A program made the position numbers and the translations under genes. A DNA stretch of 64,000 nt from Gallionellaceae bacterium (GTDB lineage Bacteria > Pseudomonadota > Gammaproteobacteria > Burkholderiales > Gallionellaceae): assembly GCA_027448945.1 (NCBI GenBank), contig DAIDMQ010000039.1, positions 1 to 64,000 of the forward strand, written 5' to 3'. Below the pieces are notes generated by a model. It saw only the letters and a list, made by a program, of their open reading frames with translations. It did not search any database and was not told the origin of the DNA. Of the stretch, positions 1 through 64,000 are shown in pieces (position 1 is the first letter of the stretch; each line of letters opens with the position of its first letter).

Positions 1-36
1 CGAAACATACGAAACACACGAAACATACGAAACACA
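1..36. repeat. Short tandem repeat at window edge
   Basis: Four direct copies of a 9-base unit, CGAAACATA alternating with CGAAACACA, so the larger period is 18 bases. The array starts at base 1 and probably continues beyond the window. No open frame runs through it convincingly and its role is unknown. Confidence 0.85.
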
Positions 37-301
37 CAGAGCCTAAAATGTTTACTTGCCTGTCCCAAGGCGTCAGTACCATTTGTCTGTGACGGATACC
101 GGCCGTGATCTTCATGCACAAAAAAATATTTGCGTCGTTGGGGCGCGTCTCAGAAAAAATCGTACGCTAAGGGTGGCAACCGTTGGTTTGCCCAGCGTGA
201 GACTGCTGCCAGTAAAAAATTCTTGGGGATATATTCGAGTAGGTGGAAGCCTGCCCAACTTGCCGAAAATGTAACCCCCGCGTAACCCCGAGTGAGAAAC
301 T
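37..301. other. No confident gene between repeat and tRNA-Lys
   Basis: About 265 bases without a recognisable gene. A plus-strand frame from a TTG at 130 to a TAA at 283-285 is open for 51 codons and ends in PAQLAENVTPA. Its composition is protein-like (basic and aromatic residues such as GGNRWFAQRE), so it could be the tail of a decayed gene. There is no ribosome binding site and I do not recognise the family. Overlapping frames on both strands look like noise. Confidence 0.3.
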
Positions 302-327
302 AAAACGGCCTCCATTTCTGGAAGCCG
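302..327 (-). terminator. Rho-independent terminator after tRNA-Lys
   Basis: On the minus strand an 8-bp stem (CGGCTTCC with GGAGGCCG, one G-U pair) with a six-base loop is followed by a T run. It begins 10 bases downstream of the tRNA 3' end and is well placed to end the tRNA-Lys transcript. Confidence 0.75.
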
Positions 328-336
328 CTTGTGTAC

Positions 337-412
337 TGGTGGGTCGGGCGGGGGTCGAACCCGCGACAAACGGATTAAAAGTCCGCTGCTCTACCGGCTG
401 AGCTACCGACCC
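337..412 (-). tRNA. tRNA-Lys (anticodon TTT)
   Basis: A complete 76-base cloverleaf on the minus strand with encoded CCA. The acceptor stem is GGGTCGG with CCGACCC, the D-arm contains AGCTCAGCCGGTAGAGC, the anticodon loop is CTTTTAA with anticodon TTT, and the T-arm contains GGTTCGACC. A strong promoter lies at 429-456 and a terminator at 302-327, so it is probably an independent single-tRNA transcript. Confidence 0.97.
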
Positions 413-428
413 CTGCGAAGGAGCGCGA

Positions 429-456
429 ATTATACGTATCCAGCTTTTTATGTCAA
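429..456 (-). promoter_or_regulatory. Sigma-70 promoter for tRNA-Lys
   Basis: TTGACA (-35) and TATAAT (-10) are both perfect matches with a 16-base spacer. They are followed by a GC-rich stretch (CGCGCTCC) before the tRNA, like the GC-rich discriminators of stringently controlled stable-RNA promoters. That control is inferred. Confidence 0.88.
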
Positions 457-485
457 CGCAAAATCCGCATTTCTAAGCAACTTTT

Positions 486-1160
486 TTAAGCTTTGCGGTA
501 GATAGTGGGATCAGCTACGCCCGCAGCCGCAAATCCGGCACTGCGTAGTCGGCAAGAATCGCATACGCCACACGCTAGACCTTGTTCGTCGGCTTGATAG
601 CACGACACAGTCTGCGCGTAGTCCACACCCAAGACAGTGCCCCGCGCGATGATCTCTGCCTTACTCATATGCAACAAGGGAGCATGTATGGTCAGTGGCT
701 GGCCTTCCACTGCAGCCTTGGTGGCGAGATTAGCCATGCGTTCAAATGCTTCAATATAGGCAGGACGGCAATCGGGGTAACCCGAGTAATCCACCGCATT
801 CACGCCGACGAAAATGTGCTGCGCACCCAACACCTCAGCCCAGGCCAAGGCCATCGACAACATGATGGTGTTACGTGCGGGTACATAAGTAGAAGGAATG
901 CCTGTACTGGGTGTCTCGGGTACGGCGATATTGTTATCGGTCAAAGATGAGCCGCCAAAGCCTGTCAGATCGATACGCACCACGCGCAATTCATGCGCGC
1001 CCTGTGTTTTCGCGACGCGTTGTGCGGCAGCAAGCTCGGCATGATGGCGCTGACCATAGTCCACGCTCAGTGCATAGCACTCAAAGCCTTGTTGGCGTGC
1101 CATCGCCAACACCGTTGCCGAATCTAAACCACCTGACAATAAAACAACTGCGTTCTTCAT
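486..1160 (-). CDS. queC: 7-cyano-7-deazaguanine synthase QueC
   Basis: QueC converts 7-carboxy-7-deazaguanine to preQ0 using ATP and ammonia, in the queuosine tRNA-modification pathway. The 224-residue protein has the PP-loop motif SGGLDS at residues 9-14. Near the C-terminus four cysteines (187, 197, 200, 203) form the expected structural zinc site. The open frame extends 47 codons further upstream, but the start [11 protein letters not shown] is chosen because it gives family length and lies 2 bp after the queE stop. It is the last gene of the tol-pal/que block, so it is probably translated from a queE-queC message. queD and queF are not in the window. Confidence 0.96.
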
Positions 1161-1162
1161 GC

Positions 1163-1822
1163 TTAGTGTCCCGCCGCGTTGTTCCACAGAATTTTGTGCA
1201 ACTGCACTTGCAAACGCACAGGCAAGCGGTCGCGCAATATCCATTCTGCCAATTGCGTTGGATCCATCGTGCCATGCACGGGCGAGAACAGGATGGGGCA
1301 TTTTTCTGCGATCTGATGCTCAATGATCAAAGACTTGGCCCACAGATAATCTGCTTCGTCACACAAAACAAATTTGATCTCGTCATCCGAAGTGAGCAAA
1401 GCAAGATTCTCCCAGCGATTCTTCGCCAACTCTCCCGAGCCCGGCGTCTTGATGTCAACCACGCGCATCACTCGTGCATCGACTTCGCTGATATCCATCG
1501 CGCCACCTGTCTCCAGCGAGACCCGATAGCCTGCGTCACACAAAGCCTGTAACAGCACGATGCAATTCTTCTGTGCCAGCGGCTCCCCCCCCGTAACCGT
1601 GATGTATTGCGGTGCATAACTTGCGACTTGAGCCATAATGTTTTCTATAGACATCTGCTCACCGCCAGTAAAGGCATAAGCTGTATCACAATATGTACAA
1701 CGCAGAGGACAGCCAGTCAGGCGTATGAATACGGTGGGCAAGCCAACACGATTGGTCTCGCCCTGCAAAGAATAGAAAATTTCAGTGATGCGCAGTTGCG
1801 CGTTGGATAGTAAATCAGACAT
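1163..1822 (-). CDS. queE: 7-carboxy-7-deazaguanine synthase QueE
   Basis: QueE is a radical SAM enzyme that contracts 6-carboxytetrahydropterin to 7-carboxy-7-deazaguanine, the step before QueC. The 219-residue protein has the N-terminal IFYSLQGE signature, the cluster motif C38-x3-C42-x2-C45, and a downstream TGGEPL motif that contacts SAM. It begins a few bases after cpoB and ends 2 bp before queC. Coupling to cell-envelope genes is a common genomic neighbourhood, not evidence of a functional link. Confidence 0.95.
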
Positions 1823-1829
1823 AAGGGGA

Positions 1830-2573
1830 CTACTTCGCTGCTATCAGCTTGCGCGCCTTATCGGCTGCCGGGGTATTGGGATATTTAGCGATGAGCTGCT
1901 TGAGTGTTTTTTGTGATGTTGCTTTCAGTTTGAGGTCAGCCTGACAAATGGCCAAGCTCAACATCGCGTCAGCAGCTTTTGGCGCGTAAGCATAACCACT
2001 CAACAATTTTTCATACGTCACTGCAGCAGACTTGCTGTCTTTCAATGCATATTGAGTCTCACCCAACCAATACAGCACATTCGGTACTTGTACAGACGCC
2101 GGGAATTTCTGCAAGAAATCCTGCAGCGCTTTTAATGCAGACGCATTGTTGCCGGCTTTCACAAAACCATACGCTGCCTCATAGGCGCGATTCTCCGGTA
2201 CCGGATCGGAAGGATCACTACCGGCTGCGACATCGGTCGCGCCAGGAGCGGCGGATTCGAAACGACGCACACGCGTGTCCAGATCCACATAAAAATCCTT
2301 TTCGCGCTTTTCGGCATCTTGCAGGCCGTGCGCGAGCTCCTCATTCTGACCGCGCAAGATGCGCATATCAGTCTTCAATTGGTCAAGCTGACCTTGCAAA
2401 TCCAAAATTGATTTGGTTTGCTGCTTGATGGTATCTTCCAGTGCTTCAAGCTTAAGCACACGCGCCTGAAGTTCCTGTATCTGCTTATGTGCCTCGTCAT
2501 CCGAGAACAGCCCCGCATGCGCGGGGACTGCGACACAACAAACCAACAAGATTAAGGCGCGTAGCTTTAGCAT
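1830..2573 (-). CDS. cpoB: Tol-Pal periplasmic protein CpoB (YbgF)
   Basis: CpoB is a periplasmic partner of TolA that coordinates outer-membrane constriction with septal peptidoglycan synthesis. The 247-residue sequence has a signal peptide ending near A20 (VPAHA). A coiled-coil segment follows at about residues 25-105, with heptad-rich stretches such as LQARVLKLEALEDTIKQQ. Tetratricopeptide repeats start at about residue 128 (YEAAYGFVKAGNNASALKAL onward). It lies directly behind pal and in front of queE, as in many proteobacteria. Confidence 0.93.
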   Translation of the reverse strand: MLKLRALILLVCCVAVPAHAGLFSDDEAHKQIQELQARVLKLEALEDTIKQQTKSILDLQGQLDQLKTDMRILRGQNEELAHGLQDAEKREKDFYVDLDTRVRRFESAAPGATDVAAGSDPSDPVPENRAYEAAYGFVKAGNNASALKALQDFLQKFPASVQVPNVLYWLGETQYALKDSKSAAVTYEKLLSGYAYAPKAADAMLSLAICQADLKLKATSQKTLKQLIAKYPNTPAADKARKLIAAK

Positions 2574-2578
2574 GATGA

Positions 2579-3091
2579 TTACTGAGCGTAGTTCAGATCA
2601 GTACGGCGGTTCTGAGACCACGCAGCTTCGTCATGACCAACTGCTTTTGGCTTCTCTTCGCCTACACTCACTGAACGCAACTGGGATGCGCTAGCACCGC
2701 CCAATTCCAACAGCTTCTTCACGCCATCAGCACGACGCTGACCCAAAGCCAAGTTGTACTCAGTGCTACCGCGTTCGTCCGCGCTACCAACCAGTTCAAC
2801 TTTGCGATTTGAATGCTCGCTCAGATATTTCGCGTGTGCTTGTAACATGCCTTTATCTGCATCAGCAACTGTGTCTACGTCAAATCCATAGTACACACTG
2901 CGCTTAGCAAGGATGCTGGTTGGGTCGTTCAAAGCATCAACAGCGACCGCGGCGACTGGTGCTGGAGCAGATGCTGGAGCAGCTTCAACCACTGGAGTTG
3001 GTGCAGGTGCTGGAGCCGCTTCTGGCGCTTTTTGGCTGGCACATGCTGCTAGCAAATTTACCAAGATGACACTGATAACAAGTTTCTTCAT
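2579..3091 (-). CDS. pal: Peptidoglycan-associated lipoprotein Pal
   Basis: Pal is an outer-membrane lipoprotein that binds peptidoglycan and the TolB propeller, and so anchors the outer membrane. The 170-residue precursor has lipobox LLAAC with C17 as the lipidated residue. An Ala/Pro-rich linker follows at about 22-49, then an OmpA-type peptidoglycan-binding domain at about 60-170. In that domain GSADERGSTEYN and LGQRRADGVKKLL are the typical signature. It lies between tolB and cpoB, with a 24-bp gap to tolB. Confidence 0.96.
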   Translation of the reverse strand: MKKLVISVILVNLLAACASQKAPEAAPAPAPTPVVEAAPASAPAPVAAVAVDALNDPTSILAKRSVYYGFDVDTVADADKGMLQAHAKYLSEHSNRKVELVGSADERGSTEYNLALGQRRADGVKKLLELGGASASQLRSVSVGEEKPKAVGHDEAAWSQNRRTDLNYAQ

Positions 3092-3115
3092 GTTATTTCC
3101 TTTATTAAGTTTAAT

Positions 3116-4381
3116 TTAAAGATGTGGACCCCACACCGGTTCCCGTGCATCGCCGCTTTGTGTGTACATACGCTGCTTAACACGCCCATCGCTTGAAACA
3201 CTTGCCAATATACCACGACCATGCGATTCACTAGCAAATAGGATAAGCTTTCCATTAGGTGCGTAACTGGGTTTTTTCTCCCAGCCGCCGTCACTCAAGA
3301 TCTGCATCTGTCCCGTTTGGAAATCTTGTGTCGAAATGTAAAACTGTCCGTTCGCCCTGTGGGTGAATACGAAGCTCTTACCGTCGGGGTTGTAGCGAGG
3401 CGAATAATTACTCCCCTCCCCAAACGTCTGACGCTGCTCTAAGCCACCAGCCAAGGGCAGACGATAGATCTGCGCACTACCACCGCGATCGGAAGTAAAC
3501 AGCAGATATTGACCATCCGGTGAAAAATTGGGCTCAGTATCAATCGCGCCACTGAAGGTGATACGGCGTATGTCACTGCCATCGGGTCTGATCAAATATA
3601 TCTGCGAACTGCCATCGCGAGTGAGCACGATCGCCAGTTGCTTGCCATCCGGCGACCATGCAGGCGCACTGTTACTACCGCGAAAGTCAGCGATCAACTT
3701 GCGCTGATTGCTAAACACGGATTGCACAAACACGGCCGCGTGACCAGTCTCAAAGCTCACATAGGCAATCTGTTTGCCATCAGCAGACCATGATGGCGAC
3801 ATGATGGGTTCATTTTGATCCAACACCGTCTGCTCGTTATAGCCGTCGCTATCGGCAATAATCAATTTAAACCGCTCACCGTTTCGGTTCACATAGACGA
3901 TGCGCGTACTGAACACTCCCTGATCACCAGTCAATTTCTCGTAAATGAGATCAGAGATACGATGGCCTATGGCACGTAACTGACTTTCTTTGGCTGAGAC
4001 CACTTCACCGGCCAGCGGCGTTTTCTTGAGCACATCATAGAGACGGAATTTAACTGTGATTTTGCCATCGGCATGTCCAACACTACCGATCGCCAGCGCA
4101 TCTGCGCCCAAAGCCTGCCAATCTGAAAAACTCACCTCACCCGGTTCATGCGGCGTCTTGCCCACTGTATCTACCATGCGAAAAAGCCCGCTGCGCTGCA
4201 GATCACCGACGACGACTGCATTGATCGCTGCGGACAATATTTCATCCCCACCCAGCGGCACGATCGCCACTGGAATCTGGTGTTCACCTGCACCAACAAT
4301 CTCTATGGTCAGCTCTGCCCTGGCACTCAAGGCTGTGAGTAACAGCGACAATACAGCTACATTTTTCAAGACTCTCAACAT
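3116..4381 (-). CDS. tolB: Tol-Pal periplasmic protein TolB
   Basis: TolB is a periplasmic beta-propeller that binds Pal and TolA. The 421-residue precursor has a signal peptide ending around A22 (TALSARA), an N-terminal alpha/beta domain, and then repeated propeller blades. The blades carry the motif SWSADGKQIAY / AWSPDGKQLAI / NFSPDGQYLLF at about 70-residue scale positions. Length and blade pattern match the family. It sits 12 bp after tolA. Confidence 0.97.
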   Translation of the reverse strand: MLRVLKNVAVLSLLLTALSARAELTIEIVGAGEHQIPVAIVPLGGDEILSAAINAVVVGDLQRSGLFRMVDTVGKTPHEPGEVSFSDWQALGADALAIGSVGHADGKITVKFRLYDVLKKTPLAGEVVSAKESQLRAIGHRISDLIYEKLTGDQGVFSTRIVYVNRNGERFKLIIADSDGYNEQTVLDQNEPIMSPSWSADGKQIAYVSFETGHAAVFVQSVFSNQRKLIADFRGSNSAPAWSPDGKQLAIVLTRDGSSQIYLIRPDGSDIRRITFSGAIDTEPNFSPDGQYLLFTSDRGGSAQIYRLPLAGGLEQRQTFGEGSNYSPRYNPDGKSFVFTHRANGQFYISTQDFQTGQMQILSDGGWEKKPSYAPNGKLILFASESHGRGILASVSSDGRVKQRMYTQSGDAREPVWGPHL

Positions 4382-4393
4382 TAGATTAAATCC

Positions 4394-5110
4394 TTATTCA
4401 ACAGGTTTGAATTTCAGCTTCAATTCGCGGAAGCGGCTGAACATATTCGGGTCGGGTGGCAGGGGCAAGGGTTGCGATTTCAATATCGCACGCTCTACCG
4501 CATTCTCATACGCCGAATTTCCGGAGGACTGGGTGCGGCGCGTACTCAATACCGAGCCACCGGGCAATAAGGTAACCGAGAACTCCACACTCGCATCACT
4601 CATCACATCCGGTGGCATCACGATATTACGTCTTATTTTAGTGATGATCTTGGCAGTGTATTCGTCCACCGTCCTGCCGACTAAAGCAGCTTGTTCCGCC
4701 ACTTCACGTGCCGCCTGTTGCTCCGCGATGCTGGGTTCCTCGGGTTTGCGAACCACCTTCTCTGCGGGCCTCTTAACCTCCAAGGGCTTGCTCTCCACCA
4801 CCTTCTTTTCAACCAGCTTAGGCGAGGGCTTCTTGCCAGGCATCACAATCTCGGGCTTTACCACGACAGGCGGAGGCTCCACGGGCTTGGGCTCGAGCGG
4901 CTTGATCGCAGGCGGCGGGGGTGTAATTTTGGCAGGTGCTGGCACGACATCCGGATCCGGCAGGCTCTGCCAAAGTTCCACGTTCATACTCGCAGTTTTT
5001 TGTGACTGCCAAGTGAAGCCAAAATATAACAGCGTAAAAAAGATGCCGTGTACCACGAGTGCCAGGATACCCGCAGGAAGTTTGTACGTTTGATGGTAAA
5101 CCGCGTTCAT
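4394..5110 (-). CDS. tolA: TolA / TonB-like energy-transducing protein
   Basis: TolA spans the periplasm and transmits proton-motive energy from TolQ-TolR to TolB-Pal. The 238-residue protein has one N-terminal membrane segment (about 13-33) and a Pro/Lys/Glu-rich middle region. The C-terminal domain (about 150-238) contains VEFSVTLLPGGSVLS and a typical NAVERAI helix. It is much shorter than the 421-residue E. coli protein because the long helical domain is reduced, which is usual in betaproteobacteria. It overlaps the tolR stop by 4 bp. Confidence 0.9.
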   Translation of the reverse strand: MNAVYHQTYKLPAGILALVVHGIFFTLLYFGFTWQSQKTASMNVELWQSLPDPDVVPAPAKITPPPPAIKPLEPKPVEPPPVVVKPEIVMPGKKPSPKLVEKKVVESKPLEVKRPAEKVVRKPEEPSIAEQQAAREVAEQAALVGRTVDEYTAKIITKIRRNIVMPPDVMSDASVEFSVTLLPGGSVLSTRRTQSSGNSAYENAVERAILKSQPLPLPPDPNMFSRFRELKLKFKPVE

Positions 5111-5532
5111 TTACCCTTCGCTTGGGTCAGCAGACCGATCTTTTGGATGTTTTGGCTTTGCAACACATCCATCACATTGATGACTTCTTCATAGCGTACC
5201 GACTTATCTGCCGAAATGACCACCGCCTGCTCGACCTTGTTACCCGTCCTCGCTTTAAGAATAGCTATCAGTTCATCGCGCGATACGCGCATCTCACGTT
5301 CACTCTTGGAATGGTCACGCAGTGCCAGCGAGTTGTCTTTACGGATGATGACTTCCATAGGGGCGAGTGCAGGCGTGCTAGATTTCCCCAAAGAAGGTAG
5401 ATCGACCTGCCCTGGATTCATCATCGGCGCCGTCACCATAAAAATCACTAGCAACACCAACATCACGTCGATATAGGGCACGACGTTGATCTCGTTCATC
5501 AAACGGTTCTTAACACGTAGCTTGCTGCGCAT
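5107..5532 (-). CDS. tolR: Tol-Pal proton-channel subunit TolR
   Basis: TolR is an ExbD-family inner-membrane protein that forms the proton-driven motor with TolQ. The 141-residue protein has a basic N-terminus and a single membrane segment at about 18-39. That segment carries D22 (VVPYIDVML), equivalent to the essential membrane aspartate of the family. The rest is a periplasmic domain. It starts 10 bp after tolQ and overlaps tolA by 4 bp, consistent with translational coupling. Confidence 0.95.
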   Translation of the reverse strand: MRSKLRVKNRLMNEINVVPYIDVMLVLLVIFMVTAPMMNPGQVDLPSLGKSSTPALAPMEVIIRKDNSLALRDHSKSEREMRVSRDELIAILKARTGNKVEQAVVISADKSVRYEEVINVMDVLQSQNIQKIGLLTQAKGK

Positions 5533-5542
5533 CTCAGTCTGC

Positions 5543-6223
5543 CTAGGGTTGACGTTGCAAGACGTTGGAGAATTCTTCGGTAAAGCTTTCGAAGCGGGTC
5601 GACAGCCTGTCTATGTCATGTGCATATCGGTTGTAAGCTACCACGGCAGGAATCGCCGCGAACAGACCCATAGCAGTCGCCACCAACGCTTCAGCGATAC
5701 CGGGTGCGACGTGCGCCAGTGTTGCCTGTCCCACATTCGCCAGACCACGGAAGGCATTCATAATGCCCCACACCGTACCGAACAGACCCACATAAGGACT
5801 CACCGAGCCGACCGAGGCGAGGAAAGCCAGATGCGATTCCAGTCTGTCCATCTCGCGCTGATAGGTCGCGCGCATGGCGCGACGTGTGCCGTCCATCACC
5901 GCACTTGGGTCGACAGTGTGTTGCTTCTTCAACTTTACATACTCGACAAATCCCGCCGAAAAGATGCGCTCCAGCGCACCCACATCGTCACGACCGGGCG
6001 CAATAGAATCTCTGTACATATCGTTGAGATTGGAATTGCGCCAGAACGCTTCTTCGAATTCCGTCGTCAATTTAGATTCACGACGAATGGTAAACATCTT
6101 CATAAAGATATACCACCAAGACATCATAGACACCGCTAACAACAGCAACATCACCAGCTGCACCAGCACACTGGCATTGCTGATCAGATGCACGAACGAC
6201 AAGTCTTGTACTACTTCCATCAA
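5543..6223 (-). CDS. tolQ: Tol-Pal proton-channel subunit TolQ
   Basis: TolQ belongs to the MotA/TolQ/ExbB family and forms the membrane core of the Tol motor. The 226-residue protein has an N-terminal membrane helix at about 20-40. Two more helices lie near 130-155 and 165-190, in a region with VSPYVGLFGTVWGIM and the GIAEALVATAMGLFAAIPAV signature. Two adjacent ATG codons are possible starts and differ by one residue. The gene begins 11 bp after ybgC. Confidence 0.96.
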   Translation of the reverse strand: MMEVVQDLSFVHLISNASVLVQLVMLLLLAVSMMSWWYIFMKMFTIRRESKLTTEFEEAFWRNSNLNDMYRDSIAPGRDDVGALERIFSAGFVEYVKLKKQHTVDPSAVMDGTRRAMRATYQREMDRLESHLAFLASVGSVSPYVGLFGTVWGIMNAFRGLANVGQATLAHVAPGIAEALVATAMGLFAAIPAVVAYNRYAHDIDRLSTRFESFTEEFSNVLQRQP

Positions 6224-6234
6224 TTACTCCCCGC

Positions 6235-6645
6235 TCAATCTTTCCATTTATTGCGCAACACTTCAGGCACACTCACAGGCTTGAAGTTACTCATAGACAC
6301 ACACACCAGATGCACCTCACCCTCAGTCAGCAGTTCATCACACCGCGTCACTGTCTGGGTTAAGGTGACGCGGCTACGACCGATCTCTTTTACCGTGGCG
6401 GTCACTTCCAACATATCGTCCAGCAATGCAGGTTTGAGGTACTCGATCTTCATCGCACGCACCACGAACACCGCGCCAAACTCCTTCATCAACGCACCGT
6501 TGCTAAAGCCGCACACCTCACGCAGCCACTCGGTCCGCGCACGCTCCATGAAATTCACATAACTCCCGTGATACACCACGCCGCCCGCGTCGGTGTCGTG
6601 AAAATATACCCGCGTAGGCAAAGAAAACGTCTTGTGTTTACTCAT
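6235..6645 (-). CDS. ybgC: Acyl-CoA thioesterase YbgC
   Basis: YbgC is a hotdog-fold thioesterase that hydrolyses acyl-CoA or acyl-ACP and is almost always linked to tol-pal genes. The 136-residue protein has the [19 protein letters not shown] signature at about 14-32, which includes the family's catalytic aspartate, and the usual full length. Its start lies inside the last codons of ruvB (8-bp overlap), tying the ruv and tol blocks together. Confidence 0.93.
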
Positions 6646-7693
6646 CGAGCAAGTCTCCGATCACAGGTTTGTTCGATACCTGCAAACCAAAATGTTGATA
6701 GGCATGTGCGGTCGCCATGCGGCCGCGCGGCGTGCGTTGCAGATAGCCCTGCTGAATCAGATACGGCTCCAGCACATCTTCTATCGTGTCGCGCTCTTCG
6801 CCTATCGCGGCGGCGAGATTATCCACGCCCACCGGCCCGCCGAGAAATTTCTCTATGACTGTCAGGAGCAATTTCCTGTCCATCACATCCAAGCCTTGCG
6901 AGTCCACATCCAACATAGTTAAAGCGGCATCAGCCACGGCGCGTGTCGCATCGCCTCCCGCCTTGACATCCGAGTAGTCGCGCACCCGGCGTAACAGGCG
7001 ATTGGCGATACGCGGTGTGCCGCGCGAACGTTTGGCGATTTCCAGCGCGCCGTCGTGCGCCAAACTCATTTCCAATAATCCCGACGAGCGCATCACGATG
7101 CGCTGCAACTCTTCGGGGGTATAAAACTCCAACCGCGCCACGATGCCGAAACGGTCGCGCAACGGGTTGGTCAACATACCCGCGCGCGTGGTCGCACCCA
7201 CCAGCGTGAACGGTGGCAAATCCAGCTTCACCGAACGCGCCGCCGGCCCCTCGCCTATCATGATGTCGATCTGATAATCCTCCAGCGCGGGATACAGAAT
7301 CTCTTCCACCACCGGCGACAAGCGATGGATCTCGTCGATGAACAACACATCATGGGGTTCGAGATTGGTCAACAACGCCGCCAAGTCGCCCGCGCGTTCC
7401 AGCACAGGACCTGATGTATGGCGCAGATTCACGCCCATCTCGCGTGCGATGATCTGTGCCAGGGTGGTCTTACCCAAACCCGGCGGGCCGAACAGCAGCA
7501 CATGGTCGAGCGGCTCTTTTCTTTGCTTCGCTGCCTGAATAAAAATTTCCAACTGGCCGCGTATCTTCTCTTGCCCGACATACTCATCGAGCTGCTTGGG
7601 ACGCAGCGCGCGCTCCAGCGCCTCTTCCTGTTTTGAAGCGACAGCGGGCGTGGTCAAGCGCGGTTCAGTGGTGAGATTGTCGCTGTGTATCAT
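6638..7693 (-). CDS. ruvB: Holliday junction branch migration ATPase RuvB
   Basis: RuvB is the hexameric AAA+ motor that drives branch migration with RuvA. The 351-residue protein has Walker A GPPGLGKT at 69-76, Walker B with DEIHRL at 120-125, sensor 1 region GATTRAGML, and a C-terminal winged-helix domain ending near a PRGRMAT motif. It overlaps ruvA by 4 bp (ATGA) and ybgC by 8 bp. Confidence 0.98.
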
Positions 7694-8271
7694 GATTTAG
7701 AGAGTAGCTTTAAAGCCTGACGGATGCCGTCCGACACATTGGATTCTTTGGGAAGTTGTTTGGCCGCCCAATCTGCTTCTTTCTCGTTGTAACCCAAAGC
7801 CTGCAGGGCGTTGACGATATCGCTGCTCGCCGATGCCGCGACTACACCCTGTGCACTGACCGCGCCTGTCGCCACGAACTTACCTTGCAACTCCAGCAAT
7901 AAACGCTCAGCAGTCTTCTTGCCCACACCCGGTATCTTGGTGAGTCGCCCCGCATCCTTGTTCACCACAGCAGCAGCCAGATCAGCCAGACTCAATCCGG
8001 ACAATACCGACAATGCCAGCTTGGGCCCCACGCCGCTAATCTTGAGCAACTGACGGAAAGCGATACGCTCTTCATGGGTCAGGAATCCAAACAGCAGTTG
8101 CGCATCCTCGCGCACCACGAACTGAGTATGCAACACGACTTTCTCATTTAACGCAGGCAAATTGTAGAAGGTACTCATAGGCACATCTACTTCATAACCC
8201 ACGCCCTGCACATCCAGCACGATCTGCGGCGGGTTCTTTTCCAACAAGATGCCAGTTAAGCGACCAATCAT
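7690..8271 (-). CDS. ruvA: Holliday junction DNA-binding protein RuvA
   Basis: RuvA tetramers bind Holliday junctions and load RuvB. The 193-residue protein has the N-terminal OB-fold ([23 protein letters not shown]), then two helix-hairpin-helix motifs ([19 protein letters not shown] and [19 protein letters not shown]). The C-terminal RuvB-binding domain follows ([16 protein letters not shown]). It lies 4 bp after the prenyltransferase gene that separates it from ruvC. Confidence 0.97.
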
Positions 8272-8275
8272 TTTC

Positions 8276-9214
8276 TTATCCCAGTAACAAACCTGTACTC
8301 AGCAGTGCACCATGCACCAACATCGCGGCTATCGTCATCTTGATGCCCTTTGCCAAATCCTGTGGCTGCCCCGCATGACGGAACAATTCTCGCGCGGCAT
8401 TCAAACTGAGCGGCATAGACAGCAGACCCAGCAGAGCCCACATAGTCAAATAGCCAGCCCACACCGCGAACAACAACCAGCCATACGCCAAGCCGGCCAG
8501 CAGCACATAACCCCAGCGCGCTTGCTCCACTTCCAGTCGCGCAACCCAGTGCATCTTTCCCGCAGCCATATCGGCAGTACGATCGGGGAACTGATTGATG
8601 TACAGCAAATTGGTTGCCAACAAGGCATACGGCAAGCCCGCGATATAGGGCGCGAGCGAGCCCTCTTTGCGCAACACCATATCCGCGCCGACGACAATCG
8701 CCAGAAAACCCGTGGTGATGCACACCTCTCCCACACCGCGACTATTCAACTTAAACGGCGGTGCTGAATACGCCCATCCGACAAACAAACCCGCCAAACC
8801 GACGTACAATAACTGCGGCGAGGAGTGGGTCATCAACCACAGTCCCGCGACCGCCACACACGCCACCAAGGCAAAGCCGAAATTGCGCGTCTGCGCCAAA
8901 CTCAACACGCCGTTCTGTATAAAGCGACTACCGCCCGTGAACGGGAAAATGCGCTCGCTATTTTGCGCATCCGTGCCATTCAACGCGTCATAGTAATCGT
9001 TCAGCACATTCGCCCCCGCGTGCGCCAACAACGCGAACCACACCGTCACCAACACCAGCAAGCCATCCAGCCCGATACCCTCGTAATGCGCGATGGCAAA
9101 ACCGATCAGGCAAGCCATCAAACTGGCCGAAAGAAATGCAGGACGTGTCGCCGCAAAATAACGGGCGACAGGGTTGGCGAATGATGCAACGCTCGGCTCC
9201 ATCGGCTGCGTCAT
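8276..9214 (-). CDS. UbiA/MenA-family prenyltransferase
   Basis: A membrane prenyltransferase of 312 residues, most like 1,4-dihydroxy-2-naphthoate prenyltransferase (MenA). It shows a first aspartate-rich motif NVLNDYYD (N72, D73, D76) and a second around [10 protein letters not shown], plus about eight hydrophobic membrane segments. The start used here overlaps the ruvC stop as ATGA; the frame is open further upstream inside ruvC, but those codons are unlikely to be used. It lies between ruvC and ruvA. No other menaquinone gene is present, so the acceptor substrate cannot be fixed; another quinone or a tetraprenyl lipid is possible. Confidence 0.8.
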
Positions 9215-9759
9215 ACCAACCGCCCGCCGCGCACCCGAAATCCCTTGGTCAATCCTGTGCCCGTCAACGCACCCAAGCCCAGACCGCCATGCGCATGACA
9301 GATCGCACAAGCCAGTGCATCTGCCGCATCGGGGCTGGGTGTACCCGATAACTTCAATAATCGCTGCACCATCGCCTGCACTTGTTCCTTATCCGCGTGG
9401 CCGTTACCGACCACAGCTTGCTTCACTTGCAAAGCGGTGTACTCGCCTACAGGGAGATTCGCCAGTACCGCCGCGCAAATCGCCGCACCGCGAGCCTGGC
9501 CGAGCAATAACGTCGATTGCGGGTTCACGTTGACGAACACTTTTTCGACTGCGGCATGTTGCGGCTGATATTGCGCGATCACTTCGGCAAGGGAATGCAA
9601 AATAACTTTTAATCGCTCGGGCAAATCGCCTGCCGGCGTTTTGATACAACCGCTCCCCACATAATGCAGATGCTGTCCGGCCTTGTCGATGATGCCAAAC
9701 CCCGTGCTTCTCAAACCGGGGTCTATGCCTAGGATGCGCACAGATAAAAAACCGTTCAC
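9211..9759 (-). CDS. ruvC: Holliday junction resolvase RuvC
   Basis: RuvC is the endonuclease that cuts Holliday junctions. The 182-residue frame has the first catalytic aspartate in [14 protein letters not shown], a glutamate in [20 protein letters not shown], and the C-terminal acidic pair in [16 protein letters not shown]. The longest start is a GTG at 9759 with a weak AGG upstream. A second GTG at 9741, six codons in, gives the more usual N-terminus; I cannot decide between them. Confidence 0.95.
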
Positions 9760-9874
9760 CGAATTTTTACCTGTGCAATGTAAAATGTGGAACGGGGTGC
9801 GCGCCAGGCAATTCGCGTCACGCCCGCAGCCGGGAAGGCTTGCTTTTCACGTCTCACCGTTCCCGTTTCACGCC

Positions 9875-10600
9875 TCATTCAGCGATCACCGCCGTGGTAT
9901 AGACTTCTTGCACATCGTCCAGATCTTCGAGCGCATCAAGCAGTTTCTGCATCTTGACTGCATCGTCACCGGTGAACAGCACTTCGCTTTCCGGTTTCAT
10001 CACCACCTCGGCGAATTCCGGCTTGTAACCCGCCGCCTCCAAAGCCTGTTTGACATTGAGGAAGTCGGGAAAGCTGGTGATCACTTCGATACTGCCATCG
10101 TCGTCGCTCACGATATCTTCCGCACCCGCATCGAGCGCCACTTCCATCAGGCCGTTCTCGTCCGTGCCCGGCGCAAAAATCATCTGGCCGCAATGTTTGA
10201 ACATGAACGCAACCGAACCGTCCGTTCCCAAATTGCCACCGTGTTTGCTGAACGCATGGCGCACATCGCCCACGGTGCGCGTCTTGTTGTCGGTCATACA
10301 ATCGACCATCACCGCCGCGCCGTTGATACCGTAGCCTTCGTAGCGCAACTCCAGATAATCCACACCGTCCAACTCGCCCGCACCGCGCTTGATGGCGCGC
10401 TCGACGTTATCCTTGGGCATGTTGTTGGCGTAGGCTTTGTCCATCGCCAGACGCAGACGCGGATTACCGGTCGCATCGCTGCCGCCCATACGTGCCGCTA
10501 CGGTGATTTCCTTGATGAGTCGTGTGAATACCTTGCCGCGTTTCGCGTCTTGTTTACCTTTGCGATGCTGGATGTTCGCCCACTTGCTGTGCCCTGCCAT
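9875..10600 (-). CDS. yebC: YebC/PmpR-family translation/transcription factor
   Basis: YebC-family proteins were described as DNA-binding regulators and more recently as factors that help ribosomes through difficult stretches. The 241-residue protein begins [15 protein letters not shown], a highly conserved N-terminus, and carries the GYGPNG-like motif as [13 protein letters not shown] strong ribosome binding site (GGAGGT) lies just upstream of the chosen ATG; an upstream open extension is not credible. It is divergent from the HerA-like gene, with 61 bp between starts. It precedes ruvC, as in many proteobacteria. Confidence 0.94.
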
Positions 10601-10661
10601 ACCGACCTCCGAAAAAACGTGCCGCGATGGTATCATTTCTGCCTTGTTAACCCAACACGCG

Positions 10662-12179
10662 ATGCCCATGACTGCCCCTATCCTGCTTGCCAAAAACGCT
10701 GAACTAGAGATATTCCTGCTCCCGCACATGGCGAATCGTCATGGTCTGATCACGGGAGCGACCGGCACAGGCAAGACTGTCACCCTGCAAACCATGGCCG
10801 AATCGTTCAGCCGCATGGGTGTGCCGGTGTTCATGTCCGACATCAAGGGCGACTTGTCAGGCTTGGCCAAAGCCGGTGGCGGCAATGCCAAAGTCGCCGC
10901 CCGTGTCGAACTGCTCAAGTTGACCGACCACACACCCCGCGCCTATCCGGTGACCTTCTGGGATGTATTTGGCGAGATGGGCCATCCCTTGCGCGCCACT
11001 GTCTCTGACATGGGGCCGCTGATGATAGGCCGCATGCTGAATCTGAATGAGGTGCAGGCTGGCGTGCTGGCACTGGTATTCAAGATAGCTGATGACAACG
11101 GCCTGTTGTTGCTAGACCTGAAGGACCTGCGCGCCATGGTGCAGAGCGTGGGCGAGAACGCCTCCGACTTCACCACCGAATACGGCAATATCTCTACCGC
11201 CAGCATAGGCGCGATACAACGCGGTTTATTGCAAATCGAAATGCAAGGAGGCGACCAACTGTTTGGTGAACCGATGCTGAACATCGAGGACTTGATGCAG
11301 ACCGACAGCAACGGCTACGGCATGATCAACATCCTCGCCGCCGACAAGCTCATGACTTCGCCCAAGGTCTATTCGACCATGCTGTTGTGGCTATTGTCCG
11401 AGCTCTACGAAAACCTGCCCGAAGCAGGCGATCTCGACAAACCCAAGCTAGTGTTCTTCTTCGACGAAGCCCATCTGTTGTTCAATGACGCGCCCGCCGT
11501 GTTGCTGGAGAAAATAGAGCAAGTGGTGCGCCTGATACGCTCCAAGGCTGTCGGTGTGTACTTCATCACGCAGAACCCTGCCGATGTACCAGACAAAGTG
11601 TTGGGTCAGTTGGGCAACCGTGTGCAACATGCTTTGCGCGCCTTCTCGCCCCGCGACCAAAAAGCCGTCAAGGCTGCCGCAGAAACCATGCGCGACAATC
11701 CGGCACTGAACGAAGAATCTGTAATTACCGAACTGGGCGTGGGCGAAGCCTTGGTGTCCTGCCTCAATGAGAAGGGTCAACCTTCCATCGTCGAACGCGC
11801 TTTTATCGTGCCCCCCCAAGCCCAAATCGGCCCTATCAATCCGGATGAACGCAAAGCCCTACTAGCGAGCTCATTACTGGCAGGACATTACGAAAAAATC
11901 GTCGATAGAGAATCTGCTTACGAGTTACTCAAGGGACGCACGGACGACAAGCAGGCAGAAACCGCCAAACCCACTCAAGCCTCGCCAGCTGCACAGGGTG
12001 GCGGCTTAGGTGACATGTTGGGCGGTATCTTCGGCGGCAGCTCCTCCGGCACCACAACACGCGCAAGCAATCGTCAGGGCGTGGGGGAAGCGATGTTCAA
12101 GAGTGCTGCGCGCTCGATAGGCTCTGCAGTCGGACGGGAGATTATCCGTGGCGTGTTGGGTTCCATCTTTAAACGCTAA
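10662..12179 (+). CDS. HerA-like ATPase, YjgR type (DUF853)
   Basis: A 505-residue P-loop ATPase of the HerA/FtsK superfamily, similar in length and motif spacing to E. coli YjgR. Walker A is GATGTGKT at 32-39 and Walker B is [13 protein letters not shown] near 265. An ITQNP sensor-like motif follows, and a glycine-rich tail ([18 protein letters not shown]) precedes the C-terminus. Two in-frame ATGs, at 10662 and 10668, are possible starts; neither has a clear ribosome binding site. The cellular role of this family is not established. The partner nuclease NurA is not nearby. Confidence 0.88.
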
Positions 12180-12220
12180 TCACGCCCCACGCCAAATAAA
12201 AATAACGACAGAGACAAACT

Positions 12221-13087
12221 ATGCGTACAGATAATCAAAGAGAAAGCGATAACGTTGAAGATCGTCGCGGTGACGGAGGCGGTGGTGGCTATTCCATAGG
12301 CGGCGGTCGCGGCCTGGGCCTGGGCACCATCGTGGTCGCTTTTGTCGCTTCATGGGCACTGGGTCTGAATCCGATGACGGTGCTGAGTCTGCTCGGTGGC
12401 GGCGGCGTACCGCAGACACAATCCGCACCTGCGCATAAGCCTGCAGCCAATGACGCCGATGCGCGTTTCGTCTCCATTGTTCTGGCCGACACTGAAGATG
12501 TGTGGCTAGACATCTTTCAAAAAGCCGGCGCACAGTATCGCAACCCCAAGCTGGTGTTGTTCACGGGGCAGACTCAGACTGCCTGCGGCGCAGGACAAGC
12601 GGCGATGGGGCCGTTCTACTGCCCTGCCGATCAGAAGGTCTACATCGATCTGGATTTTTACCGCTTGCTGCGTGAGCGTTTCAAGGCTCCCGGCGATTTC
12701 GCACAAGCCTACGTGATCGCGCATGAGGTCGGTCATCACGTGCAGAACCTGCTTGGCACCAGTGCCAAGGTAGATGCGATGCGCGGCCGTGTCAGTGCCG
12801 CACAATACAACCAGCTCTCGGTCAAACTCGAACTGCAAGCCGATTGCTATGCGGGCGTATGGGCTAACCATGCCAACAAGATGCGCAACATCATAGAGGC
12901 CGGTGACATTGATGAAGCGCTGACTGCCGCCGCCGCAGTGGGCGATGACAGCATACAGATGGCGGCGCAAGGCACCATCGTGCCGGAAAGCTTCACCCAC
13001 GGCAGTGCGGCACAGCGCAGCAAATGGTTCACCACCGGCATAAATACCGGCGACATCAATCAGTGCAACACCTTCTCGGCTTTATAA
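12221..13087 (+). CDS. YpfJ-type neutral zinc metallopeptidase
   Basis: A 288-residue putative zinc peptidase. A Gly-rich N-terminus is followed by one membrane segment at about 33-52 (GTIVVAFVASWALGLNPM). The catalytic domain holds the zinc motif HEVGHH at 168-173 and a later LELQADCYAGVWANH motif typical of the family. It is probably anchored in the inner membrane with the peptidase in the periplasm. Family members are widespread but substrates are unknown. It follows the HerA-like gene by 41 bp on the same strand. Confidence 0.88.
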   Translation: MRTDNQRESDNVEDRRGDGGGGGYSIGGGRGLGLGTIVVAFVASWALGLNPMTVLSLLGGGGVPQTQSAPAHKPAANDADARFVSIVLADTEDVWLDIFQKAGAQYRNPKLVLFTGQTQTACGAGQAAMGPFYCPADQKVYIDLDFYRLLRERFKAPGDFAQAYVIAHEVGHHVQNLLGTSAKVDAMRGRVSAAQYNQLSVKLELQADCYAGVWANHANKMRNIIEAGDIDEALTAAAAVGDDSIQMAAQGTIVPESFTHGSAAQRSKWFTTGINTGDINQCNTFSAL

Positions 13088-13114
13088 GCGAGGACCACAC
13101 ACAGGGATAGGGAC

Positions 13115-13732
13115 ATGAAAACCATCTTGATAGCGAATCCCAAAGGCGGCAGTGGCAAGTCCACGCTATCGGTGAACATCGCCGGCTTCCTCGCCAAGCG
13201 CGGCGAACGTGTCGCCATGTTGGACCTGGACAGACAGCAATCTTCTGCTTTGTGGCTGGGACTGCGTGATTTCGAACTGCCGCACATCGACAAACTCGGC
13301 GGCAAAAAATCGGGCCCGGAGGAGTACGACTGGCTAGTCATCGATTCACCCGCCGGACTACACGGAAAAAATCTCGCCCACGCACTCAAGCTCGCCCACA
13401 AAATCATCGTCCCCATCGCCCCTTCGTTGTTTGATCTGGATGCAAGCCGCGAATTCTTGCAACTGCTCGCCGCAGAAAAGACTGTGCGCAAACAACACTG
13501 CCATATCGGCATCATAGGCATGCGCATGAGCCCCAGAACCAAGGCAGCACAAGCGCTTGAGCATTTCCTGACCACTTTCGACCTCCCCATACTTGCTTAT
13601 CTGCGCGAGACCCAGGTCTACGTCAATGCCGCCTTCGAGGGCAAGTCGCTATTTGATCTCCCGCCCTCTTTAGCCGATAGGGAGTTGGAGCAATGGGGAT
13701 TCTTGCAAAGCTGGTTGGATCAAAACGACTAG
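13115..13732 (+). CDS. Orphan ParA/MinD-like ATPase
   Basis: A 205-residue ATPase of the ParA family. The deviant Walker A motif KGGSGKST is at 10-17, the Walker A' motif is LDLDRQQSS near 39-47, and the Walker B-like VIDSPAG is near 78. Length fits the short, single-domain ParA class. There is no ParB-like gene or centromere-like repeat beside it, so a role in plasmid or chromosome partition is not supported by context. Short ParA proteins also position other cell cargo. It starts 27 bp after the peptidase gene. Confidence 0.85.
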   Translation: MKTILIANPKGGSGKSTLSVNIAGFLAKRGERVAMLDLDRQQSSALWLGLRDFELPHIDKLGGKKSGPEEYDWLVIDSPAGLHGKNLAHALKLAHKIIVPIAPSLFDLDASREFLQLLAAEKTVRKQHCHIGIIGMRMSPRTKAAQALEHFLTTFDLPILAYLRETQVYVNAAFEGKSLFDLPPSLADRELEQWGFLQSWLDQND

Positions 13733-13792
13733 TCATATCTACGCAAACTCCACCCTTCACTCTTTGCCCATCGCACTCGTTGCACTCATTTA

Positions 13793-13816
13793 ATATTTCC
13801 GTAATAATAGAAATAT
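13793..13816. promoter_or_regulatory. Inverted repeat, candidate ArsR operator
   Basis: A perfect 7-bp inverted repeat, ATATTTC then 10 bases then GAAATAT, lies 23 bases before the arsR start within the AT-rich promoter region. ArsR/SmtB repressors bind such AT-rich dyads, so autoregulation of the ars operon is inferred. Confidence 0.6.
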
Positions 13817-13839
13817 AGAATCATCAGCCGAGGTTGATC

Positions 13840-14157
13840 ATGAAGATAAATGTAGCCGTAGCGGCGCTCGCAGCGCTCGCACAGGAATCCCGTTTGGCGA
13901 TATTCCGCATCTTGGTACAAGCTGGAAAAGAAGGTCTGGCAGCAGGCGTGTTGGGCGACCAATTGGGTGTGCCGCCGGCGACGATGTCTTTCCATTTAAA
14001 GACACTATCCCATGCCAAACTGGTCAAGTCGCGTACCGAAGGCCGGTATGTCATCTATAGCGCGAACTATACCGAGATGGACAAGCTGATTGCCTATTTG
14101 ACCGAGCACTGCTGCGCGGGTGATACCACGCAATGCGCACCATTGAAGAATTGTTAA
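13840..14157 (+). CDS. arsR: ArsR-family arsenite-responsive repressor
   Basis: A winged-helix repressor of 105 residues that should repress the ars operon and release DNA on binding As(III). The DNA-binding helices are in VLGDQLGVPPATMSFHLKTLSHAKLVKSR. The classical ELCVCDL site is absent. Instead cysteines lie in the C-terminal tail at 91, 92, 99 and 105, close in arrangement to the C-terminal trio of Acidithiobacillus ferrooxidans ArsR. The ATG at 13840 is preferred over a TTG six bases upstream because GAGG is spaced correctly for the ATG. Confidence 0.92.
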   Translation: MKINVAVAALAALAQESRLAIFRILVQAGKEGLAAGVLGDQLGVPPATMSFHLKTLSHAKLVKSRTEGRYVIYSANYTEMDKLIAYLTEHCCAGDTTQCAPLKNC

Positions 14158-14168
14158 AAGGAGTGATG

Positions 14169-14666
14169 ATGAGTGAAAAACAATACAACGTATTAATCCT
14201 GTGCACCGGCAACTCGGCGCGCAGCATACTGGGTGAAGTGCTATTCAACACCATGGGCAAAGGCAAGATCAAAGCCTATAGCGCGGGCAGCAAGCCAGCC
14301 GGACGCGTTAATCCGGGTGCTATCGAATGGCTGGAGCACAACGGCTATAAAACCGAGGGTTATCGCAGCAAGAGTTGGGATGAGTTCGCCGCTTCTGATG
14401 CACCTGAATTCGATTTCATCTTCACCGTATGCGACAACGCAGCAGGCGAGACTTGTCCGCTCTGGTTGGGCAAACCTGCCACCGCACATTGGGGTATCCC
14501 TGATCCCGCGCACATTGAAGGTGAGGCCGAGCGCCGTGCCGCATTCAACAAGGCAGCGGATCAACTCGCCCGCCGCATCCAGTTGTTTCTGAGCTTACCG
14601 ATAGAAAAACTCGACAAGCTCACCCTAAAAGACAAGCTCGCCGAGATTGGTCGGACAAAGGACTGA
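14169..14666 (+). CDS. arsC: Arsenate reductase ArsC, low-molecular-weight phosphatase type
   Basis: ArsC reduces arsenate to arsenite for export. The 165-residue protein has the phosphatase loop C12-TGNSA-R18-S. A cysteine pair, C88 and C96 (VCDNAAGETCP), resembles the disulfide relay of thioredoxin-coupled enzymes, and WGIPDP is the general-acid loop. The start at 14169 is chosen over the neighbouring ATG at 14166 because AAAAGGAG ends 5 bases before it. It lies 11 bp after arsR and is followed immediately by acr3. Confidence 0.93.
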   Translation: MSEKQYNVLILCTGNSARSILGEVLFNTMGKGKIKAYSAGSKPAGRVNPGAIEWLEHNGYKTEGYRSKSWDEFAASDAPEFDFIFTVCDNAAGETCPLWLGKPATAHWGIPDPAHIEGEAERRAAFNKAADQLARRIQLFLSLPIEKLDKLTLKDKLAEIGRTKD

Positions 14667-14669
14667 GTG

Positions 14670-15695
14670 ATGAGCATCTTCGAGCGCTATCTGACACTAT
14701 GGGTGTTCATGTGCATCATCGTCGGCGTGCTGGCCGGACAATTCCTGCCTGAACCGTTTCATGCACTGGGTGAAATGGAGATTGCCAAGGTCAACCTCCC
14801 CGTTGGACTTTTAATCTGGGTGATGATCATCCCGATGCTGTTGCGCATCGACTTCAACACCCTGCATGAAGTGCGCCAACATTGGCGCGGCATAGGTGTC
14901 ACGCTCTTCATTAACTGGGCGGTCAAGCCTTTCTCGATGGCCTTGCTGGGGTGGCTGTTTATCCGCCATCTGTTCGCGCCCTATCTGCCTGCCGAACAAC
15001 TGGATAGCTACATCGCAGGCTTGGTACTGTTGGCGGCAGCTCCCTGCACCGCGATGGTGTTCGTCTGGAGCCGGCTGGTCAGCGGCGAACCTCTGTTCAC
15101 GCTCAGCCAAGTTGCGCTCAACGACACCATCATGGTTTTTGCCTTCGCCCCGCTGGTGGCACTGCTATTGGGCTTGTCATCCATCGTCGTACCTTGGGAA
15201 ACGCTCCTGGTATCCGTAGTGCTATACATCGTCGTGCCCGTATTGATCGCACAACTTTGGCGTAAGTATTTGCTGGCGCGAGGCGAGGCATCACTGGCTC
15301 GCACCCTGGAACAGCTCGGCCCTATCTCCATCTCAGCCTTGCTGCTGACACTTGTGTTGTTATTCGCATTCCAAGGCAAAGCCATCATCGATCAACCCCT
15401 GGTGATCCTGATGTTAGCAGTGCCCATCACAATACAGGTGTACTTCACCTCAGGACTCGCCTACTGGCTCAACCGCCGCGTCGGTGAAGCACATTGCGTA
15501 GCTGGCTCATCCGCCTTGATAGGTGCATCAAACTTCTTCGAACTCGCCGTAGCTGCCGCCATCAGCCTGTTCGGTTTCGAATCGGGTGCTGCATTGGCAA
15601 CCGTAGTCGGCGTGCTGATAGAAGTGCCTGTGATGTTGTCCGTTGTGTATCTGGTAAAGCGCAGTCAGGGATGGTACGAAAGCACTCAGGGATAA
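14670..15695 (+). CDS. acr3: ACR3-family arsenite exporter
   Basis: A 341-residue membrane protein with about ten hydrophobic helices, of the ACR3 (bile-acid/arsenite) permease family. It exports arsenite using proton motive force. The start region SIFERYLTLWVFMCIIVGVLAG and the internal LAAAPCTAMVFVWS motif, containing the conserved functional cysteine, are typical. It begins 3 bp after arsC, completing a compact arsR-arsC-acr3 operon. No arsenite methylase, arsA or arsD is present. Confidence 0.94.
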   Translation: MSIFERYLTLWVFMCIIVGVLAGQFLPEPFHALGEMEIAKVNLPVGLLIWVMIIPMLLRIDFNTLHEVRQHWRGIGVTLFINWAVKPFSMALLGWLFIRHLFAPYLPAEQLDSYIAGLVLLAAAPCTAMVFVWSRLVSGEPLFTLSQVALNDTIMVFAFAPLVALLLGLSSIVVPWETLLVSVVLYIVVPVLIAQLWRKYLLARGEASLARTLEQLGPISISALLLTLVLLFAFQGKAIIDQPLVILMLAVPITIQVYFTSGLAYWLNRRVGEAHCVAGSSALIGASNFFELAVAAAISLFGFESGAALATVVGVLIEVPVMLSVVYLVKRSQGWYESTQG

Positions 15696-15967
15696 GTTTC
15701 TGTGATGACAGCTTTGTAACTCAGAAAACTGTACTTAAGGCCTTCTAGGTAGGCTGCCCTTCGGCCTTGGTTGCCTGTCATGAAAGGCTGCTTTGTGTGT
15801 GTTGACTCAAATCAGTGACAGACAGCATCTGCGCCCTGTGGCGACATTGCCTCCATCTATCGAGCTTCCTGTTAACAGCCAGAGGCGAATGCGCCCTTAG
15901 TGCACATTCATGTTACAAGAGGATTCTCAGAAATCTGGCAACAGAATAATTGCCATGTAATTCAATT
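15696..15967. other. Convergent intergenic region, no gene seen
   Basis: 272 bp between the convergent ends of acr3 and modC. No open frame with credible codon use, no tRNA and no clear terminator were seen. Short motifs such as TGACAG recur but do not form a clear repeat. The sequence could be a decayed remnant left where the ars operon joins the nitrate/molybdenum block. Confidence 0.4.
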
Positions 15968-17035
15968 TTAGACTATCAATGCTGCTGACTTAAATTGCGC
16001 ATAAACATCCATCCCAACAAATAACCCAAGCCGATCAAGTGATCGTGTCGTTATATAAGATAGCAATATCTGCGATTCGCTCAATGTCATTCGAAGCATC
16101 ACCTTGCCCCTTCCGAACTCAGCAACTTCAATTATTCGAGCACTTAATACATTATTGATACTCGAAGTCACTGGAAGCTCTGTCGTGACGCTAACATCGC
16201 GCGCCAGAATCCTAACCCGCACATGACTTTCAAGTGAGTTAGCTATTTCACCAACCCAAAAATGACCACCCGCAAAATCCAAAAGTGAAAGATGATATTT
16301 CTCATCGTGAGCAACCAACTTAGCATCAATCACAACACCTGCATCTTCTAAACGGGCTGTTGGCAAATCGAGTCGTGATAAGGTTTCATGCATCGGGCCG
16401 CTTGCGAGTACGTGACCGTCCTCAAGCAACACCATATGATCAGCAAACCGGGCTACCTCATCCAAGGAGTGACTTACATACAGCACAGGTATCATGAGTT
16501 GATTATGCAATGTCGCAAGATATGGCAGAATTTCCTGACGACTTGCATAATCAAGCGCAGCGAGCGGTTCATCCATCAGCAAAATGCGCGGGCTGGCGAG
16601 CAAGGCGCGCGCGATGGCGACACGCTGACGCTCGCCGCCAGAAAGTTTTTCCACCTCGTCACGGTCAATTATTTTTTCCAAACCCAACCATGCTACGGCT
16701 TGCGCCAGCGACACTTTCCGTTCGTGTAGCGGCGTGCGATGCCATCCGTATTCAAGATTTTTTCGAACCGATAAATGTGGAAATAAATTCGCCTGTTGCG
16801 ACACATATCCCAAGCGGCGTTGATGCGTGGGCACAAAATGTGTCGCGTCTTGCCACACTTCGCCGTTCACTTGCAAACTACCTACCGCGTGCTCTAATCC
16901 CGCGATGCAACGCAGCAAAGTGGTCTTACCCGAAGCGGACGCGCCGAATATTGCCGTCACACCACGCTCAGGCAAACACTCGTCGAATGCCAATGAAAAA
17001 TCGCCACGAGAAAATTGCAAGCGCGCTTGTATCAT
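15968..17035 (-). CDS. modC: Molybdate ABC transporter ATPase ModC
   Basis: ModC powers molybdate import with ModA and ModB. The 355-residue protein has Walker A GASASGKT at 31-38, signature LSGGERQRVA near 130, Walker B ILLMDEPLAALD near 151, and a C-terminal molybdate-binding Mop-type domain from about 290. It overlaps modB by 4 bp and is the last gene of the collinear nitrate/Moco block. The part encoding the C-terminal third (about 15968-16440) is visibly poorer in G+C than the ATPase part. Confidence 0.94.
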   Translation of the reverse strand: MIQARLQFSRGDFSLAFDECLPERGVTAIFGASASGKTTLLRCIAGLEHAVGSLQVNGEVWQDATHFVPTHQRRLGYVSQQANLFPHLSVRKNLEYGWHRTPLHERKVSLAQAVAWLGLEKIIDRDEVEKLSGGERQRVAIARALLASPRILLMDEPLAALDYASRQEILPYLATLHNQLMIPVLYVSHSLDEVARFADHMVLLEDGHVLASGPMHETLSRLDLPTARLEDAGVVIDAKLVAHDEKYHLSLLDFAGGHFWVGEIANSLESHVRVRILARDVSVTTELPVTSSINNVLSARIIEVAEFGRGKVMLRMTLSESQILLSYITTRSLDRLGLFVGMDVYAQFKSAALIV

Positions 17036-17715
17036 TTTCTGCGCCCCGTCGAATTGAAGTGATACAACAACAGTAACGCGACAAATGCGAACACCAACAT
17101 GAGTAACGACAAGCCATGCGCGGAGGCATACTCCATCGCTTCAACATGGTCGTAAATCTGCACCGCGACGACGCGCGTTTGATTTGGGATGTTGCCGCCT
17201 ATCATCAGCACCACGCCGAATTCGCCGACGGTATGTGCGAAGCCCAGCACCGCTGCGGTCATTACACCCGGCTTGGCAAGCGGCAACACCACGCTAAAAA
17301 AAGTGTCCCCTGCCGAGGCGCGCAAACTCGCGGCGGTTTCCAAAAATGATTCAGGAATCGCGGCAAAAACATTGTGCAAAGGTTGCACCACGAAGGGCAG
17401 TGAATAGATGACCGAGGCGACCACCAAACCTGCGAAAGTGAACGGCAATAAATCCAAATGCAATGCTTGCATCGCCTGTCCCAACCAGCCCTGCGGCCCC
17501 ATTGCCAGCAACAAATAAAAACCAATCACGGTAGGCGGCAACACGATGGGCAACGCCACCAACGCGCTCACCGCACTCCTGAAAATACACGTCGTGCGCG
17601 CCAACCACCATGCCAGCGGCGTGCCGATTAACAACAAAATCAGCGTCACTGTCGTGGCGAGTTTGAGCGTCAGCCAGAGGGTAGCAATATCAGCTGGAGA
17701 AAGTGCGAAATCCAT
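17032..17715 (-). CDS. modB: Molybdate ABC transporter permease ModB
   Basis: ModB is the membrane channel of the molybdate importer. The 227-residue protein has about five or six hydrophobic helices. The permease coupling motif appears as EAASLRASAGDTFFSVVLPLAKPG-like sequence near residues 128-150 (written ETAASLRASAGDTF here). It begins 13 bp after modA and overlaps modC by 4 bp. Confidence 0.95.
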   Translation of the reverse strand: MDFALSPADIATLWLTLKLATTVTLILLLIGTPLAWWLARTTCIFRSAVSALVALPIVLPPTVIGFYLLLAMGPQGWLGQAMQALHLDLLPFTFAGLVVASVIYSLPFVVQPLHNVFAAIPESFLETAASLRASAGDTFFSVVLPLAKPGVMTAAVLGFAHTVGEFGVVLMIGGNIPNQTRVVAVQIYDHVEAMEYASAHGLSLLMLVFAFVALLLLYHFNSTGRRK

Positions 17716-17728
17716 TTAGGGCCACCCT

Positions 17729-18502
17729 TTACTTTATGTCGCCAAATTTCTCGCCTGGCAGCGTAAAACCGTAGCGTTTCATCAGCGCGCGCACTTCTGT
17801 GCTCTCCATGAATTGTGCGAACTCATGTGCCGATTTATTTTGCGCGGCGCGTTTGGTAATCATAAAACCTTGCTGCAAGGGCTGATGTAAATCATCGGGT
17901 ATCAACACATAAGTACCGCGCTTGTTCAACTCAGGACTAAGTGCCAGCGACAGCGCGATGATGCCGATTTTCGCATTACCGCTCTGCACAAATTGCGCGG
18001 TCTGCGCGACATTTTCGCCATACACCAATTTGCTTTCCACCGTATCCCACACGCCCACCGCCTTGAGTGCTTCTGCCGCGCGCTGACCATACGGCGCGTG
18101 TTGCGGATTGGCGATGGCGATGTGTTGGTAACGCGCATCGGCGAGATCGCTCAACTGTTGCACAGCTTGGTTCGCACTCCACAACACGATGCGCCCCAAG
18201 GCATAAGGCTGCACCAGACTCGCGGCATAACCCTCGTCATAGAGCGCGCGCGGATAAGCGATGTCGGCAGAAAAATATAGATCGTAAGGCGCACCCTGGC
18301 GTATCTGCGTATTGAATTTTCCTGACGAGCCGTAGATGGTTGCGACTTGCACAGCGGGATGAGATTTTTTGAACAACGTCACCACTTCTTCCAGCGCAAA
18401 TTTCAGATCCGCCGCTGCGGCGATTGAAATCTGTTCAGCTTCGGCTGATGGGCTTACGAATGAAAAATAGCCCATTAAAATTATAAAAATGAACTTCCTC
18501 AT
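17729..18502 (-). CDS. modA: Molybdate-binding periplasmic protein ModA
   Basis: ModA captures molybdate in the periplasm. The 257-residue precursor has a signal peptide ending near A22 (SPSAEA). The conserved start of the mature protein follows (ISIAAAADLKFALEEV), where main-chain and serine groups bind the oxyanion. GSSGKFNTQIRQGAPYDLYFSAD is the second family block. It abuts the mog stop with no gap, so it is likely translationally coupled to cofactor synthesis. Confidence 0.95.
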   Translation of the reverse strand: MRKFIFIILMGYFSFVSPSAEAEQISIAAAADLKFALEEVVTLFKKSHPAVQVATIYGSSGKFNTQIRQGAPYDLYFSADIAYPRALYDEGYAASLVQPYALGRIVLWSANQAVQQLSDLADARYQHIAIANPQHAPYGQRAAEALKAVGVWDTVESKLVYGENVAQTAQFVQSGNAKIGIIALSLALSPELNKRGTYVLIPDDLHQPLQQGFMITKRAAQNKSAHEFAQFMESTEVRALMKRYGFTLPGEKFGDIK

Positions 18503-19051
18503 TTAGTCGACTTTTGCTTTTGCATGAGCGGGACGAAAGACTTTGCATTGCGTTTCATCTGACTCCAGATACGCGCCGTCTATCAAATCTATGCAATACG
18601 GAATCGCGGGAAACACGGCATTGAGGCAGTCGTCTATCGCAGAAGGTTTGCCGGGCAGATTGATGATTAAACTCTTGCCGCGTATGCCCGCCGTTTGACG
18701 CGACAAAATGGCTGTGGGTACGAATTTCAGCGACGCGCTGCGCATCAATTCGCCGAAGCCTGGCATCATTTTTGCACACACAGCTTCGGTCGCCTCAGGC
18801 GTGACATCGCGTACCGCTGGGCCTGTGCCACCTGTGGTGACAATCAAACTGCAACCTTGCTCATCGCTCAATTCGCGCAACGCGGCTTCGATTTTCGCTT
18901 GTTCATCTGGGATGATTTTTGCCACCGCATCCCACGGAGAAGTCAGCACGCGCGTGAACCAAGCGTGTATCGCCGGACCGCCTTTGTCCTCGTATTCACC
19001 GCGACTGGCGCGATCCGAGATAGTTAAAATACCGATGCGTGCAATGCTCAT
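18503..19051 (-). CDS. mog: Molybdopterin adenylyltransferase Mog
   Basis: Mog adenylylates molybdopterin before molybdenum insertion by MoeA. The 182-residue protein has ILTISDRASRGEYEDKGGP at the N-terminus, the central LIVTTGGTGPAVRDVTPEA motif that binds the pterin phosphate, and LIINLPGKPSA, all typical of MogA. Its length favours Mog over the shorter MoaB. It begins 2 bp after moeA and abuts modA. Confidence 0.95.
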   Translation of the reverse strand: MSIARIGILTISDRASRGEYEDKGGPAIHAWFTRVLTSPWDAVAKIIPDEQAKIEAALRELSDEQGCSLIVTTGGTGPAVRDVTPEATEAVCAKMMPGFGELMRSASLKFVPTAILSRQTAGIRGKSLIINLPGKPSAIDDCLNAVFPAIPYCIDLIDGAYLESDETQCKVFRPAHAKAKVD

Positions 19052-19053
19052 TA

Positions 19054-20292
19054 TTATTCCTCGAATCCCATCTCATTTTGAAACGCCGTGCCATCCAATA
19101 ATTGCACAGTCACGCCCTCACCCGCTGCCAATCCGTTGCTGTTCGAGGATGCCACTAACAAGCCATCGGCGCGCGCCACCGACAGCGACACGCCGCTGCT
19201 TTGTGTACCAGTGGAAGTCGCCACATATCCATCCGCATCACGACTCAACATCACGCGGATGAACTCGGTTCTACCCGGACGAATTTTTATCGCATGAGCC
19301 AATTTTGCCGTCACTGTGCGTCGATACAAGCGCGTGTGTCCCATCATCTGACGCAATGCGGGTGCGACAAATTCCTCGAAGCACACCATGCTGGAGACGG
19401 GATTACCAGGTAAGCCAAACACCGCTGTTTTGTTTGTCGTCCCAAATGCCAGCGGATGCCCAGGCTTCATCGCCACGCGCCAGAACAACATCTTCACCCC
19501 CAATGACTCTATGGTGGGACGCACATAGTCATGCACACCAACCGAGCTGCCGCCCGACACCAGCAGCACATCAAAATGCAAACCGCGCTGTAGATATTCC
19601 GCTAACTCTTCGGGATCGTCGCGCGCGATGCCGAGCAACGACGGCTCTATACCCAATGCCTGTACTTGCCCCATCAACGCGTAACTATTCGAGTTGGGAA
19701 TTTTGTTCGCATCGACAGGATCGTCCATGTCTTCCAACTCATTACCCGTCGATAAAATCGCCACCCGTGGGCGACGTATGACTTGCAAATGCGCGGCTTT
19801 AACCGTCGCTAAAATACCCACCACACCCGGCGTGATTTCTGTGCCCGCACTCAACACGACTTCGCCGTCACGCATGTTTTCGCCTAAACGACGAATATCA
19901 CACCCTGCCGCAACCGCACGCATGATTTTGACGCGACCGCTCTCTATCGCCTCGGTATCTTCCACGCGCAACACCGCATCCGCACCCGCTGGCACAGGTG
20001 CGCCCGTCATAATCCGTGCGCACTGCCCCGCTTGCAAAGTGTGCTGCGGCATGTCGCCCGCCTTGATGTCTTCGATAATGTTGAGTGTAGCGGGAACGCC
20101 AGATAAATCCGCACTGCGCAGCGCGTAACCATCCATCGCCGACACGTCGTAAGGCGGTTGATTGCGATTGGCATAAACGTCTTCTGCCAATACACGCCCC
20201 AAAGATTTTTCTATCCCGATGGTTTCGACATCGAGTTTCTTGACGGATTCGAGCACGCATCGAAGCGCGTGATTCACTGATAAGTGTTCCAT
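19054..20292 (-). CDS. moeA: Molybdopterin molybdenumtransferase MoeA
   Basis: MoeA inserts molybdate into adenylylated molybdopterin. The 412-residue protein shows the N-terminal block RNQPPYDVSAMDGYALR, the RIMTGAPVPAGADAVLRVEDT block, the LSTGNELED and SGGSSVGVHDYVRPT motifs of the MogA-like domain, and a C-terminal beta-barrel (about 340-412). All expected domains are present. It is separated from mobA by 38 bp, the widest certain gap between genes in the Moco part of the block. Confidence 0.96.
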   Translation of the reverse strand: MEHLSVNHALRCVLESVKKLDVETIGIEKSLGRVLAEDVYANRNQPPYDVSAMDGYALRSADLSGVPATLNIIEDIKAGDMPQHTLQAGQCARIMTGAPVPAGADAVLRVEDTEAIESGRVKIMRAVAAGCDIRRLGENMRDGEVVLSAGTEITPGVVGILATVKAAHLQVIRRPRVAILSTGNELEDMDDPVDANKIPNSNSYALMGQVQALGIEPSLLGIARDDPEELAEYLQRGLHFDVLLVSGGSSVGVHDYVRPTIESLGVKMLFWRVAMKPGHPLAFGTTNKTAVFGLPGNPVSSMVCFEEFVAPALRQMMGHTRLYRRTVTAKLAHAIKIRPGRTEFIRVMLSRDADGYVATSTGTQSSGVSLSVARADGLLVASSNSNGLAAGEGVTVQLLDGTAFQNEMGFEE

Positions 20293-20330
20293 GCAACTAT
20301 TCCTCTATCATCAATATTGGGGTTATTTTC

Positions 20331-20933
20331 CTAGCATGTGGCCCTGACAACTCTATTGTCCACTGCCGCATTCACATCTTGCGGCGTGTCTAAATCTACA
20401 AAATTTTGTTGCGTCATGGTGTCATCGAACAACTCAGATTCATCCACATAGCGCACGGATAATTTTTCCAACACGGCGCGCAAACTATTTTTTTCGCCGT
20501 TCGCTAAATGAGCGCGTATCACGCCCAAAATACTCACCGCATAAAATGCTGCCAGCGGTTGCGGATGACCTTGCACCACAGGCACCACCGCTTGAAATTC
20601 ACCGCGATATTCACCGAGTTTTTCTATCATCTCGGTCTGCAAAAAAGGCATGTCGCAAGCCACCAAGAATGCCCATTTCGTATGGCTCTCGGCGAGTCCG
20701 GCGACCACGCCCGCCAGCGGTCCGGCGATAGTTTTGTCATCATAAACTTGGGGTAAATTTATTCCTGGACGCGGCTCGCGCACGCTGAGAATAACTTCGG
20801 AAAATAACGGTTGCATGACGGCAATCACATGTTGCAGCAACGTTTGTTCGCCCAGCACCACATGGGCTTTATCGCGCCCCATACGCCGCGATTCGCCACC
20901 TGCCAAGATAATGGCGGTGCAATCGTCTAGCAT
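20331..20933 (-). CDS. mobA: Molybdenum cofactor guanylyltransferase MobA
   Basis: MobA attaches GMP to the molybdenum cofactor to make the bis-guanine dinucleotide form used by DMSO-reductase family enzymes such as NasA. The 200-residue protein has the nucleotide-binding motif LAGGESRRMGRDKA at about 11-24, and later VACDMPFL, a metal-binding aspartate motif. It overlaps mobB by 7 bp. The presence of mobA fits the needs of the nasA product in the same block. Confidence 0.95.
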   Translation of the reverse strand: MLDDCTAIILAGGESRRMGRDKAHVVLGEQTLLQHVIAVMQPLFSEVILSVREPRPGINLPQVYDDKTIAGPLAGVVAGLAESHTKWAFLVACDMPFLQTEMIEKLGEYRGEFQAVVPVVQGHPQPLAAFYAVSILGVIRAHLANGEKNSLRAVLEKLSVRYVDESELFDDTMTQQNFVDLDTPQDVNAAVDNRVVRATC

Positions 20934-21433
20934 CGCGCCAACAAAAAATTAACGATGCCGCTGATGTCGTCCAGCGCGTAATGCGGTAACTGCGGATAGA
21001 CCTCGTCCATGTCGCTGACCAGCGCGATCAACTCATCTTCCAAGGTGCAGCGCGGTATGACGGAATGTTCACGGCGCAACACTTCGATTTTCTCGCCTGC
21101 CGCATGAGAAAAACCTTCAGCTAACACAATGTCCGCCTCGCCTAAAAAACGTTGTGCCAACTGCATCGGTTCACGTCTATCGACAGCATCGACAACCAGT
21201 TGCAAAGCATCGGATGTCACCAACATACTCATCGCCGCACCCGCTTGTTTGTATCGCCAACTGTCTTTTCTAGGCGTGTCCAACTGCACTTTGTGATGCG
21301 CGTGTTTGATGGTCGCCACACACAATCCTCGCTCGCTCAATTCACGCACCAGCTTCTCGATGAGCGTGGTTTTTCCTGCACCGGAATGACCGACGAAAAT
21401 GAATACAGGTGGCGTTTTTAACCGCGCACTCAT
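20927..21433 (-). CDS. mobB: Molybdopterin-guanine dinucleotide accessory GTPase MobB
   Basis: MobB is a GTP-binding protein that assists MobA but is not essential in E. coli. The 168-residue protein has P-loop GHSGAGKT at 15-22, followed by CVATIKHAHHKVQLDTPRKDSWRYKQAGA, the typical family block. It overlaps moaE by 4 bp upstream and mobA by 7 bp downstream. Confidence 0.93.
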   Translation of the reverse strand: MSARLKTPPVFIFVGHSGAGKTTLIEKLVRELSERGLCVATIKHAHHKVQLDTPRKDSWRYKQAGAAMSMLVTSDALQLVVDAVDRREPMQLAQRFLGEADIVLAEGFSHAAGEKIEVLRREHSVIPRCTLEDELIALVSDMDEVYPQLPHYALDDISGIVNFLLARC

Positions 21434-21852
21434 GGGTGTTGTGTCACCCAGGAATCACCGCTAGGCGTGATTTCTTTTTTCCAAATCGGCACACGCTGTT
21501 TGAGTTCGTCTATCAACCAACGGCAGGCATCAAACGCTGCCGCACGATGTTCTGCGCCTGCTGCAATGAACACAATTTGTTCCCCCGCGCCAATGATGCC
21601 GATGCGGTGCACCAGACGCGCATCCAGCAAACCAAATTTGATTATTGCTTCGCTGCGCAAATTATTCATTTCCACCAATGCCATGCTGCCGTAGGCATCG
21701 AAACTGATTTCACTGACCTCGCGTCCCTCGGAAAAATCACGCGCGCACCCGATGAAGGTGGCGATGCCGCCCATACGCTGCGAACCAGCACGCAATGCAA
21801 GCAATTCTGCATCTTGCGAAAAATCTTCCAGTTGTATACGCACCGCCGTCAC
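21430..21852 (-). CDS. moaE: Molybdopterin synthase large subunit MoaE
   Basis: MoaE is the catalytic subunit of molybdopterin synthase, converting cyclic pyranopterin monophosphate to molybdopterin with sulfur carried by MoaD. The 140-residue protein has FIGCARDFSEGREVSEISFDAYGSMA, the RIGIIGAGEQIVFIAAGAEHR block, and a C-terminal PIWKKEI with the catalytic lysines. It begins 2 bp after moaD. Confidence 0.95.
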   Translation of the reverse strand: MTAVRIQLEDFSQDAELLALRAGSQRMGGIATFIGCARDFSEGREVSEISFDAYGSMALVEMNNLRSEAIIKFGLLDARLVHRIGIIGAGEQIVFIAAGAEHRAAAFDACRWLIDELKQRVPIWKKEITPSGDSWVTQHP

Positions 21853-21854
21853 AC

Positions 21855-22094
21855 TTAGCCTCCAGAAAATTTAGCCATAAATGCAATCTCATCGCCGTCA
21901 TTCAGGACTATCAGTTGATCCCTAACTTGCCGATTATTAACCGAGATGAAACTGACCCCGCGAAACGCGTCGGCATAACGATTTTGCAGGTTCGCAACCA
22001 CATCTTGCAGACGCATCCCCGAATGAAAATCTGCCGCCAACTCACGCACACCGGTGAGTTCGGCGACGGGCCCAAAAAATAAAATTTGTATCAT
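21855..22094 (-). CDS. moaD: Molybdopterin synthase small subunit MoaD
   Basis: MoaD is a ubiquitin-like sulfur carrier whose C-terminal Gly-Gly is thiocarboxylated. The 79-residue product begins MIQILFFGPVAELTG and ends AKFSGG, so the essential Gly-Gly is present. The start overlaps the moaC stop as ATGA; upstream codons in the same frame are inside moaC and not used. It pairs with the adjacent moaE. Confidence 0.95.
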   Translation of the reverse strand: MIQILFFGPVAELTGVRELAADFHSGMRLQDVVANLQNRYADAFRGVSFISVNNRQVRDQLIVLNDGDEIAFMAKFSGG

Positions 22095-22600
22095 GTTGCG
22101 CGCACCCAAATACCACTCTTGCCGCCGCGCTTTTCTTCCAGTTGCACACACTCGATGCGCATTTCTCTGTCTATCGCCTTGCACATATCATAGACTGTCA
22201 ACAATGCCATGCTTACCGCACACAACGCTTCCATTTCAACGCCGGTTTGTCCGACACAATTCACCGTGGCAAAAACTTTCAGCGCGACACATCCGCTGGC
22301 ATCAGCCGGCAGTGTTTCGTCGTAAACAATTTCGACTCCACTCAAGGGCAAGCTGTGACACATGGGTATCAAGTCCGCCGTGCGTTTCGCCGCCATCACC
22401 GCCGCCACATCTGCCACCGTCAGCACGTCACCCTTGGCGATTTTCCCTGCTCGTATGCGTGCCAGCGTCTCCGGCAACATGCGCAGAATTCCACTGGCAA
22501 TCGCCACGCGTTGGGTGACGGATTTGTCCGCGACATCCACCATGCGCGCCCGACCAGATGATGAGAAGTGGGTTAATTCTGTTGGTTTTATTTCCGACAT
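22091..22600 (-). CDS. moaC: Cyclic pyranopterin monophosphate synthase MoaC
   Basis: MoaC works with MoaA to convert GTP to cyclic pyranopterin monophosphate. The 169-residue protein contains MVDVADKSVTQRVAIASG, the LIPMCHSLPLSGVEI motif with catalytic residues, and GVEMEALCAVSMALLTVYDMCKA with the conserved KAIDREM continuation. It starts 12 bp after moaA and overlaps moaD by 4 bp. Confidence 0.96.
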   Translation of the reverse strand: MSEIKPTELTHFSSSGRARMVDVADKSVTQRVAIASGILRMLPETLARIRAGKIAKGDVLTVADVAAVMAAKRTADLIPMCHSLPLSGVEIVYDETLPADASGCVALKVFATVNCVGQTGVEMEALCAVSMALLTVYDMCKAIDREMRIECVQLEEKRGGKSGIWVRAT

Positions 22601-22612
22601 TACGATTCCAAT

Positions 22613-23758
22613 TTAACCGCCGATATACGACATCTCTATTCTTTTCCCGCTGTTACTTTGCGTGTTACGCAATTCCGAATAGCGATCTTCGCGCCGCCCC
22701 CATTTATCCGCGATGATGTTGGTCAGCACTGCATCCGACATCCCTAAGCGCAGCGGCTCACGCAAATCCAAAGCGTTGCTCGCAAACAAACAAGTGTAAA
22801 GCTTACCATCAGTCGCTAATCTGGCGCGGGTGCAATCGTGACAGAAAGTTTGTGTCACCGAAGCGATCACGCCGATCTCACCGCCGCCATCCAGATACTG
22901 CCAACGCGCCGCCACTTCGCCCGTGTAATCGGCATCCGCCACACACAGCGGATAATGCGACGCGATGCGCTGCAAAATCTCGCGCGCCGTCACTACCTCG
23001 TTTAATTGCCACGCATTCGAGCTGCCTACATCCATATATTCGATGAAACGCAACACAATACCGCTATGCCGAAAATGTTCCGCCATCGCCACAATTTCGT
23101 GTTCGTTCACGCCGCGTTGTACCACCATATTGACCTTGACCGGATGCAGCCCTACCCGTTGCGCGGCGGCAATGCCATCCAGCACGGTATTCACCGATTC
23201 ATCACTATCGCTCATGCGCCGAAATGTCTCATTACTTAATCCATCCAGACTCACCGTGATGCGCGCCAAGCCTGCGTCCTTGAGCGATTTCGCCTTCTGC
23301 GCCAATGCCACACCATTGGTGGTCAATGCGATTTCGACTGGCTTTCCTTCTATGGTTGTGAGCTGGGCGATTCTTTCCACCAGTCGCTCGATGCCGCGCC
23401 GCAACAGCGGCTCGCCGCCGGTCAAACGGATCTTCTGCACCCCCAAGGGGATAAACAGTTTTGCCAAACGTTCGATTTCTTCAAAACTCAACAACTCGCT
23501 ACGCGGCAAAAATTCGTGATGCGCGTCGAACACTGCTCGAGGCATACAGTAAGTGCAACGCAAATTGCAACGGTCAGTCACCGAGATACGCAAGTCGCGC
23601 AGCGGACGCTGCAAGCTGTCGAGCAACGGTACGGCGTGGGTACGTTGAACCTCTAAGGCGGCATAGTCGCGCATAGCCAAGCTAGTTCGAATTGGAACGA
23701 TATTGAATAGGCTAGCCATGAGAACAAATTCTGGATTTCTTTGCAGCACAGATTTCAT
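22613..23758 (-). CDS. moaA: GTP 3',8-cyclase MoaA
   Basis: MoaA is the radical SAM enzyme that starts molybdenum cofactor synthesis from GTP. The 381-residue frame has the SAM cluster motif C64-x3-C68-x2-C71 (CNLRCTYC), a C-terminal second cluster (CHDC, then CLF), and the required C-terminal Gly-Gly (SYIGG). The long N-terminus contains alternative starts at residues 14 and 29. The real protein is probably 340-370 residues. It directly follows nasA. Confidence 0.95.
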
Positions 23759-23782
23759 CGAGTTTCGCAGCCTATCCTACGG

Positions 23783-26434
23783 TCAGACGCGCTGCGCCAA
23801 AAGTTTGCGTATCTCCGGCACGCAAGAACCGCATCCCGTACCCGCTTGCAGACACGCTCCCACCGCTTCGACTGAGTTCAGACCTTGCGCTTTGATAGCG
23901 TGCAGTATGGTTTTTTCGCCCACATTAAAACAGGCACACACATTGCGTCCGGTATCAGCGGCAGCACCCTTAGGTGGACGCGCAGACAGCAAACCGGCTA
24001 GGTCTACCGTTGCCAATTGCGGCAACGCAAACAGGCTACTGAGCCATGCGCGTTCAGGTAAACGCTGGTCGGGTGCGATGAAGAATGCTGCTTCCAATCG
24101 TCCATTTTTCAAACATGCGGTGCGATAACGACCCATTGCCGCATCGCGATACTCAATCCAGTCGCCCGTTAATCCCGATGTGCGCTGCGCCCAATCGCGC
24201 CAGACTTCGGGCAACGCGTCACCCGCAATCTCGTGTCGCCAATAAGCTGCACCTTGCGTGGCGGCGCAATAGCTCGCATCGGCAATATCCAGTCTTGCAC
24301 GGCTCAACACAAAGCCCTGCCATGCGGGACGATAAGGTTCGATTTTTACGGGCGTGTGCTTGGACTCAGGCTGACCCGAAATTGGATCGGTGATGGGTGC
24401 GACCAGTGCATCAACACGTGCCGATTTAGCAAAGTGATCGTTCCAATGCATGGGTACGAACACCGAACCCGCGCGTTGCTCGTCGCTGATTTGCACCCGC
24501 GCCAGCATCGTCCCGTGTCGGCTGGTCAAACGCGCCAAGCCGCCGTCTTGCAGTTGCTTAGTTTGCGCATCGCTCGCATGAATCTGCACAGATGGCTCGA
24601 CCACATGCGCATTCAAGCGCGGCACTTTTCCGGTGCGCGTCATAGTGTGCCATTGATCGCGCATACGACCCGTGTTCAGTACCAGCGGATACTCGGCATC
24701 AACTGGGACCGCAGGCAATTTCGGTGCGACGGCAACCATGCGGGCTTTGCCGCTAGGCGTGAAAAACTTGCCATCGCCAAACATGCGCTGCGTGCCTTTT
24801 TGCGCGCTGCGAGTGACCGGCCATTGCACTGGCTGCATCTTGTCGTATTCCGCATCGCTCAATGCCTGCAACGCACTGATGTCGAAGGCGCGCGCGCCTG
24901 CATTTTCATACCCCGAAAGTCGCGCATGTTCGCGGAATATCTGTGCCGTTTTGGTGTAGGGAAACGCCTCGGCGTAACCCATGCGCTGCGCAACTTGCGT
25001 GATGATCCACCAGTCGGGACGCGCCTCACCCGCGCTCGCCAAAAACGAACGTTGCCGCGAGATGCACCGTTCCGAGTTGGTCACCGTGCCGTCTTTTTCA
25101 CCCCATCCCGATGCGGGTAGCAGAATATCGGCGCACACCGTGGTGTCGGTTTGCTGCACGCAATCAGATACCACCACCAGTTCGCAATCTAGCAATGCGG
25201 CGCGCACTTTATCAGCATCTGGCAAGCTGACCACGGGGTTCGTCCCCATGATCCACACCGCCTTGATTTTTTTGTCCGCGATGGCTTGGAACATCTCCAC
25301 CGCCTTGAGTCCAGCAGCTTGCGCGATACACGGGGCATCCCAAAAGCGCGCCACCAAGTCGATACTTGCTGCATCGGAAAAATCCATGTGCGCTGCTAGT
25401 TGATTGGCCAGTCCGCCAACCTCGCGTCCACCCATCGCATTGGGTTGCCCGGTCACCGAAAATGGCCCCATCGCTGGCTTGCCGATGCGCCCCGTGGCGA
25501 GGTGCACATTGATAATCGCGTTCGCCTTATCCACCCCGCTGGACGATTGATTGATACCTTGCGAGAAGATGGTCACGGTGCATTCTGTGCGCGCAAACAG
25601 GCGAAAAAATTCGCTGACCTGCGTCTCGGAAACACCGCAAACTTGCGCAACTTTAGGGATGGAGCTCACGCTACGCGCCGCCTCAAATGCGGCGGCAAAC
25701 CCTTCCACATGTGCCTCAACATAAGCCAGGTCGAGCGCGTCTTCACGACGCAAATGATGCAGCAGTCCGTTGAATAAAAAAGCATCTGCACCGGGGGCTA
25801 AGGCGAGATGCATATCCGCGATGTCGCAGGTTGCCGTGCGGCGCGGATCAATCACCACCACTTGCATTTCAGGGCGGGATTTTTTTGCGGCAAGCAGACG
25901 TTGATACAGCACCGGATGCGCCCAAGCGTAATTCGATCCAACAATAACAACCAGATCAGCCTGCTCCATATCTTCATAGCAAACCGGCACAACATCCGCA
26001 CCGAAAGCGCGCTTGTGTGCAGCCACCGCCGTGGACATGCACAGCCGCGAATTGGTGTCGATGTTCGCGCTGCCGACAAAGCCCTTCATCAGCTTATTGG
26101 CTACGTAGTAATCCTCGGTGAGGATCTGCCCCGATACATAAAATGCCACCGCGTCTGGTCCATGCTGATCTATGACTTTTTGAAAGCCCGTTGCGACTTG
26201 CGCCAGAGCGTCATCCCAACTTGCACGCTGCCCCTGCACAATAGGATGCAGCAAACGCCCCTGATGCTCCAAAGTCTCGCCCAGAGCCGCACCCTTAGAG
26301 CACAAGCGCCCAAAATTCGCCGGATGCTGCTTATCACCAAACAGCTTCACCTGCGCGTCCGCGATGTTCACCGTCACCCCGCAACCCACGCCGCAATAAG
26401 GGCAAGTCGTTTGCGTAATCTTTGCGTCAGACAT
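23783..26434 (-). CDS. nasA: Assimilatory nitrate reductase catalytic subunit NasA
   Basis: NasA reduces nitrate to nitrite in the cytoplasm using a bis-MGD molybdenum cofactor. The 883-residue protein has an N-terminal [4Fe-4S] site (C11, C14, C18, C45), the molybdopterin oxidoreductase core, and the dinucleotide-binding domain (LVLNTGRMRDQWHTMTRTG). A C-terminal BFD-like [2Fe-2S] domain has VCACFNVGE and a CGSC motif. This is the Klebsiella-type layout. No separate NADH-dependent partner (NasC/NasB) is encoded nearby, so the electron donor is unknown. It lies 2 bp after nirD and is followed by moaA. Confidence 0.95.
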   Translation of the reverse strand: MSDAKITQTTCPYCGVGCGVTVNIADAQVKLFGDKQHPANFGRLCSKGAALGETLEHQGRLLHPIVQGQRASWDDALAQVATGFQKVIDQHGPDAVAFYVSGQILTEDYYVANKLMKGFVGSANIDTNSRLCMSTAVAAHKRAFGADVVPVCYEDMEQADLVVIVGSNYAWAHPVLYQRLLAAKKSRPEMQVVVIDPRRTATCDIADMHLALAPGADAFLFNGLLHHLRREDALDLAYVEAHVEGFAAAFEAARSVSSIPKVAQVCGVSETQVSEFFRLFARTECTVTIFSQGINQSSSGVDKANAIINVHLATGRIGKPAMGPFSVTGQPNAMGGREVGGLANQLAAHMDFSDAASIDLVARFWDAPCIAQAAGLKAVEMFQAIADKKIKAVWIMGTNPVVSLPDADKVRAALLDCELVVVSDCVQQTDTTVCADILLPASGWGEKDGTVTNSERCISRQRSFLASAGEARPDWWIITQVAQRMGYAEAFPYTKTAQIFREHARLSGYENAGARAFDISALQALSDAEYDKMQPVQWPVTRSAQKGTQRMFGDGKFFTPSGKARMVAVAPKLPAVPVDAEYPLVLNTGRMRDQWHTMTRTGKVPRLNAHVVEPSVQIHASDAQTKQLQDGGLARLTSRHGTMLARVQISDEQRAGSVFVPMHWNDHFAKSARVDALVAPITDPISGQPESKHTPVKIEPYRPAWQGFVLSRARLDIADASYCAATQGAAYWRHEIAGDALPEVWRDWAQRTSGLTGDWIEYRDAAMGRYRTACLKNGRLEAAFFIAPDQRLPERAWLSSLFALPQLATVDLAGLLSARPPKGAAADTGRNVCACFNVGEKTILHAIKAQGLNSVEAVGACLQAGTGCGSCVPEIRKLLAQRV

Positions 26435-26436
26435 GC

Positions 26437-26748
26437 CTAAGTCTTTGGGTTGATGAACACGAGGCCGCTCTCAACCTTGATGTCATGGCGATGCGCGCAA
26501 CCCACATCGGGCGCGACCGCCGCCCCCGTCTCCAATTCGATCATCCAACTATGCAGCGGACACGTGACACGCTTGCCATGCACGATGCCTTGTGCCAGCG
26601 GCCCGCCTTTATGCGGACAGCGATTGTCCAAGGCGAAAACCTCATCGCCCACACTGCGAAACAGCGCGATTTCGCCTGTCGAGGTATTCACGATGCGCGA
26701 GCCTTGACGCGGAATATCATCCAGCTTGCCGACTTGTATCCAGTTCAT
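26437..26748 (-). CDS. nirD: Nitrite reductase small subunit NirD
   Basis: NirD is the small subunit of NADH-dependent assimilatory nitrite reductase. The 103-residue protein has a Rieske fold and keeps the complete [2Fe-2S] ligand set C44-x-H46 and C63-x2-H66 (CPHKGG and CPLHSW). Many NirD proteins have lost these ligands, so this one may hold a real cluster. It lies 12 bp after nirB and 2 bp before nasA. Confidence 0.94.
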   Translation of the reverse strand: MNWIQVGKLDDIPRQGSRIVNTSTGEIALFRSVGDEVFALDNRCPHKGGPLAQGIVHGKRVTCPLHSWMIELETGAAVAPDVGCAHRHDIKVESGLVFINPKT

Positions 26749-26760
26749 TTTTTGTTTCCC

Positions 26761-29205
26761 TTATTCGATGGTCGCCAGTGCTGCGTATTCGTGCGCATCT
26801 TTGCCTTCGGCGCGCTCCTTCCACGGGTCATCCTGTGAATAGCGTTGCGATTCAAGGAAGCGCGCATACAACTCTGCACGCCCCACTGCGTCTTCAACAA
26901 CGCGTTGTTTCACATAGGCCAGCCCGACACGCTCTATCCACGGTGCAGTTCTATCCAGGTAGTGCGCCTCTTCGCGATACACCTGCATGAACGCGCCGCA
27001 ATATTCCATCACTTCAGCCTCGGTTGCTACCTTGCACAGGAAATCCGTGACGCGCACTTTGATACCGCCATTGCCGCCGACATGAATCTCGTAACCAGAA
27101 TCCACGCACACCACGCCGAAATCTTTGATGGTGGCTTCGGCGCAATTACGCGGACAACCCGACACCGCGATTTTGAATTTGTGCGGCGTCCAAGAACCCC
27201 AGGTCATCTTCTCGACCTTGATGCCCAAACCGGTGGAATCCTGCGTACCGAAGCGACACCACTCCGAACCCACGCAGGTCTTCACCGTGCGCAATGATTT
27301 CCCGTAAGCATGTCCCGAGACAAAACCTGCTGCGACCATATCGCCCCACATCTTGGGCAGGTTCTCTTTCGTCACGCCCAACAGGTCGATGCGTTGACCG
27401 CCGGTAATTTTCACCGTTGGCACTTGATACTTGTCCGCGATGTCGGCAATAGCGCGCAGCTCCGCAGGCGAAGTCACGCCGCCCCAGATGCGCGGTATCA
27501 CGGAATACGTGCCGTCTTTTTGGATGTTGGCGTGTACCCGTTCGTTGATAAAACGCGAGCGGCTATCGTCCTCATACTCACCCGGCCATGCCGAGAGCAA
27601 ATAAAAATTCAGTGCAGGACGACAAGAATGGCAACCGTCCGGTGTCTTCCAATGCAATGCTTGCATCAGTTGCGGCAGTGACTTTATGTTCTGCTGCGTG
27701 ATAGCCGCACGCACTTCTTCATGTGTATCTTCGGTGCAGCTACACATCGCTTTTTTGCTCGGCTTGGTTGAATAATCTCCGCCCAAAGTGTTGGCCAAAA
27801 TGGATTCCACTAGTCCGGTACATGAGCCGCACGAACTGGACGCTTTGGTATGGGCACGCACCTCTTCCAATGTGAATAATTTTTTCTCGACGATAGCATT
27901 GACAATCGTGCCCTTGCATACGCCGTTGCAGCCGCAGACCTCCGCCTTATCGTCCATGTTCGCCACGCTCGCCGCACCGCCATGACCTGCGTCACCCAAA
28001 TGCACTTGCCCGAACAAAATATGTTCGCGCATCTCGCTGACATCCGTACCATCGCGCAGCATTTGAAAATACCAAGGGCCGTCTATAGTGTCGCCATACA
28101 TCACCGCACCGCGCAATTTGTTGTCGCGCAGTACCAGTTTTTTATACACGCCGCGCGCCGAATCTTGCAGCAATAACTCTTCATCTTCCGGACCTGCGTT
28201 GAAGTCGCCCGCCGAAAATAAATCAATGCCGGTTACCTTAAGCTTGGTCGAGACGGAAGAACCTTCGTAACGCATACGGCCATATTCGGCGAGATGATTG
28301 GCGGCCACTTTAGCCTGCTCAAACAAAGGTGCGACCAAGCCGTAAGTCTGACCTCGGTGCTGCACACACTCACCCACCGAATAGATTTTTGGATCGTAAG
28401 TCTGCATCGTGTCATTCACCACGATGCCTCGTTCGCAATGGATGCCGGCAGATTTCGCCAGTGCAATATTGGGACGGATGCCCGCTGCCATCACCACCAG
28501 ATCGGCCTCGATTTCTTCACCGTCTTTGAAGCGTAACCCGCGCACTTTATCCATGCCAAAAATGGATTCGGTCTGGCGCGACAAATAAAATTTCAGTCCG
28601 CGCTTTTCCAGCGCGTCCTTCAATAAGCCGCCGCCAACTTTGTCCAACTGACGTTCCATAGGCCAATCACACAAATGCACCACCGCCACTTCCATGCCTT
28701 GTAAAGTCAATCCATTCGCGGCTTCCAGACCAAGCAGACCGCCGCCGATAACGACCGCGCGCTTGCTAACCTTGGCAGCAGCCTGCATTTTTTCCACATC
28801 GTCGATGCTGCGATAGGCGATGACACCAGAAAGATTAACGCCGGGAATCGGCAGGATGATGGGATTAGAACCCGTCGCAATTAGCAATCTATCGTATGGT
28901 ACAGCCAATCCATCATCGGTCTCCACAACGCAACGCTGACGGTCTATCTTGGTCACCCACTTTCCTGCATGCAGTTTGATGTTGTTGTCTTTGTACCAAC
29001 TCCAATCGTTCAGCACCGTGTCCTGAAATGCCATCTCGCCGGACAGCACCGGTGACAACAAGATGCGGTTGTAATTGGGTTGCAACTCAGCGCCGAACAC
29101 CGTGATGTCATATTCGTCGGGCGACATCTTGAGCAACTCTTCCAGCGTGCGTATGCCGGCCATGCCGTTGCCGATGACCACCAAACGCGTTTTATTTTTT
29201 TCCAT
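26761..29205 (-). CDS. nirB: Nitrite reductase large subunit NirB
   Basis: NirB reduces nitrite to ammonium with electrons from NAD(P)H through FAD, a [4Fe-4S] cluster and siroheme. The 814-residue protein has an N-terminal FAD motif (VVIGNGMAGIRTLEELL), an NAD-binding motif (VVIGGGLLGLEAANGL), and a BFD-like [2Fe-2S] region (CGCNGVCKG). The C-terminal siroheme half has CVGSEWC and SGCPRNCAEA as cluster and siroheme ligands. Siroheme precursor would come from cobA at 33859. Confidence 0.97.
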   Translation of the reverse strand: MEKNKTRLVVIGNGMAGIRTLEELLKMSPDEYDITVFGAELQPNYNRILLSPVLSGEMAFQDTVLNDWSWYKDNNIKLHAGKWVTKIDRQRCVVETDDGLAVPYDRLLIATGSNPIILPIPGVNLSGVIAYRSIDDVEKMQAAAKVSKRAVVIGGGLLGLEAANGLTLQGMEVAVVHLCDWPMERQLDKVGGGLLKDALEKRGLKFYLSRQTESIFGMDKVRGLRFKDGEEIEADLVVMAAGIRPNIALAKSAGIHCERGIVVNDTMQTYDPKIYSVGECVQHRGQTYGLVAPLFEQAKVAANHLAEYGRMRYEGSSVSTKLKVTGIDLFSAGDFNAGPEDEELLLQDSARGVYKKLVLRDNKLRGAVMYGDTIDGPWYFQMLRDGTDVSEMREHILFGQVHLGDAGHGGAASVANMDDKAEVCGCNGVCKGTIVNAIVEKKLFTLEEVRAHTKASSSCGSCTGLVESILANTLGGDYSTKPSKKAMCSCTEDTHEEVRAAITQQNIKSLPQLMQALHWKTPDGCHSCRPALNFYLLSAWPGEYEDDSRSRFINERVHANIQKDGTYSVIPRIWGGVTSPAELRAIADIADKYQVPTVKITGGQRIDLLGVTKENLPKMWGDMVAAGFVSGHAYGKSLRTVKTCVGSEWCRFGTQDSTGLGIKVEKMTWGSWTPHKFKIAVSGCPRNCAEATIKDFGVVCVDSGYEIHVGGNGGIKVRVTDFLCKVATEAEVMEYCGAFMQVYREEAHYLDRTAPWIERVGLAYVKQRVVEDAVGRAELYARFLESQRYSQDDPWKERAEGKDAHEYAALATIE

Positions 29206-29226
29206 TATGTGTCCTCTTCAACGTTT

Positions 29227-29532
29227 TTATGTTCGTGCAAACAGTGACTTGCTCGAAAAAATTCCAACTTCATCACCCGCATTCAAGGTGTCAGAACTTT
29301 GCGCTACCTTGCGATTGAGGGTGCAAACCACATGCTGACGATCCAGCTCATACGCCCACACGTTGCCGCGTCTGCGCAAACCATCCAGCAATTTTTCCAG
29401 CGTATTCATCTCGTCTGAGATTTCGATGCGCTCTGACGTCATCATCAAAAACTCACTGGCGCGCCCGAAGTACATAACTTCTACTTGGTTGGTGCGAGCC
29501 GCAGCCAATAAATTTCTAAACAATTTTTTCAT
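29227..29532 (-). CDS. MoaD/ThiS-like small protein without Gly-Gly tail
   Basis: A 101-residue protein whose middle and end look like the ubiquitin-fold sulfur carrier family: VEVMYFGRASEFLMMTSERIE, a central LEKLLDGLRRRG helix, VVCTLNRKVAQSSDTLNAGDEVGIF near the end. The C-terminus is FSSKSLFART, so the diglycine needed for sulfur transfer is missing. A basic N-terminal extension (MKKLFRNLLAAARTNQ) is also unusual. It lies between nrtD and nirB with tight spacing, which points to a role in nitrate assimilation rather than standard molybdopterin synthesis; the true moaD is at 21855. Function unknown. Confidence 0.75.
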   Translation of the reverse strand: MKKLFRNLLAAARTNQVEVMYFGRASEFLMMTSERIEISDEMNTLEKLLDGLRRRGNVWAYELDRQHVVCTLNRKVAQSSDTLNAGDEVGIFSSKSLFART

Positions 29533-29536
29533 CGCC

Positions 29537-30328
29537 TCACGCCGCTTTTTTAGCTTGTTTTTGATATAAAAATTCCAGCACCGCACCGCGCAGCCGGTGG
29601 TAATTCACATCGTTCGCCAGTGCCAGACGATTGCGAGGTTTAGGCAAATCAACGGTGAGGATTTCGCCTATGGTAGCGGCGGGTCCGTTGGTCATCATCA
29701 CGATCCGATCCGACAACAACACCGCTTCGTCCACATCATGCGTGACCATCACCACCGTGCTGTTGGTGGCAGCGACAATCTTCATCAGCTCGTCTTGCAA
29801 ATGCGCACGCGTCAATGCATCCAGTGCGCCGAATGGCTCATCCATTAACAATACTTTGGGCTGCATGGATAAAGCGCGAGCGATACCAACACGCTGCTTC
29901 ATCCCGCCCGAAATCTCATGCGGATATTTATGTTCAGCATGAGTCAAATCCACCAAAGCCAATGCTGCACGGGTGCGTTGGTGTAGTTGCGCCTTGTTTT
30001 CCGTCGCACCAAACACGCGTTCCACCGCGAGATGGACATTCTCAAAACAGGTCAGCCAAGGCAACAGCGAATGATTCTGGAACACCACGCCGCGATCAGG
30101 TCCTGGCCCTGCGATTTCTCGATCCGCACACAACATCACCCCCTCTGTCGGCATCAGCAATCCGGCAATCAAATTCAGCAGCGTGGATTTTCCGCAACCC
30201 GAGTGACCGATCAAGGTGATGAATTCACCGCGTTCGATTTTCAGATCAATATCCTTGAGTGCGACGAATGTGCCTTGCTTGGTCGAAAATGACATTTGCA
30301 CGTTCTCGATTTGTACATATTTTTTCAT
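29537..30328 (-). CDS. nrtD: Nitrate ABC transporter ATPase
   Basis: The ATPase of a nitrate/nitrite importer, 263 residues. Walker A is GHSGCGKST at 41-49, the signature is ISGGMKQRVGIARAL, and Walker B is VLLMDEPFGALDA. Sequence features match the NrtD/NasD class rather than the fused NrtC form, since no solute-binding domain follows. It sits 11 bp after nrtB and 4 bp before the MoaD-like gene. Confidence 0.9.
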   Translation of the reverse strand: MKKYVQIENVQMSFSTKQGTFVALKDIDLKIERGEFITLIGHSGCGKSTLLNLIAGLLMPTEGVMLCADREIAGPGPDRGVVFQNHSLLPWLTCFENVHLAVERVFGATENKAQLHQRTRAALALVDLTHAEHKYPHEISGGMKQRVGIARALSMQPKVLLMDEPFGALDALTRAHLQDELMKIVAATNSTVVMVTHDVDEAVLLSDRIVMMTNGPAATIGEILTVDLPKPRNRLALANDVNYHRLRGAVLEFLYQKQAKKAA

Positions 30329-30339
30329 GTTATTTCCGC

Positions 30340-31113
30340 TCAGTAACTGAAACGTTTAGCGATTTTGACTAGCAAAGTTTCCAACAACAATCCGACGATG
30401 CCCACAATGAAAATTGCGATAATGATGTGCTCGACATTGAGGTTGTTCCATTCGTCCCACACCCAAAAACCAATGCCCACGCCGCCTGTCAGCATTTCCG
30501 CTGCAACGATTACCAGCCATGCCGTACCGATGGCTAACCGTATACCGGTCAGCATGTAGGGCAAGGTCGCAGGAAACAGAATTTTGGTGAAAATTTTCCA
30601 CTCCGATAAATTGAGTACACGAGCGACGTTCAGATAATCCTGTGGCAACTGACGCACGCCCATCGCGGTATTGATAATCATCGGCCAGATGCTGGAGATG
30701 AAAATCACCCAGATAGCGGCAGGATTCGCGGCCTTGAGCACCAACAAACCTATCGGTAACCAAGCCAAGGGCGACACCGGTCTAAGCATATTCACGATGG
30801 GCGCACTCATTTTGTTGAGAAAATCGAAACGCCCAACCATGAACCCCAGCGGAATACCCACCAACGCGGCAAAACCAAAACCGACACCCACGCGTTGCAG
30901 CGAGGCCAAAATATTCCAGCCTATACCCTGATCGTTAGGCCCCTTCTGATAAAAAGGGTCGCTGAATAAAGCAACCGCCGAGTCCCATGTTTTCATGGGC
31001 CCCGGCAGGTTTTCGCTGGTTTGCGCCAGCACCGCCCAGAACAAGATGAACAGGGCGATCCCCAGCAACGGCGGCACTAGATTCTCAGCAAGATATTTTT
31101 TAAACTTCATCAT
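30340..31113 (-). CDS. nrtB: Nitrate ABC transporter permease
   Basis: The membrane channel of the nitrate importer, 257 residues with about six hydrophobic helices. The permease coupling motif lies in LNLSEWKIFTKILFPATLPYMLTGIRLAIG at about residues 165-195. TM segments include PLLGIALFILFWAVLA at the start. It overlaps the nrtA stop by 4 bp and precedes the ATPase gene. Family members move nitrate, nitrite, cyanate or bicarbonate; nitrate is assigned from context. Confidence 0.92.
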   Translation of the reverse strand: MMKFKKYLAENLVPPLLGIALFILFWAVLAQTSENLPGPMKTWDSAVALFSDPFYQKGPNDQGIGWNILASLQRVGVGFGFAALVGIPLGFMVGRFDFLNKMSAPIVNMLRPVSPLAWLPIGLLVLKAANPAAIWVIFISSIWPMIINTAMGVRQLPQDYLNVARVLNLSEWKIFTKILFPATLPYMLTGIRLAIGTAWLVIVAAEMLTGGVGIGFWVWDEWNNLNVEHIIIAIFIVGIVGLLLETLLVKIAKRFSY

Positions 31114-32417
31114 GCTTTTACCTTAAAACTGGCGGCATACTTCTTGGGATCCTTACCATCCCACACCGTGCCATCCATCAACTTGGAAGTGCGCATGACA
31201 TTCTTAGGAATAGACACTTTGACTTGAGAGGCGGCCTGTTTGTACAACTCGATCTGGTTGATTTTCTTCGCCACTGCTAGATAGTCTGGATCTGTCTTAA
31301 GCAAACCCCAACGTTTATGCTGCGTCAAGAACCACATGCCGTCAGATAAGTACGGGAAGTTCACCGCACCGTCGCTGCAAAATTTCATGTAGTTAGGGTC
31401 GTTCCACTTCTTGCCCAAGCCGTCTTCGTACTTGCCTTCGAAACGTTGATCGATGACATCGACCGGACAATTCACATAAGCTTTGTCGGCGATAATCTCT
31501 GCCACTTTATGGCGATTCGCCATATCGTCGATGTACTTGGACGCATCCAGAATTGCCATGATTAATGCACGTGCGGTGTTGGGATATTTCTGCGCAAACT
31601 CGGCGGTGCTGCCCAATACCTTTTCGGGATGATCTTTCCAAATGTCTTGAGTTGTCGTCGCGGTGAATCCGATTTTGTCGTAGATGGCACGGTTGTTCCA
31701 AGGCTCGCCCACACAGAAGCCATCCATATTGCCCACGCGCATATTGGCGACCATTTGTGGCGGCGGAACGGTAATAGTCTTCACATCGCTCAATGGATTG
31801 ATGTCGTTAGCAGCCAGCCAGTAATACAGCCACATAGCGTGCGTGCCCGTTGGGAAAGTCTGGGCAAAGGTGTAATCACGCTTCTCACTATCGACTAGTT
31901 TCTTCAATGCCGCACCGGTGGTCACACCTTTATCTTTGAGCTGATTCGACAGCGTGATGGCCTGACCGTTGTTGCTCAGCGTCATCAGCACCGACATGTC
32001 TTTTTGCTGCCCGCCTATGCCCAGTTGTACGCCATAAATCAGACCATACAAAACATGCGACGCATGCAGCTCACCATTGACCAATTTGTCCCGCACCGCA
32101 GCCCATGAGGCCTCTTTGGAAGGAATGATTTTGATACCGTATTTCTCATCAAACTTCATCACTGACGCGATCACCACCGACGCGCAATCGGTCAAAGGAA
32201 TAAAGCCGACTTTCACCTCTTTCAATTCGGGCGCGTCCGAACCCGCCGCCCAAGCCGAAGCGCGAGTCCCCATAGGCACCATAGACATGATGCCCGCCGT
32301 GCCCAACAACACGCCTGCCTGTTTCATAAAATCCCTCCTACTGTTTTGTTCCGGTGTGCGTGTCTCAACAATGACGTTTGATTCAGTCGTGACGCTGTCA
32401 GTTTTAGAATGTTCCAC
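31110..32417 (-). CDS. nrtA: Nitrate-binding periplasmic protein NrtA (Tat signal)
   Basis: The solute-binding component of the nitrate importer. The 435-residue precursor has a long N-terminus with a twin-arginine motif SRRDFMK (R27, R28) and a hydrophobic stretch, so it is probably exported folded. The NrtA/CmpA family block VKVGFIPLTDCASVVIAS follows. Start codon is GTG, with AAGGAG 8 bases upstream. Unlike NasS, the regulatory relative, it has an export signal and sits with a permease and ATPase, so transport is the likely role. Confidence 0.92.
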   Translation of the reverse strand: MEHSKTDSVTTESNVIVETRTPEQNSRRDFMKQAGVLLGTAGIMSMVPMGTRASAWAAGSDAPELKEVKVGFIPLTDCASVVIASVMKFDEKYGIKIIPSKEASWAAVRDKLVNGELHASHVLYGLIYGVQLGIGGQQKDMSVLMTLSNNGQAITLSNQLKDKGVTTGAALKKLVDSEKRDYTFAQTFPTGTHAMWLYYWLAANDINPLSDVKTITVPPPQMVANMRVGNMDGFCVGEPWNNRAIYDKIGFTATTTQDIWKDHPEKVLGSTAEFAQKYPNTARALIMAILDASKYIDDMANRHKVAEIIADKAYVNCPVDVIDQRFEGKYEDGLGKKWNDPNYMKFCSDGAVNFPYLSDGMWFLTQHKRWGLLKTDPDYLAVAKKINQIELYKQAASQVKVSIPKNVMRTSKLMDGTVWDGKDPKKYAASFKVKA

Positions 32418-32491
32418 TTGCTTATCTCCTTAAGAAATTTACCCACATAAAATAACAACTTGAGTGCTGCAATTTTTCAGTTGCTTAGTAA

Positions 32492-32508
32492 GGCGATTTT
32501 TAATCGCC
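32492..32508 (-). other. Small hairpin between orphan winged-helix gene and nrtA
   Basis: A 6-bp stem (GGCGAT with ATCGCC) and five-base loop lies just after the winged-helix gene on the transcribed strand. No T run follows, so it is unlikely to be a strong terminator; it could shape RNA stability or processing before nrtA. Confidence 0.4.
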
Positions 32509-32532
32509 CACTTTCATCCAACACACCCACCC

Positions 32533-32904
32533 CTATGACGCGGAAAAACTATAACCACGTGTAGGATGAGTCTTAATCCAACCAGCCATCGCGAAAGGTT
32601 CTAATGCTCGACGCAAACGGCGTATATGAACATCAATGGTTCGCTCTCCCACAACGACGTGCTTATTCCATACCTGCGCTAACAACGTGCTGCGGGCATG
32701 AACACGTTCGGGCTGGTTCATTAAAAATTTCAACAAACGAAACTCAATCGGGCGCAACAAAAGTGGCATCCCGTTAGCCGTTATGCGGCCAGTATCCTCA
32801 GACAAAATTAACCCTTCAACGACGATAACGGCATCGCTTATGTATCTAGATTTATAGCTCTGAGCGTAGGTAAAACTAGCGATGTTCAGCGAGATCACAA
32901 TCAT
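32533..32904 (-). CDS. Stand-alone PhoB/OmpR-type winged-helix DNA-binding protein
   Basis: A 123-residue protein consisting of the C-terminal DNA-binding domain of OmpR/PhoB response regulators (about 30-122), without a receiver domain. The wing and recognition helix are clear: PIEFRLLKFLMNQPERVHARSTLLAQVW, then GERTIDVHIRRLRRALEP and a final TRGYSFS. The first 28 residues do not resemble a receiver. It is the first gene after the ANTAR-type leader at 32928-33012 and precedes nrtA by 115 bp. It is probably a dedicated regulator of the nitrate block; its target is not visible. An alternative GTG start lies two codons downstream. Confidence 0.8.
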   Translation of the reverse strand: MIVISLNIASFTYAQSYKSRYISDAVIVVEGLILSEDTGRITANGMPLLLRPIEFRLLKFLMNQPERVHARSTLLAQVWNKHVVVGERTIDVHIRRLRRALEPFAMAGWIKTHPTRGYSFSAS

Positions 32905-32927
32905 TCACTCCCAATAAAACGCACCCA

Positions 32928-32970
32928 TAAAAAAAGGTGTCCGCCGCGTGATACGCGGTGGGACACCTTT
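32928..32970 (-). terminator. Conditional terminator in the nitrate operon leader
   Basis: On the minus strand AAAGGTGTCC pairs with GGACACCTTT, with an inner CCGCGT/ACGCGG stem, followed by a run of seven T. It is a strong Rho-independent terminator. Its 5' arm includes bases of the second hexaloop hairpin (32961-32974), so the two structures are mutually exclusive. Confidence 0.85.
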
Positions 32971-33009
32971 GTCCTTTACTTATTAGCCTACAAATCGCCG
33001 TTGATTCGT
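32961..33009 (-). promoter_or_regulatory. ANTAR-type two-hexaloop antiterminator RNA
   Basis: Two hairpins on the minus strand. P1 (32990-33009) has a 7-bp stem ACGAATC/GATTTGT and hexaloop AACGGC. P2 (32961-32974) has stem GGAC/GTCC and hexaloop AAAGGT. Both loops carry A at position 1 and G at position 4, the known ANTAR recognition bases. P2 overlaps the following terminator. ANTAR proteins bind such pairs and prevent termination; the nasT gene lies directly upstream. Confidence 0.82.
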
Positions 33010-33012
33010 GCT

Positions 33013-33037
33013 GCATAGCTATTAGCAATAGCCATGC
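33013..33037. repeat. 25-bp imperfect palindrome over the promoter
   Basis: GCATAGCTATT then AGC then AATAGCCATGC: 11-bp arms with one mismatch and a 3-base centre. It covers the sigma-54 promoter spacer, the -12 element and the likely start site. It may be an operator for an additional regulator, possibly the winged-helix protein encoded just downstream; that link is inference. Confidence 0.6.
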
Positions 33038-33039
33038 CA
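33024..33039 (-). promoter_or_regulatory. Sigma-54 type promoter of the nitrate block
   Basis: The minus strand reads TGGCATG-N4-TTGCT, matching the -24/-12 consensus TGGCACG-N4-TTGCW at all invariant positions. The predicted start near 33013 puts the first hexaloop hairpin at the very 5' end of the RNA. An IHF-like AT-rich site abuts it at 33039-33051. Confidence 0.72.
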
Positions 33040-33124
33040 ATCATTAAATTATTTTAATTACTGCTTATATTCATGATGTTGTTTATTTAACAATTCTATG
33101 AGTCGTGAAACTAGATGGCTAAAA

Positions 33125-33162
33125 TGATTACTCTTGGTGCAGCCCGATACCAAAACAGTGCA
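33125..33162 (-). promoter_or_regulatory. Two NtrC-like enhancer sites
   Basis: Minus-strand sequences TGCACTGTTTTGGTATC (33146-33162) and TGCACCAAGAGTAATCA (33125-33141) each match one half of the NtrC site TGCACC-N5-GGTGCA well and the other half poorly. Their centres are 21 bp apart, about 120 and 141 bp before the predicted start, a normal enhancer distance. Confidence 0.5.
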
Positions 33163-33176
33163 AGCAAAACCAACCT

Positions 33177-33752
33177 TCATACACTCAACTCTTTCGCCAA
33201 AATAATCGCCTCGGCAATTTCTACAATGCGTTTGCCTTTGCTCATCGCCATGCTGCGCATACGCTTGTACGCATCGGGTTCGCTGTAGCCGTGATCTGTC
33301 ATCAATATCGCCTTGGCTTGATCGACTAACTTGCGTTCGACCAGCTGCCCTTTCGCTTCTTTCAACTCGTCGCGCAAACGTTTGTGTTCAGCGAATCTGG
33401 CTGCGGCTACTTCTATAATGCCGCTCAAATCTTCGCCTTGAACCGTGTGCGCGACATATGCACTAACTCCGGCGCGCATCGCCTGCTGAATGCTGTGCTG
33501 ATCATTTCGCGCACCCAGCACCACCACAGGCTTTTCCAGTGTCGTGGACATCAGGCTAATCTGCTCCAGCGTGTCACGCCCCGGCGCGTTGGCATCAACA
33601 ATGATGACGTCGGCAGAGGCTGCTTGTATCGAACACTCGTCTACCTGCTCCCACTCCAACACGCCGACCACATCGAAGTCAGCCAATTCCAAACTGGCTT
33701 TCAACCATGCCGCACGATCTCTTACATCATCTATGATGAGAATTTTTTTCAA
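33177..33752 (-). CDS. nasT: ANTAR-domain antitermination regulator NasT
   Basis: A 191-residue regulator with a receiver-like N-terminal domain (about 1-120; acidic D8, D9 and the phospho-site position in VIIVDANAPG), a short coiled coil, and an ANTAR RNA-binding domain (about 135-188). The ANTAR domain contains LVERKLVDQAKAILM and YKRMRSMAMSKGKRIVEIAEAI. NasT-type proteins bind two-hexaloop leaders and permit read-through into nitrate genes. Such a leader lies just downstream at 32961-33009. The usual nitrate-sensing partner NasS is not encoded in the window. Confidence 0.93.
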   Translation of the reverse strand: MKKILIIDDVRDRAAWLKASLELADFDVVGVLEWEQVDECSIQAASADVIIVDANAPGRDTLEQISLMSTTLEKPVVVLGARNDQHSIQQAMRAGVSAYVAHTVQGEDLSGIIEVAAARFAEHKRLRDELKEAKGQLVERKLVDQAKAILMTDHGYSEPDAYKRMRSMAMSKGKRIVEIAEAIILAKELSV

Positions 33753-33833
33753 CTGGACTCCTCGTATTTTTCAGTCCTACTTACGCTGCACACACACAAA
33801 ATCGCACAACCACGGTGCGCGGCACTGAAAATA

Positions 33834-33852
33834 AACGCACTCTTGGTGCGTT
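33834..33852 (-). terminator. Probable terminator after cobA
   Basis: On the minus strand AACGCAC and GTGCGTT form a 7-bp stem with a five-base loop, followed by TATTTT. It lies 7 bases after the cobA stop and may separate cobA from nasT. The T-run is imperfect. Confidence 0.5.
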
Positions 33853-33858
33853 ATCGCG

Positions 33859-34614
33859 CTACGCAAAGACGGCTGATCTCTCTTTCCATCCAGGAAAATT
33901 CTGTTGCGCTTGAGCGCGTAACACTTCGCCCAAAACAATCAGCGCGGGCACACCCACATCCCCAGCCGCATCAGGCAGTTGAGCCAGCGTAGTGTGAGAT
34001 TTTTTCATATTGGGTAATGAGGCATTACTGATAATCGCCACCGGCGTATCGCCAGACAAGCCACGCTGCATCAAGGCTGCGGCAATCTCAGTTGATTGAT
34101 GAGAAGCCATGTATAACACCGCCGTGTCGGCGACCAACACGCTTTGCGCCCAATCACTCACGGCTTCATTTTCACCTACGCGCGGCGTGACGAATACGAC
34201 ATTGCGACTGAGACCGCGCTGAGTAAGTGACACACCCAACTCAGCCGCTGCCGCCAATGCCGACGTGATACCAGGGACGATTTCGTATGCGATACCTGCT
34301 GCTTGCAAGGCGGCGATCTCCTCTTGTGCGCGACCGAATATCATCGGGTCGCCACCCTTCAGACGCACGACTAACTCATAATGTTGAGCCGCCTCAACCA
34401 GACTGCGATTGATAAAGCGTTGATCCGTAGAAACTTCTTTGCAGCGCTTGCCCACCGCGATCATCCGCGCCGCTGGATGTGTCATCGCCAATAATTCAGG
34501 CTGCACCAACGCGTCATACAAAACGACATCTGCCTGCTCTAATAATCTCGCACCGCGCAAGGTAATCAAGTCGGCCGCTCCGGGGCCCGCACCAATCAAA
34601 TACACTTTACCCAT
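33859..34614 (-). CDS. cobA: Uroporphyrinogen-III C-methyltransferase
   Basis: This SAM-dependent enzyme makes precorrin-2, the branch point to siroheme and cobalamin. The 251-residue protein has the N-terminal VYLIGAGPGAADLITLRGARLL motif, RLKGGDPMIFGR, and PGITSALAAAAELGVSLTQRG, all typical. It is the single-domain form without the dehydrogenase/ferrochelatase of CysG, so another enzyme must finish siroheme. Siroheme is needed by NirB in the same block. Confidence 0.94.
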   Translation of the reverse strand: MGKVYLIGAGPGAADLITLRGARLLEQADVVLYDALVQPELLAMTHPAARMIAVGKRCKEVSTDQRFINRSLVEAAQHYELVVRLKGGDPMIFGRAQEEIAALQAAGIAYEIVPGITSALAAAAELGVSLTQRGLSRNVVFVTPRVGENEAVSDWAQSVLVADTAVLYMASHQSTEIAAALMQRGLSGDTPVAIISNASLPNMKKSHTTLAQLPDAAGDVGVPALIVLGEVLRAQAQQNFPGWKERSAVFA

Positions 34615-34983
34615 TATTGTTTACCCAAGTTTTTTAGGTTCGCTTTATCCACAGGCCAGATAAGCAATATTTATGCCTAAGCAATACAAGCAAGAAATAT
34701 ATTCAACTAAGCACGGAGGAATTGCGGAACTTAAAAGATGGGGGGGTAGGATATTCGGAAATCGTTACTAAAAATGTAGGCATTCCAAGATAGTACGCAC
34801 AACTACCTTCTGACTGCTGTTGGGACAAGCGTGTCGGTTGCCCGCTTAAAATCCCAAATCTTGCAGGCAACACCACTCTGAACTTGTCATTCAAAATAGC
34901 AGCCTCAAACGGCTGCTTTGGTCGATTCAGCAATGCGCACGTAACTGAACTTTCAACACTCGTAGCAGTTTAACCAGGCAGCC
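34615..34983. other. Intergenic region without a confident gene
   Basis: About 370 bp between cobA and the terminator after ychF. A 76-codon minus-strand frame (34703-34933) has no recognisable domain and an unusual composition; I do not call it. A second hairpin at 34898-34917 (AGCAGCC/GGCTGCT with a 6-base loop, then ATTTTG on the minus strand) may be an additional terminator. A run of seven G occurs near 34740. Confidence 0.4.
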
Positions 34984-35021
34984 AACAAAAAAGGAATGTG
35001 CGTACACATTCCTTTTTTGTT
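34984..35021. terminator. Strong bidirectional terminator after ychF
   Basis: A perfect 17-bp inverted repeat, AACAAAAAAGGAATGTG and its complement, around a 4-base loop. Both strands give a stem ended by T runs. It lies 40 bp beyond the ychF stop. Confidence 0.9.
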
Positions 35022-35061
35022 GCTCGCTTAAAACATAGCGAGCGATTGCTAATGCTTTTGC

Positions 35062-36153
35062 TTAGACGTTGAACAAGAAGTTTAGAACATCGCCGTCTTG
35101 CACTACATACTCTTTACCCTCTACGCGCAGTTTGCCTTTTTCCTTGACACCCGCTTCGCCACCACAAGCGATGAAATCTTCATAGGCAATAGTCTGAGCA
35201 CGGATGAAGCCGCGTTCGAAGTCGGTGTGAATGACACCCGCCGCTTGGGGAGCGGTATCACCCTTATGGATAGTCCAAGCACGCACTTCTTTTACGCCTG
35301 CTGTGAAATACGTTTGCAGACCTAGTAACTCATAACCGGTACGGATGAGGCGATTCAGACCGGGTTCTTCCAAGCCCATCTCAGACAGGAAATCCATCTT
35401 GTCGGCATCGTCCAGATCGGCCAATTCAGCTTCGATCTTGGCGCAGAGGGCAACAACAGGGGCGCCTTCTTTGGCCGCGTGTTCTCGCAAGCGATCCAGA
35501 TGCGGATTGTTCTCGAAGCCATCTTCCAAGACATTACCTACATACATTGCGGGCTTAATGGTGAGCATACACAAGGGCTTGAGCGCGAGCTTCTCTTCTT
35601 CGCTGAAGTTCATCGTGCGTGCAGGTTTGCCCTCATTCAGATGGGGTAGCAGCTTTTCTAAGATAACGACCAGCTTCTGAGCATCCTTATCACCGGAGCG
35701 CGCCTTTTTAGTGTCGCGATGCAAAGTACGCTCAACCACTGCCATATCGGCCAGTGCCAATTCGGTCAAGATGACTTCGATGTCGGACAATGGATCAACT
35801 TTGCCCGCAACGTGGATCACGTTTTCATCATCGAAGCAGCGCACCACGTTGACGATAGCATCGGTCTCACGGATGTTGGCGAGGAACTGGTTACCCAAAC
35901 CCTCACCTTTGGAAGCGCCCGCCACCAGACCCGCGATATCAACGAACTCAACGATGGCCGGTTGCATGCGTTGCGGCTTAACGATTTTCGCCAGCTCCGC
36001 CATACGCACGTCTGGCACTTCCACGATGCCTGTGTTCGGCTCTATGGTGCAGAAGGGATAATTTTCCGCCGCGATACCCGCCTTGGTCAGTGCATTAAAT
36101 AAAGTGGATTTGCCTACGTTAGGCAGACCGACGATGCCGCATTTCAAACTCAT
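35062..36153 (-). CDS. ychF: Redox-regulated ATPase YchF
   Basis: YchF is an Obg-family P-loop NTPase that prefers ATP and is linked to ribosomes and oxidative-stress response. The 363-residue protein has the G1 motif GLPNVGKST at about 8-16, switch region [12 protein letters not shown]3 [20 protein letters not shown], and a C-terminal TGS-like domain ending VLNFLFNV. The coiled-coil insertion is in place. It follows pth by 9 bp, a common pairing. Confidence 0.96.
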
Positions 36154-36162
36154 GTGTTTCTC

Positions 36163-36738
36163 CTAATTGCTATGCAGCTTCAACATCGCCGCTTCCATTT
36201 TGCCTTCAATAATAAGGTCCGCGATGTGCTGTGACTTGTCCATCGCCGTATCGATCAACTCACGCTCTTCGCGGCGCGGATCGTTCAGCACATAATTGCT
36301 CACTTCACTGCGCTCACCAGGATGGCCTATGCCTACTCGCAAGCGCCAGAAATCTTTGGTGCCCAGATGCGCGATGATGTCCTTCAAACCATTGTGACCA
36401 CCGTGACCGCCGCCAGTCTTGAGCTTGGCTGTACCGGGGGGCAGATCAAGTTCGTCATGCACCACCAATATCTCGGCAGGCGTGATCTTGTAAAACTGCG
36501 CCAAAGCCCCAACTGCGCGACCACTCACATTCATGAATGTCTGCGGCTTGAGCAGCCACAATTCATGACCGTGCAGATTGCCGCGTGCGGTCAGGCCGTG
36601 GAACTTCGCTTCACTATTGAAGTTCAATTTATGGTGACGCGCCAGCTCATCCACCCACCAGAAACCAACGTTATGGCGGGTATCTTCGTATTCGCGTCCT
36701 GGATTGCCCAGACCCACTATCAATCGTATCGCTGTCAT
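36163..36738 (-). CDS. pth: Peptidyl-tRNA hydrolase
   Basis: Pth releases peptides from prematurely dropped peptidyl-tRNA. The 191-residue protein begins with [25 protein letters not shown], which contains the catalytic histidine (H22). It has [13 protein letters not shown] and [25 protein letters not shown]. It lies between rplY and ychF; a terminator at 36755-36785 precedes it, so part of its expression may come from an internal promoter. Confidence 0.97.
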
Positions 36739-36754
36739 AGCTTATAAATGCAAA

Positions 36755-36785
36755 AGCCCGCCATGCTGATATGCACTGGCGGGCT
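36755..36785 (-). terminator. Terminator between rplY and pth
   Basis: On the minus strand AGCCCGCCA pairs with TGGCGGGCT around a 13-base loop, followed by TTTGC. It starts 15 bases after the rplY stop and would reduce read-through into pth. Confidence 0.75.
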
Positions 36786-36800
36786 CTTATTTTTTACCGA

Positions 36801-37439
36801 TTACTTCTTGGCAGCAGGTGCAGCTGCAGGTGCGGCGGCAGCAGGCGCGGCTTCCGCATCGGCAACAGCTTCAACTACGCCGCGTGGCACTTGAACCACG
36901 GCAACCGCGTCAGATGCATGGTGATGACCAGCGATCTCAACACCTGCTGGCAACTTGACGTCAGCAACGTGAATAGTGTGTCCCAATGCCAAACCACCCA
37001 AATCGATTTCGATGAATGTAGGCAGATCCTTGGGCAAGCAAGCCACTTCCAGTTCGTTCAGCACGTGGCTGATCTTGCCGCCGGCTTTAACGCCAGGTGC
37101 CGAGTCTTGGTTCAGGAAGTGCAATGGCACCTTGATGTGCATCTTCTTCTTCATGTCCACACGCTGGAAATCCACGTGCATGACTTGTTGACGGAAAGGG
37201 TGCATTACGAAAGCGCGCAACATCACAGATTCTTTCTTGCCGGCCAAGTTCAGATCCAGCACGGATGCGTGGAATTCTTCCGAGCGCAACTTGTGGTAAA
37301 TCTCGTTGTGATCGATGTCGAGGGTAACTGCATCACCTAAGCCATACACCACACCTGGCACGCGGCCGGTGTGACGCAGACGGCGGCTCGCACCCGTACC
37401 TTGCGTATTACGAATTGTTGCATTGATCTCGATAGTCAT
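36801..37439 (-). CDS. rplY: 50S ribosomal protein bL25, long CTC-type
   Basis: bL25 binds 5S rRNA. This 212-residue version has the N-terminal L25 domain (about 1-95, with GTGASRRLRHTGRVPGVVYG), the extra C-terminal beta domain of the CTC form (about 96-185), and an Ala/Pro/Lys tail. The tail is low-complexity. It lies between prs and pth, the usual betaproteobacterial order. Confidence 0.95.
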   Translation of the reverse strand: MTIEINATIRNTQGTGASRRLRHTGRVPGVVYGLGDAVTLDIDHNEIYHKLRSEEFHASVLDLNLAGKKESVMLRAFVMHPFRQQVMHVDFQRVDMKKKMHIKVPLHFLNQDSAPGVKAGGKISHVLNELEVACLPKDLPTFIEIDLGGLALGHTIHVADVKLPAGVEIAGHHHASDAVAVVQVPRGVVEAVADAEAAPAAAAPAAAPAAKK

Positions 37440-37486
37440 TTACTTCTCCAAAAACAGTACCGTCCGCGACCAGACGATACAAAAAT

Positions 37487-37509
37487 GCGGCGACCAAAAC
37501 GGTCGCCGC
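37487..37509 (-). terminator. Terminator after prs
   Basis: Minus-strand stem GCGGCGACC/GGTCGCCGC with a 5-base loop, followed by ATTTTTG. It lies 8 bases after the prs stop and before rplY. Confidence 0.8.
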
Positions 37510-37516
37510 GAAAACT

Positions 37517-38467
37517 TTACTCGGCAAACAGGGAACTAACCGACTCTTCGCTATTGATACGGCGTATGGTCTCGGCCAACAATTCCGCCGTACTCAACTG
37601 GCGTATCTTTTTGCAGTTACGCGAGGCTTCGCTCAATGGAATGGTGTCGGTAACAACCAATTCATCCAGCGCAGATTTTTCGATGCGCTCGATTGCTGGC
37701 CCGGACAACACCGGGTGCGTACAGTACGCCAATACACGCGAAGCACCGCGCTCTTTCAGCGCATTCGCCGCTTCACACAGCGTGTTTGCAGTATCGACCA
37801 TATCATCCATGATGATGCAGGTACGACCCACCACATCACCGATGATATTCATTACCTTGGCCACATTAGGCTTGGGACGGCGTTTATCTATAATCGCCAA
37901 ATCCGCTTCCAACTGCTTGGCCAGCGCGCGTGCGCGTACCACGCCACCCACGTCCGGAGACACCACAATCAGATTGGGATAGTTATTTTTCCACACATCC
38001 GACAACAGAATCGGACTGGCGTAAATATTGTCCACCGGAATATCAAAGAAACCTTGAATCTGATCCGAATGCAGGTCCATGGTCAACAAACGGTTCACAC
38101 CCGCGCCTGTCAACATATCTGCGACCACCTTGGCGGTGATGGCGACACGTGCAGAACGCGGGCGTCTATCTTGACGGGCGTAGCCGAAATACGGCATCGC
38201 AGCAGTAATACGGCCTGCGGAAGCGCGCTTAAGCGCGTCCACCATGACCATTACTTCCATCAGCGAATCATTTGTAGGAGCGCAAGTCGATTGCAGCACG
38301 AACACGTCTTTACCGCGCACGTTCTCCAACAGCTCGACCATTACTTCACCATCGGAGAAGCGGCCCACGCTAGCACGACCCAGAGGGATATGTAGATGCT
38401 GCGTGACTGCTTCAGCGAGCTTAGGATTGGCATTACCGGTGAATACCATCAAGCTGTCGTTGGACAC
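37517..38467 (-). CDS. prs: Ribose-phosphate pyrophosphokinase
   Basis: Prs makes PRPP from ribose 5-phosphate and ATP for nucleotide, histidine and NAD synthesis. The 316-residue protein has [20 protein letters not shown], the ATP loop [19 protein letters not shown], and the PRPP-binding [18 protein letters not shown]. The start is GTG at 38467, with GGGAG 5-6 bases upstream. tRNA-Gln and ispE lie upstream on the same strand. Confidence 0.97.
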
Positions 38468-38583
38468 GTGCGCTCCCTTTTATCAAAACATTTAGGGCAC
38501 ACGCCCAAGAATCGAACTGTGACTCGCTCGCTATCGCAAGACCTGTGTCCACTGTAGTGAACGAGCCGCAGCTTTACTGCATT

Positions 38584-38658
38584 TGGCTGAGGAGGTAGGG
38601 ATCGAACCTACGAATGCCGGAATCAAAATCCGGTGCCTTACCACTTGGCGACTCCCCA
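38584..38658 (-). tRNA. tRNA-Gln (anticodon TTG)
   Basis: A 75-base cloverleaf on the minus strand with encoded CCA. The acceptor stem is TGGGGAG with CTCCTCA (one G-U pair), the anticodon stem is CCGGA/TCCGG with loop TTTTGAT and anticodon TTG, and the T-arm contains GGTTCGATCC. It lies 10 bp after ispE and before prs, so it is probably cut from a longer transcript. Confidence 0.97.
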
Positions 38659-38668
38659 ATAAACTTCT

Positions 38669-39547
38669 TCACACCCAATCATGCAACGGATGCTTTATTA
38701 AACCTTGCGTGACCACACCACGCATTTGATGCGCTTGCTGCAACGCGCTCAATGCGTCTTGTGCGGCCTCCCGAGTTGCAAACTCGGCAAACACACATGC
38801 CCCGGATCCTGTCATCATCGCAGCGCCATATAGACCTAGCAGTTCGATGTGACGCGCAACTTCGGGGTATAACTTGCACACCACCGCTTGCAGATCATTT
38901 CGCAGTTGCAATCCCGACATTTCAGCCCCGTGTTTCGTCTGCCATATCGAGAGGGCGCGCATTGTGATTGAAACCGAATCCCGTGTCAATTCACTATGCG
39001 TAAAAATTTTTGCGGTCGGTACATGCACAGGAGGGAATAGCACGACATACCAAGTCGCGGGGATAGGAAATGGCTGCAATTGTTCGCCCACACCCTCAGC
39101 AAATGCACTCTGGCCGAACACGAACACCGGCACGTCAGCACCCAAGCTCAGCCCAAGCTGCATCAGTCGTTCACGCCCTATACCCAAACCCCATAATTTA
39201 TTCAGAGCCAACAAAGTGGTCGCCGCATCCGAGCTGCCACCGCCCAAGCCGCCCCCCATGGGGATGCGCTTCTCTAAACCGATGTCCACACCCAGTTGGC
39301 AGCCCGTCTCCTGTTGCAACAGCCGCGCAGCACGCACACACAAGTCTTGCTCGACCGCCACACCCTCGATGTTATTGGTGCGGCGCACTACACCGTCGCC
39401 ACGCAGATCGAAGTGCAGCGTGTCATGCAGGTCTATAAAACGGAACAAGGTCTGCAGCAGATGGTAGCCATCGGCACGACGGCCGGTGACATGCAGGAAC
39501 AGATTCAATTTGGCGGGCGCGGGGCAACTCAGGCGTGTAGGCTTCAT
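38669..39547 (-). CDS. ispE: 4-diphosphocytidyl-2-C-methyl-D-erythritol kinase IspE
   Basis: IspE phosphorylates CDP-methylerythritol in the non-mevalonate isoprenoid pathway. The 292-residue GHMP kinase has CPAPAKLNLFLHVTGRRADGYH at the N-terminus and the ATP-binding KRIPMGGGLGGGSSDAATTL. The C-terminal GHMP motif is MMTGSGACVFAEF. The start overlaps the lolB stop as ATGA; an ATG four codons earlier is less likely. Confidence 0.96.
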   Translation of the reverse strand: MKPTRLSCPAPAKLNLFLHVTGRRADGYHLLQTLFRFIDLHDTLHFDLRGDGVVRRTNNIEGVAVEQDLCVRAARLLQQETGCQLGVDIGLEKRIPMGGGLGGGSSDAATTLLALNKLWGLGIGRERLMQLGLSLGADVPVFVFGQSAFAEGVGEQLQPFPIPATWYVVLFPPVHVPTAKIFTHSELTRDSVSITMRALSIWQTKHGAEMSGLQLRNDLQAVVCKLYPEVARHIELLGLYGAAMMTGSGACVFAEFATREAAQDALSALQQAHQMRGVVTQGLIKHPLHDWV

Positions 39548-40101
39548 GGCCACTCCCATTCGTCTATCAATAATTGCACTTGGATGTCTGCTCGGCTGAG
39601 CGTAATACGTGCGGGTAAGCTATGTGCACTATCATCCACATAGCGTGTGTAGCGCACTTCCCAGCCGGCTTGGTGCATCACATGGATACGACCCAGTTCA
39701 TCAAGCTCGATCTCTAGCGGAAGACTGGCATCTGCCCGGCCCAACAACCAGTGATGCAACACCTGCAAGGGCAAGCCCCAGCCCAGCACCTGCTGCATCA
39801 GCGATTCAACATCAGCAGCCTCGTAGCGCTTGCCATTTTGCTCCAGACTCGCGACATGATCATCGCTGACGATGCGCGCACCGGTGATGCCCAGCGGGCC
39901 CTGTAACAGCAACTCGTCGTGCATACCCGAATGCTGCCAGCGCAAGCCGCCGTTATGTCTTTGAGACAGATGTTTCACCGCCAAACGCCCGTTAATATTG
40001 AAGGCCGCAGTCTCGCGGTCGGTGACTTTGACAGGCTGCACATTAGGCACGGAGGCACACGCACTCAATACCAGCAGCAACAGGTAAGGCCGAATACGCA
40101 T
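39544..40101 (-). CDS. lolB: Outer-membrane lipoprotein insertion factor LolB
   Basis: LolB receives lipoproteins from LolA and inserts them into the outer membrane. The 185-residue precursor has lipobox VLSAC with C15, the FNINGRLAVKHLSQRHNGGLRWQH block, LLQGPLGITGARI, and a C-terminal beta-rich part ending RITLSRADIQVQLLIDEWEWP. It lies 3 bp after the TPR lipoprotein gene and overlaps ispE by 4 bp. Confidence 0.92.
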   Translation of the reverse strand: MRIRPYLLLLVLSACASVPNVQPVKVTDRETAAFNINGRLAVKHLSQRHNGGLRWQHSGMHDELLLQGPLGITGARIVSDDHVASLEQNGKRYEAADVESLMQQVLGWGLPLQVLHHWLLGRADASLPLEIELDELGRIHVMHQAGWEVRYTRYVDDSAHSLPARITLSRADIQVQLLIDEWEWP

Positions 40102-40104
40102 AAC

Positions 40105-41880
40105 TCAGGGGATATATCGCTTGATGACAGACTGTAGTAACTCGCTATCGGGATGGGCTTTAAGACTATCGCCCCAAACGCGCTTGGCTTCATCCTTATC
40201 GCCACGCACCCAAAGCACTTCACCCAGATGGGCCGCAATCTCCGGGTCCGGATTGCCCGCAAAAGCTTTGCGCAACATCTCTACGCTGAGATCCAACTTG
40301 CCGCTGCGATAATAGCCCCAACCCACGCTATCCATGATGGATGGATCATCGGGTGATAGTTGCAAAGCCTTCTCGACCAATTCCATCGCTTCCGGTATGC
40401 GCACATTCCGTTCCAACATGCTGTAACCCAAAGCGTTGTAAGCATTCCCGTCCTGGGGGCTGATCTGCATCAACTTGCGCAGCTCCTGCTCGGCGATGTC
40501 GTGCTTGCCGATCTTATCCGCCATCATCGCTGCCTCGTACAACAGCACAGTGTGATTGGGCGACTGCTGCAATGTCTTTTGCAACAAGTCATAAGCTTGT
40601 GAATATTGCTTCGCGTCGCGCAGCAATTGCGCCTCTATCAAGACCACTTGGATACGCTGCTCGGGATTGATGGGCTGGTAGTCATGCAATACCTGTCGCG
40701 CCGCTTCTAACTTGCCTTGCTTGCTTAACAGCACAGAGATACGCATCTGCGCGCCAAACAGATGCTCACCTGTTTTGACTTCACGATAATGCGCGAGCGC
40801 TTCATCATTCTGCTTCTTGGCCTCACTCAACTGACCAAGGTAGTAATGCACTCTGTCGGTATCTTTTTTATCCTTGCCCAATGCCAGCTTGAGCTGTGTC
40901 TCTGCACCTTGAAAATCCTTCATCTGCAAGGACAGCAGTGCGATAGCGAAAGCCAGATCGGGATTGTCCGGAGTGTGATCGGCGACATGCTGAAATTGTG
41001 TGCGCGCTTCGGGGAATTGCTGCTGTTCGACCAGTGCGCGTGCATATTGCAAACGTACATCATGGGCATCAGGATGTTGTGCCAGATAGTCTTTCAAGAC
41101 TTGCAAACCTTGTTGTGGTGCGGTCTTCTGCAGCAGATCAGCCTCTAATCCCGCAGCCACACTCCAGTCTGGACGCAGTTCGCGTGCTTGTTTCGCCTCA
41201 CCCAGCGCCAAGCTCGTGTCACCCGCCGCACGCGCCAACATCGCCACCGAAATGTGCGCTTCAGGCACTTTGGGGTAAGGTGCGCTCAGCTCTTGCATTA
41301 TCTTCAGCGCAGCCGGCTTATCGGGATAGCCGAGCAACATTTGCTGTATCTGAAAAAATGTTTGGCCGGCATTGGCTTCGTCTTCTTTGAGAATCTTTGC
41401 GAACTCCACCTGAGCTTCCTGCAACTTGCCACCGCGCATCAAAATGGATGCCAAGATACGCGTAGGCATCTGCGCTTCCGGTTCCAGCTCTTGCCAGAGT
41501 CTGAAAGCACGGGCGGATTTTTCCATATCGCCGGACTCGAAGGCGATCTGTGCCGCACGCTTGGCCAAGCGCGGATCTCGCGTTTCCTCCGCCAACTCCA
41601 GACTACCGTTCACCGCAAGCGCGGTGTATCCGCGCTGATTGGCGACCTCTGTGAGCAAATATTCATACAACCAGGCACTGGTCAGCTCCTGCTTGGGCAA
41701 GTTAGCCCTGGACTCATCTTCCTTCTCGGCGACCGGCGTGCTTTCGTCGTCGTGTTGCGCCTCATTCTCGGCGACCACGGGAGCGCTGTCGACAGCCGCA
41801 CGTTGTGGCGCTTGGGCGCAGGCAGTTAACAGTAGACTGGTAACGATCAAAGTGACTTTGAAATATTTGCTGGGGCTCAT
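40105..41880 (-). CDS. TPR-repeat lipoprotein upstream of lolB
   Basis: A 591-residue lipoprotein precursor with lipobox LLTAC (C21), an acidic linker at about 35-60, and then at least ten tetratricopeptide-type helical repeats. Recurring motifs include AYNALGYSMLERN, PEAMELVEKALQLSPDDPSIMDSVGWGYYRSG and EIAAHLGEVLW. Genes of this type are regularly found before lolB-ispE in betaproteobacteria. It is probably a periplasmic or outer-membrane scaffold; no enzymatic domain is seen. Confidence 0.88.
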   Translation of the reverse strand: MSPSKYFKVTLIVTSLLLTACAQAPQRAAVDSAPVVAENEAQHDDESTPVAEKEDESRANLPKQELTSAWLYEYLLTEVANQRGYTALAVNGSLELAEETRDPRLAKRAAQIAFESGDMEKSARAFRLWQELEPEAQMPTRILASILMRGGKLQEAQVEFAKILKEDEANAGQTFFQIQQMLLGYPDKPAALKIMQELSAPYPKVPEAHISVAMLARAAGDTSLALGEAKQARELRPDWSVAAGLEADLLQKTAPQQGLQVLKDYLAQHPDAHDVRLQYARALVEQQQFPEARTQFQHVADHTPDNPDLAFAIALLSLQMKDFQGAETQLKLALGKDKKDTDRVHYYLGQLSEAKKQNDEALAHYREVKTGEHLFGAQMRISVLLSKQGKLEAARQVLHDYQPINPEQRIQVVLIEAQLLRDAKQYSQAYDLLQKTLQQSPNHTVLLYEAAMMADKIGKHDIAEQELRKLMQISPQDGNAYNALGYSMLERNVRIPEAMELVEKALQLSPDDPSIMDSVGWGYYRSGKLDLSVEMLRKAFAGNPDPEIAAHLGEVLWVRGDKDEAKRVWGDSLKAHPDSELLQSVIKRYIP

Positions 41881-41900
41881 AAACCTTAGGAAGTTTGATT

Positions 41901-41929
41901 TTGATGCGGGTGCTCATATTAGGTTATAT
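41901..41929 (+). promoter_or_regulatory. Sigma-70 promoter for the Gld-type ABC genes
   Basis: TTGATG, 17 bases, TTATAT. The predicted start lies about 25 bases before the TTG initiation codon of the ATPase gene. It sits in the divergent gap with the TPR lipoprotein gene. Confidence 0.5.
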
Positions 41930-41961
41930 TTAGCGCTCTTCACAACCACGAGTCACACACT

Positions 41962-42915
41962 TTGCCTAACGCCACACCCGATATCACTCTCACAGCGCGC
42001 AAACTCAAGCGCAGTTTCGGCAATCAAACAGTCATACACGATGTCTCCCTGCAGTTGAAACGCGGCGAGGTATTGGGCCTGCTGGGTCATAACGGCGCGG
42101 GCAAAAGTACCACGATGCAGATGCTTACAGGCTGCATCACACCGGATAGCGGGACGATAGAAGTCTGCGGCATAGACCTGGTGAAACAGCCCACACTGGC
42201 CAAGGCTCACTTGGGTTATCTACCAGAAACCCCGCCGCTGTATCGCGAACTACGCGTAAACGACTACCTGATCTTTGCCGCACGCTTACGCGGCATGTCT
42301 GCCAAAGATGTGCCCGAGGCTTTGGCACTCACCATGCAACGCTGCGGACTGAACGACAAGCGCAATCAACTTATAGGCACCTTATCCAAGGGCTACCAAC
42401 AACGCGTAGGCATCGCCCAAGCCATCATCCATCAACCCGCAGTGGTTATCCTGGATGAACCCACGGTGGGCTTGGACCCAACCCAGATACGCGAGATACG
42501 CACCCTGATACGAGAGTTGGGCAACCAGCACAGCGTCATCCTCTCTACTCACCTGCTGGGTGAAGTGGAAAGCATTTGCGACCGCGTCGAAATCATGCAA
42601 CAAGGCAAACTCATCTATGGCGACACCAGTGCGCGCATGCAGCGCTATGGACAGGTCTCGGGCTTCACAATCAGCTTCCGCAATCCGCCCGCGTTGAGCA
42701 TATTGCAAGGGGTGAGCGGCGTGAGCCGAATCGAACAAGTGAATGCTAATCAGTTCCGCATCTTGCACAGCGCAGAACAAAACCCCAGCGCAGAGTTGCT
42801 CACGCTGGCAGCGCAATATGACTGGCAACTGGAGCAACTCACGCCGCTGCAAACCAGACTGGAAGATGTATTCGTGCAGATCACCGATGAACAGAACGCC
42901 GGAGTACAACCATGA
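41962..42915 (+). CDS. Gld-type ABC exporter ATPase (GldA-like)
   Basis: A 317-residue ABC ATPase with Walker A GHNGAGKST at 42-50, a Q-loop region at YLPETPPLYRELRVNDY, signature LSKGYQQRVGIAQAI and Walker B VVILDEPTVGLDP. The signature variant LSKGY and the C-terminal domain resemble the GldA/NatA class of ABC-2 exporters. The only in-frame start before the conserved region is TTG, without a clear ribosome binding site. It overlaps the permease gene by 4 bp. Confidence 0.88.
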   Translation: MPNATPDITLTARKLKRSFGNQTVIHDVSLQLKRGEVLGLLGHNGAGKSTTMQMLTGCITPDSGTIEVCGIDLVKQPTLAKAHLGYLPETPPLYRELRVNDYLIFAARLRGMSAKDVPEALALTMQRCGLNDKRNQLIGTLSKGYQQRVGIAQAIIHQPAVVILDEPTVGLDPTQIREIRTLIRELGNQHSVILSTHLLGEVESICDRVEIMQQGKLIYGDTSARMQRYGQVSGFTISFRNPPALSILQGVSGVSRIEQVNANQFRILHSAEQNPSAELLTLAAQYDWQLEQLTPLQTRLEDVFVQITDEQNAGVQP

Positions 42916-43655
42916 TACGTGTCATCGCACTGCGTGAATTCCGTTCCCTGCTTTCCATGCCCTCGACTTGGTTTGTCCTCGCCGCGATTCAATTCATCTT
43001 CGCCTGGTTTTTTCTCGCGCGTCTAGATGCGTTCCTTGAGATACAACCCCAACTCGCCCAAATCGCCAACGCGCCCGGTGTGACTGCCAGCATTGCCGCA
43101 CCCTTGTTCAATGTCATCGCACTGCTACTGATGATGCTGATCCCAATGTTCACCATGCGCTTGATTGCTGAAGAACGCCGCAACCAGACCTTGGCGCTGC
43201 TGCTGTCCTCACCCCTGTCGAGTGCGCAGATTGTGTTAGGCAAATTTTTGGGGCTGATGATGTTCCTCGCTCTGCTGATCGTGACGGCACCGCTGATGCT
43301 ATATACCTTGCAGTTGGGCACTCCGCTGGACCATGGTCTGCTATGGTCCAACGTGATTGGCTTGTTCATGCTCACTTGCTGCTATGCCTCCTTGGGTCTG
43401 TACATCTCATCGCTTACTGCACAGCCCATCATTGCCGCCATAGGTGCGCTGGCTGCGCTGCTCGGCCTGTGGCTGGCGGATATCAGCAGCAATAGTGCCG
43501 AGACTCCTTGGCATCAGTTCTCGCCTTTGTTCCATTTCCAAAATTTCAACTATGGTTTGATGGACAGCGGCGATGCCGCCTACTTCATCTTGTTCAGCAC
43601 GGTGTTCCTGTTGCTGACCATGAAGCGCCTGAACAACAACCGCATCTACGGATAA
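42912..43655 (+). CDS. ABC-2 type permease (GldF-like)
   Basis: A 247-residue inner-membrane protein with six hydrophobic segments and the ABC-2 motif region LIAEERRNQTLALLLSSPLSSAQIVLGKFLGLM at about 75-110. It starts in ATGA overlap with the ATPase gene and ends 3 bp before the GldG-like gene. The three genes should form one complex. The exported substrate is unknown. Confidence 0.88.
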   Translation: MIRVIALREFRSLLSMPSTWFVLAAIQFIFAWFFLARLDAFLEIQPQLAQIANAPGVTASIAAPLFNVIALLLMMLIPMFTMRLIAEERRNQTLALLLSSPLSSAQIVLGKFLGLMMFLALLIVTAPLMLYTLQLGTPLDHGLLWSNVIGLFMLTCCYASLGLYISSLTAQPIIAAIGALAALLGLWLADISSNSAETPWHQFSPLFHFQNFNYGLMDSGDAAYFILFSTVFLLLTMKRLNNNRIYG

Positions 43656-43658
43656 ACC

Positions 43659-44993
43659 ATGAAGATCCTCCGCAACAGAACGCTAAACAATCTGCTGGTC
43701 ACCCTGCTGATCATCGCCAGCGCAACGGGCTTGTACTATCTGGCTAGCAGTCACACCTTGCAGAAGGACATGACCTACGCCGCCAGCAACAGTCTGTCAG
43801 AGGCCAGCATAGAGGTCACCAAACAGCTCAACGGCCCCCTCACAATCACGGTCTATGCGACCGAAGATGATGCCCGTCAAGGCAACGTACGCAAGATCAT
43901 CGGCGACTTCTTGTCTTTGTATCAACGCTACAAGAAGGATATGGAAGTGGTCTTTATCGACCCCCAAAAAGAATCTGCAAAGGCTAGAGCAGCCAACATT
44001 CAGCTCAATGGCGAACTCGTGGTCGAATATGCCGGGCGCACCGAACATATCACCCAGATCAACGAACAGGTAGTATCCAGCACCTTGTTGCGCATGGCGC
44101 ACACCCAGTCTCAACTGGTGATGTATCTCAGCGGTCACGGCGAACGTAAACTCGACGGCATCGCCAACTTTGATCTGGGCATCCCATTTGGTGCCAAGCT
44201 CAAACAGAATGGCTACAAGATCGGCAGCCTCAACCTCGCGCTGACCCAAGAAGTTCCTGCTAACGCCAGCATGCTGGTCGTCACCCAACCGCAGACTGAA
44301 ATGATGCCGGGTGAAGTCGACAAACTGCTGCGATATGTCGACAAGGGCGGCAATCTTTTGTGGCTCTTGGATGCGGAAGCCTTGCGCGGTTTAGAACCGC
44401 TGGCTGAAAAACTGGGTTTGATCCTGCCTCCCGGCATCGTCATCGATCCTGCCGCAGAGCAGATGCGTGCGCCCACTGATTGGGCTATAGGCGCTTCTTA
44501 TACGCCGCATCCCATCACGCGCAACTTCGATCTCATCACTGCTTACCCCGATGCTCGCCCGCTAAGTTGGAACGAAGATAAAGACTGGCAACGTCATGTC
44601 TTGGTCGAGGCTGCCAATCGTGGCTGGGTGAGCCGTAGCGGCAAAGCCAAGTTCGACAAAGCGCATGACACACCCGGCCCGGTCATCATCGCCAGCGCCT
44701 TGCAGCGCAACATCGCCGATAGAGAGCAACGCATCGTCGTGGTCGGCGATGCAGCCTTCCTATCCAACAGCTTTGCGGGTAACGGCGGCAACGTCGACCT
44801 GGGTTTGAATATGGTGAACTGGTTGGCAGGCGAGGAACATCTCATCACCTTACAGCCCCGCAGCAGCAAAGATAGCAGCATCAGCCTAAGCAAGAATCAA
44901 CTCGCCATCATCGGTCTGGGCTTTATCGTGGTGTTGCCGCTGATACTGGCTGCATGGGGTGCACTGTTGTGGTGGAAGCGCCGCCGTGCCTGA
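43659..44993 (+). CDS. GldG-like ABC-associated membrane protein
   Basis: A 444-residue protein with an N-terminal membrane segment (about 13-31), a large periplasmic region, and a C-terminal membrane segment (about 416-438) ending in basic residues. The core contains [20 protein letters not shown] and [12 protein letters not shown], typical of the GldG/IFT52-like family (the auxiliary protein of Gld exporters). Outside gliding bacteria these complexes are widespread and of unclear substrate. It overlaps mutM by 8 bp. Confidence 0.85.
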
Positions 44994-45792
44994 GTTACCT
45001 GAAGTAGAGACCACGCGTCGTGGCTTGGAACCGCACGTCACTGGCGCAATAATCACGGGCACGGTGATACGCAATCGTCGTCTGCGCTGGCCTATCCCCG
45101 ACCTTGCGCTACAGGGCCTGAAAATTCAGCGACTGACACGACGCGCCAAATATCTGCTGCTGGACTGCGGTAGCGGAACGTTGATCTTGCATCTGGGCAT
45201 GTCGGGGAGTCTGCGCATCTTGCCTCTGGATGCGCCCATCAAGCCGCACGACCACTTCGATCTTCTGTTGGATAACGGCAAGCTGATGCGTTTGCATGAT
45301 CCTCGGCGTTTCGGTGCGGTGCTGTGGCATGAAGGTGACATCAACAGCCACACGCTACTCGCCAACCTCGGCCCCGAACCACTAGAAGAAAACTTCGATG
45401 GACGCTATTTACATCGCGCCACACGCAATCGCAAAGTCAGCATCAAACAATGCCTGATGGATAACCATGTGGTGGTGGGCGTGGGCAACATCTACGCCAA
45501 TGAGTCGCTGTTTCGCAGCGGTATCAAACCGCAATTGCCTGCCGGCAAACTCAGCTTACCGCGCTGTGTACGCTTGGTCGCCGAGATACGCGCAACATTG
45601 GCTGAGTCCATAGAGAAAGGTGGCAGTACCTTGCGGGACTTTGTAAACTCCAACGGACAGCCCGGCTATTTCCAGCAGAACTACTGGGTCTATGGCCTGG
45701 CAAAAGAACCCTGCAGGCGTTGTGGCACAGCTATCAAACAGATCACTCAGGGGCAGCGTTCCAGCTTCTACTGCGGCATCTGCCAAAAATAG
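44986..45792 (+). CDS. mutM: Formamidopyrimidine-DNA glycosylase
   Basis: MutM excises 8-oxoguanine and formamidopyrimidines. The GTG start at 44986 gives the required N-terminus [15 protein letters not shown], where Pro1 after Met removal is the catalytic nucleophile. The 268-residue protein also has [29 protein letters not shown], and a C-terminal zinc finger with C-x2-C (CRRCGT) and C-x2-C (CGIC). An upstream ATG would mask the catalytic proline. Confidence 0.96.
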
Positions 45793-45835
45793 GATGCAGG
45801 AAACTTGAATATTTAAAACCAACACATTCCCGACT

Positions 45836-46663
45836 ATGCGCACATTTTTTACATTTTTGATCGCACTGGCCTCAACACCTGTTGCCTATGCAGAATATCT
45901 GCCACGCCCTGACCATGTATTGGTGGTGATAGAGGAAAACAGTGGCTATAGCCAGATACTCAACATGCAGCACGCCAATTCCTACATCAACGGCCTGGCG
46001 CGTCGCGGCATGTTGCTCACCCGGTCATACGGTGTGACTCACCCTAGCCAACCCAATTACCTGGCGCTATTCTCGGGTTCTACCCAAAATGTTTCTGACA
46101 ATGCCTGTGGCTATAGCTTCGATAACGACAACCTGGCCACAGCCTTATTGAGTAAAGGTCTGAGCTTCGCCAGCTACTCAGAGTCGCTGCCCACGATTGG
46201 TGATTTGAGCTGTGCCTCCGGTGCCTATCAGCGCAAGCACAATCCACTCTCCAACTGGCAAGGTACACGTTTGCCAGCAAAGATGAATTTACGTTTGGAG
46301 GATATGCCCCAGGACTTTAGCAAGTTGCCCACGGTAGCTTTCCTCATCCCCAACCAGAACAACGATATGCATGATGGCAGTTTCGAGTCTGCCGACGCTT
46401 GGTTGCAGACCCATGTCGCGCCTTATGTCGAGTGGGCATACAAGCACAATAGTTTGTTGATTCTGACATGGGACGAGGACAGCGGTCGCGAGGGCAATCA
46501 TGTGGTCACACTGCTGCTAGGCCCCATGGTCAAGCAAGGTTTGAGTGACCAGCGCGTCGACCACTACAAGGTGCTGCGTACCCTGCTCGATTTCTACAAA
46601 TTACCCGCGATGGGTGCTGCGCGTGATGCGACCGCGATACAACATATTTGGAAAAAACACTGA
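45836..46663 (+). CDS. Secreted phosphoesterase (acid phosphatase/phospholipase C family)
   Basis: A 275-residue precursor with a signal peptide ending near A19 (TPVAYA). The mature part has HVLVVIEENSGYSQIL with a metal-binding glutamate, the VTHPSQPNYLALFSG block with the putative nucleophile region, and LILTWDEDSGREGNHVVTLLLGP with conserved acidic ligands. This is the PF04185 phosphoesterase type. The substrate could be a phosphate monoester or a phospholipid; context does not help. Confidence 0.85.
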   Translation: MRTFFTFLIALASTPVAYAEYLPRPDHVLVVIEENSGYSQILNMQHANSYINGLARRGMLLTRSYGVTHPSQPNYLALFSGSTQNVSDNACGYSFDNDNLATALLSKGLSFASYSESLPTIGDLSCASGAYQRKHNPLSNWQGTRLPAKMNLRLEDMPQDFSKLPTVAFLIPNQNNDMHDGSFESADAWLQTHVAPYVEWAYKHNSLLILTWDEDSGREGNHVVTLLLGPMVKQGLSDQRVDHYKVLRTLLDFYKLPAMGAARDATAIQHIWKKH

Positions 46664-46664
46664 G

Positions 46665-46988
46665 ATGCCGCTATTCGGTGGGAAAAGTATCGGGCCCTTC
46701 TGCCACTGGGAAGATGACACACTGATACTCAACATCTTGGGCAGACCCAATTCCAAAAGAGACGCAATAGGCGGGGTAATCGGACATCAGCTCGAAGTCT
46801 ATGCCGCAGCCGTACCGCGTCGCGGCGGTGCAACCGCCCACATGATGCGTTTTCTAGCGGGAGAATTTGACGTGTCCGTTAGCGCGATAACCGTCGTGTT
46901 CGGCGAGAAGAACGTCAACAAGCAAATCCGCGTGCACGCCCCCAACAGACTCCCCACCGTAATCGCCGCCTATCACACCAAGAAGTAG
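46665..46988 (+). CDS. DUF167 / YggU-family protein
   Basis: A 107-residue protein of the YggU family: LNILGRPNSKRDAIGGVIGHQLEVYAAAVPRRGGA is the conserved N-terminal half, followed by a helix with NVNKQIRVHAP. Members are small, widespread, and without a known function. The ATG at 46665 follows the phosphoesterase stop by 1 base, so translation is probably coupled. An open frame upstream lies inside the phosphoesterase gene. Confidence 0.85.
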   Translation: MPLFGGKSIGPFCHWEDDTLILNILGRPNSKRDAIGGVIGHQLEVYAAAVPRRGGATAHMMRFLAGEFDVSVSAITVVFGEKNVNKQIRVHAPNRLPTVIAAYHTKK

Positions 46989-47049
46989 TGCTTTCTAAGT
47001 TGCACGCAGGCAGCTAAGCTGTGCTGCACACCACTATGGGAAACGCATG

Positions 47050-47400
47050 ATGCTAGCCTATATCGCCATCGCACTCGTCGCACTGTTGCATGCCTACTTT
47101 ATGCTGCTGGAGATGTATTTCTGGGATAAGCCCTTGGGCTTGCGCACCTTCAGAACCACACAAGAATTCGCCACTGCTTCGAAAACGCTGGCTGCGAACC
47201 AAGGCCTGTATAACGGCTTCCTCGCCGCCGGACTGTTATGGGGTCTCTATCTTGGGGCCGCAGGACGAAACATCGATATTTTCTTTCTCGTCTGCGTCAT
47301 CGTCGCGGGCATCTACGGTGCACTGACAGTGGGCAGGAAGATACTCTGGATACAGGCTATTCCTGCCTGTATCGCCTTGGCCTTGCTCGTCATGGAGTGA
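47050..47400 (+). CDS. DUF1304-family integral membrane protein
   Basis: A 116-residue membrane protein with four hydrophobic helices, containing ALLHAYFMLLEMYFWDKPLGLRTF and ANQGLYNGFLAAGL, the signature of the DUF1304 family. Function is unknown. Two adjacent ATGs can start it. It lies about 60 bp after the DUF167 gene and converges on the ferredoxin gene. Confidence 0.85.
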   Translation: MLAYIAIALVALLHAYFMLLEMYFWDKPLGLRTFRTTQEFATASKTLAANQGLYNGFLAAGLLWGLYLGAAGRNIDIFFLVCVIVAGIYGALTVGRKILWIQAIPACIALALLVME

Positions 47401-47414
47401 TCCACATAAGAAAA

Positions 47415-47438
47415 ATGCCGCGTGCGTGCACGCGGCAT
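47415..47438 (-). terminator. Terminator after the ferredoxin gene
   Basis: A perfect 11-bp stem, ATGCCGCGTGC with GCACGCGGCAT, and a 2-base centre. The T run occurs on the minus strand, so it serves the ferredoxin gene rather than the DUF1304 gene. Confidence 0.85.
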
Positions 47439-47455
47439 GGGGTGTGCCACTAAGC

Positions 47456-47707
<252 letters not shown>

Positions 47708-47751
47708 TTATTTCTCCTCTATATGGCCGGGTCGATGCTATATCGGACCGT

Positions 47752-48240
47752 TTATTTATTGCTATTACTTGTAAACTTTTGTTGCAATCTTTCCACCACG
47801 ATGGGTGAGACGAATTTGCTCACGTCGCCGCCGAATTTCGCCACTTCGCGCACCATGGTCGCGGATATAAAAGTGTATTTTTCTGCAGGGGTTAAAAACA
47901 GTGTTTCCATTTCCGGGTACAGGTTGCGGTTCATGCCCGCCAACTGAAATTCATATTCAAAATCGGACACGGCGCGCAAACCGCGCAGTACTACGCGCGA
48001 ACCCTGCGCTTGCACGAAGCTCATCAATAAACCGTCAAAGCCCTCGACGCGGACCTTGGGTTGATTTGCAAACACTTGACGCGCCATCTCGACACGCTCT
48101 TGCAGATTGAACAGGGTATTTGCCCTGCTCGCCGCAACTGCCACCACCACCTCACCAAACAGTCCTGCCGCCCGTCTGACGACATCTTCGTGTCCTTTGG
48201 TGATGGGGTCGAATGTACCTGGATATACGACCTTAATCAT
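47752..48240 (-). CDS. coaD: Pantetheine-phosphate adenylyltransferase
   Basis: CoaD makes dephospho-CoA from phosphopantetheine and ATP. The 162-residue protein has [19 protein letters not shown] with the nucleotidyl-transferase GH motif, [21 protein letters not shown], and [20 protein letters not shown] near the C-terminus. It overlaps rsmD by 8 bp. Confidence 0.97.
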
Positions 48241-48772
48241 GTTGAACTCTCAATAGTTGGTAATGCACTTGCCCTGCCTTAGCCGACTTCACGACCTCCC
48301 AACCCGCCGGGGTAGTGATAATTGCGCCAGATTCGACATAAAGCAATCCTGACTCGCCGAGTTTAGCGGGTAGCATTTCAAACAATTTGGGTAGTAAATC
48401 GGCTTGGAATGGCGGATCAAGAAAAATCACGTCATAACGTTGCTTGTCGCGCGTGACGAATTCTAGCCCATCTTGGCAATAGGGGGAAATATTAGATAAC
48501 GCTAATTTCCTAATATTTTCTTCCAACGCGCGAAAAACCTTGGGATTCTTCTCCACCATCACGACCTTCTCCGCCCCGCGCGACAAGGCTTCGAAGCCCA
48601 ATGCACCGCTGCCCGCAAATAGATCCAGACAAGTGCGCCCGTACAACGTCTGCCCTAACCAATTGAACAAAGTTTGGCGCACTCGATCCGGAGTGGGACG
48701 CAGACCTTCCGCATCCGGGAAGGTAATGACGCGGCTGCGCAGCTCGCCGCCATTGATCCTGACCTTATTTAT
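48233..48772 (-). CDS. rsmD: 16S rRNA m2G966 methyltransferase RsmD, probable AUA start
   Basis: RsmD methylates G966 of 16S rRNA. Motifs include [19 protein letters not shown] (SAM binding) and FLDPPFQ (catalytic). The only standard start, GTG at 48682, would delete about 30 residues that are conserved in the family (the frame upstream reads [12 protein letters not shown]). The frame stays open up to a TAA at 48776-48778 and contains no ATG, GTG or TTG before that GTG. An ATA at 48770-48772, with AGGGAG 7 bases upstream, gives a 179-residue protein of normal length. I infer initiation at AUA; a sequencing error is the alternative. Confidence 0.85.
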
Positions 48773-50094
48773 TTCTTATCTCCCTCTGGCGCACCCACAA
48801 TCACAGTCGCCATGTGCTGAGGATCGATATGACGCTTGAAGGCATCACGTATCTGCACCACGGAGACCTGATCCACTCGACGGGTAAAGTCGTCCAAATA
48901 GGTCAGTGGCATGTCGTAGAAACCGATGATGCTCAGGTATTCCAATATCTTGCGATTGCTATCGATGCGTAGCGGGAAGCCGCCTACAATGTTCTGCTTG
49001 GCAGCGATTAATTCCCGCTCAGTTGGACCTTGGGCGATAAAATCGGACAGCGTCTTGCGTACCAATGCTAGAGCTTCATCCGCCTGCTCCTTCTTGGTCT
49101 GCAATCCAACTTGGAAAGCACCGGTCTGTTTAAGTGGCATGAAGTAGCTATACACGCTGTAAGCCAGTCCTCTCTTTTCGCGGACTTCGTTCATCAAACG
49201 GGAGACGAAACCGCCACCGCCCAAGATGTAGTTACCAACATACAAAGGGAAGTAATCAGGATCGCTGCGCGACATTCCCGGCGCACCAATCAGAATGTGG
49301 CTCTGAGTCGCGGGATGAGAAACACGCAGTTCGCTAGCGGGTATTTCCTTGACCACCTGCGGCAGTCTCAGCTCGACCGCGGTCTTGGGTAATTGGCTGG
49401 TCAGTTGTTCCGCAATGACGCCGGCTTGTTCACGAGACACGTCGCCCATGATGGCGACGACGGCATGATTCGCGTTGTAATGGGTGCGATAAAAATCCTG
49501 CAAATCCTGTACGGTGAGTGCACGCACGCTATCTACCGTGCCGGAAACCTGCAATGCATAAGGATGATCTCCATACACCGCTTTCTGGAAGGCCTTGTCT
49601 GCGATACTCTCGGGCTTGGTCTCTGCTTCTTTAAGGCCCGCGATGATACGTGTCTGTTCGCGCGCCAATATCTCGGGCGAATAAAGTGGGTGCTGCAGCA
49701 CGCTTGCCATGATGGCCAAGGCCTTGTCACGTACGGCGGTATTGCTCAAGGTGCGCAAGGACAGGCTCGCTCTATCCTGATCGAAACCGCCGCCCAGTTG
49801 CGCGCCCAGATCGGCCAGTCCTCGTGCCGTGTCATCTTCGTTCATGCCCTGCGAACCCAAGTCCAACAGATGATGCGTGATGGCGGCCAGTCCGGATTTC
49901 TGCGCGCTATCGTAGCTACTACCGCCAGGTAGGCTGACGGCCACATCCAGCATGGGAATGTCATGATCTTCTACAAATAGCACTTTCGCACCGCTGACAC
50001 TCTGCCAATGCTGGATGCTCGGTGTAGCAAGTGCACCGGCACTGCAAGCACAAAAGACCAGTGCGATAGCTGGCTTAATGAATTTAGTGAGCAT
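48769..50094 (-). CDS. M16-family peptidase, non-catalytic partner
   Basis: A 441-residue precursor with a signal peptide (about 1-24, ending AGALA). It has the M16 fold, but the zinc motif position reads THHLLDLG instead of HxxEH, so it should be inactive. The substrate-binding RGLAYSVYSY motif is present. It overlaps its catalytic partner by 11 bp. Such pairs form heterodimers like mitochondrial processing peptidase. Its stop overlaps the AUA start of rsmD. Confidence 0.9.
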   Translation of the reverse strand: MLTKFIKPAIALVFCACSAGALATPSIQHWQSVSGAKVLFVEDHDIPMLDVAVSLPGGSSYDSAQKSGLAAITHHLLDLGSQGMNEDDTARGLADLGAQLGGGFDQDRASLSLRTLSNTAVRDKALAIMASVLQHPLYSPEILAREQTRIIAGLKEAETKPESIADKAFQKAVYGDHPYALQVSGTVDSVRALTVQDLQDFYRTHYNANHAVVAIMGDVSREQAGVIAEQLTSQLPKTAVELRLPQVVKEIPASELRVSHPATQSHILIGAPGMSRSDPDYFPLYVGNYILGGGGFVSRLMNEVREKRGLAYSVYSYFMPLKQTGAFQVGLQTKKEQADEALALVRKTLSDFIAQGPTERELIAAKQNIVGGFPLRIDSNRKILEYLSIIGFYDMPLTYLDDFTRRVDQVSVVQIRDAFKRHIDPQHMATVIVGAPEGDKK

Positions 50095-51442
50095 GGAAAT
50101 TTCCTTCAGCACGTTTAGGTTTGTCGCTCAATGGCTGTGGCTCCAAAACCGCCACGGTCAAACTGTCGTCCTGCAATACATTCTGTGCAGCCTGTTGCAC
50201 CTGCTCTGCAGTCACTGCCTGTATTTTATCCAACATCACCGGTATCGCCTGGTAGCCCAGACCTATACTTTCCATCTGCCCGATTTGCATCGCGCGATAA
50301 AAGGTCGAATCCTTTTTATAGACTTCTTCCGCCATCACCTGCGCTTTCACGCGCTGCAATTCTTCGGCACTCACACCATCTTTGACCAATAGTGCGATCT
50401 CGCTACGCAACGCGGCTTCCACTTCCTGCACAGTCTTGCCGGTGGACGGTGTAGCTTCCAGCGTGAATACACTGGGGCCGCGGGCGACCGAGTCATAGCT
50501 TGCGCCCACATCGCTGGCGATCTGCTGCTCACGAACCAAATGTTTGTTGAGTCGCGCAGAATCGTTACCGTTCAAAATGCCTGCGAGGACCTCTAGTGCA
50601 TATGGCACGCTGTCTTTGCCAGGATTACTCATCGTCGGCGCACGATAACTCATGACCAATTGTGGCAATTCTGCTGGTGCTTTGACCACGATACGTTTGA
50701 TGCCAACCTGAGGGGGTTCTGACAACTTCCTGCGTATCGGCAAATCGTGTTTGGCAATCTTGCCGTAGAAATGTTGCGCCATGCCGAACACCTCTGAGGC
50801 CTTGACGTCCCCTGCAATCACCAAGGTCGCGTTATTCGGTGCATACCAGCGTTGATACCAATTCTTGGCATCCGCGACTGTCATCGCTTCCAGATCATCC
50901 ATCCAACCGATGACCGGGTGATGATAGGGATGTTCCATATAGATGGCGGCATTCATGCGCTCTTGCAACATGCCACTGGCCTGATCATCTGTGCGCCAGC
51001 GACGTTCTTCCATCACGACCTTGATCTCTTTTGCGAACTCGTTCGCGGACAGATTCAGATTGTGCATACGATCTGCTTCCAAGCGCATCGCCAGTGCTAA
51101 CCTGGATTTGTGTAATTGCTGAAAATATGCGGTGTAGTCATTGCTGGTAAACGCATTTTCACGACCACCGGCTGCAGCGATACGCTTGGAGAATTCGCCG
51201 GCCGGAACAGCATGAGTGCCTTTAAACATCATGTGTTCCAGCACATGTGCAATACCGGTCTTACCGCTAATCTCATCCATGCTGCCGGCCTTGTACCAGA
51301 TTTGCTGCACCACCACGGGCGCACGATGATCCTCGTCAACCACGACCTTGAGACCGTTGGAAAGCGTGTGTTCGTATATCTTTGCCTGTACTGTGGGGGT
51401 AATACTTAATAGCAAAGTCATTCCCAACAAAAGAATTTTCAT
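50084..51442 (-). CDS. M16-family zinc peptidase, catalytic subunit
   Basis: A 452-residue precursor with signal peptide ending near A20 (TVQA). It has the inverted zinc motif HVLEHMMFKGT and the distal glutamate in EEIKVVMEERR-like sequence (EIKVVMEERRWR). It is probably periplasmic and acts with the adjacent non-catalytic subunit. The start MKILLLG is preferred over an upstream ATG because it precedes a proper signal peptide. It is divergent from ftsY, with about 80 bp between starts. Confidence 0.92.
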   Translation of the reverse strand: MKILLLGMTLLLSITPTVQAKIYEHTLSNGLKVVVDEDHRAPVVVQQIWYKAGSMDEISGKTGIAHVLEHMMFKGTHAVPAGEFSKRIAAAGGRENAFTSNDYTAYFQQLHKSRLALAMRLEADRMHNLNLSANEFAKEIKVVMEERRWRTDDQASGMLQERMNAAIYMEHPYHHPVIGWMDDLEAMTVADAKNWYQRWYAPNNATLVIAGDVKASEVFGMAQHFYGKIAKHDLPIRRKLSEPPQVGIKRIVVKAPAELPQLVMSYRAPTMSNPGKDSVPYALEVLAGILNGNDSARLNKHLVREQQIASDVGASYDSVARGPSVFTLEATPSTGKTVQEVEAALRSEIALLVKDGVSAEELQRVKAQVMAEEVYKKDSTFYRAMQIGQMESIGLGYQAIPVMLDKIQAVTAEQVQQAAQNVLQDDSLTVAVLEPQPLSDKPKRAEGNFHAH

Positions 51443-51473
51443 AGCTATAGCCCTAATTGGTTCAACAGAATAA

Positions 51474-51488
51474 AATGCGTCTCGCATT
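51474..51488. promoter_or_regulatory. Small palindrome in the divergent ftsY region
   Basis: AATGCG, 3 bases, CGCATT: a perfect 6-bp dyad between the M16 peptidase gene and ftsY. It overlaps a possible plus-strand -10 element CATTAT at 51485-51490. Its role is unknown. Confidence 0.35.
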
Positions 51489-51522
51489 ATCCGACATTTT
51501 CCAGCCTAGACCACCCGAATCG

Positions 51523-52494
51523 ATGTTTAGTTTCCTCAAGAAAAAATCTTCTGCCGAGAGCGCTCCGAGCGACGCGACAAATGCCCAGTCAAGTTGGGTC
51601 GCGCGTCTGAAGGCAGGTTTGTCACGCACTGGCAGCCAGTTCGGCGAGTTGTTTAGTCGTGGTGGCAAGATCGATGACGAGCTCTATGAAGAGCTTGAGA
51701 CACTGCTGATCACAGCTGATGTAGGCATGGACGCGACACGCACATTACTGGCCGATCTGCGTCGCACAGTTAAAGAACAACATCTGACAGAGGCTAAGGA
51801 GCTTAAGCAAGCGCTGGCAAACTGTATGGTTAAGCTTTTGCAGCCCTTGGCGCAACCATTGCAGGCACACACTCACAAGCCTTACGTCATCATGATGGTT
51901 GGGGTTAATGGTGCAGGCAAGACCACCTCCATAGGCAAGCTTGCCAAATATCTTCAGGGACAAGGACTGTCTGTATTGCTGGCCGCCGGCGATACCTTTC
52001 GCGCTGCAGCACGCGAACAACTCATTACATGGGGTGAACGCAACAACGTGACTGTCATCGCACAGCAAAGTGGTGATGCAGCGGCCGTAATATACGATGC
52101 CGTACAAGCCGCACAGGCGCGCAAGATCGATGTTGTGTTGGCTGACACCGCCGGGCGTCTTACCACCCAGGCTCACTTGATGGAAGAGATCAAGAAGGTC
52201 AAACGTGTGACCAGCAAAGTCTTGCCAGAAGCACCACATGAAGTCTTGCTGGTTTTGGATGCAAATACTGGCCAAAACGCGCTTAGTCAGGTCAAAGCAT
52301 TCGATGCCGCGCTTGGTGTGACCGGTTTGATACTCACCAAACTTGATGGTACAGCCAAGGGGGGAGTGATTGCTGCCATTGCCAAAGCACATCCCATACC
52401 CGTGCGTTTTATAGGTGTAGGCGAAAGTCTGGATGACTTACGCCCATTCGATGCCGAAGATTTCATTACCGCGCTTTTGGGTCTGGACGAATGA
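51523..52494 (+). CDS. ftsY: Signal recognition particle receptor FtsY
   Basis: FtsY docks ribosome-SRP complexes at the inner membrane. The 323-residue protein has a short acidic/basic N-terminal region (MFSFLKKKSS onward), an N domain, and a G domain with GVNGAGKTTSIGKLA, DTAGRLTTQAHLMEEI and TKLDGTAKGG. The ATG at 51523 is chosen over an upstream one inside the regulatory region. It overlaps ftsE by 4 bp. Confidence 0.96.
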   Translation: MFSFLKKKSSAESAPSDATNAQSSWVARLKAGLSRTGSQFGELFSRGGKIDDELYEELETLLITADVGMDATRTLLADLRRTVKEQHLTEAKELKQALANCMVKLLQPLAQPLQAHTHKPYVIMMVGVNGAGKTTSIGKLAKYLQGQGLSVLLAAGDTFRAAAREQLITWGERNNVTVIAQQSGDAAAVIYDAVQAAQARKIDVVLADTAGRLTTQAHLMEEIKKVKRVTSKVLPEAPHEVLLVLDANTGQNALSQVKAFDAALGVTGLILTKLDGTAKGGVIAAIAKAHPIPVRFIGVGESLDDLRPFDAEDFITALLGLDE

Positions 52495-53171
52495 TCAGCC
52501 TCAGCCAAGTACACAAACGCTATCCCGGTGGTTACGAAGCACTGAGTAATGTTTCCTTCGAAGTCGCGCAGGGCGAGATGGCATTCCTGACCGGGCACTC
52601 AGGCGCGGGTAAGAGTACTTTGCTGAAGTTGGTTGCCGGCATTGAGCGTCCCAATTCAGGCAGCGTGCTAGTCAACAATCAGAACGTAGGCGTCCTCAAG
52701 TCCTCGGCACTTCCCTACTTAAGAAGAAATCTGGGCATCGTCTTCCAGGATCACAAGCTGCTATTCGACCGTAATGTGTTCGACAACGTCATGCTGCCCT
52801 TGCAGATATGCGGATTCGACCATAAGGAAAGTGCGCAGCGCGTGCGCGCTGCTTTGGACAAGGTAGGCCTGCTCAAACGTGAAAAGGCAAACCCTATTGC
52901 ACTTTCTGGCGGGGAACAGCAAAGATTGTGCATCGCACGTGCTATCGTCAATCGCCCTACCATCTTGCTGGCTGATGAACCTACCGGCAATCTTGACGCC
53001 GATTACGCCTCCGACATCATGACAATCTTCAAGTCCTTCCATCAAGTCGGTGTGACACTACTGATCTCTACTCATGATACGGGCGTGCTGCAAGCCCATG
53101 ACAAGGTGCGAATCCTGAACCTCAAGCAAGGCGTATTGCAATCTAACTCCTCGACACATTCTCTCTCATGA
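52491..53171 (+). CDS. ftsE: Cell division ATPase FtsE
   Basis: FtsE pairs with FtsX at the division ring to control septal cell-wall hydrolases. The 226-residue ABC ATPase has Walker [10 protein letters not shown] at about 37-45, signature [15 protein letters not shown], and Walker [13 protein letters not shown]. It begins 4 bp inside ftsY and ends 4 bp inside ftsX, typical of this operon. Confidence 0.96.
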
Positions 53172-54076
53172 AGCGCTTCATTACACAACATCTCAGAGTG
53201 ATGCGTGTCGCCATTGCCCGTATCTTTAACCCGCCACTTGCCGGCTTGCTTAATACACTAGTGATAGGAATTGCACTCAGCCTACCCGCCGGCATGTATG
53301 TACTACTCCAGAATGCACAGGGTCTGGTACTACAGCTTTCAGGTATTCCGCAAATCAGTGTTTTTATGAGCCTCGACAGTCGTACTGATGATATTGAGGC
53401 GCTACGTAAATCTTTATCACAAAATCCAGCGATTGATCACCTTGAATTCGTTCCCAAGGATCAAGCCCTGCAGCAACTTAAGCAAAGCACCGGGCTGGCC
53501 GATGTGATTGGTGGACTGGAGAAAAACCCATTACCTGATGCATTTATTGTTCGCCCCAAAGCGGGTACTGCCGAATTTCTCGACAAGCTGCGTATTGAGA
53601 TTGCCAAATTACCTAAAGTCGAACTGGCGCAACTCGACTCAGCTTGGGCTTACAAACTTGAAGCGCTGCTGAAGTTTGCTAACCTCGCTGTATTAATACT
53701 AGCAAGCTTGCTTAGCCTTGCTTTGATAGCCATCACCTTCAACACCATCCGTTTGCAAATACTCACTCAACGCGATGAGATAGAAGTCTCCAAGTTAATC
53801 GGCGCATCCGATGGCTTTATACGTCGGCCCTTTCTATATTTCGGTGCATTACAAGGGTTGCTGGGGGGATGTACGGCATATCTCATCATCTTTATCAGCT
53901 TGATATTGCTAAATCATCCTCTTGCCAATCTCTCTCAACTCTATGCGAGCCAATTTAGCCTTAACCCACTTGGTTTAACCGATAGCTTGTCTTTGCTTGT
54001 ATTCTCACTCTATCTTGGCTGGTTAGGTGCTTGGTTATCTGTAGCCAGACACCTCAATCAAATCGAGCCCCGCTAA
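53168..54076 (+). CDS. ftsX: Cell division membrane protein FtsX
   Basis: FtsX is the permease-like partner of FtsE. The 302-residue protein has a first membrane segment (about 24-45), a periplasmic domain (about 46-165) with the family block ISVFMSLDSRTDDIEALRKSL, and three further membrane segments near 175-200, 222-250 and 270-292. LIGASDGFIRRPFLYFGALQGLLGG is the typical FtsX motif. It is followed by a 91-bp gap and rpoH. Confidence 0.95.
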   Translation: MKRFITQHLRVMRVAIARIFNPPLAGLLNTLVIGIALSLPAGMYVLLQNAQGLVLQLSGIPQISVFMSLDSRTDDIEALRKSLSQNPAIDHLEFVPKDQALQQLKQSTGLADVIGGLEKNPLPDAFIVRPKAGTAEFLDKLRIEIAKLPKVELAQLDSAWAYKLEALLKFANLAVLILASLLSLALIAITFNTIRLQILTQRDEIEVSKLIGASDGFIRRPFLYFGALQGLLGGCTAYLIIFISLILLNHPLANLSQLYASQFSLNPLGLTDSLSLLVFSLYLGWLGAWLSVARHLNQIEPR

Positions 54077-54116
54077 TCTTCTAAATTATCCAATTTTTGT
54101 AGAACCATTAGTGAAT

Positions 54117-54143
54117 TTGGCACTCACAGTCTAGGAGTGCTAA
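54117..54143. promoter_or_regulatory. CIRCE-like operator in the rpoH promoter
   Basis: TTGGCACTC, nine bases, GAGTGCTAA. This matches the CIRCE element (TTAGCACTC-N9-GAGTGCTAA), the binding site of the heat-shock repressor HrcA, with one difference. It coincides with a sigma-70 promoter: TTGGCA at 54117-54122, 18 bases, TAAAAT at 54141-54146. HrcA control of rpoH is therefore inferred. Confidence 0.82.
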
Positions 54144-54167
54144 AATACGCGCAAGGAGATACCCAGA

Positions 54168-55022
54168 ATGAATAACAGCATGATGAACTTACCGATGCCA
54201 TCTGCTCTAGGCAGCTTGGAAAGTTATGTACAAGCGGTCAATCGTTTTCCCATCTTGACAGCCGAGGAGGAGTTTTCATTGGCTACTCGCTTGAAAATGA
54301 GTAACGATCTTGATGCTGCGCGTCAGTTGATCGTCTCTCATCTGCGCGTTGTTGTCAGCGTAGCGCGTGGCTATGCAGGATACGGTTTGACTCAAGCCGA
54401 CCTGATACAGGAAGGCAATATTGGCCTGATGAAGGCTGTTAAACGCTTCGATCCACAGCGTGGTGTTAGACTGGTTTCTTTTGCTTTGCACTGGATACGT
54501 GCCGAGATACACGAGTTCGTGGTTAAGAATTGGCGTATGGTTAAAATCGCCACGACCAAATCTCAACGTAAATTATTCTTCAATTTGCGTAGTTTGAAGC
54601 AAGGCCTAGGCCCGCTCAAACCACAGCAAGTCACTGAGATTGCGCAACAACTAAATGTCTCAGAACACGATGTACTCGATATGGAGTCACGTTTTTCCGG
54701 CCACGAATTAGCGCTGGAATCCGACAACACTGACGGCGATGACGCCTACTCGCCGATACAATATTTGGCTGACAATGCCGAGTATGAGCCTTCCAACATC
54801 CTTGAAGCCAACCAAGCGGATCAGATTCAGACGACAGGATTGGCAAATGCGCTGTCCGACCTGGACGAACGTAGCAGACGCATCGTAGAAGCACGCTGGT
54901 TGAATGAGGATCATGCCGCAACGTTGCACGAGCTGGCGGCTGAATTCAATGTATCTGCGGAACGCATTAGGCAAATAGAACAGAAAGCACTCAGCAAGAT
55001 GCAAACTTCCCTGACAAGTTGA
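54168..55022 (+). CDS. rpoH: RNA polymerase heat-shock sigma factor RpoH
   Basis: Sigma-32 directs transcription of heat-shock genes. The 284-residue protein has region 1.2 (LESYVQAVNRFPILTAEEEFSLATRL), region 2 with DLIQEGNIGLMKAVKRFDPQRGVRLVSFALHWIRAEIHEFV, the RpoH box region QRKLFFNLRS, and region 4 helix-turn-helix FNVSAERIRQIEQKAL. A good AAGGAG lies 9 bases before the ATG. Expression appears to be controlled at the CIRCE-like element just upstream. Confidence 0.97.
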   Translation: MNNSMMNLPMPSALGSLESYVQAVNRFPILTAEEEFSLATRLKMSNDLDAARQLIVSHLRVVVSVARGYAGYGLTQADLIQEGNIGLMKAVKRFDPQRGVRLVSFALHWIRAEIHEFVVKNWRMVKIATTKSQRKLFFNLRSLKQGLGPLKPQQVTEIAQQLNVSEHDVLDMESRFSGHELALESDNTDGDDAYSPIQYLADNAEYEPSNILEANQADQIQTTGLANALSDLDERSRRIVEARWLNEDHAATLHELAAEFNVSAERIRQIEQKALSKMQTSLTS

Positions 55023-55040
55023 ATTGAATATATCAAGATG

Positions 55041-55071
55041 TTAAAAAGCCGCAGATTCTGCGGCTTTTTAA
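55041..55071. terminator. Bidirectional terminator between rpoH and sspB
   Basis: TTAAAAAGCCGCAG and its perfect complement, with a 3-base loop and T runs on both strands. It lies between the convergent rpoH and sspB stops. Confidence 0.92.
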
Positions 55072-55079
55072 TTTACAGC

Positions 55080-55469
55080 TTATTTCACAATCTTTAAGAA
55101 TGGCTTTTGCGGCATTGGCTTCATATCGCTTTGACCCTCACCATCTGGGGGTTGCTGGTCTTCAGCCTGAAAGATCAAGCCTTGTCCAGTTTCCTTAGCA
55201 AAGATACCGATAACAGCCACCACAGGAACAATCAGGTTGAAAGGTGACCCACCGAATCTACCCGAACAGGTAATGTACTCGTTCCCCATTTCCAAATTTC
55301 TTACGGCACTGACGCTAAGACTTAAGACAATTTCACCATCCCTGACATAAGCCATCGGTACTTCTGTCTTCTCATTCACCTTAACCGCAAGGTAGGGAGT
55401 CAACGCGCTATCCACACACCATTCATATATCGCCCTTATCAAATAAGGGCGGGTGGACAACTCACTCAC
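55080..55469 (-). CDS. sspB: ClpXP specificity-enhancing factor SspB
   Basis: SspB delivers ssrA-tagged proteins to ClpXP. The 129-residue protein has a substrate-binding domain (about 1-105, with RPYLIRAIYEWCVDSALTPYL and ITCSGRFGGSPFNLIVPV). A flexible tail follows, ending KPFLKIVK, which resembles the conserved ClpX-binding tail (XB module). It overlaps sspA by 4 bp. Confidence 0.95.
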   Translation of the reverse strand: MSELSTRPYLIRAIYEWCVDSALTPYLAVKVNEKTEVPMAYVRDGEIVLSLSVSAVRNLEMGNEYITCSGRFGGSPFNLIVPVVAVIGIFAKETGQGLIFQAEDQQPPDGEGQSDMKPMPQKPFLKIVK

Positions 55470-56065
55470 TTACGCATCGCTCTTTCAGGCGATGTCAAAG
55501 CATCGATGAATCCCTGACGTGAGAAAATACGCTCAGCGTACTTCATCATCGGGGCGGCATCTTTGCTCATCTGTATGCCGTATTTATCCAAACGCCATAA
55601 CAGTGGTGCAATCGCCACATCCAACATGGAGAATTCGTCACCCAGCAGGAACTTCTGCTTGGTCAGAATCTGAGACAACTGTGTCAAATTGTCACGGATC
55701 GCAATCCTTGCCTTGTCTGATGCTTTGGGTACGCCTTGTTCGATCACATCGACATGCGCGTATAACTCTTGCTCAAAGCGATGCAGAAACAAACGCGTTC
55801 TTCCGCGTAAAACAGGATCAGGTGGCATAAGCTGAGGATGCGGAAAGCGTTCATCAATATATTCGTTGATGATGTTAGCTTCGTAAAGAATCAGATCGCG
55901 TTCAACCAGCACAGGCACCTTGTTGTAGGGATTGATCGCGGCCACATCCTCGGACTTGTTTAGCAAGTCCACGTCGATAACCTCGAAATCCATACCTTTT
56001 TCAAACAACACGATACGGCAGCGGTGGCTGTAGGGACAGTTAGTCCCCGAATACAATCTCATCAT
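55466..56065 (-). CDS. sspA: Stringent starvation protein A
   Basis: SspA is a glutathione-transferase-fold protein that binds RNA polymerase and affects stationary-phase transcription. The 199-residue protein begins MMRLYSGTNCPYSHRCRIVLFEKG, a typical thioredoxin-fold start, followed by the NPYNKVPVL loop and a helical C-terminal domain. The start overlaps the actF stop by 1 base, which suggests coupling of sspA-sspB to the act operon. Confidence 0.94.
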   Translation of the reverse strand: MMRLYSGTNCPYSHRCRIVLFEKGMDFEVIDVDLLNKSEDVAAINPYNKVPVLVERDLILYEANIINEYIDERFPHPQLMPPDPVLRGRTRLFLHRFEQELYAHVDVIEQGVPKASDKARIAIRDNLTQLSQILTKQKFLLGDEFSMLDVAIAPLLWRLDKYGIQMSKDAAPMMKYAERIFSRQGFIDALTSPERAMRK

Positions 56066-57084
56066 TACCACTTACCTCTAATCAACTGATTACGGTGCAT
56101 CAAACCACGTACCAAGTAATATCCGACACCACCAACAATGGCACTGATAACGACGGTCGCTACGATAGGGTAAGAACCTGTACCGTTTATGCCACCAATC
56201 CAAACATAACGCTCGAACACTGTACCAATGATGATACCGACTGCGACTGCATTGATGGCTACAGGGCTATGACGTGGTCCTGGGAAACAGAACACGCTGA
56301 AAGGTACGACGAATTTCAGAACCAATACTGACCACCAGATGAAAGTGTAATCACCATTTTGCATACCGAACACACGATCCGTCTCATCAGGAATATTGCC
56401 GTACCAGATAGTCAGGTACTGAGCGTAGAAGGTATAAACCCAAAGTAGCGTGAATGCCAGCAGCATCTGAGCAAGGTAGTTGTAAATCTTGGTTGGGACT
56501 GGGCGCAACAAGCGTTCACGTGTATTCAACACGTATACCCAAACCACCAAGAATGCCAAGAACATACCAAAGTTACTCACGAACTGTTGCAAGCCGTAGA
56601 TTGCGCTATGCCAGTGTGGAACCAGAGTCATTTCAAAATCCCAAGCTACCATGGTGCTGTAAAGCACGAAGAAGAATGGAATCCAAGTAGCGATATGATG
56701 GAAGCGCAATGCATCTTCCGGGCTACGTTCACTCACAGATTGACGCTTGATGAACACCCAGTACAAAGCCATCATGAACAACATGCCGATCACCTCGCGG
56801 GCAATCAACCAGTGAGGTTGATACCAGCCGGGCATGTGATACTCACCATGGTCTTGAGCATTCCACCATGGGAATGTGTGCTCACCACCAACCAACAACA
56901 CGATCAGCAGTACGAAGGCCAAGGGGAACAATGCAAACAACGAACTTGCAAGATGACGTACTTCAAAACGCCATTTTGCACTCACCAAGTGCAGTACAGA
57001 GCAAAGCGCAACACCACTTAATGCCAGTGACAACACCACCACAAAATTGACTGTCAGAACAGCCCAGTTACTGTATTCGAACAT
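56065..57084 (-). CDS. actF: Alternative complex III membrane subunit ActF
   Basis: ActF is a multi-helix membrane subunit of alternative complex III, which oxidises quinol and passes electrons to a periplasmic acceptor. The 339-residue protein has about ten hydrophobic segments and family sequence such as FMMALYWVFIKRQS and FTLLWVYTFYAQYLTIWYGNIPDE. It is the last act gene; sspA follows directly. It is distinct in length and sequence from the larger ActC. Confidence 0.9.
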   Translation of the reverse strand: MFEYSNWAVLTVNFVVVLSLALSGVALCSVLHLVSAKWRFEVRHLASSLFALFPLAFVLLIVLLVGGEHTFPWWNAQDHGEYHMPGWYQPHWLIAREVIGMLFMMALYWVFIKRQSVSERSPEDALRFHHIATWIPFFFVLYSTMVAWDFEMTLVPHWHSAIYGLQQFVSNFGMFLAFLVVWVYVLNTRERLLRPVPTKIYNYLAQMLLAFTLLWVYTFYAQYLTIWYGNIPDETDRVFGMQNGDYTFIWWSVLVLKFVVPFSVFCFPGPRHSPVAINAVAVGIIIGTVFERYVWIGGINGTGSYPIVATVVISAIVGGVGYYLVRGLMHRNQLIRGKW

Positions 57085-57095
57085 TTCGCTGTCTC

Positions 57096-57650
57096 CTATT
57101 TTGCTTGTGCTGCAGCCGTTGCAGGCGGAGCTTTTTGCAAGACTTTACGCACATAGTTAACGACCTGCCAACGCTCAGTCACGGACAGATCGTTCGCATA
57201 ACTAGGCATCACCGCACCACCTATCGTCATATATCCGAAGATATAACCATCCGGATACTCTTTGGGATTCCAACTGTGCATCTCATTGCTGTTAGTCAGA
57301 TTCCAAGGTTGCATGATCAGTTTTGCACCAACCAAACCATCTCCCGTGCCCGACTGTCCGTGGCAAGGTGTGCAATAAATCGTAAACAAACGTCCACCCT
57401 GCGCTACCGACGCGTCGTCAACTGGAACCGGATTAGACATATTGCGTGCCGCTTCCAAGTCTTTAATGAAAACTGTCGTTCCCTTTACCGGGACTGAGCG
57501 CTTGGGAAATACCTGCATCCCTGGCTCAGCCGGATTGACACTTTCTTGAGGCTTGATGCTAATTGTGTTCGCCATATCTTGCGACCATGGCCAAGCTTGC
57601 GCCCATGTCGGGACGACTAACAATGCTACTGCTAAGGATAACTTTTTCAT
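57096..57650 (-). CDS. actE: Alternative complex III monohaem cytochrome ActE
   Basis: ActE is the monohaem cytochrome c subunit. The 184-residue precursor has a signal peptide ending near A19 (TWAQA) and one CxxCH haem motif (IYCTPCHGQSG), with candidate methionine ligands downstream near IGGAVMPSYANDL. Unlike the Rhodothermus protein it has no lipobox, so anchoring must be through other subunits or an uncleaved signal. It overlaps actD by 4 bp. Confidence 0.92.
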   Translation of the reverse strand: MKKLSLAVALLVVPTWAQAWPWSQDMANTISIKPQESVNPAEPGMQVFPKRSVPVKGTTVFIKDLEAARNMSNPVPVDDASVAQGGRLFTIYCTPCHGQSGTGDGLVGAKLIMQPWNLTNSNEMHSWNPKEYPDGYIFGYMTIGGAVMPSYANDLSVTERWQVVNYVRKVLQKAPPATAAAQAK

Positions 57651-58177
57651 TTCCCTGCCTCTTCTTGAATTTCCAATGCCTCGTGTTTTGTGAATATTGC
57701 TTTCAACACGCCAGCAGACTCTTCATCCGTCTTAACCAATATAGCGATCTGATCTTCAGATACCTTTGAAGTATACAAAGGGGAACGCTTGGCAGGTAAA
57801 CCTGCACAGATTAGGAAGCCCAACACAGTGATGTACACACCACCCAAGATGAACATCTCATATGTCAGCACGAAGTTCGGCGGGAATGGAACGATAGGTT
57901 TACCACCCTTTATCTGCGCATAGAAGTTCGCTTGTGCGCCCGAGATCAGGAAGAAACCCAGCAGACCACCCATCAATGCGCCAAACAATGTGAACCATTG
58001 CACATAGACAGGCTTGTCTCCCAAGAACTCTTCAACTTCAGGGTGCTCAATCGGTGACTTGACGATCATGTCTTCATTGGAATCAAACCCTTTGATAGAC
58101 GTGTTTCGCAACTCAGTAACAGCAGCTTCAGCCTCATGAAAGTTGCTGAAGACAGCCAGTAAATGACGTTTGCTCAT
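57647..58177 (-). CDS. actD: Alternative complex III subunit ActD (DUF3341)
   Basis: ActD is a small membrane subunit of the DUF3341 family. The 176-residue protein has a cytoplasmic N-terminal domain (HLLAVFSNFHEAEAAVTELR) and two membrane segments (about 60-82 and 106-128). A C-terminal cytoplasmic part follows with LVKTDEESAGVLKAIF. It abuts actC and overlaps actE by 4 bp. Confidence 0.92.
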   Translation of the reverse strand: MSKRHLLAVFSNFHEAEAAVTELRNTSIKGFDSNEDMIVKSPIEHPEVEEFLGDKPVYVQWFTLFGALMGGLLGFFLISGAQANFYAQIKGGKPIVPFPPNFVLTYEMFILGGVYITVLGFLICAGLPAKRSPLYTSKVSEDQIAILVKTDEESAGVLKAIFTKHEALEIQEEAGK

Positions 58178-59557
58178 TTAGTGTGCTCCCTTTCCAGATT
58201 CTTGCATTCCGGAGTCTTCGAGTTTTTTGCTCGCCAGAGTGCGGTGATAAACCATTTCTTTCACTTCATACATGGACACTGATGGGAATACCTTACAGAA
58301 CACCATGAACAAAAGTGTGAACCAACCGAAGCTACCGAACACCATGCCCCACTGTACCCATGAAGGCCATTGATCATGATCCCAAGTCCATGGATAAATA
58401 CCATGAGAGAAGGTCGGCGCAACAATCATCCAACGCTCCAACCACATACCCAAGTTCAACAACAAAGATGTAACCAACAATACGGGAATGTTGGTTTGGA
58501 ATCTCTTGAATGCCAAGATCAACGGTACGACAGAGCCACAGAAAATCATGCCCCACCAAGCAATTGCATATGGTCCCGTAGCTTTCTGGATTAGCACCTC
58601 CTTAGAAGCAATATCATGGCTATACCATACAGAGGCAAATTCAACCGCGTTCAGATATGTCCAAACCATAGCGATTGCAAAGGTCAAACGTACTGTTTTC
58701 TTCAGAATCGCGAGTGTCATGTACTCTTCGAATTTGAAGGTATAACGCAAGATGATGAACAGTGTGATAATCGCAGCACAACCAGAGTACAACGCACCCG
58801 CCACAAAGTAGGGAGGGAAGGAAGTCACATGCCAGCCAGGCTGTTGAGACATCGCAAAATCGGAAGCAACAATGGAGTGCACCGATACCGCCAAAGGAAT
58901 CAAGAAGCAAGCGATAGTCAAATAGGTCACACGGAAATTACGCCATTGACGATCTGTACCCTCCCACCCCAATGCCAACACTGTGTACAACTTCTTGCGC
59001 CAACCTGCGTGCAAGTGATCGCGGCAGATTGCCAAGTCGGGAATCATACCCACGAACAAGAAGATCACAGATGAACTCAGGTAAGTGAAGATCGCCATCG
59101 CATCCCACAACAATGGGGACTGGAAATTAGGCCAAAGACTGCGGTCATTCGGATAAGGAAGTGAATAGTAGAACTGCCACAAACGACCCAAGTGAACCAT
59201 CACGAACAAGCCCGCCGTCATCAACGAGAATGTCGTCATTGCTTCAGCAAAGCGGTAGATCGGTTTACGCCAGTCAGCATGCATCAGGTGCAAGATCGCC
59301 GACAATAACGTACCGGAGTGACTCATGCCGATCCAGAAGATGAAGGTCGCGATATACAGACCCCATACATGGGGATTGTCCATATTAGCAACACCCATAC
59401 CCATGTTGTATTGATAGACCTCACACCCCACTGCAACACTGAACACAGCCAGTGCGCCAAACACAATCACCCAATACAACTTGCGGGGTGATTCCAAACT
59501 CCTGAGCACATCCGTGTTGATTTTGGCCCAGGCGATGTCTTCGTTAATATCTTTCAT
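58178..59557 (-). CDS. actC: Alternative complex III quinol-binding subunit ActC (NrfD/PsrC-like)
   Basis: ActC is an NrfD/PsrC-family integral membrane subunit and, with ActB2, the likely site of quinol oxidation. The 459-residue protein has about ten membrane helices. Conserved family features include FIFWIGMSHSGTLLSAILHLMHADWR near 73-98 and SVIFLFVGMIPDLAICRDH. It lies 28 bp after actB2 and 0 bp before actD. Confidence 0.94.
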   Translation of the reverse strand: MKDINEDIAWAKINTDVLRSLESPRKLYWVIVFGALAVFSVAVGCEVYQYNMGMGVANMDNPHVWGLYIATFIFWIGMSHSGTLLSAILHLMHADWRKPIYRFAEAMTTFSLMTAGLFVMVHLGRLWQFYYSLPYPNDRSLWPNFQSPLLWDAMAIFTYLSSSVIFLFVGMIPDLAICRDHLHAGWRKKLYTVLALGWEGTDRQWRNFRVTYLTIACFLIPLAVSVHSIVASDFAMSQQPGWHVTSFPPYFVAGALYSGCAAIITLFIILRYTFKFEEYMTLAILKKTVRLTFAIAMVWTYLNAVEFASVWYSHDIASKEVLIQKATGPYAIAWWGMIFCGSVVPLILAFKRFQTNIPVLLVTSLLLNLGMWLERWMIVAPTFSHGIYPWTWDHDQWPSWVQWGMVFGSFGWFTLLFMVFCKVFPSVSMYEVKEMVYHRTLASKKLEDSGMQESGKGAH

Positions 59558-59585
59558 TGTTATTCCCTAAACGAGTTGTAGCGAA

Positions 59586-60440
59586 TCAAATCGCGCTTTC
59601 GCGCACGCGTTCCAGATACATCACAGAAGGATAAGGACGCAACTCCTCCAAGATGCGATAGCCGCGCAAGTCGCTTCCGCCTTCTTCTTTGTCTTTTTCC
59701 TGTTCATCAACAGTCAGTTCAACACGCTGAGCTTTCCACTGTTGGTGCACTCTGGAATCAGGATCCACCAAGTTACCGAATGTGATCGCATTTGTTGGGC
59801 AAACTTGCTGACAGGCAGTCTGCACTTCACCATCACGCAAGATTCGGCCTTCATTCTTAACACTACGCTCACCGGCACGGATACGTTGCACGCAGAATGT
59901 GCACTTTTCCATCACTCCCTTGCCGCGCAAGGTGATGTCCGGATTCAATTGCATAGTCATTTCAGCCGGCCATACATTCTCTGTAGTGGGGTAGTCGTAC
60001 CAGTTGAAATACCGCACTTTGAACGGGCAGTTAGCCGAGCAGTAACGTGAACCGATACAACGATTGTAAGCCTGGGAATTCAGACCGTCAGCCGTGTGAT
60101 TGGTCGCACCAACAGGGCAAACCGTCTCGCAAGGAGCAGCTTCGCACTGCTGGCACATCATAGGCAGGAATTGCGCCCCCTGATCAGGGAACTCCCTACC
60201 GTCTTCGGGCCAATAACGCTCGATACGCATCCAGTGCATGGCTTGACCATGCTCATATCTGTCTTTTCCGACAACTGGCAAGTTGTTCTCAGCGTAGCAA
60301 GCCACGCTGCATGCATTACAGCCAGTACAAGTATCCATATCGATACTCATCGCCCACTTGTATGGGTCGTGCGGCACATCATCTACCGGATGTGTATGCC
60401 GGAACTCCGCCCAATTTTCTAATAAGTTAGTTACCGACAT
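59586..60440 (-). CDS. actB2: Alternative complex III iron-sulfur subunit ActB2
   Basis: The iron-sulfur part of ActB, here a separate 284-residue protein. Four cysteine groups are seen: CTGCNACSVAC, CQQCEAAPCETVCP, CIGSRYCSANCP, and CTFC with a later CQQVCP. These are enough for four cubane-type clusters that wire quinol oxidation to the haem subunits. No signal peptide is present, so export should rely on the Tat-bearing partner ActB1. It lies 2 bp after actB1. Confidence 0.93.
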   Translation of the reverse strand: MSVTNLLENWAEFRHTHPVDDVPHDPYKWAMSIDMDTCTGCNACSVACYAENNLPVVGKDRYEHGQAMHWMRIERYWPEDGREFPDQGAQFLPMMCQQCEAAPCETVCPVGATNHTADGLNSQAYNRCIGSRYCSANCPFKVRYFNWYDYPTTENVWPAEMTMQLNPDITLRGKGVMEKCTFCVQRIRAGERSVKNEGRILRDGEVQTACQQVCPTNAITFGNLVDPDSRVHQQWKAQRVELTVDEQEKDKEEGGSDLRGYRILEELRPYPSVMYLERVRESAI

Positions 60441-60442
60441 GC

Positions 60443-62653
60443 TTAGACCTCCTCCGAAAGATCGACTTGATCGCTAGTCACAGACAAGGCAATTCTTCTG
60501 CCATCCTGATGACCACCGGCTGCGCCTTCATCTTTAACTACAATCACACGTTTACCCACTTTACTAATGCTGACCATGGTCTCGTGCATCGCCAACTCGC
60601 CAGTCTCCCGATCGAAAACACGATTCAAGATATGGAATGGGTTCACACCATAGCCCTTGGCATAACGACCCATCGCTTCATGACCCCGTCCCAGCGGGAT
60701 AGAGACAGCATCGGGATGTATACCAGGGAACAAGTAGGCTTGAGCCTTGATAGAGCCGCTCTTAGATTCCACTTGCAAGATATCGCCTTCGACTATACCC
60801 AGCTCGGCAGCTTTTTTGGGATGAATCTCAACCCATGAATCCCAAACGATGGTCGTCAGTGGATCGGGCGACTCTTGCAACCACGGTTGATTTGTATGAC
60901 GACCATCACGCAAGTGCGCACTAACACTGGGGATCAAATTGAAAGGATACTTACTATCTTTTTCAACCGGTGCTGGCAGATTGATATCTACAGCCATCTT
61001 ATCGCTCAGCTTGTTCAAATTACCGCTTACATTGATGATACCGCTGCCCAACAAGCCATTCCAGAACACATCGTCATCTGCGCCAGAATCTGCGAATTGC
61101 GGCTTATTCTTCAACAATGCTGTACGCAGATATGCGTAGTAATCATCGAAAGCATTGTAAGTTTCGGGATTGCGTTGCTTAAGCAGCGCCAGCAAAATAT
61201 CACCCATGCCGCGTGTATTTGGATGCAACTTTTCCATCAGCGGCTGTTGCACACTAATCTGCACGCCATCCGGCTGATACTCAGCGACTTGCGTACCCCA
61301 ATCTTCCAAAGCCGAATCCAATGGCAACACCAGATCCGCTTGCAAAGCCGTCTCATCGAGATAATGCGCAAAGGCAACTTTGAAGCCTGCTTTAGCCATG
61401 TTGTCTTTGAAGCCCATCTCAGCCGGCGTAGTGAACACAGGATTCACGCCATAGGTGAACAAGACCTTGGTTTGACCGCTTGCCAAACGATTATTAACAA
61501 TGCGCGCACCCGCTGTATTACCGATAGTAGGTGCAATCTGCGGGAAAGGCACCGAAGCAGAAGCTTCCACAGTCTTACCAACGTTGCCCAACACCTGATT
61601 GAGCAAGTTGATGGCAGCAGCATTCTGCGAACCATGCTCATAACCCTCGGCAGCACTACCCAGCAGAACCAAACTAGGGGAACGCTCCTTCAGCATTGCC
61701 GCCAACTTTACTAAATTTTCAGTACTAACACCCGTATCTTTGCTTACGCGCTCTTTGTCATATGCATTAACCAGGGCCGAAACATTTGCCGGCAATGAAA
61801 GACCCGCCACACCCAGTGCATTGATGATACCCAGCGCCAATATACCTTCCGTACCGGGGCGAACCACCAACCAGCGATCTGCATTTGCACCAGTCAAAGT
61901 CATCTTGGACTCAACTTGCACCAACACACCGCGCTGACCATCCACACCCTTGCGGAACTCGGCATATTGTTGCGAGAAGTGAACAGGTGACACCCATGCG
62001 CCCAAGAAATCGGCACCAAAGGACAGCACAACTTTTGCCTTATTGATACTGTAGCGAGGCATTTCCATGCCGTAGGACTTTAAATTTGCCGCACGCTGCA
62101 CAGCGGGTGATATCGCTTCGTACACATAGTGATTCTTGCTGGACAACGTTTCCAGATAATTACCCAGCAACGCCTTCAGGTGACCGCTGACCGTCCCCGT
62201 CAGGAAGTCGATTTGGTCACCACTTACGCCATTAAGTTTCTCGGCGATGAGTGCATACGCCTTATCCCAAGTGATCGTCTCACCGGAAGAACCCGTACGC
62301 AGCAGTGGCTCACGCACACGGTCTGGATTGTAGTGATGCTGCACACCCGCCTGACCCAAACCGCACATCTTGCCGCGATTGATCACCGAATCAGGATTGC
62401 CTTCCAACTTCAGCACACGACCTTCACGCACCCGACCGGTGATACTGCAACCCGCATCGCATTGTGCGCATGTCGAATTGAAGTATACGGAGATGCCAGG
62501 CATCACATAGTCTGCAGCTTCAACATAGGAAACTACCGTTTCTTTACCGTCTTCCACAGATGTATTACCGCAGCCGGATAAGGCCACAGCAGCGCCACCC
62601 CAGCCCAACACCTTCAGAAAATCACGTCGATCAAAATTGTTGTCCATCTTCAC
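60443..62653 (-). CDS. actB1: Alternative complex III molybdopterin-oxidoreductase-like subunit ActB1
   Basis: A 736-residue protein with the fold of molybdopterin oxidoreductases. The N-terminus has a twin-arginine motif DRRDFLKVL followed by a lipobox-like LSGC. An N-terminal cysteine set CAQCDAGC plus a later MCGLG corresponds to the position of the first [4Fe-4S] cluster of the superfamily. Family knowledge says ActB1 carries no molybdenum. In Rhodothermus ActB is one fused protein; here B1 and B2 are split genes 2 bp apart. Confidence 0.92.
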   Translation of the reverse strand: MKMDNNFDRRDFLKVLGWGGAAVALSGCGNTSVEDGKETVVSYVEAADYVMPGISVYFNSTCAQCDAGCSITGRVREGRVLKLEGNPDSVINRGKMCGLGQAGVQHHYNPDRVREPLLRTGSSGETITWDKAYALIAEKLNGVSGDQIDFLTGTVSGHLKALLGNYLETLSSKNHYVYEAISPAVQRAANLKSYGMEMPRYSINKAKVVLSFGADFLGAWVSPVHFSQQYAEFRKGVDGQRGVLVQVESKMTLTGANADRWLVVRPGTEGILALGIINALGVAGLSLPANVSALVNAYDKERVSKDTGVSTENLVKLAAMLKERSPSLVLLGSAAEGYEHGSQNAAAINLLNQVLGNVGKTVEASASVPFPQIAPTIGNTAGARIVNNRLASGQTKVLFTYGVNPVFTTPAEMGFKDNMAKAGFKVAFAHYLDETALQADLVLPLDSALEDWGTQVAEYQPDGVQISVQQPLMEKLHPNTRGMGDILLALLKQRNPETYNAFDDYYAYLRTALLKNKPQFADSGADDDVFWNGLLGSGIINVSGNLNKLSDKMAVDINLPAPVEKDSKYPFNLIPSVSAHLRDGRHTNQPWLQESPDPLTTIVWDSWVEIHPKKAAELGIVEGDILQVESKSGSIKAQAYLFPGIHPDAVSIPLGRGHEAMGRYAKGYGVNPFHILNRVFDRETGELAMHETMVSISKVGKRVIVVKDEGAAGGHQDGRRIALSVTSDQVDLSEEV

Positions 62654-62692
62654 AACCTCACAGAAAAATTCTCTAAACGCGCACGCATTAAC

Positions 62693-63457
62693 TTAGTAAT
62701 GGCACGACGAACAATCATTTGGACCCTTAGCCACTTCAGCACCGGCTGCATTTGCAGCAGGCTTCTTGAAGCCATACCAATAAGCCTGACTGCCGATCGA
62801 CACACCGTTTGCAGCCAATGATCCCATAGAGGAAGGCATACCTTCCGCATTGATCAGAGAACCATTGCCGGAAGCCGTGACAGGATGATCTTTTTCGTGA
62901 CAGGAGATACACCATCCCATCGCCAATGATTTTTGGCGACGCGCGACCGTCATCGTTTTCACATCACCATGACAAGCGCCGCAAACCTCTTGAACCGGGC
63001 GGTTCTGCTGGAATACGAAACGCTTTATGTGGCGCTCATGATTGAAGCGCACGAAATCGGGCAAATCATGAACCTTCTTCCAAGGAATGGCTTTTTTAGC
63101 TTCCCAGTATTCGAAGAGCTTCTTGATACGCGGCGTTTCACGCACTGATTCAATATTTTGATGACAGCCGATACATTTCTGTATAGGTGGAATACCCGCC
63201 ACAGAATCACGACGCGCATAAGTATGACAATACAAACAATTAATCTCCATGCCACCCTTGAGAGGGTCGCTATTGGTAGGGTCATTGGGATTGCGCAAAC
63301 CGGCATGACGGTTATGTGGGAATTCGATGGGCTGCTCGATGGCAGGTCCCAAATCATCGGCGGTGGTTAATGGTGCAAGTTGCACATCAGCGGAATAACT
63401 GCTGCTGGCAGCAAACAAACCCATTAACAAGATAGAAAGACGAATAAAGCGGTGCAT
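62693..63457 (-). CDS. actA: Alternative complex III pentahaem cytochrome ActA
   Basis: ActA is a multihaem cytochrome c. The 254-residue precursor has a signal peptide ending near A23 (SSYSA) and five CxxCH motifs (CLYCH, CIGCH, CGACH, CISCH, CSSCH), matching the known pentahaem subunit. The start MHRFIRL has GGGGGAG 10 bases upstream; an upstream TTG in the same frame is less likely. It is the first gene of the act operon, behind the promoter at 63617-63645. Confidence 0.94.
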   Translation of the reverse strand: MHRFIRLSILLMGLFAASSSYSADVQLAPLTTADDLGPAIEQPIEFPHNRHAGLRNPNDPTNSDPLKGGMEINCLYCHTYARRDSVAGIPPIQKCIGCHQNIESVRETPRIKKLFEYWEAKKAIPWKKVHDLPDFVRFNHERHIKRFVFQQNRPVQEVCGACHGDVKTMTVARRQKSLAMGWCISCHEKDHPVTASGNGSLINAEGMPSSMGSLAANGVSIGSQAYWYGFKKPAANAAGAEVAKGPNDCSSCHY

Positions 63458-63489
63458 CGTTAGTGGCTCCCCCAACAAACAATTTAACC

Positions 63490-63512
63490 CACGTCAAATT
63501 GGAAATGACGTG
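63490..63512 (-). promoter_or_regulatory. Inverted repeat in the act operon leader
   Basis: CACGTCA, nine bases, TGACGTG: a perfect 7-bp inverted repeat about 33 bases before the actA start. It may be an operator or, in RNA, a hairpin just upstream of the ribosome binding site. Confidence 0.5.
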
Positions 63513-63541
63513 AAATATAAGTAAAACGGATTATTTTCGTT

Positions 63542-63553
63542 GCGACATGTCGC
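63542..63553. promoter_or_regulatory. 12-bp palindrome in the act operon leader
   Basis: GCGACATGTCGC is a perfect palindrome. A related sequence, TGCGACACGGGGCG, occurs 61 bp away at 63602-63615 next to the predicted transcription start. The pair could be sites for one regulator. Confidence 0.45.
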
Positions 63554-63616
63554 GTAATAATTATTATCTTGATTTATATTACATACAGTAGAGTTCAGTA
63601 CTGCGACACGGGGCGA

Positions 63617-63645
63617 ATAATGTCTACTCTAAAAAACAATGTCAA
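63617..63645 (-). promoter_or_regulatory. Sigma-70 promoter of the act operon
   Basis: TTGACA (perfect -35), 17 bases, CATTAT. The predicted start is near 63610, giving a leader of about 150 bases that contains two dyads before actA. Confidence 0.7.
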
Positions 63646-63752
63646 CACCTCTTACCTATTTAAATCCCTATTCTATTAAAAAACCTTTTGCGCACACTTA
63701 GATACATCATTTGCTTATATAGATTCAATATTACCTTTAGGACTTTTATTTT

Positions 63753-64000
63753 ATGAATGAAGAGCAAGCCGTTTTGGATTTTTTTTCGCAGCCTGAGAAT
63801 CTCCCCTTGGCACTTTCTGTTGCCGAACAAACCGATCAGATACGAGAGCAACTCAATACTCGCTTCTGGTATGAATTGATGGAATGCGTCGCCCGACACA
63901 TGTCCGAACACGACTTAGCCTGGCGCATTGCAACCACTGAGGATAAAAATCTCGAAGGCAGTCTGGTGGGTTTCAATTGTCTACTGGATACAGATCAGCC
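63753..64000 (+). CDS. Unrecognised protein, 5' part only
   Basis: An open frame from ATG at 63753 runs to the window end (82 codons), beginning MNEEQAVLDFFSQPENLPLAL and containing LNTRFWYELMECVARHM. A TAGGA lies about 10 bases upstream. Composition is that of a normal soluble protein. I do not recognise the family. It is divergent from actA with about 295 bp between starts. Confidence 0.6.
   Translation, partial: MNEEQAVLDFFSQPENLPLALSVAEQTDQIREQLNTRFWYELMECVARHMSEHDLAWRIATTEDKNLEGSLVGFNCLLDTDQ

Follow-up and report, generated by a model that had tools for sequence, protein, structure and literature searches.

The nitrate assimilation operon of this Gallionellaceae bacterium opens with an RNA leader that, judged from its own sequence and from that of its relatives, is a genuine member of the known ANTAR dual-hexaloop kind of antitermination element. 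The leader very probably works as an attenuation switch, and by analogy with the family the NasT protein encoded upstream would bind it and suppress termination. How nitrate reaches NasT is a separate question, since the inputs known from related circuits are not found here; the circuit is a NasS-NasT variant without NasS, and the exported nitrate-binding protein NrtA, acting before its export, is the best candidate sensor.

The leader and its operon

The window, by which we mean the whole stretch of 64,000 nucleotides analysed, belongs to a genome (G000) of 2.45 Mb that is 99.98% complete. On its minus strand the genes run in the order cobA, nasT, leader, winged-helix gene, nrtA, nrtB, nrtC, MoaD-like gene, nirB, nirD and NasA-type reductase, the leader lying at 32928..33012 (Table 1). 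The initial annotation had placed the leader at the head of a nitrate operon with nasT directly upstream, and both statements hold: the leader precedes nrtABC-nirBD-nasA, and 168 nt separate the end of nasT from P1. The two minus-strand hexaloops that it had reported, AACGGC and AAAGGT with A1 and G4, are borne out by reading the sequence; both loops have in addition a C-G closing pair, and a linker of 16 nt joins the two hairpins. The terminator does overlap the second hairpin as claimed, its 5' arm consisting of the P2 loop and the P2 3' arm, so that formation of P2 excludes the terminator. The P2 stem is as short as had been noted (4 bp), with the nuance that A1 and U6 of its loop are pairable here and that ViennaRNA draws P2 as 5 bp and a tetraloop; in 21 of 31 measured leaders the P2 loop reads AAAGGC, in which an A1-U6 pair is impossible.

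Table 1. Coordinates of the leader, its promoter and the surrounding genes in the window (hairpin loops in brackets)
Feature	Position	Strand	Basis and remarks
cobA/SUMT, upstream of nasT	33859..34614	minus	profile match
nasT, receiver-like domain and ANTAR	33177..33752	minus	sole ANTAR gene found in the genome
Putative sigma54 -24/-12 promoter TGGCATGGCTATTGCT	33039-33024	minus	consensus scan; predicted +1 near 33013
P1 hairpin CGAAUC[AACGGC]GAUUUG	33008-32991	minus	read from sequence, folding; 4 of 6 pairs with two-sided changes (30 leaders)
P2 hairpin (4 bp) GGAC[AAAGGU]GUCC	32974-32961	minus	overlaps terminator; read from sequence, alignment
Intrinsic terminator, arms GGUGUCC / GGACACC with AAA/UUU, seven U	32970-32929	minus	folding and scan; 6 of 13 pairs with two-sided changes
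PhoB-type winged-helix protein without receiver, 123 aa, first gene after leader	32533..32904	minus	domain match
nrtA, nitrate-binding protein, Tat-type signal (RRDFMK); proposed to serve also as sensor for NasT	31110..32417	minus	domain match, N-terminus, tree
nrtB, permease	30340..31113	minus	TIGR01183
nrtC, ATPase	29537..30328	minus	TIGR01184
MoaD/ThiS-like protein	29227..29586	minus	domain match
nirB	26761..29205	minus	profile match
nirD	26437..26748	minus	profile match
nasA-type assimilatory nitrate reductase	23783..26434	minus	NCBIfam scores below cut-offs

None of 200 shuffles of the 181-nt region folds as well as the native sequence (z -3.0). A strict scan for two C-G-closed A1/G4 hexaloops, the second overlapping a U-tailed terminator, returns exactly one place in the window, and the same arrangement is absent from all 150 random 64-kb sequences drawn from a first-order Markov model of the window. 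The scan speaks against reading the leader as no more than the terminator of nasT, with hexaloops that arose by chance. Such a view draws on the fact that the leader does lie behind nasT; set against it are the empty random windows, hexaloop positions and P1 stems conserved with covariation, and the presence of such leaders before narK and nirB as well in one relative (L051), and we regard it as very improbable.

Covariation among related leaders

Conserved A1/G4 and compensatory stem changes, which the initial annotation had proposed to seek in the leaders of related genomes, are both present in an alignment of 30 distinct leaders out of 32 (left out are L098, with a long linker insert, and L118, whose P1 is unresolved). 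In P1 and P2 together 99.7% of 298 cells are paired and 5 pairs have two-sided changes; such changes number 18, against 3.1 in shuffles, and none of 500 shuffles is as high. In the terminator version 98.9% of 565 cells are paired, 10 pairs have two-sided changes, and the changes number 30 against 6.2 in shuffles. Every measure falls when the pairing partners are shifted. All scored P2 cells pair (2 cells are gapped), the outer pair changing from G-C to A-U in 2 of the 30 leaders. This outer pair and the terminator share one column, and columns 54-67-98 covary as a triple: L075 has the A-U pair with a matching A in the terminator, and L112 has it with a U-G terminator partner. Both leaders keep both partners, as is characteristic of a strand for which two structures compete. 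When loops are sought by A1/G4 only, P1 is found in 31 of 32 leaders (L118 being the exception); P2 is C-G-closed in 27 of 31, the script having picked a G-C-closed alternative in the other 4.

We built a covariance model from the family leaders, this leader included. The search of the genome with such a model, proposed in the initial annotation, finds only this locus, at 73 bits from a model partly made from this leader; a second match of 27.6 bits is the reverse-strand shadow of the same locus. Among 44 other family loci the model finds 11 further strong sites (>69 bits; doubled loci and copies of model leaders excluded), and at E <=0.001 it finds 40 sites on 39 of 80 wider-order loci (one reverse-strand shadow excluded). 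The same leader type stands behind nasT in relatives, and the named NasT relatives are mostly Gallionella, other Gallionellaceae or Nitrosomonadales.

Two loci depart from the common layout. The leader at L098:8513-8633, which shares its genome with L050, has 49 nt between P1 and P2 where about 16 are usual; a hairpin-like repeat is inserted in this linker, providing a natural experiment on the spacing limit that has been reported for EutV. The L051 genome has three such leaders, at 3954-4044, 7264-7351 and 8882-8970 (-), before nirB, narK and a signal-less NrtA relative.

Two Rfam families carry the same hexaloops

In an Rfam scan at permissive thresholds the leader matches narK RNA (RF03032) at 39.6 bits (E 2.7e-6), under the gathering cut-off of 43.2, and P11 (RF00625) at 35.8 bits, under the cut-off of 70. 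Both families contain the same two hexaloops, a likeness overlooked in the initial annotation. The narK RNA consensus shares with the leader a GGCaC..UUGCU box, the P1 loop AACGGC and GAC[AAAGAC]GUC, but the Rfam model pairs P1 only, leaving P2 unpaired and the terminator outside. The P11 consensus shares a sigma54-like box, a loop AACGau and GGAC[AAAGGC]GUCC leading into a long hairpin, but it has an extra helix, and Rfam lists it as the gene of a Pseudomonas sRNA rather than as a leader. We read narK RNA, from these consensus sequences, as what would be the promoter-proximal half of this switch. Matches to it (E <=0.001) occur in 41 of 399 genomes of the order, 3 of the 41 passing the cut-off; 37 of the 41 have NasT, against 137 of 399 genomes overall, and the other four (G296, G301, G384 and G480) all have a NIT-ANTAR protein. 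No mention of 'narK RNA' or 'narK motif' was found in a limited literature collection, and to our knowledge the family has no assigned function.

A putative sigma54 promoter at the foot of P1

The initial annotation had also overlooked a putative sigma54 promoter, whose match to the consensus includes the GG/GC doublets and the conserved flanks and whose predicted start falls at the foot of P1. It is the only match in the window, where 0.21 are expected by chance and 21 of 100 shuffles have one. Because the box had served to choose the leaders for the alignment, it was tested on leaders found by a box-free model (62 nt around the model start; hits at E <=0.001; shadows, doubles and model leaders excluded, L145 being dropped as a copy of a model leader). 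It lies near 23 of 28 model-found leaders of the family and near 20 of 40 in the wider order, against 3.5% of random pieces from the same loci. Most leaders of the family thus have the box, whereas in the wider-order set half lack it where it would be expected. Given this promoter, the operon probably has two inputs. The nasF operon of Klebsiella oxytoca likewise has a sigma54 promoter. A published study (PMC12316311) predicts that in Pseudomonadota nitrate ABC genes, and ANTAR genes as well, are controlled by sigma54.

A strong hairpin at about 33038-33012 is probably outside the RNA, since it shares sequence with the promoter and sits at, or upstream of, the point where transcription is predicted to begin. 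An NtrC-like palindrome, GCAC-N7-GTGC, at 33804-33818 upstream of nasT was set aside as unremarkable, the window having 5 matches against 2.3 expected.

NasT without a known nitrate input

NasT is the only ANTAR protein found in the genome, and it has the receiver-like and ANTAR domains of the NasT half of a NasS-NasT pair. The other half, NasS, a cytoplasmic NrtA-like protein without a signal, was not found in this genome: its only two NMT1_2 matches (E <=0.001) both bear signals as judged by eye, the first being the operon NrtA with its Tat-type signal and the second a distant protein whose N-terminus resembles a signal peptide. Nor was a NIT domain, as in the one-component NasR, found in this genome, NasT included. 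With neither known nitrate input found, the sensor must be something else. The initial annotation had NasT allow read-through when nitrate is present; the part concerning antitermination of the NasT type stands, on the covariation, the single ANTAR gene upstream and the same leader type behind nasT of relatives, whereas its nitrate input finds no counterpart in NasS or NIT.

Phosphorylation was considered as the input and rejected. Asp53 is invariant in 13 of 13 aligned NasT, yet at what we take to be the canonical Thr/Ser position nine sequences have Gly, two have Ser and two have Arg, while the presumed Lys position is His in all 13. The domain looks like a pseudo-receiver, and with the motif broken in this way a partner protein is likelier than phosphorylation. 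A limited literature search found no title or abstract on NasT without NasS.

NasT may, alternatively, have no sensor here, being always active or set by its own amount, with the operon answering nitrogen shortage through sigma54 only. In Paracoccus loss of NasS is reported to give constitutive nas expression (PMC3795266), and a few genomes seem to be without both NasS and clade-A NrtA. If the terminator were permanently overridden, one would expect it to degenerate, but the 30 aligned leaders retain it with compensatory changes, and a sensor-free NasT leaves unexplained why a signal-less NrtA-like protein is kept after a transporter swap; we consider the proposal unlikely, if still a serious one.

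The sensor could also be another, unrecognised cytoplasmic protein, for instance the winged-helix protein of the operon or an unrelated binding protein elsewhere. The winged-helix gene does sit between the leader and nrtA, and a sensor of this sort would be invisible to sequence searches. In G012 the corresponding place is taken by a copy of 76% identity, and relatives of 51% and 48% identity lie in the nitrate clusters of L041 and L050; among the loci compared, however, only the window and G012 have it between nasT and nrtA, and a Pfam search of the protein shows no ligand domain. PADLOC gave no match for it either. An unrecognised sensor of either sort seems to us quite improbable.

NrtA-like proteins in genomes with NasT

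Within the family a NasT match (E 4e-32 or better) is present in 38 of 120 genomes, in 32 at an identity of at least 74%. Among the strong matches of these 38 genomes, 24 have exported clade-A NrtA only, 6 a signal-less copy only, 5 a signal-less copy together with exported NrtA2, and 1 an NrtA2-like protein; 2 fell outside the assessment.

Across the order NasT is present in 137 of 399 genomes. Eighty of these were surveyed, taken mostly in listing order with later additions, some for high NasT identity; matches at E 1e-60 or stronger were considered, G073 was left out, and export was called by a twin-arginine/hydrophobicity rule and by eye. Among strong matches, 55 of the 80 show clade-A NrtA in exported form with no signal-less copy beside it; 13 of them also have another exported type. 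The NrtA-like proteins found in these 55 genomes are all exported and include, in each genome, one of the NasS-related clade. A signal-less copy only is present in 11 (G330 doubtful), exported and signal-less copies together in 2 (G248 and G508), other exported types only in 8, and exported NrtA2 with a distant signal-less copy behind nasT in 1 (G144), while 3 gave nothing usable. Reached through named loci, 22 more genomes, at least 3 of which repeat genomes of the order set, comprise 8 with exported, 7 with signal-less and 3 with NrtA2-like proteins and 4 with none or fragments; the coordinates of G135, G136 and G139 equal those of G173, G372 and G485, and these are probably the same genomes. 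In G133, G134 and G140 nasT is present with no NrtA-like match, and in G124 and G125 it is present with NrtA2 only, all five being possibly incomplete assemblies; many surveyed genomes are MAGs and may be incomplete. The N-termini of 16 second matches were read, and all look exported. In L204 (G330) the NrtA N-terminus keeps a hydrophobic stretch and has HH at the twin-arginine site, perhaps a decayed Tat signal.

Loss of the export signal

A tree was made of 141 rows, of which 30 are signal-less; fragments L141, L142, L146, L147 and L149 were excluded from it, as were identical rows. At least 7 changes between exported and signal-less are needed on it, by a quick method that left several long branches and carries a warning of long branches joined. 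Signal-less groups are nested inside supported exported clades, and a single clade holds both forms intermingled. Downstream of the NrtA-like gene of G069 lies narK, not nrtBC, and the N-terminus of its product reads ..EKTGRQELAKESGADSDAAGVTGEEPMGTRSSAWIAGSDAPEL.. against ..RRDFMKQTGAILGAAGIMSMVPMGTRSAAWAAGSDAPEL.. in an exported relative, a mutated Tat signal in register; G137 has a second decayed Tat signal in register. Where enough downstream sequence is available (62 of 141 rows), nrtB follows 43 of 44 exported copies and none of 18 signal-less ones, and five independent pairs all go in the same direction (p 0.06, from 5 pairs only). The absence of nrtB with signal-less copies, together with G069 and G137, suggests that when the pump is replaced the binding protein is often kept, staying in the cytoplasm. 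One might hold instead that the proteins without a signal are simply NasS, with an origin of their own and no bearing on exported NrtA, and the deepest signal-less rows of the tree are indeed long and loosely placed; the nesting of several signal-less groups in supported exported clades and the two mutated Tat signals in register speak against a separate origin, which we think rather improbable.

A clade-A-like match was found in 152 of 399 order genomes, 126 of the 152 having NasT (9 of the 152 were dropped as incomplete or unlisted). Such matches start late in the alignment in 25 cases, of which 24 genomes were read as signal-less and G494 as exported. All 24 genomes with a signal-less copy in the order sample have NasT. 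Exported clade-A copies were counted in 96 genomes with NasT (some read, the rest called by alignment start, the doubtful G330 included) and in 25 without, all read; the association of signal loss with NasT is statistically weak (Fisher p 0.014, kinship ignored). Signal loss seems to have arisen several times, and in these sequences it is seen only in NasT genomes.

Clade-A NrtA without NasT occurs in 26 genomes, 19 of which have another ANTAR protein, by open frame a long one (>420 aa) in 12 and only short ones in 7. Ten ANTAR proteins were scanned, nine from these 26 genomes and one from G384: all 8 long ones are NIT-ANTAR proteins, NasR-like with a built-in sensor, and the short ones (G165 and G346) have no NIT domain, one of them showing a weak receiver match. 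Given these short proteins, some genomes counted as NasT-less may carry a diverged NasT. In NIT-ANTAR genomes the exported NrtA is also of the Tat type, with no signal loss seen; a second role of NrtA is unneeded with NIT-ANTAR, and Tat export is not special to the NasT circuit.

From the alignment to NrtA 2g29 we take W105, Q152, T192 and H193 to be nitrate-pocket residues. All 90 exported clade-A copies retain the four residues; of the 29 signal-less ones 29, 29, 28 and 29, respectively, do so. K261 was dropped as a pocket residue, being variable. Residue 261 is Lys in 56 of 90 exported and Pro in 23 of 29 signal-less clade-A copies, a difference that is possibly a convergent change after loss of transport.

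A proposed circuit

Nitrogen shortage would set off transcription at the foot of P1 through the sigma54 promoter. Unless something intervened, the terminator would form and RNA polymerase would stop ahead of the operon; free NasT would bind the P1 and P2 hexaloops and hold P2 against the terminator, allowing read-through into nrtABC-nirBD-nasA. Nitrogen status acting through sigma54 would thus start the RNA, and NasT would decide its completion. For the nitrate input, gene sharing would be the most economical explanation. Tat substrates fold in the cytoplasm, and NrtA, being such a substrate, can meet NasT before export. The NrtA precursor, a product of the operon itself, would hold NasT until nitrate binds, and nitrate binding by unexported NrtA would release it. 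With each exported NrtA molecule the cytoplasm would lose inhibitor, and gene expression would thereby be tied to assembly of the transporter; FlgM, whose export plays this part for flagella, is a parallel. Once the pump had been replaced, only the cytoplasmic role would be left, the signal would decay and the protein would become NasS.

That unexported NrtA is the nitrate sensor of NasT is a tentative proposal drawn from the evolution of these proteins, and we would put it somewhat short of an even chance. Both forms occur together in G248 and G508, some NasT genomes have only NrtA2, other types or none, and Tat export also occurs in NIT-ANTAR genomes, all of which counts against it.

Regulatory use of an NrtA-like domain has a parallel in cyanobacteria, where the C-terminal domain of NrtC has a regulatory role. 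PDB molecule names call this NrtA-like part the C-terminal regulatory domain; unlike the proposed sensor, it is fused to a transporter ATPase and is not the partner of an RNA-binding antiterminator. The closest precedent is NasS-NasT of Paracoccus denitrificans, with a NasT-type ANTAR protein and a leader before the nas genes (PMC3795266, PMC5424462). There NasS, an NrtA relative without a signal, holds NasT, and nitrate releases it (PMC3795266). NasS of Paracoccus is predicted to be cytoplasmic, without a signal sequence, and is encoded with nasT, whereas here none was found and the nearest relative is an exported NrtA. The leader itself resembles that of nasF of Klebsiella oxytoca, controlled by NasR, in its two hexaloops, A1/G4 preference, C-G closing pair and place before a nitrate assimilation operon, and A1, G4 and the C-G closing pair are the features selected by NasR in vitro (PMC7496416). 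NasR, however, carries its own nitrate-sensing NIT domain, whereas NasT here is receiver-like and has none. The eut leaders bound by Enterococcus EutV are similar in that a dual hexaloop overlaps the terminator and A1 and G4 are conserved, G4 being obligatory (PMC8934654); EutV, however, is a response regulator that has a kinase and is phosphorylated, whereas NasT here is without the receiver Lys and mostly without Thr/Ser.

These results suggest a function, that of an antitermination switch, for the narK RNA family and probably also for P11, and they add a covariation-backed ANTAR switch for Gallionellaceae, a family of iron oxidisers. The 55 of 80 order NasT genomes without a signal-less NasS-like protein raise the question of how NasT learns of nitrate in such bacteria, and the comparison suggests a simple, testable answer together with a path by which a subunit of a transporter could have evolved into a dedicated sensor. 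If this is true, the nitrate-binding protein of an ABC importer would moonlight, before its export, as the cytoplasmic sensor of an RNA-binding antiterminator, and NasS would be the remnant of such a protein after loss of the signal once another transporter had taken over, seemingly several times.
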